From: Cristatella mucedo
Lineage: Eukaryota > Bryozoa > Phylactolaemata > Cristatellidae
Direction of reading: 5' to 3'
DNA: 64,000 nt
NCBI GenBank assembly: GCA_009760855.2
Contig: WPIO01000001.1
Span: 3,804,001-3,868,000, forward strand
The notes under the pieces: model-generated
Told to the model about the DNA's origin: nothing
The model's input: the letters and a program-made list of their open reading frames with translations, nothing else
Database searches by the model: none
Translations under genes and position numbers: made by a program
In this document: one piece after another, positions 1 through 64,000 of the stretch
Layout: every line of letters begins with the position of its first letter
Position numbering within the stretch: position 1 is the stretch's first letter

Positions 1-229
1 CCGCAGAAGATAATCTTTGACAGGGATCGCACGCGATAGCTAGCTGAGGAAGCAGTCTTTTTAATGAAATTTACATACTTTAATTGATGATAAATTAGGG
101 CACCCTGATTCCAAGCATAGTGGTGGGAACACTACAGTATCGCCAATTAGATCAAAAAAAGTCCGAACACTTGGGGTGTTCTGTGAACAGAAGGTTCACT
201 TTATCGTCGTTCATATTAAGAAATTTGGT

Positions 230-615
230 GGACAGCCAGGATCGAACTTCTGGAAGCAGACACTCAGTTTATTAGTCGTTGCAGCAGATTCCAACGGATA
301 AACGAAAGTTTAGTTAGTTATCGTCAGCATAAAAGTGATAGCCGATCTCGTGTGCCCGAATCACTTTTCCCAGAAGTTCGGTATAAATAGAGAACGCCAA
401 AGAATCAAGAACGGACCCGTATGGGACTCAAACGGTTACTGGACTGCTGGATGAAACTTGACCAAGAGGCAGTACCGATTAAACATGATCTGAAAAGTAC
501 GATTTGAACAGCAGCAGTTTCTCGTCTGCCAGACCAATCATCGCTCTAGATCGTTCAAGTAGAATATCTTGATCAATAGTTTCGAATGCATCTGAAAGAT
601 TCAACAAGGCCAGAA
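230..615 (-). mobile_element. CR1-like retrotransposon fragment, family A (reverse transcriptase remnant)
   Basis: Read on the minus strand, broken frames match the reverse transcriptase of the better preserved family A element at 43.6-45.5 kb. They include a version of [11 protein letters not shown] (here LSDAFETIDQD), LLERSRAMIGLADE and the catalytic stretch [10 protein letters not shown]. Stops and frameshifts interrupt it about every 40 codons, so it is a dead, 5'- and 3'-truncated copy. Confidence 0.7.
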
Positions 616-3148
616 ATTAGGATGTCGTTAGTCACACGGAGGAGAACAGTTTCAGAGGAGTGATGTCACTTGAATCCCGACTAAAACTCGGCCATCTTTT
701 ACCGGCGCTAAAGGTATGCCCCGGCTTAATTCAGCGAGTAAGCAATTCGCCTGCGCTCGGAAAACCGAAAAAGTGAAATGCTTACCTCCTGCGCTTACGG
801 GACCGCTCTTCAAACCAGCGCGCCTCGTGCTGGCCAGTGCTGCCACTTGTTTGCGTGTTTTTGCGCAATTACCTTTAGAAGGAGAGGAGCAAAAAACGTC
901 GCACGAGTGCGCCGGGAGAATACTAACACTCACGCCGCCATTTCAGTCGCCATTCTACAGCGCCCCCGCTACTCAGCGATCGACAAAGCATTGCTGGCGT
1001 GCTCGGTCCGCTTCTTTGACTAGCAGCGATCTGCAAGCGCATGGCCACAAAAACAGCTCAACTTATTTATTTCGAATACACGTAACTCCTCCTGTCCCGC
1101 GCGTGCGGCTCGTAAACGGAAGTCGCAGCTGATCCGCTAGCCGGTGCTGGCCAATCAAATTGAAAATGAAGCCCATCAAATTGAAAAATTAAAACAAAAA
1201 CAGTGGGAGGCTAGGGAAGAAACAAAGTTAAGCTGCGTTTTCACTCGGTCAGTTTTCCGGCTATCAGTTTTCCGTCCATTTTTCCGTCAGACATTCATGA
1301 CGTTCCGTTCGCAGTATAGTCACGGGCTTGTTATATTGTGGCTGTAGAAAATGTCGCGGTCTGGTACAGGTCCGCGTGATTGCCTAGTTGCCGCTTCAAT
1401 GTGCGATCTGTACGACGATCCTCCCCAGGAGGAAGGAAGCTGGGATGTCAATGTTTGCATGGTTCTGAAATATAGGCGAGTGAAAGCTGTCCTGCCATCA
1501 AAGTGCCAGCAGTTTTCAATCTCCATGACCAAACTCTCCGTAGTAACTCTCTCAGGAGTGGGTAAAGTAGCGACTGCCACGACGCTCTGGTCGGGAGGCA
1601 TGCGCACTCATACTTCTCGAGCTGATTGGCGAGTATGCTGCCGGAGTAAGACGCTATCTGCTGATAAATATCCGAGACTCCACTTGTCACTTCGCCTCAT
1701 TGAGGAAGGGCCTCCGTCCAGACGAGAAACTTGCACTAGAGCGTACCTGATAGAAAAAGGCTGGCTGTGAAATTGCGATACTTGGCTACGGTGTCGTTTA
1801 AACATACGGAGTGTGGTTCCCTTGTTTGCTAAAAGCATCATGTGAAGCTCGATAGTTGCCATCAGTCCGCGCAAGCGCCAAAAGCGAGAACTTGCACAAG
1901 ATAGGGCAGTTTGTAACTATCGCACGAATTGCGATCGAGAAGCTGTCGAGCATGCATCTGGCATGCTTTCAAACAGGTTTGGAATGCCAAACTCGCATCG
2001 GTCGCCAACCTCTCCCCTCCGCATTTGACATGCTGTTCGCTGCATAACTTTCTTGTGACTCGGCTTGGAATGACTGGGGAAAATACTAAAAGCAGCCTAC
2101 AGGAGCATTTACCTTATTCATCTTTCCATCGCCACAGCACTAAAAACTATTGCCACATTGAAGAGTCGGGTGAGCGACATTTTCAAGATTTATTTCTCCG
2201 CCAACTGCTGTGGCAGCAAATAAAAACCTTGCTCGAAATAGATCGTGATTGTAAGATGACATACATTCGGTAGCTTTTATTTCAATCAGACCACATCATC
2301 ATTTACTTACACGTTGCTTGGTTGCACGGAGTCGTCATTAATTTGCTTCGCTGCCTTTAAATAAAAACTTGCCACCAGCGTGCGTGCCGACGAAAGGCAC
2401 GCTTATAAAGCTCTTTCTGCAGCAAAACGCATGCTGCTCCTCTAAGTGCATCGTAGAAAGTTTTACAGGTTCTCTAGGATCTCTGAGACTTTGTCTTAAT
2501 TAGATTCTCGCCAGATACAGTTCTTTGCTGCCTTAGGCCTAAAAAAGAGCTAGCTGGACTGTCGCAGCACATGCGACTTGTAACCTCTCCAGCCGGTGTC
2601 ATCAGAGCTCGCCTCTTCGTTCATCGATGTCTATTGGTCGCGTCAAGATACGAGTGTTAGCAAGCAGTTTTTAGTCTTAAAAGTCGAATAATTGTTGTCA
2701 ACAAGTGTCGACGAAAACAAATTAAGGGATTGGCATTTGCAGGGCTACCAAAGAAATGAGATCATGAACAATATAAATTCAGCTTATTTGGTACATATGC
2801 CCAGGTCGACCTGACAAGCTTACATTTGAAGCGATTCCTAATAGGGCTATCTGCTCTTAGCAAAGGCACTTCCATGGGTACCTTTGTGTCTGCAACTCCA
2901 CTGCCCATTAAATCAGCATTAAACTTGATCTCTTGTCTTTGACGTTCTCTAAGATTATTGATATCACTCCGATTTATTCGACATCAGATTCTGAATGCAT
3001 TCGCAATAACGCTGCAATACAAGCTCGCCATAGCCTAATTGTGTGGCATTGCCACGTTGCAATAGTTCAATTTTACCAGCAGTTAATGACCAATTTCATC
3101 TTATTTATTCAGTCTCCCTATTGTATTATTTTATGTTTATTTTGACAG
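616..3148. other. Intergenic DNA, no supported gene
   Basis: Several overlapping open frames occur on both strands (for example 1351-1770, plus). None shows a recognisable domain, a consistent splice pattern or a start context, and opposite-strand frames of similar length overlap them. Around 1230-1300 the motif TCAGTTTTCCG recurs imperfectly four times. No RNA gene was seen. Confidence 0.5.
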
Positions 3149-3382
3149 GCCAAGTTTGGAAATCAGTACTGTGCCTACAGCGTTTCATTGGAAATAGATG
3201 CCGTCCAAGAACTTACTGACTTTGAACGTCGCTCATTTTTTTCAACGGTCCCAGTAAGAGGCAACTGGATTGTCTGTACAGCCATTAACCGCTGTCGTGA
3301 CCGAATCGCACCATTGACAACACCTAAGCTCACTCACTCAGATAATTATATCGAAGCGGTCAAGATAGTGCCAATAGTTTAG
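3149..3382 (+). CDS. Possible terminal exon of an unrecognised gene
   Basis: A pyrimidine-rich acceptor (TTTATTTTGACAG, ending at 3148) is followed by exactly 78 phase-0 codons ending in TAG. The predicted 77 residues contain no domain I recognise, and no upstream partner exon could be found. The frame could be open by chance, so this is recorded only as a candidate. Confidence 0.18.
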   Translation, partial: AKFGNQYCAYSVSLEIDAVQELTDFERRSFFSTVPVRGNWIVCTAINRCRDRIAPLTTPKLTHSDNYIEAVKIVPIV

Positions 3383-3784
3383 TCTTGCTTTAATAAGACT
3401 CTCCGTTCTGCATACACAGACAGCTGCACATGCTCACCTGTCACGCTCAGCCTAGTAACTATATCTTGCATTTCTCTCATCATAATCAATAGATTGCGGT
3501 ATCTTCACTCACTGCGTGCTATGAACAAGGACGCGCCCAGTACTCCTCTGTCAACGCAGTAACGCTGTCCTCGGCCATCTTGTTCAGTGGCCGAGGAGGC
3601 AGCCACTTGACTTGGTCGTCTGGCTTTTGCTTGCGTCGGTCTTTTCAAGGACGATGAACCAGGCCATCGGGCATTAGTTTCCCATCAGGCCTTCAGTCGC
3701 ACAAGCCGATCGTCTAGTTCAGATCGATCGATTGTGCCTTTAACTACATTCGTGTCTCTTGAAGTGTGCGTTTAGTAGCTATGT

Positions 3785-3870
3785 CCAAAGCTTAGAACTC
3801 ACAACCGCCTGGCACCACGTCATCTGACTTGACGACATTCAAAAATAAGATGAGAACTTTCTAGTTCTTC
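3785..3870 (+). mobile_element. CR1 family B fragment (C-terminal tail)
   Basis: A short stretch encodes SSDLTTFKNKMRTF, matching the family B C-terminus SPDLTTFKKNLKTHLF found intact at 21.3 kb. Surrounding bases are decayed. Confidence 0.4.
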
Positions 3871-4324
3871 AGAACTTTTGCACCACCCAATTAAATTGAC
3901 CTTCGTGTTACGAAATTGTGCACACGGATCCAATAATTTAGCTTGCCACGAGTACCTTCTTGCGTGCGTTTGCCATGTTTTGCATACGTGGTACACTGTC
4001 ATAACTCTTGGTTATTTCGTCTCTTGAAGGGAGTTTGAAAGGGTCTCAGATCGCTATATTGCAAGGTCATCTTTCGTAGTTCAATTTTTATTTTCCACTT
4101 GTTTAAATATTTCGCTACATTAGGAAAGAACTGCAAGATCACCCGTTAGTGGGGCGGTCGCCAGCTACGTCAGCGGAAACTCGGGCCCGCGTTCCGTGGT
4201 GAAGTTGGGTTCTCATTGTTTTTCACGGTTTTTGCCTAGTAATAATAATTATAATAAAATATGCATAAGGCACTTCATGAAAACTAAATCTCTTTCTACG
4301 CAGTTTACATATGTTAAAACGGAG

Positions 4325-4512
4325 CATGTGTTTTTTTTAAACGTCGTCAAGCCAGATGATGCCAAGGATAAGTCCGAAGTGAGTTCCAGCAGTTGGTACC
4401 ATTGAATACTGTAGGCACGATCTAAGAAGAATTCGAGGTTCATTAGAGGCATAGCCTGAGTACGGCAGGTAGCTAGCCTGCATAGAAAGTTTTTTAGATA
4501 GGCTGGCCAAAG
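4325..4512 (-). mobile_element. CR1 family B fragment, decayed
   Basis: On the minus strand a broken frame parallels the family B stretch between FSESN and TTFKKN, including LTTFKKN. The flanking bases on the left (run of T, then AAACGTCGTCAAG) and right (GATAGGCTGG) align with the better copy at 56.5-56.7 kb. Confidence 0.5.
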
Positions 4513-4559
4513 CGAGTGAATGAAGTGTAAAAGAATAAAGAGAAAATATAGTCTTCGGT

Positions 4560-4640
4560 CTTACCCTCGGGGTTGATTACTCGCACTTCACGACCCAGGT
4601 CGCGGGTTCGAGACCAGCAGTAGGTCACTCATTCTTGCAC
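4560..4640 (+). repeat. tRNA-derived SINE remnant
   Basis: CACGACCCAGGTCGCGGGTTCGAGACC resembles the head of the SINE copies at 35.1 and 37.2 kb, including a pol III B-box-like GGTTCGAGACC after a short inverted CGACC/GGTCG pair. The downstream tail is not conserved. Confidence 0.4.
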
Positions 4641-4985
4641 GCCGCAAGCCGGGTAGGTCGCCGCCAAGGTCATTGGGGGCCTCTGACGCCTTTGCGCCCT
4701 ATCGCGGAGGCACACAAAAAACCTTCGCGGTCGCATGGGTCAGCCGAGCTGCGGTAGCCTCGTTAAGGCTGCGGTAGCCATATTTTAAGTTGGCCCGAAG
4801 TTTAGCGAAGTGACTCGCGGCCGGAAGTCGCCGGCTGGAGGAATGAGACTGTGAGCCTAGTTTCCCGCGGCTCACCCGAACGGTAGCGGAGAATTGAGCA
4901 GTCAGTGAACCGAACGCAGCAAGCGGCCCCTTTTGCGGCGTCCACGGCGTTCCAGCTGCATTCGCTGGCGTTGCAGTCATTTCGA

Positions 4986-5062
4986 CGCATGCAAAGTGCC
5001 TGGAAAGAGATCTAGCTCTCTTGGGCCGCCACGCGAGTCTCTGCACATTACCATTATTATCA
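4986..5062 (+). mobile_element. Decayed CR1 family B 3' tail
   Basis: GCAAAGTGCCTGGAAAGAGATCTAGCTCTC through CATTATTATCAA follows the order of the family B 3' end (TGTAAAGCGCCTAGAAAGAGATTGAGTTCTCTGAGGGCGCTTTATCAAGTGCATTATTATT). Several substitutions make it one of the oldest copies here. Confidence 0.5.
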
Positions 5063-5855
5063 AGCGTCAGCGACCGGCAGAGAGCGCGGGGCGGCATCGG
5101 CTCGAGCTGCATGCTCAGAGCCGGAAGCAAGAGAGCTCTTCCGTCGCCCGGGACTTCGCCTGCGTCAAGCCCGGACTCGCGAGCGACAGTCGCATCGTGC
5201 CGCCGCCGTCGCGACGCGCGCTGCGACTTGATGCGTCCTCGTCGCTCTCAGCGGACTCCAGTCCTGCGCGCTATACCTCGCAGTCAGCCTACCGTGCGTG
5301 CGGCGGGACCCCGCGTCGCTTAGGTAGTCGTCGAGCGCCTATACTATGCTCGTCGAGAAGTCCGCCGCTCGCTGCTGCCGGTCGCTAAAACGCGCCCACC
5401 CGTCGGCATACCGAAAAGAAGCACGCGTCTGGGAGCAGCTGTCAACAGCTTCGAAGGCAAGCAAGATGGAAAAGCCACGGAGCACTGTCTTTTTCGCATC
5501 AATGGGATCGCTGTTAGACGAAACGCGAAATCTTTGGGGCGCCGCAGTCTCTTATGCAGGTTTCCGACTTTCCGTTTGGAAGCGCGACGACGACGACGAC
5601 GACGAGCCAAGTCCAACGGAAGAGCCTACGAGGGCAAGAATGGAGCCAGCCTAACCTGCTCTTTCCGGACCGGGCAAAACAAACCGCAATTTATCCGCCG
5701 ACACCGCAAGTCCCACTCTTCCTCTCCCTCCTCCGCCATTGTTTTGTTGTCGCACGCGCTCCGGCGTCGCTCTGGCGGTGGCCGACGAATGCAACCGCAC
5801 GAGCCGCCCGTCGTGTTTTTGCTGTCACCTACGGAGGATAGCCGCCGCAGCCGCG
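5063..5855. other. GC-rich upstream region of the peptide-precursor gene
   Basis: The stretch is rich in CG dinucleotides and has many overlapping open frames in all phases, as expected from GC content alone. I see no domain or splice-consistent exon. It probably contains the 5' regulatory region of the gene starting at 5969. Confidence 0.4.
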
Positions 5856-5882
5856 CTATAAAAGCGCTGCCGGATATAAAAG
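5856..5882 (+). promoter_or_regulatory. Twin TATA-box core promoter
   Basis: Two near-identical elements, CTATAAAAGCGCT at 5856 and ATATAAAAGCGCT at 5874, lie 18 bp apart. They are 87 to 113 bp upstream of the first ATG of the secreted precursor gene at 5969. A start site about 30 bp downstream of either box would leave a short 5' UTR of roughly 55-80 bases. Function is inferred from position and consensus. Confidence 0.6.
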
Positions 5883-5968
5883 CGCTCGAGACGCGCGTTG
5901 TCTGCGTTACAATTTCTCGTGCGTTACATATTTTCTTTACCCGATCGGACGGAAGTAGGACTGACACG

Positions 5969-7451
5969 ATGTTTTACTCGCTGCGGGTGCTCGCGATCGC
6001 CGCAGGTGCGCTCTGCCTGGCGATTGCAGCAGACGGTAAGTGGCGAACGCACTTGTCGATCTCGTCGGCGCGCGATACTGCCGCCCCCCCCCCAGCCTCA
6101 ACCCACGCCAAGTATCCGTCCCAGCCGCAACTTCACGAGCTGAGCCATCCCGAACTCCGCACCAACTTACGCTGCTAAAGCAGTTGGGCTGGCCGGATCG
6201 ATCGCTCGCCACCGACAGTGCGGTAGTGGGCGAGGAGGTCGCCGAGATCGCCGCCGCGCGGCCGCCGCGGAGCCGGCTGCGACCGAGCGCCGCGCCACTT
6301 CCCTCGGCCGCTGCTTCGCGCGCCGCCCGCCGCTGCGACAGCGCCGCGTCGCTGTCGCAGGGGCCTCTCAGTACCCGACGACCACGGACAGCGGCGGAAT
6401 AATGCGAAACGGCAGAGGAGCCTCCGTCGCGGTCAGACGGCGAGACTTGCCCACCGCCACGCCGACTTTGCCCACAAAGCAGCCGGCCGTAGCGCAGCAG
6501 CCGGCTGGCGGCGCGCACTCGATCGGAGTGAGAGACAGCCTCCCGAACGTGCCGCCGGCCACGCCGGCTGCTGCGCCCTCTTCGCTTCCGACGGCGGCTA
6601 GCGTCGCCGCGTCGGGCGCTTCGGCCGTGACAACGTCGCCCGGCGTCCCGCGAGCAAAGAGAGCGCTATCAACTGGGCCTCTGCCGACGATGGCGGCTGC
6701 AGGTGAACCGCTGGCTGCGCGCGCGCTTGCAGTTATCGCGATCGCTCGGAAATCGATGGCAATTGATGCACGCGTGCACCTGTATTTAATACGCAAGTTT
6801 GCGCTCTTTGCCGGCTCAGGGAAACGGAAGCGGCAGGGAGGCGGCGTCGCCAACACTACGGTAACAAATACCAACACCACATCGCAGACGAGCTCCATTT
6901 CGGGTGAGTCAAGTGCCACAGCGGTCGGTGGTGGCTGCAGTTGAACGGCCGGCTTCTCGGCGTGCCTGAAGCCCGTATTTTTAAAAGAAATATTCTCGCT
7001 CTTTGCCGGTCCAGGAAAACGAAAACGACAGGTCGGTGGCATCGCCAACACTACGTTAACGAACACCAACACCACGTCTCAAACGAGCTCCATCTCAGGT
7101 ACGCGAGTCCCAATTCACTCCGCAGTGCGGTGCATGATGGGCGCTAGCGAGCAACTTCGGCCTGCGCCATTCCGGCGCGAACGGCTGCAATCAATGACGC
7201 CGGCATCGTGTCGCGCAGGTGGCCTTGGCAAACGAAAACGGCAGCAGGCGAACGTCGCCCCGACCGTTGCCGCAGCTACTATCACCACGACCCCAACGAT
7301 CGGCTCGCCTCAGACGGCGAACACTGGAAAGAGACAGGCGCCTGCGCTTCGGCGGGTTTCTGTGACTACGACCACGGCGTCAAATCTTGCCGGTCCGCGC
7401 ACCGGCATTTCCAGCAGTCACGACGACGACGACGATGGCGACCACGACTAA
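5969..7451 (+). CDS. Secreted peptide-precursor-like protein with repeated GKRKRQ processing sites (5 exons, 269 aa)
   Basis: I recognise no family. Exons by splice consensus and phase: 5969-6035, 6361-6702, 6820-6903, 7015-7098 and 7219-7451 (TAA). All four introns are phase 1, with donors GTAAGT, GTGAAC, GTGAGT and GTACGC, and the total is 810 nt. Residues 1-20 form a signal peptide (MFYSLRVLAIAAGALCLAIA). Residues 24-119 are Pro/Ala/Ser/Thr rich. A furin-like RAKR lies at 120-123. GKRKRQ occurs at 137-142, 165-170 and 196-201, and GKRQ at 229-232. In neuropeptide precursors such sites mean dibasic cleavage, amidation from the Gly and pyroglutamate from the Gln. The released segments would be Thr/Asn/Ser rich with several N-X-T sequons. 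The C-terminus is an acidic run (HDDDDDGDHD). Exons 3 and 4 are 84-bp duplicates. A glycosylated mucin-like secretory protein is an alternative. The gene structure is well supported; the peptide-hormone role is inference. Confidence 0.75.
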
Positions 7452-7534
7452 CGAAAGCTTGACGCCGTGCTAGCGCTGCCGCTCGGCGCACGCGACGCCA
7501 GTTCGGCATGCGACTGGTGTCGTCGGCAAGGGGC

Positions 7535-7813
7535 GTGCTGCGAGCTAGCTGGCGGCGGTCGTGCGGTGCTGCGAGCTAGCTGGCGGCGGTCGTGCGGTGC
7601 TGCGAGCTAGCTGGCGGCGGTCGTGCGGTGCTGCGAGCTAGCTGGCGGCGGTCGTGCGGTGCTGCGAGCTAGCTGGCGGCGGTCGTGCGGTGCTGCGAGC
7701 TAGCTGGCGGCGGTCGTGCGGTGCTGCGAGCTAGCTGGCGGCGGTCGTGCGGTGCTGCGAGCTAGCTAGCGGCGGTCGTGCGGTGCTGCGAGCTAGCTAG
7801 CGGCGGTCGTGCG
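7535..7813. repeat. Minisatellite, nine 31-bp units
   Basis: Exactly nine tandem copies of a 31-bp unit starting GTGCTGCGAGCTAGCTGGCG. The first seven are near-identical and the last two carry CTAGCTAGC instead of CTAGCTGGC. Each unit contains a GCTAGC palindrome. It begins 83 bp after the stop codon of the precursor gene, so it may lie in its 3' UTR. Confidence 0.95.
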
Positions 7814-8110
7814 GGGTTGGCGGGTGGGTAGGCGGCGGCATGCGGTGGGCGCTTGGCGGCATTTTTTGTCCACAGCGCGGCGGACGGGGAAGCAGCGGCG
7901 TGTAAAGCTTGGCGGACTGCCGCCTCAATTTAGTACTTACTGTTTGACAGCGATATAAACCCTATTGATAAAATGTTCGACTGACTCATTTTACGCAGCT
8001 ACATTTTACGCCAGCTAACTACGATTTGGTGAAATCACGGCAACCGCAGCAACGGCGAAGTTTGTTCGCCTTTTTAGTTTCCACACGCTTGCCTCGCCTC
8101 GCGTTTGCCT

Positions 8111-9898
8111 CCGTGTTTGAAGCGAGACTCAGTCCGTCCGTGTTTGAAGCGAGACTCAGTCCGTCCGTGTTTGAAGCGAGACTCAGTCCGTCCGTGTTTG
8201 AAGCGAGACTTCAGTCCGTCCGTGTTTGAAGCGAGACTTCAGTCCGTCCGTGTTTGAAGCGAGACTTCAGTCCGTCCGTGTTTGAAGCGAGACTTCAGTC
8301 CGTCCGTGTTTTGAAGCGAGACTTCAGTCCGTCCGTGTTTTGAAGCGAGACTTCAGTCCGTCCGTGTTTTTTTGAAGCGAGACTTCAGTCCGTCCGTGTT
8401 TTGAAGCGAGACTTCAGTCCGTCCGTGTTTTGAAGCGAGACTTCAGTCCGTCCGTGTTTTGAAGCGAGACTTCAGTCCGTCCGTGTTTTGAAGCGAGACT
8501 TCAGTCCGTCCGTGTTTTGAAGCGAGACTTCAGTCCGTCCGTGTTTTGAAGCGAGACTTCAGTCCGTCCGTGTTTTGAAGCGAGACTTCAGTCCGTCCGT
8601 GTTTTGAAGCGAGACTTCAGTCCGTCCGTGTTTGAAGCGAGACTTCAGTCCGTCCGTGTTTTGAAGCGAGACTTCAGTCCGTCCGTGTTTGAAGCGAGAC
8701 TTCAGTCCGTCCGTGTTTGAAGCGAGACTTCAGTCCGTCCGTGTTTGAAGCGAGACTTCAGTCCGTCCGTGTTTGAAGCGAGACTTCAGTCCGTCCGTGT
8801 TTTGAAGCGAGACTTCAGTCCGTCCGTGTTTTGAAGCGAGACTTCAGTCCGTCCGTGTTTTGAAGCGAGACTTCAGTCCGTCCGTGTTTTGAAGCGAGAC
8901 TTCAGTCCGTCCGTGTTTTGAAGCGAGACTTCAGTCCGTCCGTGTTTTGAAGCGAGACTTCAGTCCGTCCGTGTTTTGAAGCGAGACTTCAGTCCGTCCG
9001 TGTTTTGAAGCGAGACTTCAGTCCGTCCGTGTTTTGAAGCGAGACTTCAGTCCGTCCGTGTTTTGAAGCGAGACTTCAGTCCGTCCGTGTTTTGAAGCGA
9101 GACTTCAGTCCGTCCGTGTTTTGAAGCGAGACTTCAGTCCGTCCGTGTTTTGAAGCGAGACTTCAGTCCGTCCGTGTTTTGAAGCGAGACTTCAGTCCGT
9201 CCGTGTTTTGAACGCAGACTTCACTCCGTCCGTCCGTGTTTGAAGCGAGACTTCAGTCCGTCCGTGTTTGAAGCGAGACTTCAGTCCGTCCGTGTTTGAA
9301 GCGAGACTTCAGTCCGTCCGTGTTTGAAGCGAGACTTCAGTCCGTCCGTGTTTGAAGCGAGACTTCAGTCCGTCCGTGTTTGAAGCGAGACTTCAGTCCG
9401 TCCGTGTTTGAAGCGAGACTTCAGTCCGTCCGTGTTTTGAAGCGAGACTTCAGTCCGTCCGTGTGTTTTGAAGCGAGACTTCAGTCCGTCCGTGTTTTGA
9501 AGCGAGACTTCAGTCGTCCGTGTTTTGAATCCGCAACAGAGTCCGTCCGTGTTTTGAAGCGAGACTTCAGTCCGTCCGTGTTTTGAAGCGAGACTTCAGT
9601 CCGTCCGTGTTTTGAAGCGAGACTTCAGTCCGTCCGTGTTTTGAAGCGAGACTTCAGTCCGTCCGTGTTTTGAAGCGAGACTTCAGTCCGTCCGTGTTTT
9701 GAAGCGAGACTTCAGTCCGTCCGTGTTTTGAAGCGAGACTTCAGTCCGTCCGTGTTTTGAAGCGAGACTTCAGTCCGTCCGTGTTTTGAAGCGAGACTTC
9801 AGTCCGTCCGTGTTTTGAAGCGAGACTTCAGTCCGTCCGTGTTTTGAAGCGAGACTTCAGTCCGTCCGTGTTTTGAAGCGAGACTTCAGTCCGTCCGG
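8111..9898. repeat. Minisatellite, about 62 units of 27-30 bp
   Basis: A 1.8-kb head-to-tail array of the unit TCCGTGTTTTGAAGCGAGAC followed by TTCAGTCCG. Variants differ mainly in the T-run length (TTT or TTTT, once longer) and in CTC versus CTTC after GAGA. Variants are grouped: short units at the left end, TTTT units in the middle, TTT units near 9240-9430, and TTTT again to the right end. Scattered damaged units occur near 9210 and 9510. Frames open through it are artefacts of a unit length that is not a multiple of three. Confidence 0.95.
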
Positions 9899-10539
9899 TT
9901 CTGCCTTGCTAATAAGGACTGGTAGCTTTTAACTGACTAGAGAGAAAATGTTGACCATTTTTGGAAGGTTGTCCGCACCAAAATAGCGATGGTCGGAAAC
10001 CTTCAATTTAGACGTCTAAAAGAGCAGAGCCTGCGCTTGGATAAATTTGGAGCGATAGCCACGCGATGAGCTACCTGCACACGCTGGGAGCTAAAACGAT
10101 GCCGCCCCCCTGCAGCGCTCCAGAAAGGATAGTGCGAAGCGCTGAAGCCTCCCCTTCCAGCGCTCCGGCATCGGCGTCCACCCACCTTCCCTCTGCAGCG
10201 CTCCCGCTGTGGCTTCCCCGGCAGCGCCGCTCCTGCTCCCTCGCTTTGGCGCTACAGTTCCGGTTCCGTCCACTCAAGGGCTGCCTTCCTCCCGAGTCAG
10301 GCCACCGTATTCAGGCGTCGCTGCTGCCAATAGCACGCTTGCAGCACAACAAAAAGACTAATGTCTGTCATCAACAAAATGCTTAGGACTTCCCGAGATG
10401 CAACTAATAAGGGACACATCGGTCAACAAAGCCTACGGCGGTAAAGAAAAGCGTGCAAATAAGTGAAAGATGGGTCAGCAAATTGACAAACGTACAGCGG
10501 TCAGAATGTAATTCAAACCGCGGGAAACGACTGATGCAC
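9899..10539. other. Intergenic, no gene seen
   Basis: A GC-rich patch at 10,090-10,300 repeats the decamer CAGCGCTCC several times and stays open in several frames on both strands. No domain, splice pattern or promoter is evident. Confidence 0.4.
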
Positions 10540-10690
10540 TTGATAAACTGAATGCCTGCCTTGCCGACGTTCGATCCTGGGATGTCGGGAGTATTTCGTG
10601 AAACTAAACAACAAAACTTAACTGATGCTCATAGGACATCCTAAGCATGTGGCTGGATTAGAAGGTTTTGCCCTTCTAATAGGTACAAAT
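10540..10690 (+). mobile_element. CR1 family A fragment
   Basis: The bases align with 44,560-44,700 of the family A element: the region encoding [12 protein letters not shown] through LLLIGHPKRVAGLKGFALLI. The copy is truncated at both ends and frameshifted. Confidence 0.7.
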
Positions 10691-11506
10691 GTACAGCGGT
10701 CAGAAAAATGACCAAATGTTCAAGCGTTCATAAAAAAATGTTCAGCATTCGTACACATATTTACAGCAACACGGGATTCTGCTGCCATGCTTTTACTCTC
10801 TTCTCACCGGTAAAGAGTGGCTATGTACCAAGCAGCGTAAAGACTGCCAAGGTTCTGTCGGTCCCGTCATACTGCTACTCTAGGATACTAGAGCGAGCAC
10901 CTGGCTAGAGATTAGTTCTCTTAGGGTGCCATACGAATGAGTATTGTTTTAAGGATTTTAGTGCATTAACTCGTTTGGCTTACGACTACTGATGCCACAC
11001 GCCGAGCATTCGTGCACCGCGTATGCTCGAATGGACCGGCTAGTTATGCTAGGGGGGTTGGTGGTGGAAAATAGTAAGAGCGTTGCTATACCGTCGCTGC
11101 ACCGCCATTTTGAAGCCGGGCTCTTCTCGGAAGCCGTGCGAGCACGCCGTTAGCGGCTAAAGGTATGCAACTGCCATCCGACAGCCGTGAGAAACTCTTC
11201 TTTTAACATACCGAGTATGCTGCGAGGCACGCGCTCCAAGCTGCAGGGGCGGCACGTGGCAGGGCGGTAAGCTAGTAGCTTGCCGCCAAAATTAATCGCA
11301 ACGCGCACTGCGAATAGCTCCATGCTACTTTCTGGCATGCAACATTCTGGAAGGTCACCAGCACGTACAGCTTGGAGTGTCCTAAAGGGGCTGAGTGGGC
11401 GTGCCTCTCGCTTTTGCTTGCAAGCCTCGCAGCATCCAATATCGCTAGGGCGACGCATTTCTTTGGTTTTCCTTTCTACCGCGGCAAAATCGGAATTGGC
11501 TTGGCG
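10691..11506. other. Intergenic, no gene seen
   Basis: Short open frames on both strands without recognisable motifs; no repeat family was identified. GC content rises toward the right edge. Confidence 0.35.
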
Positions 11507-11516
11507 CTATATAAAA
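11507..11516 (+). promoter_or_regulatory. Possible TATA box
   Basis: CTATATAAAA lies 53 bp upstream of an ATG at 11,569, whose 18 codons run to a CTGCAG|GTGCGC donor-like site. No downstream exon could be found on this strand, because the following DNA is the minus-strand DNAI4 gene. It may therefore be a chance match. Confidence 0.2.
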
Positions 11517-11856
11517 CTCGACAGGCTCTTCAGCTGCAAGTAATTGTGGCGCAACTGGTTTTGAAGTCATGACTCGCTACTCCAGAGATCGCCTAGAATT
11601 TCGACGCGCCCGGACTCTGCAGGTGCGCATATCCTGCGCCGCCCGCCGCTTTCGGGTCTCCAAGCTTGACATTCCAACCAGTCCGCCACGACGTCGGCTC
11701 TCCGTATTCATTTACCGCACGCGTTCAAGTAAATTTTTTCGAATGACAAATCGTACGTACAACAGGGCGTCCGTCAGCCACGCGAGGGGCGAGCGGCGAC
11801 TCGGCTGTGAGCAGCGACGCGCGCACCGAGGGCTCAACACCGGAAGTCGCATCGCG

Positions 11857-13280
11857 CTACGCTCCGGTCAGCGCCTTCTTTCCGGCGTCGGCAGCAGCAG
11901 CGGCGGCCGGCGGCGGCTGCGGCGGCGGCTCCATCTGCTCCTGGCTGGCCACGGACTGGTCGATGATTTTCTCGAGCGCCTTGGCCCGCTCGGCAACCTG
12001 CTGCGCGGACACGCCCCGCAGCTGGTACACCGTCACCTGGCCCGCGCTATCGCCGACCAGTATCGTTTCCGAGTTGCTGGCAAACGTCACCGTGGTCTGC
12101 TTGGCTCCCGACGACGTGCTCGAGATGACGGGATCGAGTGTGCTCTGCGCCAGGTCCCACACTTCGACGGCGCTGTCGTTGACGCAGGCGAACACCGTCG
12201 ACGAGTAGGGCGACCAGCAAACGTCGTTCACGGACTTGGTGCTCGAGTTGAAGCTCAGAATCGGCTTCAGCCGGTCCTGGCGCCACAGGCTGCAAGAGAT
12301 CGGGCGGCATCGGCTCGAGCCGTCGGCGCAAGGTCGTTCGCTCCGTCTCTCGCCGCGTAGCTTAGCCGAGCGCGTAGTGCCGCCGGCGCCGCGCCGAGCA
12401 AAGCCAAGCGACCGGAGAGAGCCCGCGCGTGCGCAGAGCAGCGGGCTCTCTCCGGTAGCGGGTGCAGCACGAAGCGAGCGGGTGCAGCGCGTACCGGACG
12501 CTCCAGTCTCCACTGCAGCTGAGGAACACGTCCGGGCAGTGGGGCGACCACTGGATGTGATATACGGGGCCGCCGTGACCGTCGTACGTGTCGAGGTACT
12601 GCTCGTTGTAGGAACACGAACATTTGTGTATGTATCCTTCCTCGGTGCCCGCCAAGTACCTGCAGCAAGACAGCGCCCGACCGTCGCCACTCGGTGTACG
12701 TAGAGCCTGGCTGGCTCCGCCACCGGCCCGCCGCGCCGTACGGTACGCGCTAGCTCGCAAGTTTGTCGCCCTCGTTTCGCGAACTCGTAACACCTCGCGG
12801 AGGATTCGAGCCGCGCCGACGGACGCCGCTGCAGCGGCGACCGGGTGCCGGAGGGGCGGTGGTGGAGCCGCTGGCGATGCCGGCCGAGCATTCGCTCGCG
12901 GCCGGCCGACGCCAGCTCAGCGCGCGCGCGAGTGCGGACGAATGGGGCTCAGCTCTCGAACGGACGAGCCGGCGGGCTCGCGCTCGGCGACCGGTCCGTG
13001 CGCGGGCACGACGGCGGCGAAGACTGGCTCGCACGCGGCGGCCGGCGGCGGCGGCGGCAGCGCTCACATCAGGCCGTCGACGGCGCTGAAGGCGAACGTG
13101 AAGCCGCCGGCGAGGCGCGATATGAGCGCGTCGCCCTTCTTCTCCTTGGCCTTGCCGCCGATCTGCTGCTTCATCTGCACGCGCTTGAGCTTCATCAGGT
13201 CGCCGCACTCGAAGCCCTTGCGGATCGTCCACTGCGACACGCGGCCGTCGGCCGAGATGGACACGATCGTCTCGTGCCCG

Positions 13281-13311
<31 letters not shown>

Positions 13312-16300
13312 GCTCGCCCTTGTCCTTCTCCACCCAGCGCAGCTGCCAGACGGGCGCCGTGTGGCGGCCAGGCGAGTCGGTCGTGTCGAGCACGGGCTCG
13401 GCGGCGGCGGCGGCGGCGGCGGAAGCGGTCGGCGCGCGCACGTTGTGGATGGCTATGTTGCCGTCGTACGTGCCGACGGCGAGCAGGTTGGGATTCCTGG
13501 TGGAGAAGTCGATCGCCGTAACGCCCGCCTCGCACTGGTAGAGGCGCTCAGGGTGCTCGGGGTTCTTCAGCGACCAGCAGCACACCAGGCCGCTCTTCTG
13601 GCCGGTGAACTCGAACTGTCCGTAGCCGACCGCGATCAGGTCGGGGTTCGCCTTGTTCCATGCGCAGCAGCTCACGTTGCGACCCTTCGTTATCGGACTG
13701 GCGTAGCACCAGAGCCGCTCGAGGCTCGGCCCGCTGCCGCCGCCACCCGCCGCCGCCGCCGTCGTCGACGAGACGACCGCGGCGACGGCGGCAGACGACG
13801 ACGACGTCGTCGTCACGGTCACCGTCGCGGAGATGGCGACCGCCGACAAGTCTGCCTTCACGTCGCCACCGCCGCCGCGCGCGATCGGCACGAAGTCGCG
13901 GTACGAGGCGAGCTTGGGCTGGTACGTGTTCACGTTAACCACGCGTTCCATGACGAACAGGTCGTCGCGAAGCTTGGCGGAAGAGAGCAGCTCGCGCTCT
14001 CTCTGCGCGCGCGCCTCCTTCTGCGAGTCCTCGGAAGCGTCGGCCGCCGCGGCGGCGGCGGCGGCGGCAGCGCTAACGGGCAGCGACATCACGGAATCGC
14101 TCGCCTCGCTCTCCTCCACGATGCGGCTGATCTGAGTGCCTGAAACGGCGGCAGCGGCGGCGGCTGTGCGAGCGGGCGCGCGTTGCTAAGCGCCCGGCGT
14201 TCTCGCCGAGCTCCAGGTCCGAGCTGCGACTTCACTCGACGAGCGGCCGGCAGCCGTGGCGGAGAGCGCCGCCAAGGCGAGGCACCGCGTTAATTTGAGG
14301 AGTCGGTCGTGCAGAAGGCGCTACGGGCGGGCGGGCGAGCGAAAAATCGAAGGCCCGACGGCTTCGCGGATCGTCGGCGGCCGTCGCTGGCGCTCGCTCG
14401 CTCGAGATGACGCTCAAATTGTCAGATTTTTAACGTTCTTGAAGTGGCTAGGTCTGTAGAGTGCACATACTAAGTCATGCACAAAGTCTCAGCTGCACAA
14501 TGAAAAAGAGGCTTACTAAATTAGCCAGAGTTCAACTAATATTAATTTCGCAGTTAATAATAATACATTCTGTATGGCCCCTCAGATAACGCTATCTTTT
14601 TCTAGGCACTTTACAGTTGCTGTTTCCTGAATTATAGCGGCTAGAAACCTGTAAGAGTCGTCCGTTGCCACCTCAGGCTTCGACTTTGGCAGCTTCAGTC
14701 TATCGCGGTTTTTTCAAATATATTCATTAAAAAGTCGATCGAGACTAACTACAAAAAGGTTCGATTTTTAAATTAGGATCCATAATTCACGGAAATTTGC
14801 TTATCGCGGTAGAGTCTGCAACTGACAAATTGCGATAAATGAAGGACGACTGTAAGCGATCATCTAAGGTTAATGCAGTGCAAAAGTGTAAGCCATGCGA
14901 TTCTCAATAGCTTACAGCAGTTGAGTTGACATGAGCTCTGAGCTTTTAGCCGCACGAGTTTTTTGTACGCCACATCTGCTACTAGACGCCAGGGACGCTC
15001 CATCGCTGTCGAATAGACATGCCCACGCTAGGTAGGTTTTTATGTATATGGACTCGTAGGGTCATAAGGTCACTCTTGGTAGGGTCATAAGGTCACTCTT
15101 CGTTGCTGCCGCTACCTGCTACTGTCAGCATACCTGGTCGTATTGATGCGCCACCTACTAGTCCCTAACCGTGATTCCAAGGCTCGGGCTTTCGCAGGTA
15201 TTAGTCGACCGTCGGTTGAGACTAGCGCCGTTATGAGCGCGGTTATTTTCGGTCTAGTTCCGTCCGGACGTGGAAGCCGCTGCACCCCGAATTTGAAATA
15301 GTAAGCACTCCCACAAGCTTAAAGTAAGTGCGCTCGTGTAATATTGGCGGCGGAGTGAGGCAGCGGGGGCCTGCAGTATTTGCTTGAGATGTGCCTCCAA
15401 CCACAGCTTCACTGCATGACCATTACTCGATAAGAGAATCGCTTCTAGCAGTAAGCGTCAAATCAGCCATCAAAAACGAATCCATTTTTTGCAAATAATT
15501 AGATTTACATAAACGTCGATCCACACCACCTTGGAGCATATAGGCGCGTTTAGCTGCTGAACAAGCGATGTAGAGCGCATCCCCTAAATAACTTTGCGTG
15601 CGAATGTATACAATATAATAGTTATCAAACAATACTCCGAAGGCGCGTTCGTAGCTTTGAAACGCCGCCGTCCATCTGCTGGGAAAATCGGCTAGGAAAT
15701 GCAGATGGAGCAGTGAAATTGTGAGGAATTTTTTTTCATAAGCACCAGCAGGCATCGCCGGTCTATTTATTAAGTTAAAGGCGAGGGTTGGCAACCGGCC
15801 TTAAGTCTCGGGCACGCACTCCGTCTCTCGTCGTTTAGCATTAAACAGTATTCCACAATATTCCGCGGGTAAGCCGTCGCCTCCACACACCCCCCCCGTC
15901 CCCGCCGTCGAAGCACGCACTATAGAGCAAGCAAGGAGGCGAAGGCGCAAACGGAAGTGTCGACTCTCGAGTGGCGAGATCATTCCCTAGGCGCGCAGTG
16001 CGCGGGCGAGCGAGAGAGACTCGAGGAGATGTCGGCGAGACGGAGGCGCTCAGCAGAGAAGACTTAACGAGACGCCTACCGACCGAGCTCGTAGCGCGCA
16101 CGAGCGGCGGCGGCAGCGGCGGCTGCAGCGGCGGCAGCTCACCCTTGACGGTGGACGTCTGATGCAAGCTGCGGCGTCCTTTCGAGTCCTCGGATGCCGA
16201 CTCGTCCTTGGCTGCCGCCGCCGACGCTGCGCCGCCTTTCGTGCTCATCGGCCGGCTGGACGGGGCGGAGAGCTCGCGGCCGCGCTCGGGCCCCGGATTG

Positions 16301-17244
16301 TCACGCTCCTCCTGAAGCCGCTTCACCGAGTCGAACGTGTCGTACATGTCCCACGACGTGGCGGTGACGGCCACGTCGCTCGTCGATATCTTGTCGGTCT
16401 GCACGACCTTGAGCTTGAGCGGGTCGTTGAACGTGTTCATGCCGCGCTCGGCGTACAGGTCGTTGCCGGCGCGCGTCTTGCACACGTCGCGGTAGTGCTC
16501 GTTCTTCAGGTTGACGAGCGGCGCCTCGGCGCTCTCGGTCGACACGCTCGTGCCGACCAGGTCGAGCAGGAAGATCGTGTCCGTCTCACTGAGCACGATC
16601 TCGACGCGCCGGCTCAGCACGGCGTCGGTGAGCGGGTCGTCCCTACCGTCGTCCGACTTCATCGTCGCCGCCAAGCTGCTCAGGTCGCCAACAGCGGCCG
16701 CTGCTCCAGGAGCGGCGGCGGCGGCCTGCTCCGGGTGGTCCTCACTCAGCGACAGGCCGTCGGCCTCGGACGGCGCCACCGAGGCGCCGATGACGGAGCG
16801 GGTGAACGGGCCGCCGCCGAACATGCTGGCGTTCACCGTGCCGCCGCCGCCCGTCTGGTAGATGGACGCTTGCGACATGAACTCGGAAGGCGTGCCGCCC
16901 TGCGAGCTGTCAATCAGTATGTTGCTCTGGTTCTTCTTCACCGAGGCCGGATCGACGAGCAGCAGCGGCAGAGGCGTCACGTCGGCGCCGGTCTCCGGGT
17001 CGACCACGCGCACCGGCGGGCGGTACGGCGGCTGCAGCTTTTCCTTGTCACCGGCGTTGGCAAACGTGCGGCCGCTCTTCGACGACGACAGGATCGTGCG
17101 CGACGCGCCGCCAACGCGGCTGCGGCTCACCGACTGGCTCAGCGCCACCGTTTGCACCGACTTCCTCGACATCACACTTTGATTGACCTTGTCTTGCTGC
17201 TTGCCAGCGCGGGCGTTCTTCGCGGCGGCCACCGAGGCGTCCAT
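11857..17244 (-). CDS. DNAI4: Dynein axonemal intermediate chain 4 (WD-repeat protein 78), four exons, 923 aa
   Basis: Exons on the minus strand: 17244-16143, 14139-13068, 12659-12495 and 12289-11857. Donors are GTGAGC, GTGAGC and GTACGC; acceptors are TTTCAG, CTGCAG and TTGCAG; phases 1, 2 and 2 match at every junction, giving 2,772 nt. The N-terminal half (residues 1-367) has family signatures such as DVTPLPLL, ILIDSSQGGTPSEFMS and ETDTIFLLDLVGTSVSTESAE. The rest is the WD40 propeller: TKGRNVSCCAWNKANPDLIAVGYG, SGLVCCWSLKNPEHPERLYQ, YLAGTEEGYIHKCSC, VFLSCSGDWSVRLW and VNDVCWSPYSSTVFACVNDS. DNAI4 is needed for assembly of inner-arm dynein f (I1) in motile cilia. Oddities are poly-Ala and poly-Gly runs in exons 1, 2 and 4, absent from most homologues, and very high GC, which may explain a length somewhat above the vertebrate protein. 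The ATG at 17244 opens the frame and is followed by MDASVAAAKNARAGKQQ. Intron 1 (2 kb) holds a CR1 tail. Confidence 0.93.
14557..14628 (-). mobile_element. CR1 family B 3' tail inside DNAI4 intron 1
   Basis: Read in plus orientation, AATAATAATACA...CTCAGATAACGCTATCTTTTTCTAGGCACTTTACAGTTG is the reverse complement of a decayed family B 3' end, with its ATT tail, the CTCTGA loop and the TGTAAAG arm in order. Only the last 70 bases are recognisable. Confidence 0.5.
15057..15102. repeat. Short direct repeat, two 22-24 bp units
   Basis: GTAGGGTCATAAGGTCACTC appears twice in tandem inside DNAI4 intron 1. AGGTCA within it resembles a nuclear-receptor half-site, which is only a consensus match. Confidence 0.6.
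15423..15794 (-). other. Open frame of 123 codons in DNAI4 intron 1
   Basis: The frame runs from ATG to TAA on the same strand as the host gene and has no motif, transmembrane segment or splice context I recognise. Its base composition is AT-richer than the flanking exons. A chance open frame is the default reading; a nested gene cannot be excluded. Confidence 0.12.
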
Positions 17245-17615
17245 GATTGGTCGCTGAGCGCTCTATCGAATGCCTGCGTGCGAGCGGCCCGTGCGAACGT
17301 CTGTAGCGGGTTGCAGCGTCTACCCAGCGGGTACTGTAACCATGGTCGCCGGGCTGCGGTTTGACCGGAACTGCCGTAAAACGGCCCTCAACCTGCCCAC
17401 CAGGTCGGCACAGACCGATAAATACGAGCCTAGGGGGTGACAGGTAACTGGTCAAACAGTAAAACATAAGCTAAATTATCTTGTGTGTAGCTTTTTTCCG
17501 TTACAGTACGCTCTTTAGCCTCAAGGAGGCAGTGATGTTAACCACACTTGGTGTAGGGAGATAACTCCTGTATGTGGAGACTGCCCACTGTTGATCCGTC
17601 AATCAGGCAAAGCTA

Positions 17616-17618
<3 letters not shown>
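17245..17618 (-). promoter_or_regulatory. Presumed DNAI4 5' UTR and promoter region
   Basis: This is the 370 bp upstream of the DNAI4 start codon. It is GC-rich next to the gene and turns AT-rich near 17,450. I see no TATA box. Assignment is by position only. Confidence 0.3.

Positions 17619-17711
<93 letters not shown>
17619..17711. repeat. (TA)n microsatellite
   Basis: About 46 TA dinucleotides with one TG interruption near 17,668. It marks the boundary between the GC-rich gene island and the repeat-rich remainder of the window. Confidence 0.95.
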
Positions 17712-17714
<3 letters not shown>

Positions 17715-19599
17715 AATTAATTTTGAATTAGTGAAATTTAGGGCACATAATTGACAGACTTTTTATTTATCCATAGATATGTTATTCAAGGCAGGAAGGG
17801 AGGAGTGACCGGACTCGCTGTGTTGCGTACGGAAGCTGCGAGGACGACTGTGTTCGATATACAAACGTCGTTACACAGTTTCCTGCACACTTTTTCAGTG
17901 AAGTATTATCAATGGATCGTATACTAGCAAAAGAAAAGGAGCTCAGGAATACGCACGAAGCTATGTAAGCTGTCTGCCAGCGCTGAGTAACTAGGGACGC
18001 CAAGACAAACTGCTGCTTGGAAGCAATTTGCCTTGCATTTCACCGGCCGCCAATGCACTTCGCCGGCCGCTAATGCACGTCGCCGGCCGCCAATGCACTT
18101 CGCCGGAAGCCAATGCACGTGATATTTGTCTAGCCTTTATCTTAATTAGATATTTATATTGTTATTCTCATTAAGAAAGCTCAGATTAAATATAGTAGAT
18201 CTGGTTACAGCTGGTCCCAACAAGACGTGAAATTCGCTGTCGAGACTATAATTGGCATTTGCCCATGTAAGCTTTACAGCCCTCGAGGCAGTAGGGCAAA
18301 ATTTCTTATCGGATGTTCAAGGGTTGTTTGGGAAAGCCGTTGTCCAAATCGGCCGAGTCTGCAGCGTCTCGGGCGTACCCTCGTATGTGAAACATATCAG
18401 CTTACCCACGACTTCGCATGACATCATGATGTTAATCTGTTCGATGGGTATTTAGCGAGTTTTACCCCATATTCACAACAATCTCTGGTATTTCGATGAT
18501 TCATCAGTTGGTCTTCCTTCGCTAGTGATGAAAACTGTTTAGTCTCAAGGCTCGTTGTGTCGGTGTCGTCGAAATCAAGTTGGATAACTTTCATTTACGA
18601 GGCAAATGTTTTTTAAGGGCTAGCTAGCTTGTAGGCTTTAAAATTCAATTCATGCCTGCTAGCGTCAGATACGTACCACAAATGATCACATATTTCTGCC
18701 TTCATAGTTAGTCTTGACTTCCTTAGTTCAAAAAGCGTCTTAGCAAGCTATCAGGTTTCACAAATGCTTTTATCGGTCCTGAAAACCGCTAGAGTGGCAC
18801 ATCAATGCCACGAGTCGATACGCTGGCGCTAAGCTTTTGGTCTGTCAATGTGGCATCAATCCTCTTCATTGGATGTTCTGTAGGGGTTTTTGGCAAATTA
18901 ATCCAAAGCAAAACGGCCTGTTTACATAACAGTGAGGGTATCAAGGCTGTCGGTCGAGTCTGGTTGCAGATCAATAAGACCTGCCTCACAAACGAATTTC
19001 TAAAATTTTTTGTTTCTAATGCATATAATGCACCAGGGCATTACTACTTCAGGCACATGTACAATGCATTTATTAAGTCCTATTAAGCTGCCGTGTGAGC
19101 TGTTTCTGCCACTAACTGATATCCGAACCAATTACAATCGCACTACTTCAGATACACTACCTCTACACACCCAAAAAATTGCAGGAAGGGTTAGTATGTT
19201 CCACCCATATTGTTAGCGAAGTCATTCGAATGGCAGTAACAGCATAGAAACTCAATCGGAAAGTCTTAAATTGTGTATGCTGTACTCGATCTCAAAGGCA
19301 GGTCTGATTAGAACGTTTTCATTTTACTGTGCTTATACAATCGTGTCCACGGTCACCAGTGGGTATAGCTCCGTGACCAGTACTTTTCTGGGTTTTATTT
19401 ATTGAGACCAAACCACTTAGTATGCTCCCTGTGCAGGTTGCTCCCGAAAAGAGGGTCCATAAATCTCTGTAAGTGGAGATGACTCAGTTGTATGCTATCT
19501 TTGAGTCCTGCTGCCTTGGTGTAATACAGAAAGCTGCTTTCTGGCACACGAAAATCGTTGGCCAAATGATGGCCCGTGCCACAGGAACCGCTCTCAGCG

Positions 19600-19600
<1 letters not shown>
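17712..19600. other. Intergenic, no gene seen
   Basis: AT-rich DNA with only short frames. No retrotransposon domain, exon or RNA gene was recognised apart from the small tandem repeat at 18.04 kb. Confidence 0.4.
18038..18118. repeat. Short tandem repeat, four 18-19 bp units
   Basis: Four copies of CGCCGGCCGCCAATGCACTT, with variants GCTAATGCACGT and GGAAGCCAATGCACGT, in otherwise AT-rich DNA. Confidence 0.85.
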
Positions 19601-19601
<1 letters not shown>

Positions 19602-19655
<54 letters not shown>

Positions 19656-19677
19656 TATATATATAATATAATATAAT
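19602..19677. repeat. (TA)n microsatellite
   Basis: About 35 TA dinucleotides with AATA interruptions toward the right end. It directly precedes a tRNA-like segment, so it could be the tail of an inverted SINE. Confidence 0.95.
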
Positions 19678-19714
19678 TCATTGTATAGCACCCCAAGAGA
19701 ACTTAGTCTCTATT

Positions 19715-19812
19715 CAGGCACTCCACCTGTGCCCCGGGGACTCGATCCCACGACGTCAGCCAGACCTTGGTCGGGGCGAGCACCCTAACTGCTGGACCAA
19801 ACCAGCAAAGGG
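19715..19812 (-). repeat. tRNA-derived SINE-like segment
   Basis: On the minus strand, TTTGGTCCAGCAGTTAGGGTGC (A-box-like) is followed about 35 bp later by GTGGGATCGAGTCCC (B-box-like). The pairing resembles a tRNA head. It differs from the main SINE family of the window. Confidence 0.45.
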
Positions 19813-20029
19813 GGGCAAAGGTAAATGGCAGCATCCAGTGCATGTCGGAACGGTCTTAGCTTGTGACCCGTTAAGTTGCTTATATTGAACTATTCTCTGC
19901 TGCTAATTGTTCTATGAATGAGTGTATGCATCTTGCTAAACAGCAAATGACTTGGAGTGCTTGGACGCAACCAAACTCAATAACGATTAACAATCAACTT
20001 CAGTTTCAGTCGTTAGTGCTTACCGGAGC

Positions 20030-20480
20030 TTCTGTTGTCTGACAAAGGATAAGTGTGGGATCGGTCTCGGCTTTACTTTGGTGAAAAGCTTTGCTAACCG
20101 AAACAAGTTAGCCAAAAGCAGACTTCCAAATAAAATTATCTCACACGTAGAGCATGACTGTCGAAACGGATGGATTATTAAGAGCCGAACTGATTCCTCT
20201 GATTTTTTTAAGGTCATATTTTTTAGGTATAACGTGACGAAAAGATGCGTCTTCCTCTACGCCATTTAAGTCTCCAGGGATGTTACTATGATTTATGAAT
20301 CCAACCGTTGGTTCAGTAAAGTTCACAATGTTTGGCAAACCAAGCATAGCTGGCTGCTAGTCAGAAGAAAGCCAAGTGTTCAAATGACAGGTGCTCTACA
20401 AGATTTCTTGCCTTTCTTGCCTCCTACTCATGATTATACCTGTCTCTACGTAGCTGCCACTCTCATGCTGATCTGACAGC
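20030..20480. repeat. Duplicated block U1, left part (copy a)
   Basis: It aligns with 46,728-47,160 in the same orientation: AAAAGCTTTGCT, CCGAAACAAGTTA, CATGACTGTCGAAAC and ATGATTTAT occur in the same order. An open plus-strand stretch with HDCRNGWIIKSRT (HDCRNRWLIRSRT in the other copy) may be a decayed exon. It continues beyond the CR1 insertion as the gene at 21.8 kb. Confidence 0.75.
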
Positions 20481-20504
20481 AAAGGCAAGGTTTAGTTTCG
20501 CCCT

Positions 20505-21643
20505 CTTGCTGATGTGATTGCCAAGCACAATCTAGGCTTTCACTTCTATGCGGATTACAATCAATTGTACATTTGCTTTGATCCCTCCCAGCCTTCGAGC
20601 ACCTCGAATTCTCTTAATTCACTTGCAGTATGTATCGATGACATCCGCACATGGATGGCAGCAAATTTTCTAAAACTAAATTATGATAAAACTAACTTAC
20701 TAATTAAGGGCAAACCCACTGTGACTCAGAGATTGGAAAGGCTGACGCTCAAAATTGGCTCTGCCAGCATATCTCCCGTTGAATCAGCTCGAAATGTAGG
20801 CTTCATGTTCCAAAGTGACCTCTCGTTAGATGACCACATCAACTCCACAGTCAAGTCTGCCTACTTTCAGCTACATAAAATTGCTAAAACTCGGGCTTGT
20901 TCAGAAAAAGATACCACGTTTAAGTTGGTCCATGCATTTGTGACATCCCGTCGCGACTTCTGTAACTCACTGCTTACTGGCCTACCGGCATGTGCAATCA
21001 GGCGATTAAAGTTGGTGCAAAACTCCGCAGCTAGGCTTGTCTGTCGTGAGCATCGCAGTTGCCACATTAGCCACTTCTCGCCGACCTGCGCTGGCTACTA
21101 GTAAAGCAACGGATCGATTTCAAGGTTTTGTCGCTCACTTTTAGGTCACTTCATTCTTTGGCTCCAGCCTATCTTTCAGATCTACTCCCCCACTAGGCCA
21201 AGCATCGTATCACCCGCTTTTCGGAATCCAACAGTTTACCAATACCTCGTACAAACCTCAAATCCTTTGGAGACCGTGCATTTAGTTCATATGCTCCCAA
21301 AGCCTGGAACTCCCTCCCGACTTGCATCAGAACATTCCCTGACCTGACCACATTTAAAAAGAACTTAAATACACACCTATTTAGGACAGCATTTAGTGGG
21401 TCCCTGTGATTCGTCCTTGAAGTGCTTATGCGTGCTGACACTGTGCATGCTGCCACTAACCACATATCCATGCTGACCCTGTGCATGTCATCCCTAACCA
21501 TGTTATTCATGTTGTTTATCAAGCATGATATTCCTCACCATTCAATCGTGTTTACCTTTGCAGCAAATGTAAAGCGCCTAGAAAGAGATTGAGTTCTCTA
21601 TGGGCGCTTTATCAAGTGCATTATTATTATTATTATCATTGTA
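20505..21643 (+). mobile_element. CR1-like retrotransposon, family B, 5'-truncated
   Basis: The reverse transcriptase part has the YADY...LYICFD catalytic region (family consensus [11 protein letters not shown]), NFLKLNYDKTNLL, and the C-terminal ITSRRDFCNSLLTGLPAC and LLADLHWLPVKQRIDF-type signatures. The 3' end carries the family hairpin (AAAGCGCCT ... GGGCGCTTT) and an ATT tail. Frameshifts after 21,100 make it inactive. It sits inside duplicated block U1a, which is uninterrupted here in the other copy, so it inserted after the duplication. Confidence 0.9.
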
Positions 21644-21810
21644 ATCGGAATCCTTCAATGAACAAACAGTTCAAGAACTGAGCACTAACTTGCATAATCT
21701 GTTAACTATCTGGATGCTTTAGAGCAGATGGCAATGCCATTTAGCAGTTGCTAGAATGAACTAGTCAATTATATAGGTCAAGCTGATAGGTAAAAGGTAA
21801 TCCATTTCAG

Positions 21811-22387
21811 ATTGCAAGAAAGGGACGACATACTGCAATCACTTGGTCCAAGTTTGCCAAAAGCAAGTAGTGCTGCTAGGTCACCACGATCGCCAAAGTA
21901 CTCGCAGGTGTTCGGGAATGACCGGCAATACAGGCAACTGATCAAGGTGAGGGCATAAGTTGGCTTCTTGCAACTCCTGACCTTGAAGTGTGCACACTGT
22001 CAAGCTTGTGATCTAGCAAGCCGAAGCTTTACACTTTTACAGGACATCCAAAGTAGACGCCGCGAGCTGAAAGAAGCACACGAGAAGGATTCGGACAGCA
22101 TCGACAGGTTTAACAGGCTCAAGGTTTGTAGAGTCACTAGCAGCAAACTGTACAGCCTTTATTAACATGCCGAATTATTTCTCACTTACCAAGACAGCAG
22201 CACCCTAGTGATCACCGGCTAAACGATACAGTCCTCTGCAGGTGAAAGCTCACTTGGCAAACGCGCCGTCACTGGAAACCTTTTTTTTCAGAGCAACTAT
22301 TGGACCATGGTGAGAAACGTGTTCAGTGTGTGGGAGGACGAGTTTAAGGAATACGTCGCTCGGCAAAAGGCCAACGGAAAACTTTGA
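21811..22387 (+). CDS. Last three exons of a small coiled-coil protein, possibly CEP15/C3orf14-like
   Basis: Exons 21811-21946, 22043-22123 and 22292-22387 (TGA) have proper acceptors (TTTCAG, TTACAG, TTTCAG) and donors (GTGAGG, GTTTGT). All joins are phase 0. The encoded C-terminus has LQERDDILQSLGPSLPK, then YRQLIKDIQSRRRELKEAHE, DRFNRLKSNYW and FSVWEDEFKEYVARQ. It is charged and helical, likely coiled coil. The order (L-L/I-KDI, coil, then YW with a WE-F helix at the end) resembles the centrosomal protein C3orf14/CEP15; that match is from memory and tentative. Upstream exons were not found. The gene faces the DFFA pseudogene exon 250 bp away. The duplicate at 47.4 kb is dead, so this appears to be the working copy. 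Confidence 0.65.
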
Positions 22388-22639
22388 CACTCGGCCCTGT
22401 AGTGAGGCCGCAAGTGGTTAATCCGCACCGGTCAGCCAAGGGGCTCCACCGGAGCACTTCGCGAAAACGCAGAGCCCATCTTCCAGGACCTTGGACAGCA
22501 ATGGCGACCAGGTGGAGGTAAAACAGGCGGTCTCCTCTCCGAGCAGCTGCTGCACTCTCACATGACCCCCAGCTGCACCAACGAGGACCTTCCAAGCTGA
22601 CTCTTCGATACGAATTCTGCTGGAGCTGCCGGTGCTGAG

Positions 22640-22810
22640 TCAATAGTCTGCAGCACCGAAGGCCGACCCATACATTTTTAGCTGCTCCAACGTGTCCATA
22701 GCTGCCTGCCGTTCAATGGCATGCGTGTTGCAGAGCTGTTGTACACGCAGCACCTCCACCACTTCTCTGAGGACTGCCGCCAGCTCTCGCGGCTGCATGG
22801 AAGCGATAAG
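22640..22810 (-). pseudogene. DFFA/ICAD terminal exon, duplicate copy (DFF-C domain), acceptor lost
   Basis: The minus strand reads LIASMQPRELAAVLREVVEV, then VQQLCNTHAIERQAAM and LEQLKMYGSA, ending at TGA. It is clearly homologous to the terminal DFFA exon at 48,384-48,193. The splice acceptor has changed from TTTGCAG to TTTGCAA. The matching CIDE-N exon of this copy (29.1 kb) has a frameshift and a lost acceptor too. The frame itself is still open, so loss of splicing may be recent. Confidence 0.75.
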
Positions 22811-23400
22811 TTGCAAACAAGATCGGTGCTGACGTCAGGCTTTTGCGTTTGCTTAGTTCTAGCAAGATGCAGTCCATACGCGAACGCCAATCCCAAGCAG
22901 CTGCCAGCTCCATGGAGAAGTGCTGAGCTAATCTGGTGCTCTGAGTGGCTCAAGCAAATGAGCACAAACAAAATGAATACAGGTCCCACCACGACAGGCT
23001 ATCGAATGGGACTCTGTTGGGATTAAGCCAAGGAGGCCAGACCTTGACCCTTACAATGGCATTCAAGGATAGGGAAGTTGAAGGGGTGTGTCTGGCCCTA
23101 CCGATACCCCCTCAATGGCTCGGTCCAAGAGAAGCCAGGGCTCCATACATCACTAAATTGTAGCCTGTGACTGCAGTCAATTGTTGACATTGCAGAACAA
23201 TTTGGGACACACTAGGCATGCTCTTTGGTTGGAATCCCAGCTAGTGCCAATAGTGCTTTGAACCGGATGAATCACCATATGTCAGCTGAGAAAGAATACT
23301 GAAGTACATACTTCCTACATACTTTTCCATTCAAGAGTCACATAATTGTGTTGCTGTCTTCAGAAAATCAATGCAAGTAAACCAATTGTTTATCGTGTCA
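22811..23400. repeat. Duplicated block U1, right part (copy a)
   Basis: It aligns with 48,385-49,240: GGTGCTGACGTCAGGCTTTTGCGT, CTATCGAATGGGAC, AATGGCTCGGTCCAAGAG and GGCATGCTC/GGTTGGAATCC occur in the same order. It lies in what would be the last DFFA intron and holds no convincing exon of its own. Confidence 0.7.
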
Positions 23401-24949
23401 ACTTTCAGAAACGACATTATTATGCCTCGTCGACCTGGTTAAAGGAAAGACAGTTGGTACATCCAATCTTCTAAGGATATATAAAAGTGACTCCGTACAC
23501 GTTACAACAACGGTTTATGGATTTTCAAGCACTGTATACGGTCTTGTTCGATGGAACACAGACATTAAGCACATATCGTACACATACATAGTGTCCAATT
23601 ATGAATTTATTTAAGCCTGGCAAATACATTTTAGATCAGGTGTGCATGTGCTCAAGACAAACATAGGCAGAAACTGCTACCACAAAACAGCAAGGTAATC
23701 GTTAGTGCATGACCAAATACGCTCACCCAAGTACATCAAATGCAGATCTGAACAGGTCACAGGTATATGTATATGGGTCGTACGCTGCTAGACATACACG
23801 TCGAGACATGCCCACTCAGACGTGAGGGGTTCACACATTCACATACATGCTCACATGTGCCCATGGCAAGCATAATCTTCGTGGCATGTACAGGCCGAGT
23901 CTACACCACAGTAAGTATTTAGCGACAATTGCCGATACATTTGAATTCTTTCAAATTTGAGTACAGGTCTTTCTTAATTTTAGAAATAGCCAGCCATATG
24001 AAAAACGAGTGCCTGCTAGCAGTTAAAAAACACCATACCAGATTGTCCCCATATCTATACTTTCACACGTATTCGAAAGATTCGCCTAGAAAGAGGCTGC
24101 CAACCGCATATCAGAAGAAATATTTATAAGTGCGAGAGAAAGAGAGACAGAGAAAACGCTTGTATGCCTGTATGTGTGTGTGCGTTTGAAAGTCGGAGAA
24201 GCAGTGTATGTGCATGCGTTCGTGTGTGTCTTATGTGTCTGTGTGTGCACTTAAATCAAAGGCACTGTAAACCCATCAATTATCTTTTGCAAGAGAAGAA
24301 AAGTTACACGTGTGTGAGCCCACCTTGTTGCTAAAGATAGCTGGGGCTACTTAAACGGGCTAGCAGACGGTAATGAAATGAACAGTTTGTTTTCTGATCT
24401 GATGGTGTCTATGCGAGCCTTGCATTAAAAATTAGAACCATAGATCAAAAGCACACACCATCACACAAGTTCCATAAGGTCTATACCAATATGCACTGCA
24501 GTTTGGTGTCAGTTCTTTCATGCCGTGATGAGCACCAGTCCTATAAATTCCTAAAGCATCTTATCCACTGACTGTCTCTTGCCACAGCTAATCCTGTACA
24601 ATCATTAAGTCATATTGCTCAATTTCAACACGGCCCGCTTAATAGTACCCTTAATTCATAAATATTGTAAACTCTCTTTGCTTCTAAGACACACCTTCAG
24701 ATCTCATGCGTTCAGACCAGTAGTGATGTTCTCATTGTGTAACGACTTATTTGAATTTTCGAGCCAACGTAGATACCACGTCATTGATGCTAATGGACCG
24801 AAGCAATCATATAAGCCTTTAAAGTAGAGGTTAAACCAATGAACGTATGTCTGGTTTACTGGCATTCATAGTTTATACTCTTCTCTTGCCGATGAAATCG
24901 CCTCATACATTATAGGCTTTAAATTTTGAAAGCAGCTGACGAACTATAA
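23401..24949. other. Intergenic, no gene seen
   Basis: AT-rich DNA with a weak purine run and TG-rich patch at 24,130-24,250. No exon, repeat family or RNA gene was recognised. Confidence 0.4.
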
Positions 24950-25915
24950 TTATGCTCTGACCCTCCCTGCCCTTTAACATGTGGAACTCTAATAACGTCC
25001 TCATAGCATGCATTGCTGAGATTCACACTTGAATGATAGTAAAGTTTTTAACCTTGAATGATAGTAAAACCCACTTACTAGTTATGGGCGAACCTATTGA
25101 TACTCAAAAATTGGAAAACCCTAGCACTCAAAATGTGCATATCATCTCTATCGTATTCATGCAATATAAGTGTCCTATTTCAATGTGAAATTTCACTTGA
25201 TGAAGGCATTAACAACACAGTCTACTTTCAGCTCCGTAAAATTGCAAGAATTCGGGGTTCCTTAGAGAAAGGTGGTGCAGCTAAGCAGGTCCGTGCATTT
25301 GTGACATCATCACGAGTAGACTTATGTGACTCATTACTTGTAGGTCCTACTGCCTCTTCAATAACACTGATTCCAGATAATGTGAAACTCTGAAGCTGGG
25401 CATATCTGTCGTGAATGTTGCAACTCCCACAAGACAACACTTCTTATCCATCTACACAGGATCTCTTTCAAGAACCGTATTGACTTTTCAATGTTCTTTT
25501 GCTCCCTTTTAGTTCCTCTTGTTCTCTAGCTCCGGCCTAACTTTTGGAAAGGGGTGATATGCACATTTTGCGAGGGCGAGCTCTACTGTGTCAGGTCATT
25601 TAGCTCTGATTCTTCTAACCAGCGTCGAATGCTTTGGAGATCGGGCCTCTAGTACATATGGTCTCAAAGTATAGAACTCAATTTGAGTGAAATCACTTAA
25701 CCTTTGTTCGACGACATTAAATACGAAGCTAAAAAACCAGCTGTTCCTCACAGCATTTGCTTCCTTTCTGTGAATTGTCCTTTGTATGCTTACACATGGT
25801 GACATCTCGCATGCTATCTCTAATCAATTGACATGCTCCCTTTCAAGTACGTGAATGTAGAAAGAGATTTCGATCTCCTACGGTGATGAATTAACATCTA
25901 CTGTGCCAAGCCAAT
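24950..25915 (+). mobile_element. CR1 family B copy, heavily decayed
   Basis: Remnants in order: NDSKTHLLVMGEP-like (family NDDKTNLLAMGKP), VYFQLRKIARIRGSLEKG, FVTSSRVDLCDSLLVG and a decayed tail AGAAAGAGATTTCGATCTCC. Many indels; inactive. Confidence 0.75.
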
Positions 25916-26590
25916 GCTATGACAAACCAGCACGTTTTTAGTTTCTTTTTAAATGCTGGCCGGTCTGGGCATATCGTGACGTCAGTCATGAGTGAGATTA
26001 ATGCTTTGGGAGCATGTGAGCTAAAGGCTTGGTCTCAAAAAGATCTGGGGCTGTTTAGAGTCACAGAGCGAATGGTACGATGCGAGGCCTGATAGAGAAA
26101 GATTTTAGATAGGTAGGCTGGAAGAAGAGAATAGAAACCTAAAACTGAGAGACACAACCATAAAGTTGATCTGTTGTCTGATGAAGAACCATTCCAGGAA
26201 GCTAAGAAGTGCTAAAATCTGGTGACTGCAAGCAATGCTCACGACAGGCAAGCCTAGCTGCAAGTTTTGGCACAGAATATTAGCAACATATTGCACAGGC
26301 AAGAAGATCTGAGAGTGGTGAGTCACAGAAGGCGAGACAGGATGTCACAAATGCACGAACCAACATGGATGTGGCACTCCGTTCTAAGCAAACCCAAATA
26401 TGAGCAATGTTATCTAGCTGAAAGGAATCAGACTTGACTGTAGAGCTGGTGTGGTCGTCTAGTGAAAGGTCATTTTGGAACAGGACTTTACCCTGATTTC
26501 GTGCAGAGTTGCTTCAGGCGATTCTTTCCGGCCCATTTTGAGACAGGTTTCAAGCCAATTTCCGAGTAACACTTGGTTTGCCCATAACTT
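25916..26590 (-). mobile_element. CR1 family B copy, minus strand, decayed
   Basis: On the minus strand the C-terminal region is recognisable: AWNSLP-type, HQAKHRT-type and the RQQINFMVVSLSFRFL equivalent of KQRIDFKVLSLTFRSL. It abuts the plus-strand copy at 25.9 kb tail to tail, giving an inverted pair. Confidence 0.75.
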
Positions 26591-26989
26591 GTAAGTTAGC
26601 TTTATTGTCAATCAATTTGAGAAAACGTGTTGCCACCAAAGTGCAAAATTCAGAAGTGCGTGCAACAAGAGAATTTGGAGATTTGGGTGTCCCTGAAGGC
26701 AGGGAGGATCAAGCAAAAGCATAGCTGTGTATCAAGTCATCTGCATAAAAATAAAAGCCTGGATTTTGCTTGGCGATTACTTTGGCAGTTAAACCTTTTT
26801 TTAGGCACTTCGCATAAGCTAGGGAGGAAGCACGTCAACAGAACGTTACTAATGCATGCATGACTGCAGAAATCCTGGGCACACAAAGGACTATTAACAT
26901 GGAGCAAATGCTTTAAGAAACAGGTTTGAAAGTCTGGAATTTGAAAAAGGACAGCAATATTCCATGCTAAGGCTCAATGGGATATTTAA

Positions 26990-27115
26990 ATTGAGAACAT
27001 TTTTTTGGATAGTTTTCCATTTTCTAATTTTAGGTTTACCTGTAACTACTAGCTTGGACTTACCATTATTCAGTTTGAGAAACCTAGCTACCATACAATA
27101 GTTAATGTCAACCAT
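26990..27115 (-). mobile_element. CR1 family B fragment
   Basis: The minus strand encodes VARFLKLNNGKSKLVVTGKP, matching NFLKLNYDKTNLLIKGKP of the family. Truncated at both ends. Confidence 0.7.
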
Positions 27116-27364
27116 AAAAGCCCCGAATGTGGTGACAGCACTTTTTAGGCTTTAGAAGGCAGAGGGGATCAAAGCATAGGAACAGTTGTGTTATCAACTG
27201 CCCATAAATGAAAGCCTAGAATGTGCTTGGCAGTTACATCAATATGATAGAGAATATATCTAGCTGCAGCTCAGCTCTTAACGTGACGGATGGATTGCTG
27301 CAAGTCGTTATTATGCTCAACTGCAGCTCAAAATCCCGAGTAAAGAGAAACATCTCGGAGATAG

Positions 27365-27980
27365 TGCTTGATTTGTCTCTATGGGATCCTTGCATCTGAA
27401 TTTTTTTCACATCTTCAGCCGCACCGATCCTTCACCATCTGACCCAATAATGACCAGCCATACCCACCATAATGCAGACACTAATTCTCGTGTTTCGGCT
27501 TTCTTTTAATGGTTCTCTGTCCCTACGTCTGGAGCCTAGATTGATAACCCAGTTCAATTTCCTTTTAGTAAAAATGAGCCTGTTCATCAGACAGGTGTGT
27601 AATACGAACACTAGCAGCCTTGTTGAGAATGTAACATGTACGATCCTAATAACGATTGATCAAATTAATTTGATTGGACAGCATGTATATGTGAGTCATC
27701 TTAAATTGGTCAAGAAAGAAACTGCATTGTGTGCCGGTCACCTAGGCCAAGATAGTCACTCCATTTTAAAAATCCCAAAACAATGCAAGGGGTCATAGTA
27801 GAGCATTTTACAGAATTTTTCAACAACATTAAAGAAATCATCTCTGGGTCAAGAGTGCAGGCGATTTCGACGGTTCTTGGGATAATTGGGAGTCGGTAGT
27901 TGTGATTTGCTTTCACTTACCTAACATCCGTAATGAGACCAAGTCGGCTGCAATGTTGGTACGGCCAAAGCATCACATAA
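27365..27980. repeat. Duplicated block U2, left part (copy a)
   Basis: It aligns along its length with 52,580-53,100 in the same orientation; shared runs include GTCTCTATGGGATCC, CAAGATAGTCAC, GGCGATTTCGACGGTTCTTG and GGAGTCGGTA. In the intact copy this DNA falls within a DFFA intron. A minus-strand open stretch shared by both (NYRL-II-RTVEIAC-LDPE) is of unknown meaning. Confidence 0.8.
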
Positions 27981-28937
27981 TCAGTGTGAGTCCCCTATGT
28001 GATAAGACATAACTCAGTTTTTCTTTGTATACTTTGTGTGCTGTAAAGGACACTGCGGGTAGCGCTCCAGCTGCGCTAAACTGCTCTGTGCAAGGACGCT
28101 GCCATCTTCAAATTTTTTTCTGTTCCAACGACCTGTGATTTCATGCAAGAAAAAAGCTGCAATTTTAGTCAGAGTTAACATCGTAGGTATTTTTTGATGC
28201 AGAAATGGTAGATTGTGTGGCCTTAAGTCACAAGAGCTTTAGTTATTAATAAAAAGCATAGCGAGTAGGATTGGTAGCTCCTACTCAGAAGTAAGCAGCT
28301 GGCACTTGCCTTGCGAGGTCAAGAATGTTTACTAGTCTCCGTTTTTTTAGGCCAGCCCTAGATCAAACATCAAGTATGCCAATATTGCCAAAATTATATA
28401 TTGAACAAGACTAACTATAAGTGAGACTAATAACTATATAGTTTGCCGGCCTTTGCAATGTCAGTCCCATCATGGTCTTTTGTGCATTCAACAAAACACC
28501 CAAGACTAGGCTCAAGAGGAGAATCGTGGAAGTCATAAGGAGGTGGGAGGGTCAGGTTTTTTAATGAATCGTGATTCACTTCATAGAGGAGGCCCCTGTG
28601 CTGTGTATCGAAATACTGTTTGAACCATCCCTACCATATTTGAATCATGTCAATAGTAAGAAATTCATCCTTCCAAACTAACAACGTGCACACAAGACTA
28701 ATAAGATAGTCATGTCTTAATATTGGGAAGCATTCCGAGACATTTACAATTCAAAAGAGACAGTGTGTAATTACAAACAACAAGCTTGAGTGCCAGACAC
28801 CCCACAAAATAGTAGTACACAATTCAGACACTTTTGATAGCAATAGACTCAGTAACAGAATTAACAATAGACTTCATCAACACTATCTTAACGTCTCTGA
28901 GGCAAAGCTTAGGGGGCATTCAACTAATCACGTACCC
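27981..28937. other. Part of U2a without recognised gene
   Basis: Short matches to 53.1-53.4 kb continue (CACAAGAGCT, GTAAGCAGCTGGCAC). No coding exon, promoter or RNA gene is visible. Confidence 0.4.
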
Positions 28938-29126
28938 GAAGAACAAGTCTGTCTGCCCGGTGACTGCACTCTCTGCCTGAGCTCTCCAGGTTTGAATATC
29001 ATTATCGCAGTACTGTCCGGAATAAACATGGCATAATCGTCAGTGTCAATGATCGTTCCATCATCATCTAACACCAAGGCGATGTCGTTAACACCGTGAT
29101 CAGAGGAAACTTCTGGATGCCAGTAC
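28938..29126 (-). pseudogene. DFFA/ICAD CIDE-N exon, duplicate copy a, frameshifted
   Basis: The minus strand reads VNDIALVLDDDGTIIDTDDY, followed by AMFIPDSTAIMIFKPGE, the second half of a CIDE-N domain. One base is missing between the IQKFP start and VND, breaking the frame. The CTGCAG acceptor of the intact copy is CTGGCAT here. It pairs with the DFF-C relic at 22.7 kb as one dead gene. Confidence 0.8.
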
Positions 29127-29754
29127 TAAGAAACTAAAGTTAACAGATCAAGTTTAGCTCGTTAATAGTATGTATAGCATCAGCTAGATAATTCTCCAAG
29201 CAGCATACAGCCTCTGTTCAGATAGGGTGGCAGATAGAGAACCTACTGTGGTTAGATAATCACACTACTCAAAATAAGAAATTTAATTCTGAGACGCTAT
29301 TCAGCCGAGCTAATCCTTTTAAAAATGTTAGTCCAGCTGAAAGCCAACACGCCTTCACCGAATGAGGACTATACGGCTTTAGCAGCCCTTCTAGCACCAT
29401 CCAAAAAGAGGTCATGCTTTCTGGGGAAACAGCTTGACTCCGCTACTTAATAAAGCAGTTATTACACCTTTTTAATACTCTATATTCATGTATTTAATCA
29501 TTTTTCTAAACTCTGCAGCCTTTTCATATACATGTCATCAAACGTGCTGGAGCTTTATTCCGACAATAAAGAACATATAGAGCAATACACATCCAACCGA
29601 AATCTGACGAACTACAGGCGAAGAAACGTACTTTAAATTACAGAATTGCAATCCAAGTTAAACAGAACCAGGATGTGTTACTATTTTTTAATTTGATCAT
29701 GCTTCCCATTTTGAACAGCAGCTCGAGGTCGGATTCTAGGCAAGAGCAGTGAGA
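29127..29754. repeat. Duplicated block U2 (copy a), middle
   Basis: It aligns with 54,650-55,140 and then directly with 56,110-56,180. About 1 kb present in copy d is missing here. A minus-strand frame ending FDDMYMKRLQSLEK near 29,480 is the relic of the terminal exon of gene Z (intact at 34.3 kb); its acceptor is lost. Confidence 0.7.
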
Positions 29755-29935
29755 AATACTGGCTGATTTGAGCCTCTGTTTAGCGACAGAAGAGCCTTTA
29801 CGGCTACCAACACCGCTTGCAGCGGCAATAAAGGATCGCCCACCGCAGAATTCGAACACACGAACTCGGTTCCGAGGTCGAGAAAAGCAACCATCTTACC
29901 TAGTGTGCCATCGCAGCTCACCATCTATAACGTCT
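29755..29935 (-). repeat. tRNA-derived SINE, minus orientation
   Basis: On the minus strand: ACACTAGGTAAGATGG (A-box region), GACCTCGGAACCGAG, a B-box-like GTTCGAATTC, then the family tail GGCGATCCTTTATTGCC, GCAAGCGGT, GTAAAGGCTC and GGCTGATTT-type end. It interrupts block U2a at a point where copy d is interrupted by a CR1 element instead. Confidence 0.85.
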
Positions 29936-30179
29936 CGGCAAGGGGCAAATTGCAAAAGCAGATGCCGCAAGGGAGGAGCTGCTAACCACTTGTAAACGTT
30001 TTTTTCGTCGCAGCGGCCGATCTTGATCCCTGACGGAGTGCTGAGGCTATATATTAAAAGTGCCTAGTAAAAAACGTAATGTTGCACTCGAATGACTGAA
30101 GTTGAAAGCGTGCATCAGTTAAGATATGAACAGGGAAACGGGCGAGGCCCTGCGGCTGGATGGGGGGGTCGCGGGCCGA

Positions 30180-30406
30180 GTCTAGAGAGTCCCCTGTGCG
30201 GTACCGCAACGCTTAGCGGACCGCAAGCACGTTCGTCGTGCGTGACTGTCGTCGTTGGCAACAAAACTGTATTAGCATTGATCGACATTGGTTCATGCGC
30301 GTCACTAATTAAGGAAGAGGCTGCCTGCCGCTGTCCACACTCGCCGTACTGTCCAACCTGCACGACCTTAAAGACGGCAGCCAATCAGCCTCTTCGGGCC
30401 ACCTGA
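30180..30406 (+). pseudogene. Gypsy aspartic protease remnant
   Basis: An open stretch contains VVVGNKTVLALIDIGSCASL, the retropepsin active-site region, but with DIG instead of the usual DTG/DSG. About 60 codons on, in another frame, VRDLVVDMILGTDFL gives the conserved hydrophobic-ILG segment. The changed active-site residue and the frameshift indicate loss of activity. Confidence 0.75.
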
Positions 30407-30601
30407 CAGTGCGATCTCAGTTTGTTGTAGAGGGCAGATCTGTGCGCCATACCTTTCTCGTTGTGAGAGACCTCGTCGTTGACATGATCTTGGGAACCGA
30501 TTTTCTAACCTCACAGCGGGCTCAAATACAAATTCCAGGAGGCCTCAAAGAAAGGTTGCCCTCATTTTAAATTGCAACGGTAGGATTGCAATACGGCGGC
30601 A

Positions 30602-31722
30602 GTGGCTAGCCTCGTGGAGCAGGACTCAGCATTAGAGCTCGAGACGCGATGTTTGGTGCCGCAGTTCGACGCGGATGATGACACGATAGATATACCACTC
30701 TACCCGCAGCCATACAGAGAAGTGGTCGAGAGGTTTCGAGCCCTCTTCCGGCGCCAACTAGGTTCAACTGATCTTGTCTATCAACATATTCCAACAGGTC
30801 ACAGCGCACCAGTACGCGTCCCTGCGAGACGAATTCCGCTGCATTTGCGAGACAAGATCATGGTGCAGCTTAATACTATGCTAGAGCAGGGTATCATCAA
30901 GCCGAGCTCAAGCCCGTGGCTGGCGCCAGCTGTTTACACGCCTAAGAAAAATGGCGAAGTGCGTATAGCAGTAGACTATAGAGAGCTTAATAAACGTACT
31001 GCAAAGGAGGCTTATCCCTTGCCGTCACCGGACGAAATTCAGGACCACCTCCATGGCGCCAGCGTCTTCAGCACTCTGGACATGAATTCGCGATACTGGC
31101 TGCGGTTCATCCCGACGATGTCCAAAAGACGGCATTTACGCCCGGGCCAGGACTTGGTGCATTCGCCTTCTTAAAAATGCGATTTGGATTATCCGGGGCT
31201 CCGGCCACATTCCAGCGGTTAATGGACTCGGTTTTGAGCGATTTACCCTTCGTTTATATTTATTTGGACGACGTGGTGGTCCACAGCTGCAGCGAGGTGG
31301 AGCACATCAACCATTTGAGTATGGTGTTTTCCAGGCTGCAGAAGGCCGGATTGACGCTGTCCGGTGGTAAATGCCATATTGCGCAGGCGGAAGTGAAATA
31401 CCTGGGGCATGTCTTTGACAGAAACGGCATGCGCCCTGACCCGGAGAAAGTGTGCCAAGTCACCGACTGGCCGGCGCCGACTTCGGTGTCGGAGCTTCGC
31501 GCGTTTCTGGGCTTGGCGTCCTACTATCGCCGGTTCATCAAGGGCTTTGCTGAGTTGGCCGGCCGCCCCTTGGCATGCACTGCTTGCAACGGAGACGCCA
31601 TACACTTGGGAGCAGACGCAACAACAGCACTTCGAGCTATTGAAGGGGGCACTGGTAACGGCCCCGGTGCTTGCCTACCGGACGACTGCCGAGCCCTTCG
31701 TCGTCTCGACCGACGCCAGTGA
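30602..31722 (+). pseudogene. Gypsy reverse transcriptase, frameshifted
   Basis: The first part has the fingers and palm (GIIKPSSSPWLAPAV, KKNGEVRIAVDYRELNKRT, FSTLDMNSRYW). The second frame begins at 31,177 with FGLSGAPATFQRLMD, the catalytic YIYLDDVVV, KYLGHVF and FLGLASYYRRFIKGFA. A frame break lies between 31,100 and 31,180 and another near 31,610. Confidence 0.9.
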
Positions 31723-32070
31723 CCAAGGTCTTGGTGCGATATTGGAGCAAGGAGGCCGAGTGCTGGCGTTCAAGAGCCGCGCCTTGTCTCCTAGTGAACG
31801 AAACTATGGCACCATCCAAAAAGAGTGTCTCACAATCATATACGCCTTGAAGGAGTTCAGGCACTACCTCCTGGGCCGAAGATTCGAGGCTAGAACCGAT
31901 CACAATCCGCTTGTGTGGCTTAACGGGCAGAAAGCACAAGGGATTCTGACACGATGGGCTGTCGCCTTGCAGGAATTCGAGTTTGACATCACATACAGGA
32001 GAGCGGAGCTTAACACTCATGCAGACGCTCTGTCGCGCCGGCCAACCGAGGACCTGCCAGCTTGTCTCGT
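31690..32070 (+). pseudogene. Gypsy RNase H domain
   Basis: In the frame open from 31,409: FVVSTDASDQGLGAILEQ, YGTIQKECLTIIYALKEFRH and RTDHNPLVWL, followed by DITYRRAELNTHADALSR. The catalytic Asp, Glu and Asp are all present, so this domain is better preserved than the rest. Confidence 0.88.
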
Positions 32071-32289
32071 CGAGGTTCGGCCGGTGGAAGAGGTGAGCGA
32101 CGTCAGAGAGATGCAGCGGCGAGACCCGTTTTTGAAGGCTGTGGCAGAGGCACTGCAGGCCGGTTCAAGCCGAGCACCACGTTGGACCCGCCATCCATTA
32201 CGTCGGTTCCGAAAAATGTGGGGCCAGCTGAAACTGGTCGACGGCGTCCTCTACCGCTACTTTCGCCCCCGACCAGGAGCCGAATGTAG

Positions 32290-33480
32290 ATATGCTTTGG
32301 TCGCGCCGCCAGCCCGCCGAGAAGAACTGCTCAGACGACATCACGACGACAGCGGTCACCAAGGCGTAGAACGGACATACGACCGACTACAAGACCACGC
32401 TTATTGGGTCAATATTGTCGGTCATGTCAGGTATGCCAATCGGTTAAAGGGACCCAGCTCGCTAACGCTCCGCTGGTACCGATACCTGTAGGACGGCCGT
32501 GGGACATGGTAGCTGTAGATATCTTGAAGGTTGCCATGTCAGCTCGCGGCCGCGAATACCTACTGGTATTGCAGGACAGCTTCACGAAATGGCTCGAGGC
32601 CGTGCCTTTACGAGACACATCGACGGAGACAGTCCGGACGGCCCTGTTAAATATTTTTGTTCGTTTTGGTATGCCGCGCTTTCTGCACTCTGACCGTGGC
32701 AGCAATTTCGAGGCAGAGGTAATTACCACGCTCTGCAAGGCTTTCGGCATAAGCAAGACGCGAACGACGCCTTACACAGGGCGACGGCATGGTAGAAAGA
32801 GACAACGGAACACTACTTACAATGCTGCGAACCTCATGCCTACACTCAGCCGGGCAGTGGGAGAGTAATCTTCCACTGCTTTTGTTCGCTTATAGGACGG
32901 CTCGGCATCAAGCTACGGGCTATAGCCCCTTCGAGCTGATGTTTGGCCGCGAGCCGCAGTGCCTTGATAACCTTGCGGAGAGCGCACAATACGCAGGCAC
33001 TACACCTGCAGCGCATTGCCACTCAATGAGCGAAAAGCTCGCCGAATTCCGCGAGCTAGCTGATGCACAGCTGGCTCAAAGTGCCGAAGAAGCGCGGAGC
33101 CGGCAGCAACGGAAAACACCACCCACTTATCGTCCCGGAGATCCGGTGTGGCTGTGGGATAGCCGACCGAGGCACAAGCTCGCACCGCGATGGCTCGGCG
33201 GCTGGAGAGTAGAAACGGTTCTGGGACCGGTCACCTTGCGCATCATAAATGAAGCCGGCCACCGGAAGGTCGTGCATCTGGATAAGGTCAAGATGCGAGT
33301 TCCACGGCTACAAGAGCCTACTATCGACGTGACCCCCGAGTGGATCGAGACCCAACGAGATGCTGGGAGAGAGAGGCCTCGAATTCTGGCTCGGGGCCAG
33401 CGCCCGCTGAGGCAGTCGAGAGCAGCGCCAGCCAGCGAAGCCGACGGCTGCACGAGCTTCGGCCCGCGAGCGCCGCCCCG
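32290..33480 (+). pseudogene. Gypsy integrase, frameshifted
   Basis: The zinc-binding HHCC module is split between two frames: RHHDDSGHQGVERTYDRL, then CRSCQVCQ in the frame starting 32,404. The catalytic core follows with VAVDIL, QDSFTKWLEA and FLHSDRGSNFEAEV. The last part of the core continues in the frame at 32,789 (LLLFAYRTARHQATGYSPFE), followed by a chromatin-binding-like GPVTLRI/VHLDKVK region. Confidence 0.88.
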
Positions 33481-33530
33481 CCCCCTGCCTGCCAGGCTGG
33501 CGGACTGTGTACTCTTTTTTGACATTCCAT

Positions 33531-33541
33531 GGGGGAAGGGA
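33531..33541 (+). other. Polypurine tract
   Basis: GGGGGAAGGGA immediately precedes the LTR start TGTTGTG, the expected primer for plus-strand DNA synthesis in an LTR retrotransposon. Confidence 0.75.
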
Positions 33542-34209
33542 TGTTGTGTGTGCCTGTTGCTTCTCGGCCACCGGTGTGTGCCCCGCTCTCGGCGGGTGGT
33601 TGGGCTGTTGGCTCCGTGCGGAATTTGATAATAATAATACTGTACTTGATAAAGCGCCCTCAGAGAACTCAATCTCTTTCTAGGCGCTTTACATTTGCAG
33701 CAAAGAGAAATGCAATTGAATGGTAAGTAGAATCATGCTTGAAAAACAAACAAAATGAATAACATGGTTAGGGGTGACATGCACAGGGTCAGCATGCAAA
33801 TGTGGTTATTGACAGCATGCACAGTGTCAGCACGCATAAGCCCGTGAAGGACGAATCACAGGGACCCACTAAATGCTGTCCTAAACAGGTGTGTTTTTAA
33901 GTTCTTTTTAAATGTGGTTAAGTCAGGGGACGTTCTGACGCAGGTCGGGAGGGAGTTCCAGGCTTTGGGAGCATGTGGGCTGATGTTTGGGCGGTCGGCT
34001 CGGGGCTGCCTTTGATGTGGGCATGTGGCCCACCATGGGGGCTCACCACGGATGCACTCCCTTATCTGTGGTGAGTCAGCCCCTAGCTTATATAAATGTA
34101 CCCGCTGGGGAATAAAGAGAGTCTCGTTCACTGCTCACGTTCGTCCGCTCGTGTCTTCGTGTCTCTGTGAGATTCCACTAGCGCTGCTACAGCCAGAGAC
34201 ACAGTAACA
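33542..34209 (+). repeat. Gypsy 3' LTR, interrupted by a CR1 insertion
   Basis: It begins TGTTGTGTGT and ends ACACAGTAACA, giving the short TGTT...AACA inverted ends. The right half has TATATAAA at about 34,090 and AATAAA at 34,111, consistent with U3 promoter and R-region polyadenylation signal. Without the insertion at 33,627-33,985 the LTR would be about 310 bp. Confidence 0.8.
33627..33985 (-). mobile_element. CR1 family B 3' end nested in the gypsy LTR
   Basis: The ATAATAATAATA tail and hairpin (AAAGCGCCCTCAGAGAAC ... TTCTAGGCGCTTT) in reverse orientation are followed by sequence aligning base by base with 56,225-56,580. It postdates the gypsy insertion. Confidence 0.92.
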
Positions 34210-34214
34210 CCACA

Positions 34215-35068
34215 GCAGCGTCCGAAAAAAAGTGGCCACCCCTTCTGAAGAAACATCTTAAATCCGCTACTTCGTAAAGCAATTACTACACCTTTGCAAT
34301 ACTCTATATTCATATATCTATTAAATGTTTTCTAAATTCTTAAGCCTTGCCATGTACATTTCTTCAAATGTGCTTTTTTTCTGCAATCATGGACATGTAG
34401 AGTAAATTATCCGACCAAAATCAAAAATCTTTCTTTAATCACGTCTAACAGGTTTACCTGCATTTCAAATTTCACTCTGATACGTGAAGTACTTATTAGT
34501 TGAAGCAAGGAATATACAAGGCTTCGAGGTTTACTGAAAATGAAGCCGTATAAAAGTCCCAAGAATGCACCAAGATTCATACATCTACCTCGGTCTACCA
34601 AAGTGCAACAAGTTGGGGTATAAGTCACATATGACGCAAAGGTCGATTACTTTGTTATCTGTTTATTTGCTGCTTTTGGTTTACATCGGGGTTAGATATG
34701 GTTACATAATTGGTTTTTCTTTTACCTGGAAGTCGTCATTACTTCTAATGCCATTTCTCTCACGATTGTCATTTTAAAGGTACCATAGACAAATATTTAA
34801 TTGCCAGACCAATTTTATTATTATTACCTTGAATTTCCCCTAATCGGTGGAAGTTCATATTAATCGAATTTTCAAGTACTCAAAAGTACATCTGCACTCA
34901 AAGACCACTAATTCTCTCAAACAGTAACGTGAAAGGCGATATTTAAGTTCTTATCATTACAGGAAGTAGGTAATATGAGTCAATTAAAACGAGCTAAAAC
35001 CCTCATAGTCCGGTCTTGGTCTTTTGCTGTCTTATATATATCAAGCCTCTCATAAAAGTGATCCGTTA
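34215..35068. repeat. Duplicated block U2 (copy b), left part
   Basis: It starts just after the LTR and aligns with 54,930-55,450 and 40,600-41,060: CAATTACTACACCT, ACTCTGATACGTGAAGTA, GTATAAAAGT and AGTTGGGGTATAAGTCA. It contains the best preserved copy of gene Z exons. Confidence 0.8.
34321..34658 (-). CDS. Gene Z: last three exons of an unrecognised gene
   Basis: Exons on the minus strand: 34658-34589, 34533-34458 and 34380-34321 (TAA), joined through introns of 55 and 77 bp. Acceptors are AAACAG, TTTCAG and TTGCAG; donors are GTAGAT and GTAAAC; phases 2 and 0 match. The peptide runs NKVIDLCVICDLYPNLLHFG, then KPRSLVYSLLQLISTSRIRV and ends FEEMYMARLKNLENI. I do not recognise the family; it looks helical. 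The first exon is conserved as a 70-base unit with intact splice sites at 55,364-55,295, and with a stop at 40.6 kb, which supports it being a real exon. Upstream exons may include the one at 57,025-56,879. A gypsy LTR ends 110 bp downstream. Confidence 0.5.
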
Positions 35069-35235
35069 GTCGAGATGGAACACTAGGTAAGGCGATTGCT
35101 TTTCACGACCTCAATCCCGTGATCGTGGGTTCGTATCTTGCGGTGGGCGATCCTTTATCGCCGCTGCAAGCGGTAATGATAGACGTAAAGGCTCTACACA
35201 AAAGAGGCTGTTAAATCAGCTAGTATTCTTATTAT
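35069..35235 (+). repeat. tRNA-derived SINE
   Basis: ACACTAGGTAAGGCG (A-box region), CACGACC...CGTGGGTTCGTATC (B-box region) and the tail GGCGATCCTTTATCGCCGCTGCAAGCGG, GTAAAGGCTC and GGCTGTTAAATCAGCTAG match the copies at 29.8, 37.2 and 52.2 kb. Confidence 0.85.
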
Positions 35236-35959
35236 CCGAGCATATCGGGGTGGTTATCAGCTGCACTTGTCGGAAACAGCTGCAGTAAGTGACAATATGA
35301 TGTGTGCCTTTCAGATATTAGATCCTAGAAGCTAGTAAATTTCCTTAATGCAATGTCAATTCTAACTAGGCTACAACTGCTGTACTTCTAGCAAGATACT
35401 GATATCTACTGCACAGGCAAATCAGGCAATGAGCAGGTCCATTCGCTAGCACAAGGTGATCGATTCTGCACGATTTCATTTGTGACTTTAGCACACATCC
35501 TCTTTTTGACGGTATGGCAGAAATAAGTGCTTCTCTTTTAATGCCATGGTTATGCAGGATTTTTGCTGGCTTTCTGATCTCATACAATTCAAACCATCAA
35601 AATACAATCAACTTTAGTTCAGCAACCGACACTTGGCACAAATACGCTTTGGGAGTCATTAGCAAGCTGACTGGCACAAATCTGTTTGAGCTACAATCTT
35701 GTCTGGTCAATCGCTTAAGTCTATCCGTGATTTCCTACAACAGGCTGACACAACGAATATTTCATAAGATGGCTGCATGCTTCCCAGAGGCTTTGTGAGA
35801 CTTTTCGGCGCCCGGTTTTACAGCTACAAATTTCGCCCCTCCCTTTGTCAAAAATTGCTGCAAAATAGCTCCACCACAGAAGAAATGCAAAAAAATCACG
35901 CTAGCAGGCCTATCTAGTAAAAAAAGTTGTATTAATTGTAGTAAATGTACCCATAGCTA
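35236..35959. other. Part of U2b without recognised gene
   Basis: CTGTTTGAGCTACAATC and AGATGGCTGCATGCTTCCC align with 55,440 and 55,700. No exon or RNA gene was seen. Confidence 0.4.
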
Positions 35960-37020
35960 TCACAGTCTAACTTACGTGAAATTTTCTCTCTTTGAATGTG
36001 ACTAACTGGTGTACTAAAATCTGAGTGTTGATATTTTCTAGTGCTTCTTTTTCTATGCTTAAAAGCCCAATCGGAGAGCCGATTTTACACGATTGATGCT
36101 TTGAGATAAGACAGGATTATCTTCAGCTTGCTAAAGGAGCGTTCACAACTAGAAACTAATAAAGCTGTGGTGAAAAGAACTTGCAAAGCAACTCTCAAGC
36201 TAATAAACACTACTTGTCCTTGTCCTTGACAATGAACAGCATGAGTCTTTGGTGCCGGTTCGTAGCTTTCGGTAAGAAGCATTTTACAGTCACATTTTTT
36301 GTTTTTCAGCTCTGCTACATCAACGTCATAATAATAGAAGACTCCAAGATCTAGACATTGCTAGCGGAGTTCGGTCGGGTCAAGTGTCTTCGAAAGCTAC
36401 TCAACTTCAGAGAAGGAACCAAATTTGGCACCAGGATCTTTGAGTCAATAAAAACTAGAAGTGATTCCTCGTCGGATATAAACTATGCTGTTCTTTATTG
36501 TTATTGAAATCACCCCTCTCCCATGAGACCAACATCCTGAGAGAGTTCTTCAGACATCTGTGTCCTTCGGTGGTTTCTTTTTTTTAACTACAACTCCCCA
36601 CAATTCATATCTCCGTTTGGCATCTGGTATTGTATCTTGGCACATGTCTTCTCGAAGTCTTGAAAACTCAATTTCAAGAGAGTGGGGTTCGCAAGAAGCG
36701 TCTTTAAAAATCATTATTTGATCCAGCTGTCTTTTCTGAACGGATTTAATCTTCCTTGAGATGTTGTACCAAAATGGCAACAGGGCCGAAACGTTAGTAA
36801 AGTTCAAGAAACAAAGTAGGATACTGCCAGCTTCACTACTTGTTTCAAGTGTTCCACTTTTCTCTTCAGACAGTTGCTCCAAAAGACCTACAATGCTGTC
36901 CAGTCTATAATTGATAGCTTTCACAGCCTCCACTCTTGCACTCCATCTTGCTGCAGAGTTACTTTTGACAGTAAAGGCTAAGGCTTTCTTCAGTTCTTCC
37001 CGCCTAAGAGACGACCTTGA
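35960..37020 (-). pseudogene. hAT-type transposase remnant (ZMYM1/P52rIPK-like)
   Basis: The minus strand begins EELKKALAFTVKSNSAARWS, the R/T-RWSAR signature of the hAT core, then VEAVKAINYRLDSIVGLLEQ and a helical stretch to 36,550. After broken sequence the C-terminal dimerisation motif VSSCERSFSKLKIILSYLKA appears at about 36,150. A frameshift separates it from LLSIEKEALENI. The N-terminal zinc-finger part is absent. The insertion lies inside duplicated block U2b. Confidence 0.8.
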
Positions 37021-37181
37021 AAAAAATAACTAATTGCTCTCTAGTGATCCAAAAAGGTGATGACACTGGAAATCTCCTCGGTCCACTGCTACGAGGCACT
37101 AATTGCAAGGGCGTGTCGACGATGGCGCGAGGCCACGAACAGAGCATTAACGAATGGCACTGTCTTGAGATCCTAGTTGGT

Positions 37182-37350
37182 GAGCCGTGATAGCACACTA
37201 GGTAAGGTGGTTACTTTCACGACCTCGGTCCCGAGGTCGTGGGTTCGATTCCTGCTGTGGGCGATTATTTATCGCCACTGCAAGCGGTGGTGATAGCCGT
37301 AAAGGCTCTTCTGTCGCTATACAAAAAAATGGCTGTTTAATCAGCTAGGA
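37182..37350 (+). repeat. tRNA-derived SINE, best preserved copy
   Basis: GCCGTGATAGCACACTAGGTAAGGTGG (A-box region) is followed by a 12-bp near-perfect palindrome CACGACCTCGGT/CCCGAGGTCGTG running into the B-box GGTTCGATTCC. The tail is GGCGATTATTTATCGCC, GCAAGCGGTGGTGATAGCCGTAAAGGCTC and TTTAATCAGCTAGGATTTTTT. Confidence 0.88.
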
Positions 37351-37575
37351 TTTTTTAGTTGTCGTACTGCTTTCGTCAGTCCCTGTGCACGGTGGGTATG
37401 CATCCGTTGCAGCACTAGAGACTGACCATGTGTCTTCGGTCCCAGGACGCTGCAGCTAATATCTGGACAGGCTGTGAACGACAAATCTTTCTTAGCTGCG
37501 CTGGGATTAAGTTGGCTGCAGTTTTATTGATGTGGACTGAGCAAACCGCCATATCATTCTGAATCTTGAAACCTC

Positions 37576-37950
37576 GTGGTCTCAACATCCAGTGCACAAG
37601 AATTGTCATTCCGAAATTTTAAAGGAGGCAGTTTCTCTTGTCATATCCAAGGTCATCGCCACTGTGTACAGCTCTGGCAGGCTGCGCCGAGCTTGCCTGC
37701 TCTGTCCCTCTGCTGCAGTCCGAAGCCGCCTGTCGAACAGCTCATTTCCAATGTGGATCGTCCGGGAGCTGCTGCCACTCTTGAGCGCCTAGGACGCGCG
37801 AGCTGGCCGGCTGTCGGCGTTGGCAGTGGTAAACGTTTTGTTTCACTCGCTCGTTTCATTCACTCACAGCAGGGCCCGCTGAAAGCCGAGCCCAGCCAGA
37901 AGACTCAGCCGACTGCAGACATTTCGCTTCACTTCAAGCCACCACTGTGA
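37576..37950 (+). other. U2b copy of a Pro-rich conserved open frame
   Basis: The end of the frame (RFVSLARFIHSQQGPLKAE, then TQPTADISLHFKPPL, stop) matches frames in U2c (42.9-43.2 kb) and U2d (59.3-60.0 kb), where U2d remains open longest. Differences among the three fall often in third codon positions. Function unknown. Confidence 0.35.
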
Positions 37951-38329
37951 CCACCAAGTGATGTGCAGGCCAATGAGGCCACCTGAATGGCCCGCCAGTC
38001 AGCTGCAGACAGTAGTGACCAACGTGTATGATGCGATGCCGCATGCACTAAGCAACAGCCTGGCTTGGTGGCAGCGACCATGGCATGGCATCAACGGTCG
38101 TTTTTTCAGAGCAGCACCGGCAGCAGTGACGCCATTCAGCACCGCCAGCTGAGATGGCACGCGGCTCAGACAAGTCAGCTACTCGCAGGGAAGACCTGGT
38201 GGGCATGGTAGAATTCGTCACGCTTTCGTGCGGCCAATTGTTTAGCTTAATTTTCTTTTCTTTTATTTAATTAATTTTCTGACCCCTTCCTGATGCTGCC
38301 TCTTGCAGTACACGCCTGGCAACAGCCAC

Positions 38330-39620
38330 TGCAAATGCCACTCAGTTTACAGTTGACTTGATCGGTACTCAATCCTCCCAGCCCCCAGCTCGCCGAATTG
38401 TCTAAACTCCCTTGCTGCATGTATTGGTGACATCCACACACGGATGGTAGCAGACTCTCTTAAATTGAATGATGATGACACCAACTTATCAGTCATGGGT
38501 ACACCAAGTGTGGTTCAGGAACAGGGAAACTCAAAACTTGCTTACCCACAATGTCTAATATAGCATTTGCACACAATCCAAGTGTCCTGTTCCAAAGTGA
38601 CGTTTCGTTAGACGATTGCTGCAGCTCCACAGTTAAGTCTGCCAACTTTCAGTAACGTTGCTAAAATGTGGGTTTACTTAGATAAGGGTACCACATCTCC
38701 ATTGGTTCATGCATTTGTGACATCCCGTCGTAACTTTTGCGACTCACTGCTTGCTGGTCTACCGGCCTGTGCAATTAGGGGCCTACAGCTGGTGCAAAAC
38801 TCTTGAGCATCACGGTTGCCAAATCACACCACTTCTCGCCGACCTGCACTGGCTACCAGTAAAGCAACGGATCGATTTCAAGGTTTTGTCGCTCACTTTC
38901 AGGTCCCTTCATTCTTGGGCTCCAGCCTACCTATCAGATCTACTACCCCACCAGGCTAAGCATCGTACCACCCACTTTTCTGAATCTAATCGTTTATCTC
39001 TAGCTACTACGTACCTCAATATCTTTGGAGACTATACCTTAAGCTCGTATGCATCCAAAGCCTACAACTTACTTCCGACTGGCATCTCGACACCCTCTGA
39101 CTTGTCCATATTTAAAAAAAAACTTTTACGAAACGACACCTACTCTCCTGCTGCCGGCTATGACTCATTCTTTTCAGCGGTCCTGAGCTGCTACTTCCAC
39201 GCTACTCACTACCTCAACTGCTCTCCTGACTCTGCTATGCTTCCCACTTTCTCTTTGTTGCGTGAGACGAAGTCTGTTGGCTACCGAATGCGTACCGAAA
39301 GCCGCTTAGGCTGTGAGTGCGCTATACAAAACTCTCCTGCGTAACACCGACATAGTCTTTATATTTTGTGGAGTTACAGATGGAGATACATTACATTACA
39401 TGAGTGTGCATGCTGCCACTCACCCCACTGAACATGTGGATGTCACCTCAAATGGAGTTATGCTCCTAGTCATTCAGCATGCTACCAGTACCAGTAATCA
39501 ATCGATCAATTATTAGATCAATCTTTCTTTGCAAAAAATTTAGAGTGCCTACAAAGAGATTGAGTTCTCTGAGGGAGCTGTAAAAATTTATAATAGTTAT
39601 AATTTTTAACGTTATTATTA
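38330..39620 (+). mobile_element. CR1 chimera: family B body, family A tail, family B 3' end
   Basis: The left part is family B (ASCIGDIHTRMVADSLKLND-like, LLADLHWLPVKQRIDFKVLS, HQAKHRTTHFSESNRL). From about 39,120 it changes to the family A C-terminal tail (NDTYSPAAGYDS...MLPTFSLLRETKSVGYR), and after 39,360 returns to family B 3' DNA ending in a decayed hairpin. Inactive. Confidence 0.75.
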
Positions 39621-40149
39621 AGGATGGCACATTTTCTTGTGATGCTTGTTTAACAAACAGTCGTTACACCCCTTCACCACAAATTATTTTTGGCTACTTC
39701 TATGCTACCAAGGCATTAGCTAGCGACTGCTAGGATCAGACGGAATCTGCAGTTCTCGAGTTATTTGTCCAAGAGCGCGGATTTTCTTCTGCACGGGAGT
39801 TAGTGAAATTTTACTATTTGGATGACTGCAAATGGAACACTGAAATAGCTACTCCGAATTTATTGCCTTGCTTGCTCGAACAGCAGTTTTTTGAGCTACG
39901 GTTGATTAGCATATCTACGGCAGCTGTTACAGAAAATTGGTCACGGTTGACATTACAAATGGTTGATGTGGTATACCTAACATACCACACAGTGGCTACC
40001 AGATACATAGCAGATACAAACCAGATATAAACACATCTACGATGGTCGAACTGCAATGTAGGCAAGACAAACCATGCACCAACAATCATAACAATGGCCG
40101 ATAGATGTGACAATGTACCCGGCAGAATTTTGGCACGACGAAAGGAAGA
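39621..40149. other. Junction before U2c, no gene seen
   Basis: AT-rich DNA with short frames and no recognisable feature. A 75-codon plus-strand frame at 39,803 overlaps an opposite-strand frame of similar length and has no motif. Confidence 0.35.
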
Positions 40150-40322
40150 GCCTGTTCGGCCGGCAACTGTACGTTCTGCCAGAACTCGCCGGGTTAAAAA
40201 TATTTACTACGCATGGTCCGGAATAAGCATGAGATAATCGTCATTGCTAATGGCCGTTCCATCACCATCCAGCACCAACCTGATGCCGTTAACATCGCGG
40301 CCTGAAGGAAAATTCTTGATAC
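40150..40322 (-). pseudogene. DFFA/ICAD CIDE-N exon, copy in U2c, frameshifted
   Basis: After a retained CTGCAG acceptor the minus strand reads IKNFPSGRDVNGIRLVLDGD, followed by GTAISNDDYLMLIPD. A two-base deletion after IPD leads to a TAG at once, where the intact copy continues to LKPGECW. No DFF-C exon lies at the expected distance downstream. Confidence 0.8.
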
Positions 40323-42097
40323 CTGCAGTCAAAAACTTAGCTTGACAGACCAAGTTGAGCTTGTCAATAGTATGAACAGCCACAGCTTCAATATAGCTTC
40401 GCGCAGCACACTGCAGCCACTGTGCAAGTAGAGTAGCAGCAAGAGAACCTATTACGGTTGGATGATTACGTGAAATAAAGTAAGCAATTAACTGCTTCGA
40501 CGCGATTAAGCCGAAGCCAAAATTGCCCTCCGAATAATTCCCTTTTAAAAATGAATGTTTTCTGGAGACCGACACGTTTGCACCGAATAAGGATTGTCCT
40601 GCATTAGTAGCCGTCACAAAAGTGCAACAAGGTTCACGAATACACCTCGATCTACCAAAGTTCAGCAAGTTAGGATATAAGTCACATACGATTCAGAGAT
40701 CGGCTGATTTTTTATCTGTAGATGCGTTGCTTTTGTTTTACATCTGGGCTGACTTAGACACGGTTTGCATGGTCAGTTTTCTTTCACTTGGAATTTTTTA
40801 CAACTTCAGATGCCATTTCTAACATGTTTGTCCTTTACAGGGTACCCTAGACAAATATTGGATGGCCTGGCCAATGTTATAAGTATTTTTTTGCCTTTCC
40901 CCTAAATCGAGGAAACCTTAACTACATCAAATTAATCACTGGTTTTTCACTAAAAATCACTAGCTCACTCAAACACGATTGTGGAAGGCGACATTTCAGT
41001 CCTCATCATTACAGGAAGTAAGTACTATGAGTATATTAAAGCAAGCTAAAACCCTCATAGTCTGCTCTTAGTCCTTTGCTGTTCTGTATGTACCAAGATT
41101 CCCGTTAAACTAATGTGACTGATACAGGTCAGTTTGAGCTACGATCCCTCTTGGTCAATCGTTGAAGTCCGTCTGGCCGTCTAGTCCGTTTAGTCCGCCA
41201 GCTGCTCTGCAGCGTTACTGGCGCCGTATGCTGGTACTAGGCCGTAGGGCCCCCGAACTTTTCTAGCGAATCAGAGCGCAACGTTTATGCTGCTGGGCCA
41301 TGACGCTAACCAATCGGAGTGCAGCACCTCTCAGCCGCAGACGACAGGAGTTCCTGTAAGCGTTAACGTCTGCGCTCAAGTTAATAATTACGTTTGCTGA
41401 GTACGGTTGTGTACGAGTGCTCCAAGTCGTTTGCTGGTTAGCAAGACGAGCACAATCACGCACACAACATCTATATAACCGTGAACTTGGGCTTTAATTA
41501 TGGTTCAGTTTTGTTTGCGAAAGTGCTAGGTTGACCAAATCCATTCTGCGTTATAACTGCTTGCCTTTAAGTTGTTTAGCAGCTGGTATCGATACCGGGC
41601 TACGAGTCTCCAATACACTACGACCTTTCCCTTGAGCCAACCGTGTGCTTGTGAGACCTGTCTGGCAATATCGGTGGTGCTGGAGAGGCTGTGAGCACTA
41701 AACTAGTCTGTGGCCGTAAGTGCCGTGATCTCTGAAGGTCGCTATGGTAGGTAGTTAGCTATTTCGTTGTAGGCCGTTACTTGGTACCATACTTCGTTTG
41801 CGGTGGAGCTCGGCTGTTCTGTTCTGTTGCTGTTTTGACAAGAGAATTATCTCCGAAACTAAAGTGTGGGTAGCCGGGAAAATCTGAAGGCAAAAACAGA
41901 CATTTTTGTCGAGGGTTCGATTGGAAAGTGGGTCGCAAAGACCTGCCTAGCAATTTTCCTGCGAGGGCTGAACTTTGCCCTTCGAAGGCCTATTAAAGAG
42001 AATGGGCCTGCCGAGCAAGATTTACTCTGCCTGGAAATAGCTAAGAAAGAGCTTACCATACTGTTGGTTGCAAGTGTTGACTTCAATATTTTAGCTG
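40323..42097. repeat. Duplicated block U2 (copy c)
   Basis: It aligns with 54,650-58,080 with gaps: a gene Z exon relic at about 40,690 with an internal TGA, GTTTGAGCTACGATC at 41.15 kb, and GTGCTAGGTTGACCAAA, CCAACCGTGTGCTTG and GGGAAAATCTGAAGGCAAA at 41.5-41.9 kb. No working gene was found in it. Confidence 0.7.
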
Positions 42098-42099
42098 TC

Positions 42100-42143
<44 letters not shown>

Positions 42144-42207
42144 ACATGTGTGTATGTCTGTGTCTGTGTGTGTGCGCATATGTGTGTGTGCGTATATGTG
42201 TGTGTGC

Positions 42208-42245
<38 letters not shown>

Positions 42246-42246
42246 A

Positions 42247-42279
<33 letters not shown>

Positions 42280-42290
42280 GGTGTGGTGTA
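42098..42290. repeat. (TG)n compound microsatellite
   Basis: Long TG runs broken by GTACATGTG, GTCTGTGTC and CGTATATG. The same microsatellite occurs at the equivalent place in U2d (58.94 kb), so it predates that duplication. Confidence 0.95.
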
Positions 42291-43555
42291 CATGCGCAAA
42301 ATCGTGATCGTTGCAATATAACGTGCTATTATTTGCATGAAGGCGGTTGAGCCCTTGAGAAAGTTCACTGGCTGAACCATTCCTGTACGGTTAACTTTTC
42401 CAGGGCGTTTGAAGAATACATAGACGAACTCCCCACTTTCCACTAGTATGAGCCACTAGGTACAAGAACGGGTTGACCTTGGCGCGAGACAAGCTACAGA
42501 GCATTAGGGAATGATGCTGCCTCGAGATCCGAGTTGTCATAGTTGTCATCCTGCCCCTATCGATCAAACAGTGAGTATACAAGCGTTGCAGTGGTTAGGA
42601 CTGACCTGTACCAGGTTGCTGCAGCTAATATCTGGACAGACTTCGAAGGACCAAGCTCTTCTAGCTGTTCTGGAATTAAGTCAATTGCAGTGTTCTTCAT
42701 GTGCACCCAGCAAACCGCCATCCCGTTCTGCATCTTGAAGCCTCGTAGTCTCAACATCATGTGCACGTGCGTTGTAATTCCCAAGTTTCAAAAATGTGGC
42801 GGCTTTTCCGTGGGTTTGGATTCTTGGGTCTCAGGGCAGACTGAAGCTGTGAGATCCAATGTCATCGTCACTGTGTACTGCTCTTGCAGGCTTTGCCGAC
42901 TTTGCGCCTGCTGCACTCACTCCCAAGCCGCCTGTCGTACAGCCGATGTGGATCTTCCAGGAGCTGCGGCTGCCGGCGTTGGTGGCGGTAATCGTTTCGT
43001 TTCACCTGCTTGTGTCGTCCATTCAGAGCAGGGTCCCCTGAAAGCCGAGCTCAGCCAGACGGCTCAGCCAACTGTGGACACAGTGCTTTACTTCATGCAA
43101 CCACTGTGGCCACTAAGTGATGTGCAGGCCAAAAAGGGCATGTCTGGCCTAGCCAGTTAGCAGCTGGCGTAGCAGCGTACGTCACGTGTTTCATGCGATG
43201 CTGCACGTACTGAGCAACAGGGAGGCTTGATGGCAGCGATCCTAGCAATGCATCAGTGGTAGCCCTTTTCAAAGCAGCACTGGCAACTGTTACTGCGTGT
43301 GTCATCCAACAGTCACCAGCTGAGATGGCGCACGGCTCAGACAGGTCAGCTGCTCTCAGGGTAGACCTGGTGGGTGTGAAAGAATTTCGATTGGACACTA
43401 GTGGGATGCTAGTGTTTCTGGCTTGCTGTCAAATGGGTCATTTGCAGTTAGCTGACCCCCTTCCTGCTTTGGACCTACGGCAGTGCCTGACTGTTTGCTG
43501 CAACAGCCTTGCAGCCTTAGTGGCAAGTTTCCTCTGGCTTATCACTTCACAGAGT
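42291..43555 (+). repeat. Duplicated block U2 (copy c), right part with Pro-rich frame
   Basis: It aligns with 59,005-60,050: GAACCATTCCTGT, CACTAGGTACAAG, GGACTTGGATTCTTGGGTCTCAGGGC-type and CAAGCCGCCTGTC. The plus-strand frame RFVSPACVVHSEQGPLKAEL, SQTAQPTVDTVLYF and QAKKGMSGLAS ends at TAG, whereas U2d continues. Confidence 0.75.
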
Positions 43556-45475
43556 CAGCATTGCTTAGGGTGTACAACGACCTACTTAAGAATGCAGACA
43601 TTGGTAGAGTATTACCATTTACTGGGCGATGCTGAGAGGTCTGACTCCCCAGATATTAACGGCTCAGCCGAAAAGTTTTCAGCCATCTTTATGGACAGAA
43701 TTGGGCACATTCGTGCCCCCATTAAGCCCCCTCCGACTAAACCAACTGTGGAATCGAAACCTGTAACCTTCCTTAAAAGTTTTACCGAGATTTCTGCATG
43801 CCATGTGGCTACCTTAATCAGGTCTAGCAAAAAGAGCTCGTCTCCTGAAGACCCTACACTATCATCTCTGTGGTCTCCACTGGCAGACCAACCCTGCCAT
43901 AACCGAGATTTCTGCTTCTTTGGTAAAAGGGGTCGTCCCCGAGTCCTTCAAATCGGCAATCGTTAGACCCATACTTAAAAAGCCTGGATTGGATACAGAG
44001 GTCCTAGCAAACTATCGTCCAGTTTCCCTTCTTCCGTTCTTATCAAAGATTCTTGAAAAAATTGTTGCTAAGCAGCTAGTTGAACATATTGAAAATAATG
44101 GAATGTCAGAAACATTTCAATCGGGGTTCAAGAGGCAGCACTCCACTGAAACTGCTCTCCTCCGTGTTAACAATGACATTCTACGTGGCAGCGATGACGG
44201 GAATGTCACTGCCCTAGCTCTGCTAGATCTTTCAGCTGCCTTCGACACCATTGATCACGATTTCCTACTTGAACGATTGAGAACAACGATCGGTCTGGCA
44301 GACGAGGCACTGGAATGGTTTAAATCGTACTTGTTTGATCGTGTTCAATCCGTGTCGTGTGAGGATCAGATCTCACACACGAGACCGATCACCTGTGGAG
44401 TCCCTCAAGAATCCGTCCTCGGTCCCTTGCTGTTCTCCATTTACAATCAACCTCTGGGAAAAGTGATTAAGGCTCATGGAATTGGATATCACTTTTGTGC
44501 TGACGATACTCAGCTGTATTTGTCATTCAAACCGTCGGAATCTGCTGCTGCAACTGAGAAACTGAATGCTTGCCTTGCCGACATTCAATCCTGGATATAG
44601 GAAAACATCTTGAAACTAAATGACGATAGAACCGAACTGCTGCTCATAGGACACCCTAAGCGTGTGGCTGGATTAAAAGGCTTTGCTCTTCTAATAGGTG
44701 ATGCTGTTGTGTTGACCATCACCACATGCTCGAAATTTAGGTGTCGTTTTCGACAGCTGTCTCGATTTTAAAAGATTCAATCAGAAGACTGTTTCTACAG
44801 CTAGCCATCACGTCCGATCCCTATCCAAGATTAGGAGCTGTCGTCTACAGTGGCTTGCAAAAAATTTAACTAGCTCCTTAGTTCTGTCTCGGCTTGATTA
44901 TTGTAATTCCCTTTTGGCTGGGCTACCAAAGAAAGCAACTAGGCCACTGCAGCTGACTATGAATATGGCTGCAAGGTTAGCCTTCAAGTCCCAGCGGTTT
45001 GAGCACGTGTCTCCTTTGCTTAATGAGCTAGGATGGCAGCAGGTTGATCAACGGATACAGAGCAAAGTTCTTATGCTGACCCACAAGGTCCACCACGGCT
45101 TGGCTCCTTCGTACCTAGCTGAACAGCTGCACCAGTTTCAGCCTCTTCGCACCCTCAGATCATGTATCGACAATAAATTAGCTGTTCCATTCCTCTGCTT
45201 AAAGACCGTCGTCGACAGAAGCTTTATCTCTGCAGGTCCTAGACTGTGGAACTGGCTTCCACAATTCTTACACGGCAACTACTCTCCTTCTGCTGACTAT
45301 GGCTCATCCTCTTCAGAGGTCCTAAGCTGATACTCCCTACCTCTACTCTCTCCTGACTCTGCTATGCTTCCCACTTTCTCTTTGTTTCGTGAGACGAAGT
45401 CTATTAGTTACTACCGAATGCATACCAAAAGCCGCTTAGGCTGTGAGTGCACAACTCTCCTGAGTAACGCCCAGT
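43556..45475 (+). mobile_element. CR1-like retrotransposon, family A, 5'-truncated
   Basis: Most complete family A copy. Before the reverse transcriptase lies a linker with FSAIFMDRIGHIRAPI. The RT has [67 protein letters not shown] (usual GVPQGSVLGP with G to E) and [14 protein letters not shown]. After an in-frame stop come LSRLDYCNSLLAGLPKKATR and the C-terminal LWNWLPQF. The RT frame opens only after a frameshift at about 43,920. Not active. Confidence 0.93.
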
Positions 45476-45499
45476 CTTTATGGCTTTGTGGAGTTACAG

Positions 45500-46430
45500 A
45501 CAGAGATACCTTACATCTCCACTTGTTTTGCTCGATCTTTCGGCAGCTTTAGATACTATCGATCACAAAGTTCTTCTAGAGTGCCTCCCATCTCGCCTGG
45601 GCATCACTGGCACTGCTCTGCAATGGTTCAGGTCCTATCTCAGTGGGAGACTCCAGAGTATTGACGTGAATGGACAAACATCATCCGAAGTACCTCTGAA
45701 ATATGGGGTACCTCAGGGCTCCGTGCTAGGTCCGGTTCTTTTCACGGTTTATACTCTGCCTCGTGCTGATGTGATTGCCAAGCACAATCTAGGCTTTCAC
45801 TTCTTTGCAGATGACACTCAGTTGTACCTTTGCTTTGATCCCTCCCAGCCTTCGAGCACCTCAAATTCTCTCAACTCACTTGCTTCATGTATTACATCAG
45901 CTCCACAGTAGAGTCTGCCTACTTTCAGCTACATAACATTGCTCAAATTCGGGCTTGATTAGGCAGGGATAACACATCTAAGTTGGTCCTTGCATTTGTG
46001 ACATCCTGTCTTGACTTCTGTAACTCACTGCTTGCTGGTCTACCTGCTCGTGGAATCAGGTGCTTACAGTTATGACAGCACTTAGTACATTTATGTACAT
46101 CTATGTACATGTATGACAGCAGTTAGTGGGTCCCTGTGATTCATCTTTTATGTGCTAACGCGTGCTCACACTGTGCATGCTGCCACTAACCACACTTGCA
46201 TGCTGACCCTGTGCATGTCACCCCTAACCATGTTATTCATGTTGTTTATCGAGCATGATACCACTCACTATTCGATCGTGTTTCCTTTTATGCAAATTTA
46301 AAGCGCTTAGAAAGAAAACTAGTTCTCTGAGGGGTTCGATCGTGTTTCCTTTTTTGCAAATTTAAAGCACCTAGAAAGAGAATGAATTCTCTGAGGGCAC
46401 TTTATTAAGTGTATTATTATTATTACAGCT
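45500..46430 (+). mobile_element. CR1 family B copy with internal deletion
   Basis: RT motifs LLDLSAALDTIDHKVLLECL, YGVPQGSVLGPVLF and [15 protein letters not shown] are in one frame. At about 45,895 the sequence jumps from LNSLASCI to the region encoding YFQLHNIAQIRA, a deletion of roughly 240 bp. The 3' hairpin is duplicated at 46,293 and 46,345, then the ATT tail follows. Confidence 0.9.
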
Positions 46431-46722
46431 GGTGCAAAACTCCACAGCGAGGATTTTCTGTCGTGAGCTTCGCAGTTGCCACAGCACACCTCTTCTAGCC
46501 GACCTGCACCGGCTCCCAGTCAGGCAACGCATCGACTTCAATGTTGTTTCACTTACTGTAAGGTCCCTTCATTATTTGGCTCCAGCCTACCAATCAGATC
46601 TACTCCACCAGGCTAAGCATCGTACCACTCGCTTTTCGGAATCGAATCGTTTACCTTTACCGTACGATCCTCAAATCCTTTGGAGACCATACTTATAGTA
46701 CGTACGTTCCCAAAGCCTGGAA
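46431..46722 (+). mobile_element. CR1 family B internal fragment
   Basis: It starts at LVQNSTARIFCRELRSCH and runs through LLADLHRLPVRQRIDFNVVS and HQAKHRTTRFSESN, then loses similarity. It directly follows the ATT tail of the previous copy. Confidence 0.85.
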
Positions 46723-46724
46723 CA

Positions 46725-47360
46725 ATGGCTGCATCCAGTGCATGTGGGACCGGTCTTGGCTTGGCCTGGGTAAAAAGCTTTGCTGACCGAAACAAGTTAA
46801 CCGAAAATGGGACTTCTGGATAAACGTTTCTCACAATTACGACATGACTGTCGAAACCGATGGCTTATTAGGAGTCGAACCACTGATTTCCAAGGTCGTA
46901 TATTTTCAAGTGCAAAGGGACGATACAATTATTCTTCCTCTAGGGCATTCAAGTCTCTTGAGGGTGTTTTTATGATTTATAAATCGAACTGCCAGTTCAG
47001 TAGAGTTCACATTGTTTAGCAAGCCAAGGAACTGGGGCTATGGTTTCGTGTGCAGCCGGCTTCCGCTCAGCAGAAGGCCAAGTCTTAAAGTGTCAAGTGC
47101 TGCACAAGATGCACTCTTGCCTCCTGCCCATAACGATACGTTTTGGAGCTGCTATTTACAGAGTTACCTGATAACAAAGATTATCGGAACCCTTCAATAA
47201 ACACGATTAAAAGAATTTAGCACTAACCTGCTTAATCAAATAATTTATCTGAATGCTTACGTGAAAAAAGATAACGACATCGTTTAGCGGCTGATAGAAT
47301 GTACTAATCGACTATACATGCCAAACTGATAAGTAAAACATGAACCATTTCAAATTACAG
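46725..47360. repeat. Duplicated block U1, left part (copy b)
   Basis: Uninterrupted counterpart of 20,030-20,480 plus 21,645-21,810. It starts ATGGCTGCATCCAGTGCATGTGGGACCGG and continues to the acceptor of the pseudogene exon. Confidence 0.75.
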
Positions 47361-47945
47361 GAAAGGGACGACATATAGTAATCCTTTGGTCCAAGTTTGT
47401 CCAATGCTAGTGGTGCTACTAGGTCACCACGATTGCCGAAGTACTCACAAGTCTTCAGAAATAACAAGAAATACAGGCAACAGATCAAGGTGAGTGCCTA
47501 CATTGGTTTGGTACAAGCGCAGATCCCAAAGTCGGCATACTTTCAACCTTGTAATCTAGCAAGCCGAAGCAGCACACTTTTACAGGACATCAAAAGCAGA
47601 TGCTGAAGTGAGCTGAAAGAAGCACGCAAGAAAGAGTCGAACAGCATCGACAGGTTCAACAGGCTTAAGGTTTTTAGAGTCACTAGCAGCAAATTGTACA
47701 GCCTTTATTAACGTGCCGAAGTATGTCAGCACTTATCAAGACAGCAGTGCCCCAGTAACGATCTCCCACTAATCGCCACGCAGCACGATGAAGTCCTCTA
47801 CAGGTTAAAACTCACTGGGTAGACCGTCGTCACTGACTGGATACGTTCCTTTCAGAGCAACTACCGGAACATGTGAGAAACATGTTCAGTATGTGAGAGG
47901 GCAAGCTTACGGAATATGTCGAACGGCAAAAGGCCAACGGAAAAG
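47361..47945 (+). pseudogene. Dead duplicate of the small coiled-coil (CEP15-like?) gene
   Basis: Exon equivalents at 47,361-47,489, 47,586-47,670 and about 47,857-47,945 keep their splice signals (TTACAG, GTGAGT, TTACAG, TTTCAG). The first has a TAG after ERDDI. The second has a TGA after DIKSRC and one extra base. The third has a deletion after the NYRNM equivalent of NYWTM. The copy at 21.8 kb is free of all of these. Confidence 0.85.
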
Positions 47946-48192
47946 CTTGACACTCGAGGCAGCAAGTGGCTAATCGTCAGTCAGGCGGCCCCTGATAATG
48001 CATTGTGACAACGGGGAGGCCACCTTTCAGGACAAGTCTTCGACAGCAGTGGCTGCCAGGCGAAGGTAAACCAGGCGGCTGCCAATCCGAGCAGCTGCTG
48101 CATTCTCGCAAGACCCCCAGCTGCGCTAACTACGAGGACCGGGCTGATCCTTCCCGCTGATGCTGCTGCTGCTGCTGCTAGAGCTGCCGGTG

Positions 48193-51100
48193 CTACCGTC
48201 GGGCAGAGTCAGCTGTCTTGGCAGTGCCGGAGGCCGACCTATACAGTTTCAGCAGCTCCACCGAGTCCAGGGCTGCCTGCCGTTCAATGGCATGCTCGTG
48301 GCAGAGCTCTTGTATTCGTAGTGCCTCCTCCTCCACTTCTCCAAGGAGTGCTGCCAGCTCGTTAGGCAGCATGCCAGCGATAAGCTGCAAACAAGATCGG
48401 TGCTGACGTCAGGCTTTTGCGTCTGCTTAGTTCTAGAAAGATGCCGTCCACATGCAAATGCCAATGCCAAGCTGCTGCCAGCTCTATGCAGAAGTGCTGA
48501 GCTAACCTGGTGCTCTGCGTGTCACTCGGGCAACTGGCCAGAAACAAGCTGAATTCAGACCCTGCCACGATAGGCTATCGAATGGGACACAGCTTGGATT
48601 CAGCCAAGAAGGCCAGACCCTGACCCTTAAAAGGCACTATATGATAGTGAGTTGCAAAGGTGTGTGTGACTTGTCGATACACCCCCAATGGCTCGGTCCA
48701 AGAGCGGCCAGGACCTCATACATCGCTATATTACAGCCCGTGACTGTGGTCAATGGCTGACAATTCATTACAGTATGGGGCATATCATCATGCTCTATGG
48801 CTGGAATCCTAGCTAGTGCCAACAGCGCTTTGAATGGAATCCGTCATCATACATCAGCCTACAAACCGAGTCCTGAAGTGGTCCTATATATTTTTCGTGC
48901 AACAGTCACATCACCGAGTTGCTGCCATCTGCAAACCAATGGTTGACATTGCAGAATAATATGGGACACATTAGGCAAGCTCAATGGTTGGAATCCCAGC
49001 TAGTGCCAATAGCGCTTTGAATGGAATGCACCACCATACACTAGCCCAGAAATTGAGTCCTGAAGTAGTCCTACACATTTTTCATGCAATAGTCATGTCG
49101 CTGTCTTGCTGTCTTCTGCAAATCGATACGAGTAAACCAATTGCCTATATTATCAAACTAGGAGCAGGAGCACAGCAACTTCCGGGCACGACGACATTCC
49201 TATGCTTCATTGACCGTGGTTAAAAGACAGTTGCCACCAGGGACTGAGCCTTAGAGGCAGGCAGTTGCCCCCAAATATTAATTGCAGCCTTTAGTGGGTC
49301 CATGTGATTCGTCCTTTGTGTGCTTATGCATCCTGACATTGTGCATGCTGCCGCTAACCATATTTGCATGCTGACCCTGTGCACATCACCTCTAACCACG
49401 TCATGGTTGTTGTCATTGAGCATGCTACCACTAACCATTCGATCGTGCTTTCTTTGCAGCAAATGTAAAGTGCCTACAAAGACACCTGTGTTCTCTGAGG
49501 GTGCTATAGTAAATACTATTATTATTTATTTTTTATTTTAACACAAAACACTTTAACGTAAATTCATATATTGTTTGCCCGTTAGCAGCCATGCCGCACA
49601 CCACGATTTTTAGGGCAAGCACCAAATATCTCCACGGCGACTTCACGAAGCTATAAGAAGAATGTTCCATAACTCATTAAAAGCCTGAGTGACTTTGGTG
49701 CACAGTCAAAAGGAAAGGCCGTACACATCACGAAGTAGAGCTGACACAAAAGCAGCATTAGATACATTAGGTGATATACAGACAAACGTAGCATAAAAGC
49801 AGCAGCACTGAGTGGCCGTAAGATGTGGCCCAGTCGGCAATAGAAAATAATCAAACACAATTGATGGAAATATGGGGGAGCCAAGGACATGTGGAGCAGA
49901 TACATCGACTGCCTAGCCAAATAGTTAACCTTCAAGAAACCTCTACGTCCCTAGCTGTTGGGTTTTAAAAATCTATTTGACTTCGATGCTATCAGATCTC
50001 AGCTGTTCTATTATTTGTCATAGCTATACAGCCCTAAAGCAGGGGTCGGTAAACTTTTCGGACTACTGTGCCATGTCAGGAGGCCAAGACGGCACGCTAG
50101 GCCAGAAGAAGCCATACCTACTCAGGGCCTGCAGAGTTGGCTCGGCAAGATAAGCAAACGTCGAAACTGACACACGACAATTATAGAGGTAGTCATTTAT
50201 CATCTCTCCCCGGTCAGGTGCTTCTGTTTCATACAAGCGCCTGACACCAGTTTAAAAAAATAAACTCGGGCCACAGCTTGAGCTGCAACCGGTAGTAATA
50301 AATGGGAACAAAACCGAAACAATTCAGCTAAGCCGGATCCAACAATGAATAACTGGGGGTGGTAGGCCAGACTGGACTACTAGCTAGGCCTTAAAGGTAG
50401 GAGTTTGCCAACCTCTGCCCTAGTGTATGTCTATGCAAGAAGTATAACTTAGTGTGACGTAGTACACTATAACAGCACCAGAAGCACAATGCTGCAAACC
50501 AATACCACTGTTATTAGCTAAGAAAAGACTGCATGACTCTGTTTAGACATTCATTTACATCCAAGAATCAAGAAATGAGAATGTATACTGTACAGCATGA
50601 TAATCCTCTTAAGGGGCCGTTAGGGAGCTGTCACTTCAAGCTGGTAAATGGGAAGAGAGGCCATGAACTGTCCGACAAGAGTTGGATAAACTGCTTGCAC
50701 TTAAGTAAGAAGCCCCAAACATAATCAGGAAGAAATGGAGTCATAGTCCAAGTCAAAAGGCAATCCCTTTTCTAAAATGCATAGCCTGGCACATTGCCTG
50801 GCTAGCTGCTCATTCATCTCATGCAAACGACATGAGGCTGGCAACGTACGGGACGTAGTATTGCATGACAACAAGCGATTGGCCGAAAAAGCACCGCGAC
50901 CTTTCCACCAAACAAGCCGAGCACAGTGGGACCGGTCAGGCTCAGGTTATGAGCCTCAATACAGCAGTAGCTGGCTGGCAATCAAGAAAAAACTGCACCT
51001 CAAAATCGTCATTAGAGAAAGTGATGAAGGCAGCCAACCCATCACGACGTATACGAGATGCCAGCACCTTGGTGCGGTCCAATTCAGCAGGAGTCCAGGA

Positions 51101-54100
51101 TCCACCGGTTGCCAGCGACTTCGATGGAATGGTACGCCCCGAACTATCCACCTCATCTGAAGAATTAAAGGTGCCAAAATCTTGCCTTCAGGGCAAAGTA
51201 AGATCAAATGATGATTTTAGGAAAAGGCATGAAAAACGCAACGTTCACTCTTCGTGTGAATTGCAAACGAGCTAACCTAAAACTAAACTAAACCTAAAAT
51301 ATTAAATATAAAATATAAAATAAAAATAAAATAAAATAAAATATAAAATAAATATATAATAAAATAAAATAAAATAAAATATTGTGGAAAGCATGTAGAT
51401 CTTCAAAGGTGAGTGCCACTTGCACCCAAGCTACAACATCAAATGATCTTCGAACTTGTATTAGGTGCGTACTGCTAGCCTGCCATCTTCAAGCATGACT
51501 CGATATGTTTAGTGCTGGCATTCACACACGGGTGATGCATTAGATATGCAGCTACCCAATTGTAAATTGTTGTATAGGCCTCAGCAAAGCACCTAAAACC
51601 TCTTACTTTTAGCAAGAACTTGGTTAAAGCAGGTAGGAGAATCCCTGATGGAAGATATAAGCATCAACACAACTGCCTAATCTAAATGCATTATCATTGC
51701 AGCAAATGTAAAGCGCCTAGAAAGAGGTTGAGCTCTCTGAGGGAACTTTATCAAGTGCATTATTATTATTATTATTCTCATAATACAAATATCTACATGC
51801 ATAAATCGCATGATTAACAATAAAAGACTGCTAGAACAAGCTTACCGAAACACTAAATGATTCAAAAAAGCAAAGTTACAAACTATGATGATGAGATGAA
51901 TTTGCTCTAACCAACTACAGCAGACAAAAATCAAACACTTACGAGAATGCTGGAGATATTTCAAAATGGAAGCTACCTGATTTCGGCACACAATAGGCTA
52001 GCATTATGTCAGTTTGAGGCCGGCACCATGTGCGAAGCAACGGAATGGGTGCTTAGCATTTTGCCTCAAGTGATTCACAATTGAGGACTAATGCTTCATT
52101 AGGATCACATGCAGTGATGCATCAAGATATTATAGTCTGTCAGATCATTAACATTCAAAACTAAATATTAGCTGATTCAATAGCCTCATTTATATTGTGG
52201 CATAAGAGCCTTGACGGCTGTCACCACTTGCAGTTGCCAATAAAAGATCGCCAACTGCTGGATTCGAACCCACGACCTTGGTCGTGAAGAGGGAGCACCT
52301 TACCTCTTGGGCTATCACGGCTATTATATTGGAATGTTGCCATAACATTAGCACCACTGCAGGCTTTCAGGGTATTATATTATGCATATTAAATTCAGAA
52401 AAGCCCTGATTCAGTTATGTAGCAACAAAGAAATTATGTTCTGAAAGATCCTGGTAGGAAAGCAAAACAACCATTATCGTTATGAGATAACAAGTTTCTC
52501 CATCTCATTTACCCAAGGCAACAAATACTCAAACCATGAATGGCCTAGCCCACAATGCATCACAACTAGGCAAAATAGCGTTTGCACTGTCTCTATGGGA
52601 TCCTTTTACCTGAATGTCTCCTCAGACCTCCAGCCGCACTGATCTTTCACACTGTCCGAGTCAATAAAGAACATTCATTGCTAACACTAATTCTGGTACT
52701 TCAGCTTTCTTTTTTATAATGGTTCTCTGTGGCAGCCATGATGATAATGAAACATGCACGATCCCCATAAAGATTTATCAAATTATCTGATTAGACAGGG
52801 TGCCCATGTGAGTCAGCTTGGCCAAGAAAGCATTTGTGTGCTAGTCACATAGATCAAGATAGTCACAGGATTGTAAACATCACAAAACAGTGCAAGAGGC
52901 CATATAATAGCATTTCCCAGAATTGTTCAATAACGGTGAAAACACATTTAATCTCTGGGTCGAGAATGCAGGCAATTTCGACGGTTCTTGCGATAATCTG
53001 GAGTCGGTAATTGTAACCTGCTTTCATTTACACAATATCCGTAATAAGACCAGGTCTGCTGCAATGTTGGTATCGGCCAAAATTACGGCAGAATCCGAAA
53101 TTTGTTTTGTATGGGGCCGTGTGCAAGATTTCCATTAAACGGGTGCATGTACGAATGGTAGATTGTATGGCCTTTTTTCACAAGAGCTGGGGTTATTAAT
53201 ATTAAGTATAGCGAGTACGCTAGTAGCTGCTACTCAGCAGTAAGCAGCTGGCACATGCTTAGAGAGGTCAAGCTTTTTTTTTAAATAGTTCCAATTTATT
53301 GTGTCAAAACTACAGATTAAGCAAGACAAACTAGAAGAGATACTAACAACTACCAAGTTAGCCTGCCGATAAAATGTCAGTCCCATCATGATCTTCTTGT
53401 GCATTGTCTGTCCCATCATGGACTTTGTAACATTTAACATAACAACCACGACAAGACTAAATTGGGGAGAATCATGGAAGTCCGCTGTACGTGGGAGGAG
53501 ATTAATGCACTTTGATGCTCTTTATAAAAGAAGCAGTTGTACAGCAGCTGTACATCAGGACTCCATGCTAGGTCTGGTTCTTTTCACGGTTTATGCCGAT
53601 GTGATTGCAAAGCACAATCTAGGCTTCACTTGTATGCGGATGACACTCAGTTGTACCTTTGCTTTGATCCCTCCCAGCCTTCAAGCACCTCGAATTCTCT
53701 CAACTCCCTTGCTGTATGTATTGATGACATCTGCACATGGACGGGAGCAAATTTTCTTAAATTAAATGATGATAAAACTAACTTAATAGCTATGGGCAAA
53801 CCAAGCGTGATTCAGAAATTGGAAAGGCTAATGCTCACAATCGGCTCTGCCAGCATATTTCCTGTTGAATCTGCACGAAATCTAGGTGTCATGTTCCAGT
53901 GACTTTTCGTTAGATGACCACATCGGCTCCACAATCAAGTCTTACCTACTTTCAGCTATATACCATTGCTAAAACTCGGGCTTGTTTAGATAAGTATACC
54001 ACGTCTAAGTTGGTCCATACATTTGTGACATGCCGTCACGACTTCTGTAACTCACTGCTTGCTGGCCTACCGGCATGTGCAATCAGGCGCTTACTGCTTG

Positions 54101-54642
54101 TGCAAAACTCTGAAGCTAGGCTTGCCTGTCGTGAGCATCACAGTTGCTACATCACACCACGTCTCTCCGACCTGCACTGGCTACCAGTCAAGCAACGAAT
54201 CGACTTCAAAGTTGTGTCGTCACTTTTAAGTCCCTTCATTTCTTTGGCTCCAGCCTATCTATCAGATCTACTCTCTCACCAGGCCAAGCATCGTACCACC
54301 CGCTTTTTGGAATCCAACAGTTTACCCTCACAAAACATTAGTACAGATTCAGACACTTTTGACAGCAATATGCAACCAAGGTGCTCATAGACACAAGCAT
54401 CCACGCCATGTTAATGTCTCAAACACAAAGCTTGGGGGCACCCAAAGTGCACGTACCAAAAGAACAAGCCTGTTTGTCCGGTGACTGTACTTTTTGCCAG
54501 CACTCGCCGGGCTTGAGCATCATGACTACGGTCTGGTCCGGGATGGCCATGACATAATCGTCAGAGTCAATGATTGTTCCATCTTCATCTAGCGCCAAGT
54601 TTATGTCGTTAACATCATGATCAGATGGAAACTTTTCGATAC
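48193..54642 (-). CDS. DFFA: DNA fragmentation factor alpha subunit (ICAD/DFF45), 5' end missing
   Basis: Exons on the minus strand: 54642-54457, 51156-50999 and 48384-48193 (TAG). Acceptors are CTGCAG, CTTCAG and TTGCAG; donors are GTACGT and GTGCAG; phases 1 and 0 match. The 536 nt give 177 residues. Exon one is the second half of a CIDE-N domain: INLALDEDGTIIDSDDYVMA, then VVMMLKPGECW. The next starts DEVDSSGRTIPSKS, an ideal caspase-3 site with Ser at P1', where human ICAD has its first cleavage site. ELDRTKVLASRIRRDGLAAF and FSNDDFE follow. The last exon (LIAGMLPNELAALLGEVEEE, IQELCHEHAIERQAAL, VELLKLYRSAS) is the DFF-C helical domain. ICAD chaperones and inhibits the caspase-activated DNase CAD/DFFB until cleaved. 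The protein stops after one DFF-C repeat, like a short isoform. The 5' exon(s) with start codon and first half of CIDE-N were not found. Introns hold CR1, MITE and SINE insertions. Homology was judged by eye. Confidence 0.75.
49255..49530 (+). mobile_element. CR1 family B 3' end in a DFFA intron
   Basis: CCTTTAGTGGGTCCATGTGATTCGTCC through GCAAATGTAAAGTGCCTACAAAGA and the ATTATTATT tail: only the 3' noncoding 270 bp. Confidence 0.85.
49531..50039. other. DFFA intron, nothing recognised
   Basis: AT-rich with short frames. No exon or repeat family was seen. Confidence 0.4.
50040..50417. mobile_element. hAT-type MITE
   Basis: Left end CAGGGGTCGGTAAACTTTT and right end AGTTTGCCAACCTCTG form imperfect terminal inverted repeats (CAGGGGTCGGTAAACT versus CAGAGGTTGGCAAACT). 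They are flanked by 8-bp target duplications CCCTAAAG/CCCTAGTG (6 of 8 match). The 378-bp interior has no coding frame. TIR form and 8-bp TSD are typical of nonautonomous hAT elements. Confidence 0.75.
51297..51383. repeat. (TAAAA)n-like microsatellite
   Basis: Irregular runs of AAATA and AAAAT over about 85 bases in a DFFA intron. Confidence 0.85.
51696..51775 (+). mobile_element. Solitary CR1 family B 3' tail
   Basis: GCAGCAAATGTAAAGCGCCTAGAAAGAGGTTGAGCTCTCTGAGGGAACTTTATCAAGTGC plus ATT repeats, with no recognisable element body upstream. It is an extreme 5' truncation of about 80 bp. Confidence 0.88.
51776..52164. other. DFFA intron, nothing recognised
   Basis: AT-rich, short frames only. 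Confidence 0.35.
52165..52325 (-). repeat. tRNA-derived SINE, minus orientation
   Basis: On the minus strand: CCGTGATAGCCCAAGAGGTAAGGTG (A box), CACGACCAAGGTCGTGGGTTCGAATCC (palindrome and B box), then GGCGATCTTTTATTGGC and the family tail. Confidence 0.88.
52575..53160. repeat. Duplicated block U2 (copy d), left part
   Basis: Counterpart of 27,365-27,980, inside the intron between the CIDE-N and DEVD exons of DFFA. A minus-strand stretch at 53,017-52,863 preceded by a GCAG is open (YNYRLQIIARTVEIACILDP). It would join CIDE-N in phase but leads to a stop without DFF-C, so it is not included in the gene. Confidence 0.75.
53560..54335 (+). mobile_element. CR1 family B copy in a DFFA intron
   Basis: [58 protein letters not shown] and DLHWLPVKQRIDFKVV are in order but frameshifted near 53,640 and 53,900. 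There is no 3' tail; it ends at the FLESNSL equivalent of FSESNSL. Absent from the equivalent place in U2a. Confidence 0.9.
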
Positions 54643-55294
54643 CTGCAGACAGAAATTAAGGTTGACAGACCAAGTTGAGCTCATTCATAGTATGAATAAA
54701 TTCGGCTAGATAATGCTCCAAGCAGTGCATAGCCTCAGTGCATATAGTGTGGCAGCTGGAGAACCCACCATGGTTGGATAATCACATGACTGAAAGTAAG
54801 CAGTTTAATGCTGAGGTGCAATTCGGCCAAGCAAGATCATGCAAAACTTTCTCTTTTGAAAAGTATAGCCCCTCTGGAAACGGACACATGCACATCGAAT
54901 AAGAACTGTGCTTTGGCAGCCCTTCTAGCACCATCCAAATTCCCCTTCAGAGGAAATATTTAGAATCAGTTAATTAATAAAGCAATTACAATACCTCTTC
55001 AATACGCTATAATCGTATTTTCGATCATTTTTCTAAACTCTTAAGGCTTTCCACATACATGCCATCAAACCTGTTGGAGCTTTATTTTCTGCAATCATAG
55101 ACACTTTAAGCAAAACTCATTTGACCGAACATAGAAAATGCTCTCGAATCATTAATAACCAACAGAGCTGCATTTGCATTTAAAATTGCACTCTGATACG
55201 TGAAGTATCATCCGGATCGTACCAGGCATCAAAGATTCAAGGGAAATGAAGGTGTATAAAAGTTACAAGAATGCAACAAGCTTCAAGCATGTAC
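54643..55294. repeat. Duplicated block U2 (copy d), decayed gene Z terminal exons
   Basis: The equivalents of gene Z exons two and three are decayed: the acceptor TTTTCAG is TTTCCC, and RIRVKF reads RIRVQF then stop. The final exon relic at about 55,080 has a frame shift. The missing first exon(s) of DFFA should lie here or further right, but I could not identify them. Confidence 0.55.
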
Positions 55295-55364
55295 CTCGAT
55301 CTACTAAGGTTCAAAAAGTTGGGATACAAGTCATATATAATACAGAGATCGGTAAATTTATTAG
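55295..55364 (-). pseudogene. Gene Z exon, U2d copy
   Basis: A 70-base exon with a CTACAG acceptor and a GTACAT donor encodes NKFTDLCIIYDLYPNFLNLS, matching the exon at 34,658-34,589 in length and phase. The exons that should follow are broken, so the copy is probably dead. Confidence 0.55.
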
Positions 55365-56224
55365 CTGTAGATTTGCTGCTTCCGGTTTACATTCGGGTGA
55401 GACATGGTTTGCCAAATCAGTTTTTCTTTCAGCGTGATCTGTTTGAGCTACAATGCCTCTTGCTCAATCGTTGTCAGTCTGTGTTTTCCTAGCACAACAG
55501 GCTGATACAACAGACACGCTTGATGGGAGTCTCACACACATAGCCAAGTCAACTGTCTGATGTACAAGACCCTTTCAGAACCCTGGTGCGCTTGAATGGA
55601 GCAGTAATAGAACAAGAATGATACACATTATCTTGCCGATTTGGGATTGGAGTTCAACCTCAACAGCCAGAGTAAATATTTAGTTACATACAAATTTCAT
55701 GTGATGGCTGCATGCTTCCCCTTTAGAAGCAAGACGCAAGAATTAAGTAAGCCAGCCTCAAGGATCAGCCAAGCCTGACCGCTTGACGTGTCATGGCTTC
55801 AAATCTTACCCCATGCTGAAAAACAGCGACTCTGACTTTTCACCTTGACTAATGCCTGGTCAGATAGTTTCTACTTTGTCTGTGCAAAGCAACGGTTTAA
55901 GAAACAGAATACCAGTTGCACACATTGCACTGAACAACCAAGTTCCGACTGGAAGGTGCTGCATGTATAGGAAAGCCCCAGAGGAATAAGAAAAAACACA
56001 AAGATACTTAGGTATGCATGTGCCGTTAGAAACTTTGCATTGCTACACTTACTTGTTTTTTCTAGCCAAAGACGGAGAAACTTGTTTTAAATAGGTAGAC
56101 GAAACTTCACACTAAGTGAAACAGAACCAAACTGTACTATTAATTTTTACTGCGATCATGCTTTCCATTTTTAAAGCAGTCACGGCTGGATTCCGGGCAG
56201 GAGGGGCGTGGTAAGCCCAACCCA
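55365..56224. other. Part of U2d, no gene seen
   Basis: Matches to U2b and U2c (CTGTTTGAGCTACAATG, GATGGCTGCATGCTTCCC) and to U2a near 56,110. No exon was recognised. Confidence 0.4.
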
Positions 56225-56797
56225 ATAATAATAATAATAATAATATTGCACTTGATAAAGCGCCCTCAGAGAACTTAATCTCTTTCTAGGCGCTTTACAT
56301 TTGCTGCAAAGTGATACGCAATAGAATAGTAAGTAAAATCATGCTTGAAAAACAAACAAAATGAATAACATGGTTAGGGGTTACATGCACTGGGTCAGCA
56401 TGCAAATGTGGTTAGTGGCAGCATGAACAGTGTCAGCACGCATAAGCACATCAAGGACGAATCACAAGGACCCACTAAATGCTGTCCTAAATAGGTATGT
56501 TTTTAAGTTTCTTTTAAATGTGGTCAGGTCAGGGGATGTTCTGATGCAGGTCGGGAGGGAGTTCCAGGCTGTGGGAGCATACGAGCTAAATGCACGGTCT
56601 CCAAAGGATTTAAGGTTTGTACGAGGTATTTCTAGACTGTTGGATTCCGAAAAGCGAGTGGTACGATGCTTTGCCTGATGGGGTAGTATATCTGAAAGAT
56701 AGGCTGGAGCCATAGAATGAAGAGACCTAAAAGTGAGCGACAAAACCTTGAAGTCAATCCGTTGCTTGACTGGTAACCAGTGCAGGTCGGCGAGAAG
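56225..56797 (-). mobile_element. CR1 family B copy splitting block U2d
   Basis: A reverse ATT tail and hairpin at 56,226-56,310, then minus-strand TTFKRNLKTYLFRTAFSGSL, SYAPTAWNSLPTCIRTSPDL, HQAKHRTTRFSESN and LLADLHWLPVKQRIDFKVLS in one frame. Among the best preserved C-termini here, hence probably a young insertion. Confidence 0.92.
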
Positions 56798-56878
56798 TGG
56801 ACCCAAGGAGAAGGCCTCCAAAAAGTTTCGGAAGGGGGCAAAGTGCAAAACCAATGCCACGAGGGACGAGCGGCTTAC

Positions 56879-57025
56879 AACTTGAAAAACAAGTTTTCCG
56901 TCACCGCCGCCGATCTTGATCCCTGACTGATTGCTGTGGCTATATCTTGAAAGTTCGTAGTCACAAAGCTTAATATTATACTCGACAGACTCTGGTTCAA
57001 AGCATACATCACTTAAGATGTGAAT
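56879..57025 (-). CDS. Unrecognised exon (possibly of gene Z), 49 codons
   Basis: After a strong acceptor (CCCCATTCTCTCAG) the minus strand reads IHILSDVCFEPESVEYNIKL, CDYELSRYSHSNQSGIKIGG and GDGKLVFQV, ending at GTT|GTAAGC. Both ends are phase 0. The U2a copy near 30.0 kb retains IHIL and GIKIG with stops between, and the gypsy element cuts off its acceptor. I do not know the family. Confidence 0.4.
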
Positions 57026-58175
57026 CTGAGAGAATGGGGCAGTGCGGCGCCGATATAGCCTCCGGTGGAAGGGTTGCGCCCACCCCTGCTGTTTGAGCTG
57101 GACAGGTATACAGCGGTTCAAAACCTACAGGGCCGCTCAAATGCCTGTCGCAAACACTTTAATTGTAAAATAGGAACCTAAACAAGCCGTTACAACAAAC
57201 CGCGGCTGTATCAGGGTGCTGCGCACGAACCACAAGTAAGGAAGCCGCGGTCAGCATTCGCGGCGGTGGCGTTATGACTTCACCTTTGCGCTTGAGATCT
57301 TCAATACTACAGATGACGACCCCGTACCTACGCATTCTCTCTGCATTCGTCAACTTGAGCACTTTTAGTGACATCGCACAAAACAAACGCACCGATCTTT
57401 GCAATAAAGCCGCCACTCAATACAACATTGTCCTTGAACCTGCATATAACCTTGAACTTGGGATTTAGCTAAGTATCAATTATGTTAGCTAAAGTGCTAG
57501 GTTGACCAAAAGTATCCATTACTGTGCTATAACTTTTTGCCGCGAGTTTGTTTTTATTAACTGGTGCCCATTTCGGTTTACGAAACTCCACTACGACCTT
57601 GCCCTTGTTCCAACCGTGTGCTTGCGAGACATGTCCGGCGCGATCTCTGGTGGGGGTGATGGTGATGGTAGAGACACTGTGAGCTCTGATCTAGAGGCCG
57701 TGACCGTAAGAATTAAGTCATTTCTGAAGGCCGTCGTTTTATGTGGTTAGCCATTACGCCTTAGGCCCTTCATTGGTACCATACTCCTTGCTGCGGAGCG
57801 CTGCTTTTCAAGTGGCTTGCTTTTCTGACTTGTGAAATACCTCCGATACTCGAGCGTGGGTACCCGGGAAAATCTGAAGGCAAACACTAAGAAATTTTCG
57901 TTGAGGCTGAGATTTGAAGGCTGTTCGCAAAGAATCTATGGTGAGTTTTTTCCGTGAGGGAAGTGAACCTGCCCGTTCGAAGGCCCGTTAAAGAGTAGGG
58001 GGCGTGCCGAGCCAGATCGACCCGATCGATTGCTGCCTGGACATAGCTTAGGAAGTGCTTAACCATACTCTTGGTTGCAAATTTTTACTTTGACGTCAAA
58101 GATTGATCTCCCGTCAACAAAATGGCTGGTTTAAATAAGTGCAAACCTTGGAAATTGGAATACTTCCATTTGTAA
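57026..58175. other. Part of U2d, no gene seen
   Basis: Counterpart of 41,480-42,010 in its right half (GTGCTAGGTTGACCAAA, CCAACCGTGTGCTTGCGAGAC). No exon was identified. Confidence 0.4.
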
Positions 58176-58830
58176 TAATTATAATAAATTGTTATAGCGC
58201 CATCAGAGAACTCAATCTCTTTCTAGGCACTTCACATTTGATTTAAAGGAATTTATGTTCGAATGTTTAGCGGTAGCATGCTCAATGAACAAGCATAATG
58301 TGGTTAGGGGTCAAATGTAAAGTGTCAGCACGTAAGTACGGTTAGTGGCAGCATGCAGTCTCTGCACCCATAACCACACAAAGGTCGAATCACAGGGACC
58401 CACTAAATGCTGTGATAAATAGATGCGTTTTTAGTTTCTTTTTAAATGTGGACAATTCAGGAGATGCCGTGTCGGGAATGAATTTCAGGCTTTGGGAGCA
58501 TGCAAACTAAAAGGCACGGTCTCCAAAGGATTTGAGGTTTGTACCTTAAAGGTAAACGATTTGATTACGAAAAGCGGGTGGTTCGATGTTTACCCTGGTG
58601 GATGAGTATATCTGATGGGTCTGGAGCCAAAGAATGAAGGGACCTAAAAGTGAGTAACAGAACCTTGAAGTCGATGGTTGCTTGACTGGGAGCCAGTGCA
58701 GGTCGGCAAGAAGAAGTGTGGTGTGGCAACTGCGACACTCACGATGGACAAGCCTTGCTGCCGTTTTGCACCAGCTGTAAGCGCCTGATTGCACAGGCTG
58801 GTAGACCAGCTAGCAGTGGTAGAGTTATAG
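58176..58830 (-). mobile_element. CR1 family B copy
   Basis: AATAATTATAATAAATT tail, hairpin with TTCTAGGCACTTCACATTTG, then the minus-strand C-terminal region with LLADLHWLPVKQPST and CRSCHTTLL. Frameshifted. Confidence 0.88.
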
Positions 58831-58935
58831 GTTTATTCGTGATTCATGTTTGAAAGAAACTGACATTTCGAGTTCAAATGAAGTCGAGCTTTCTGCAAAT
58901 CCGGACAGTTTTAGCTGTTCAGAGAGAGGGAGAGA

Positions 58936-58936
58936 G

Positions 58937-58999
<63 letters not shown>
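58936..58999. repeat. (TG)n microsatellite
   Basis: About 30 TG dinucleotides after a GAGA run, equivalent to the one at 42.1 kb. Confidence 0.95.
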
Positions 59000-59285
59000 A
59001 TGTGTGAAAAATCTCGATCGTCGCAATCAAACATGCTATTATTCGCGTGAAGACGTATGAGCCCTCGAGAACGGTCATTGGCTTGACCATTCCTGTGTAG
59101 TTAACTTTTTCAAGGGTGTGGTACGAATGCATGGCCAAACTCCCCTCGGTCCACTACTCTGACCCACTAGGTACAAGGACGTGTTGACCATGGCGTGAGG
59201 CCACTTGCACAGTGTTAGCGAATGTTGCTGTCTCGAGATCCTAGTTGTCGTGTGCTGCTTTTGTTAGTCCCTTTGCAAGGTCGGT

Positions 59286-60029
59286 ATGCAAGCATTGCAA
59301 GAAGGCAGTTTCTCTGTGGGCTTGGATTCTTGGGTCTCAGGGCAGACTGAAGCTGTGAGATCCAATGTCATCGTCACTGTGTACTGCTCTTGCAGGCTTT
59401 GCCCAGCTTGCCAGCTTTGCGCCTGCTGCACTCACTCCCAAGCCGCCTGTCGTACAGCCGATGTGGATCTTCCAGGAGCTGCCGGCGTGGACGTTGTTAA
59501 TCGTTTTGTTTCACCTGCTTGTGTCATCCATTCACAGCAGGATCCCCTGAAAGCCGAGCTCGGCCAGACGGCTCAGCCGACAGCAGATGCAGCGCTTCAC
59601 TTCAAGCCACCATTGTTGCCACCAAGTGATTTGCCAGCTAAAAAGGACCTGCCTGGCCCGGCCAGTCAGCTTCAGACACCAGTATGGCACATGTTTGACG
59701 CAATGCTTTGTGTACTGCAAGGGACTGCACCGCTTCATGGCAGTGACTCTAGCAAGGTATCAACAGTACGTTTTTTCTCTCAGGGCAGAACCGGAAGTAG
59801 TGACGTCATCCAGCAGCCACCGGCAGCAATGGCACACGGCGCAGACAAGCCAGCTATTCTCAGGGGAGACCTGGTGGGTCTGAAAGAAATCGCCTTTCTT
59901 GCAGCTAATGAGTTTTTCGATAGGACACCCTATGTGGTGGCTTGCTGTCAGCTGCGTCTTTGGCAGTTGGCTGACCCCCTTACCTGCTGTCGGTGGCAGC
60001 AGTGTGTGCCTGCTCGCTGTAACCTGTAA
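59286..60029 (+). CDS. Conserved Pro-rich open frame of unknown function (U2d copy)
   Basis: 247 open codons. The conserved part is RFVSPACVIHSQQDPLKAEL, TAQPTADAALHFKPPLLPPS and KKDLPGPASQLQT, shared with interrupted frames at 42.9-43.2 and 37.8-37.95 kb. Changes among copies often hit third codon positions. The stretch between 59,290 and 59,480 is also open in a second frame, and exon limits are unclear. No domain recognised; it could be a disordered protein or noncoding DNA. Confidence 0.3.
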   Translation: MQALQEGSFSVGLDSWVSGQTEAVRSNVIVTVYCSCRLCPACQLCACCTHSQAACRTADVDLPGAAGVDVVNRFVSPACVIHSQQDPLKAELGQTAQPTADAALHFKPPLLPPSDLPAKKDLPGPASQLQTPVWHMFDAMLCVLQGTAPLHGSDSSKVSTVRFFSQGRTGSSDVIQQPPAAMAHGADKPAILRGDLVGLKEIAFLAANEFFDRTPYVVACCQLRLWQLADPLTCCRWQQCVPARCNL

Positions 60030-61525
60030 CAGCCTGGCAGCCTTGCTGACAAGTCCCGCGTGGCTACTGCAATTGTCTCCCTTAGGCTGCCTGCTTCAGT
60101 TTTGACCAAGTGAAACTCTGTCAGCTATGGGATACTCGCTGCAACAAGCATTTGCTTTAGTATTGTATAGCATGAGGTGACCTGTGTCAATTCGGTAATC
60201 AGTTTCGTCCTCCACCTCCCCCGTCGACTGTGGGCTTTCCTTACTACTTTTTGGGCCACGTGGGACTTCTGTCACGTGTGTGCATGAGGTGCTGCAGTCT
60301 CTCCCCATTTCCTTTTTAATGGTGGTGACCAGGTTCATGGCCAATGCTAATGGAGACTCAGCCGTGAGCAATGCCTGTCGGCTAGGACATCACTGTTAAC
60401 CGATGCTTGGTAAAGAGAAAATGTAGAACTGCTCTGTTCGTTCTCTCACGCTCTTGTGCATGCGAGTGCCCGTGAATGCATGCGTGCCAAGACCTGCCGC
60501 TCGGTAGCTCGACAAATTGCCTGGGCTGAGGGATGCAGCGAGTAGCCGCTGGCTCGGCAGCCAGGCTGCGGCTTTCTTGCAGTCTTAGTTGACCGGACCG
60601 CCAACCTGTCCGGCCTGAGGGTTGCCTTTCTTCCACCTGCTGGTGGCCGCCCTACTTGGCCCGTCGGTGGCACACCGCCGGGCCAGCCTGTCCGGCCAGC
60701 AGTTCCACTCCGATTTGTGCTCCTGGCTGGCAGAGGGTCGAGGCAATATCTCTCACCCTTTGTCGCATCGGTCTGTATGAGAGACCAAATAGTTGCCAAC
60801 CCCGCAGCGGTGCCGCCATGTCATTGCAGCCGCTGTGTCACGAGTCGTTGCAGGGAAAAATGACTGTCGACGGCTGGGTCCTGGGTTGGTTGTTCCTCTG
60901 AGAAATGCCCACATGTGCCGCTTGACTCGCGAGTATCGTGTCCGTGGATGGTCACCGATTCCTCCTTGTTGTTGAGATCTTACCCCTGCACCATCGTAGG
61001 ACCTTGGCGCATATCTCCGGTTTGCCCTGTGGCGCCGTAGCGCCCCGACTGCCCCTGCATGGCTAAGTGTGGCACTCTATAAATTCTCATTCTTAGATTT
61101 CTTGCTTTGCTCTTTCTGTTAGTCCTGTTTGTACGAAAAATGGTACCACCGTATGCCAGGGTTCGACATATCAGCCTTCCCTTTCTCTGCCATGTTGTGC
61201 TTCGTGCTTCCGAGGCAAGTCGGTGGCTTAGTGATATGCTTATATGATTTACTGTAACACAGCACCAAGCAAACTGCTGTCTCCTCGCTGGCACTTGCTT
61301 CTGGAAGGTTAGCCCCCTACTCCTCCTCCTTTCGTAACCTTGCTCAGATCTGATTGTCAGCCGATCGCCTCGGCAACTTTGGTAGGTGTACACACAACAC
61401 TGCAGAGGCTTTTGCCATCTAAGCATATCTCCTCTTTGGTGCGTTCGAGTGAAAGCCGCGTGGACAGTGTGGTGAGACTGCAACTCGGTGGGCGTATTGT
61501 TTGTCTACGTAATGCATGCAAGTGT

Positions 61526-61529
<4 letters not shown>
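60030..61529. other. No gene recognised
   Basis: Moderately GC-rich at 60.4-60.8 kb, with overlapping frames on both strands up to 167 codons. None has a motif, a splice-consistent neighbour or a duplicate for comparison. Confidence 0.35.

Positions 61530-61589
<60 letters not shown>
61530..61589. repeat. (TG)n microsatellite
   Basis: About 30 TG dinucleotides. Confidence 0.95.
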
Positions 61590-61635
61590 TGTGCTGTAGC
61601 TCCACAAAGGCTACGCTAGTGCTATGCTTGAGGGT

Positions 61636-61835
61636 TTGAACTAACCACATTTGCATGCTGACCCTGTGCATGTCACCCCTAACCATGTTATTCATGTTGT
61701 TTGTTTATCAAGCATGATATTACTCACCATTTAATTGCATTTCCCTTTGCAGCAAATGTAAAGCGCCTAGAAAGAGATTGAGTTCTCTGAGGGCGCTTTA
61801 TCAAGTGCATTATTATTATTATTATTATTGAACAC
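61636..61835 (+). mobile_element. CR1 family B 3' end
   Basis: TTTGCATGCTGACCCTGTGCATGTCACCCC through GCAGCAAATGTAAAGCGCCTAGAAAGAG, GGGCGCTTTATC and an ATT tail of at least seven units. The noncoding 3' end only, with a near-consensus hairpin. Confidence 0.92.
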
Positions 61836-61836
61836 T

Positions 61837-61995
61837 TCAAGTATAAGAGGTTTTTGGTACGATTCGGTCGCCAGCAAACATCTGCTGCCTCCTTTCTAGA
61901 TTCAAAAGGCCGTCGAGTTTTTGCTCAGTCAGCCTGTCCTGTCGAGCGCTAGACCGTTGAAAGAGAAAATGGACTTCCTCGGCAGAAAAGGTTTG
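61837..61995 (-). CDS. Terminal exon of an unrecognised gene, 52 residues
   Basis: A strong acceptor (CTGCTTGCAG) precedes a phase-0 frame reading QTFSAEEVHFLFQRSSARQD, LTEQKLDGLLNLERRQQMFA and GDRIVPKTSYT, ending in TGA. The charged helical character suggests real coding sequence. A CR1 tail abuts the stop codon. Upstream exons should lie at higher coordinates but were not found. Confidence 0.45.
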   Translation of the reverse strand, partial: QTFSAEEVHFLFQRSSARQDRLTEQKLDGLLNLERRQQMFAGDRIVPKTSYT

Positions 61996-62124
61996 CTGCA
62001 AGCAGTAGCTGGCTAATGAATGCATCGTCACTTTCATGACGTTGTGCCACTGTCCATCTAAGGGAACATGCTTGCTTGCTTGCTCGCTCTGGTACTCATG
62101 TCAAAGTGAAGTCCCGTCAATAGA

Positions 62125-62275
62125 TAATTCAGCAGATGCATTTGTCTATAGTGGCAGGATAGCCTTCAGCTGCTTTAGCCCAACCTGCAGCAGGCAATAT
62201 AACAGCTTTGTTGCAGGTCTCGAATCCATGACATTGTTACTTAGGTGTGAGCACCTTACCAGTTAGGCTGGCGGC
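62125..62275 (-). repeat. Decayed tRNA-derived SINE
   Basis: On the minus strand GCCTAACTGGTAAGGTGCTC (A-box region) and GGATTCGAGACC (B box) are followed by a degraded version of the family tail ending ATCTGCTGAAT. Confidence 0.5.
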
Positions 62276-62330
62276 ACGAAATCACCTGACTTGACCACAT
62301 TTAAAAAGAAGTTAAAATCGAATCTGTTGA
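62276..62330 (+). mobile_element. CR1 family B fragment
   Basis: TCACCTGACTTGACCACATTTAAAAAGAAG encodes SPDLTTFKKKLKSNL, the family B C-terminus. Nothing else is preserved. Confidence 0.5.
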
Positions 62331-63198
62331 TCCAGCCCTGTGTCCAATCGAACTGTAAGCAGCTGCCATTTTTTGCTAAAGCTCGAAGTAGATGCCTGAC
62401 AACCCCTGCAAACGTGCTTCTCAGCAATTTGGTGGCTAGTTAGTTATGACTAAATTTGTGTACTGACATGCTGCTTCAGCAGAGAATTGGCACGTGCTTG
62501 GGCTTTTTGGTTTTCAGTCTGATTTCCTATGGTGCCGTCTGGCTCTTGGTCGTGTGATGTTTGCAAGCTCGAGTATATACCACTGGCAATCAATTCAATG
62601 GTTGATGCCGACTTGTCTAGGATTTGCACGTTGCTGCCTGATGTATGCATCTGCTATTGCTTTGTCATATGCCTGCCCTGTCTGTATTCTGGCCGATAGA
62701 TGCGTCGCATTTCGTTTTGCGTGCTCCTGCATCTGCTAGAATCGATTTAGAAAAAAATAGCTGATATACAGCAGCCTTATCTGGGTAGGACTAGAAGAGG
62801 TCTAGTGGCCTCTGTCTGCTTGCTGTGGGCAACAGAGAGCAGCCTGCTGCGGCGACTCGGACGTGCTTTTTTGCCACGACAAGTTCGAGCGCCTGACTGC
62901 AGGGTTTAGATTCATTAGTTAGCTTGACATCCAAGAGCGCTTTGCATGTTGCTAAGCAACAGCTAGGCAGTTCTAAGGTTGTGGCACAAAAAACCGATCC
63001 TGTGACTTATTTTGGCGTTGGCTCTCTCATCACGTCCTGCGTCTTGGGCGGCATATGCACTTGGCCCCTTTGGATGCTTGGCGATCTGCCACTGTGCTTT
63101 TGAGCACCTCGTGTTTATTCTCCACGAGGAAGGGGGTTACGGTAGTTCATTTTCTGAGATGCAACTGCCGTGGTTGTGCCCTAGGATGTTTCTTGCAG
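62331..63198. other. No gene recognised
   Basis: Short frames on both strands, including a minus-strand one at 62.5 kb with EPDGTIGNQTENQKAQARAN, which is unassigned. Confidence 0.3.
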
Positions 63199-63306
63199 AG
63201 CATGCTCTCTCTTCAGGCCTAACTGCCGACGAAGTTGCCGAAGCCGTTCGCAGGGCAAATGCCAGCTCGGTCGGTGGATCTGCAGCTGCTGCAGACGCAG
63301 GTGCAG
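63199..63306 (+). CDS. Internal exon, possibly PEX14-N-like
   Basis: Acceptor TTTCTTGCAG and donor GTAGGT bound 108 bases, entered after one codon base and left in phase 1. It reads HALSSGLTADEVAEAVRRAN followed by ASSVGG and an Ala/Gly-rich run. GLT-DEV-EA---A recalls the KGLT-EEI-EA helix of the peroxin-14 N-terminal domain, but the match is short and from memory. Flanking exons were not identified; the gene may continue past the window. Confidence 0.3.
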
Positions 63307-63717
63307 GTAGGTCTGCACCGCTCCTGCTGCAATCTGGGTGAGCCTTTACAGGGATTGCTGGGCTCACGTGTTTGCCATGTTTTGCCAGTGCTGATGATTG
63401 TCCATGGCCTTGCACGTGGTGTCTGGTGTTCTACGTGAAGTCGGTGAAGGTCAAGCTGAGTGAAAGTACTTCTGGTACCGGCCTGACCTGATGCCATTGC
63501 TGTTGTGTTGCAAGGTCTAGATAAAGAAATACCATTTTGGCTTTTTAATAGCAAAAGTCTATCCTTCTGTTGTTAAGCAGTTCGTCCCACGGCAATTAGT
63601 CATGCATGGTTCTGAAAGACTGCACTGCCTTTTAATCGAAGTATAAGCTAGTCTCCTTGCACTTGCATTTGCATCTGTCAGTGGCAGCACCGGTCGCTCT
63701 AGCTATGTATTCTCAGC

Positions 63718-63718
<1 letters not shown>
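63307..63718. other. No gene recognised
   Basis: Likely intron if the preceding exon is real. No motif, tail or RNA gene was seen. Confidence 0.3.

Positions 63719-63788
<70 letters not shown>
63719..63788. repeat. (CT)n microsatellite
   Basis: About 34 CT dinucleotides. Confidence 0.95.
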
Positions 63789-63790
<2 letters not shown>

Positions 63791-63844
63791 GCTTACGCTC
63801 ACGTGCCGGCTTATGTGTGGGAGTTTGCGCACACTTATGCTTGC

Positions 63845-63872
63845 ACACACACACACACACACACATACACAC
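63845..63872. repeat. (CA)n microsatellite
   Basis: Twelve CA units with one TA interruption. Confidence 0.9.
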
Positions 63873-64000
63873 ACGTGCACACGTATATAGATTGTTTTTT
63901 TAAAGATGGAGTAAGTTCGAGGCACCTGACTATAAATAAAGCCGAGGCTGAGTTCTGACGAAGCTGTCGAGGCCATGACAATGGGCAACAGTTTGGCACA

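Follow-up and report, generated by a model that had tools for sequence, protein, structure and literature searches.

A candidate orphan prepropeptide with repeated amidation-type processing sites and a selected, tandemly duplicated exon in the bryozoan Cristatella mucedo

We analysed a 64,000-nucleotide stretch of the Cristatella mucedo genome (hereafter the window) in which five exons on the forward strand splice into a frame of 810 nt, made up of 269 codons and a closing TAA. All introns are of the GT..AG type and all exon junctions fall in phase 1. The modelled gene confirms the five in-frame exons with a signal-peptide-like start described by the first-pass annotation, which had been made from the letters of the DNA, and encodes 269 residues. 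The features of the gene are as follows.

5857..5880, + strand: a pair of TATA boxes (TATAAA, starting at 5857 and 5875), a probable core promoter, 112 and 94 bp upstream of the ATG
5969..6035, + strand: exon 1, opening with the ATG and a segment like a signal peptide (residues 1-21, at 5969-6031); splice-joined translation, hydropathy, donor with 8 of 9 consensus bases
6361..6702, + strand: exon 2, propeptide rich in Pro, Thr and Ala, RAKR site (6651-6662) and peptide A, ALSTGPLPTMAAA (6663-6701); translation, motif scan
6820..6903, + strand: exon 3, KRKR at 6822-6833 followed by peptide B, QGGGVANTTVTNTNTTSQTSSIS, at 6834-6902; translation, motifs, selection test
6904..7014, + strand: intron 3, with an in-frame TGA and an acceptor end like that of intron 2; frame scan, intron alignment
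7015..7098, + strand: exon 4, a tandem copy of exon 3, with KRKR at 7017-7028 followed by the larger part of peptide C, QVGGIANTTLTNTNTTSQTSSISGGL; translation, motifs, exon comparison
7219..7451, + strand: exon 5, end of peptide C (7219-7226), GKRKR (7227-7241), peptide D (7242-7325) and GKR (7326-7334); translation, motifs
Within 7219..7451, + strand: 3' part of exon 5, acidic tail E (7335-7448), then the stop codon TAA; translation
7954..7972, + strand: weak variant motifs resembling poly(A) signals (TATAAA at 7954, GATAAA at 7967); scan of eight variants

The signal peptide was called from hydropathy and from small residues before the likely cut; residues 8-19 give the best 12-residue hydropathy of the precursor (2.6). 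Donor sites match 7 or 8 of the 9 consensus bases. When eight poly(A)-signal variants were scanned across 7452-10400, the only hits were TATAAA at 7954 and GATAAA at 7967 and 10040; neither AATAAA nor ATTAAA occurs in 7452-10400. In a test of codon usage, for which 835 codons from the neighbouring gene served as training set, the modelled frame came out best, or tied for best, among the three forward frames in all five exons; in the same test, exon scores overlap intron scores and some reverse frames score higher. Coding support for exons 1, 2 and 5 consists of the open frame, splice sites, phase and motifs.

The next gene, on the minus strand at about 11857-17262, encodes axonemal dynein intermediate chain 4 (DNAI4/WDR78) and has long open exons with Ala- and Gly-rich runs. 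Its best named relatives come from Owenia (55%) and from Tubulanus, Lingula and molluscs (45-54%). A careful tree (22 rows, from 21 of 74 matches) separates it, together with the other spiralian rows, from six deuterostomes (100/100) and sets it on a long branch beside Lingula and one unnamed sequence at only 82/83; a quick tree (37 rows, 36 of the 74 matches) did not resolve its placement. Neither tree includes ecdysozoan or non-bilaterian rows. With the best database matches, the trees make a spiralian source likely. Two minisatellites lie downstream of the precursor gene, one at 7535-7814 (31-bp unit, 9.0 copies), which starts 84 bp past the precursor stop, and one at 8110-9897 (29-bp unit, 62.1 copies). 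Elsewhere in the window, open frames resembling the pol region of a Gypsy-type retrotransposon occupy 30584-33628 (+ strand), with RNase H and integrase zinc-finger domains in 31397-32491. A non-LTR-type reverse transcriptase, which we take to be L2-like, lies at 43818-45330 (RVT_1 in 43818-44600), and similar-looking frames occur near 20496, 38721, 53914 and 56462. The open frames at 59268-60029 and 42543-43966 are alike by eye and are probably parts of a repeat. Scans of the 64,000 nt for tRNAs and for Rfam families returned 0 matches each.

The translated precursor has a set of basic sites. RAKR lies at residues 120-123, GKRKRQ starts at residues 137, 165 and 196, and GKRQ at residue 229, so that all the sites listed in the first-pass annotation were found. 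They delimit segments of 13, 23, 26 and 28 residues and a tail of 38 residues. The annotation had predicted peptides of about 23-29 residues; peptides B, C and D fall in that range, and the 13-residue peptide A comes in addition. A Gly before and a Gln after the basic run are present at four of four GKR sites, which bears out the claimed sequence context for C-terminal amides and N-terminal pyroglutamates, the modifications themselves being predicted; RAKR has neither residue. Eight of the nine lysines sit inside putative processing sites (RAKR, GKRKR or GKR). When the mature part was shuffled 200,000 times, four GKR never arose and a single GKRKRQ was seen in three shuffles. Chance occurrence of the motifs was rejected on these shuffles together with the exon 3/4 substitution pattern described below.

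All four predicted products A-D are uncharged. Peptide A, ALSTGPLPTMAAA-amide, has a predicted mass of 1198.638 Da, and the predicted monoisotopic masses with both caps are 2207.030 (B), 2504.235 (C) and 2706.382 Da (D). Ser and Thr together make up 48% of B, 42% of C and 32% of D, and there are four N-T-T sequons, two in B and two in C; the "glycosylated" of the first-pass annotation is compatible with this sequence, which is as far as it goes. The mature part has no Cys, and a single Tyr is its sole aromatic among Phe, Trp and Tyr. In gel-forming mucins a Ser/Thr/Pro repeat region is accompanied by Cys-rich domains; such an identity was rejected given the mature part without Cys.

Exons 3 and 4 are an 84-bp tandem duplication that aligns without gaps or change in length. 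The two copies differ at 15 sites over 27 codons, distributed 2/1/12 over the three codon positions (hypergeometric P 5.7e-5). By NG86, dN is 0.052 and dS 1.006 (dN/dS ~0.05), and three other methods gave dN of 0.052-0.062 and dS of 0.56-1.99. There are three replacements (G/V, V/I and V/L); when 15 random changes were simulated under neutrality, no more than three replacements and no stop codon came up at a frequency of 1e-5 to 5e-5. Each of the other two forward frames has 13 amino-acid differences. Coding on the reverse strand was considered and rejected: its three frames show 15, 11 and 4 differences, but all three contain stops. Because replacements are few and most changes fall at third positions, the repeated peptides are selected coding sequence. 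The modelled frame of exons 3 and 4 is coding and is selected for the peptide, and the repeat unit is conserved over its whole length.

In exons 3 and 4 the GKRKR starts right at a phase-1 junction, and in exon 5 it starts two codons downstream of one; duplication of a single exon therefore adds one in-frame peptide unit, as exons 3 and 4 show. The exon 5 unit was rejected as a third true copy: it shares significantly with exons 3 and 4 only GKRKRQ, and once that motif is removed its similarity to them is no greater than chance would give (546 and 651 of 1000 shuffles as high). Introns 2 and 3 are alike: in full they score 60, whereas shuffles average 23.3 and none of 500 came as high, but without the last 20 nt the score drops to 32 against a mean of 16.5 (14 of 500 as high). 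Introns 3 and 4 score 37.5 (9 of 500) and introns 2 and 4 score 34.5 (46 of 500). The mutual similarity of introns 2-4 is thus slight outside the acceptor end, whereas exons 3 and 4 align gaplessly.

Searches of proteins, Pfam and PDB turned up no known family for the precursor; the first-pass annotation had called its segments unlike any familiar neuropeptide family. The full precursor had no match at E <= 10 in about 5.8 billion proteins, spiralian ones included, in a search in which only the 7994 candidates that shared the most words with it were scored; the peptide region had no match among the 350 candidates scored from the same library. Since the method needs 5-residue words shared by query and target and is weak for short, diverged or composition-biased peptides, it may miss remote relatives. 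The Pfam search returned two rows below threshold, PHAX_RNA-bd (13.3 bits) and Melittin (9.8 bits), and PDB gave no match at E 1. We rejected a relation to melittin (PF01372): the 9.8 bits, at residues 125-142, compare with a cut-off of 20.6 and an E of 1.1, which is chance level. The two have a KRKRQ stretch in common, which here spans a predicted cleavage site, and melittin was prominent among the matches listed for the KRKRQ string in the literature. The string GKRKRQ had no literature match, which says little since precursor sequences are often confined to figures or supplements. A search of the organism's own genome (572 Mb, 688 contigs) found no second copy: 59 scored candidates gave 14 rows at E <= 10, four of which are the precursor gene itself, and the remaining ten have E >= 1.05. 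With no homolog found, there is no cross-species conservation of peptides or sites to draw on.

The closest parallels in layout are spiralian proneuropeptides. Published surveys list precursors with the same hallmarks that are confined to one species or phylum (PMC3890597, PMC8557429), and mass spectrometry revealed five precursors missed by BLAST and pattern searches (PMC8557429). Platynereis QRIa, QDNa and THDa (PMC3890597) and nemertean PSLamide (PMC8557429) have in common with the Cristatella precursor a signal peptide, basic sites, amidation Gly, pyroglutamate Gln, repeated similar peptides and no known folded domain. The Cristatella precursor differs from them in its predicted uncharged, Thr-rich peptides of 23-28 residues and its tetrabasic sites, and shows no similarity to them by database search, as distinct from a one-by-one sequence comparison. 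We applied the two patterns of the published screen (PMC8557429) to the precursor; both fail at the 25-residue limit, and with relaxed spacing the amidation pattern passes at 28 and the dibasic pattern at 29.

Three other explanations have to be weighed. The precursor could be a polyprotein of small secreted glycopeptides of a mucus, antifreeze or coating type, in which Thr/Ser/Asn-rich segments bear O- and N-glycans and the basic sites merely split the chain. The Ser and Thr content of B-D and the four sequons fit this, and there is a precedent in fish antifreeze glycoproteins, which are made as Thr-rich polyproteins and in codfishes are cleaved at basic residues (PMC8622921). The precursor has the secreted Thr-rich polyprotein and the basic cleavage residues in common with them, but it lacks Thr-Ala/Pro-Ala repeats, or any tripeptide repeat, no gene family was found for it, and it has an amidation context. 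Such a role would have no need of Gly and Gln around the basic run, yet every GKR site has both. Moreover, the repeats are few and there is no second gene copy in the genome as searched, unlike genes for bulk products. We consider this explanation unlikely, though deserving of some weight. We give less credence to an uncleaved, disordered matrix or adhesive protein whose KRKR patches and acidic tail would act as charged binding sites. The basic patches and acidic tail themselves, a mature part without Cys and with a lone Tyr, and a repeat conserved end to end speak for it; the exact Gly-KR(KR)-Gln context, the confinement of all but one lysine to processing sites and the RAKR site upstream speak against it. 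The whole-length conservation of the repeat unit, then, also fits a structural or glycopeptide role.

The gene model itself might be partly wrong, with introns 2 and/or 4 retained or with exons 1, 2 or 5 belonging to other transcripts. Each of introns 2-4 has a length divisible by three, and introns 2 and 4 could be read through without meeting a stop (the chance of an open frame given their composition is 0.25 and 0.34, respectively), so retained-intron isoforms are possible; the overlap of exon and intron scores in the codon-usage test and the slight mutual similarity of introns 2, 3 and 4 point the same way. Against this, intron 3 contains a stop, the donors match the consensus well (7-8 of 9 bases), and introns 2 and 3 are strongly alike at the acceptor end. 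In addition, retaining introns 2 and 4 would bring in Phe and Glu, plus Cys in the case of intron 4, all of which are absent from the mature part. A partly faulty model is very improbable in our judgement.

We therefore favour, with moderate confidence, the reading that the precursor is a taxon-restricted secretory prepropeptide of the proneuropeptide or hormone type, whose products are most likely signals. The gene model, the site context, the confinement of lysines to processing sites, the selection on exons 3 and 4, the lack of a known domain, the TATA boxes and the precedent of lineage-restricted spiralian precursors support this reading. The missing homologs, the failure of the published patterns, an exon 5 unit that resembles the repeat only in GKRKRQ and a RAKR site with neither Gly nor Gln beside it count against it. 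The signal peptide would route the precursor into the secretory pathway, where subtilisin-like convertases would cut it, of the furin type at RAKR and of the PC type at GKRKR and GKR. A carboxypeptidase would remove the basic residues, the exposed Gly would be converted to an amide (by PAM) and the N-terminal Gln to pyroglutamate (by glutaminyl cyclase). The predicted products are A (13 residues, amide only), the doubly capped B (23), C (26) and D (28), and the 38-residue acidic tail; the capped, uncharged peptides would most likely serve as messengers to other cells, and exon-wise duplication would add peptide units in frame. Cleavage, end caps, glycosylation and function of the peptides are all matters that we infer. 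Of the "cleaved, glycosylated secretory peptide family" proposed earlier, the precursor layout survives, with independent support from purifying selection on the repeat unit; the word "family" does not, as this is a single gene with no second copy found in the genome and no homolog found elsewhere.

The Pfam family PF01082 (copper type II monooxygenase) has 30 matches in the organism's own genome. This family also covers dopamine beta-hydroxylase-like enzymes, so the matches are PAM candidates only. Many copper type II monooxygenase matches lie on contig C343 at 708227-921631, perhaps a local gene expansion.

Peptides B-D are longer and richer in Ser, Thr and Asn than amidated neuropeptides are known to be, which also speaks against the favoured reading. 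A tentative and rather doubtful extension is that taxon-restricted, uncharged Thr/Asn-rich peptides, possibly N-/O-glycosylated, with full neuropeptide end-capping and grown exon by exon, make up a class of glycopeptides with signalling or protective roles that lies beyond the neuropeptide families described so far. What is new here is an orphan precursor with an unusual peptide composition; lineage-restricted precursors as a kind are already known. Although the precursor bears the hallmarks of processing and its purifying selection can be measured, our searches found no relative, and it misses one published pattern by 3 residues (28 against 25), which gives grounds for widening such patterns. 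The exact predicted masses are concrete targets for detection. A tandem exon duplication can serve as a within-genome test of coding without related species, and orphan peptide precursors are easily overlooked by homology searches or by searches with narrow spacing.
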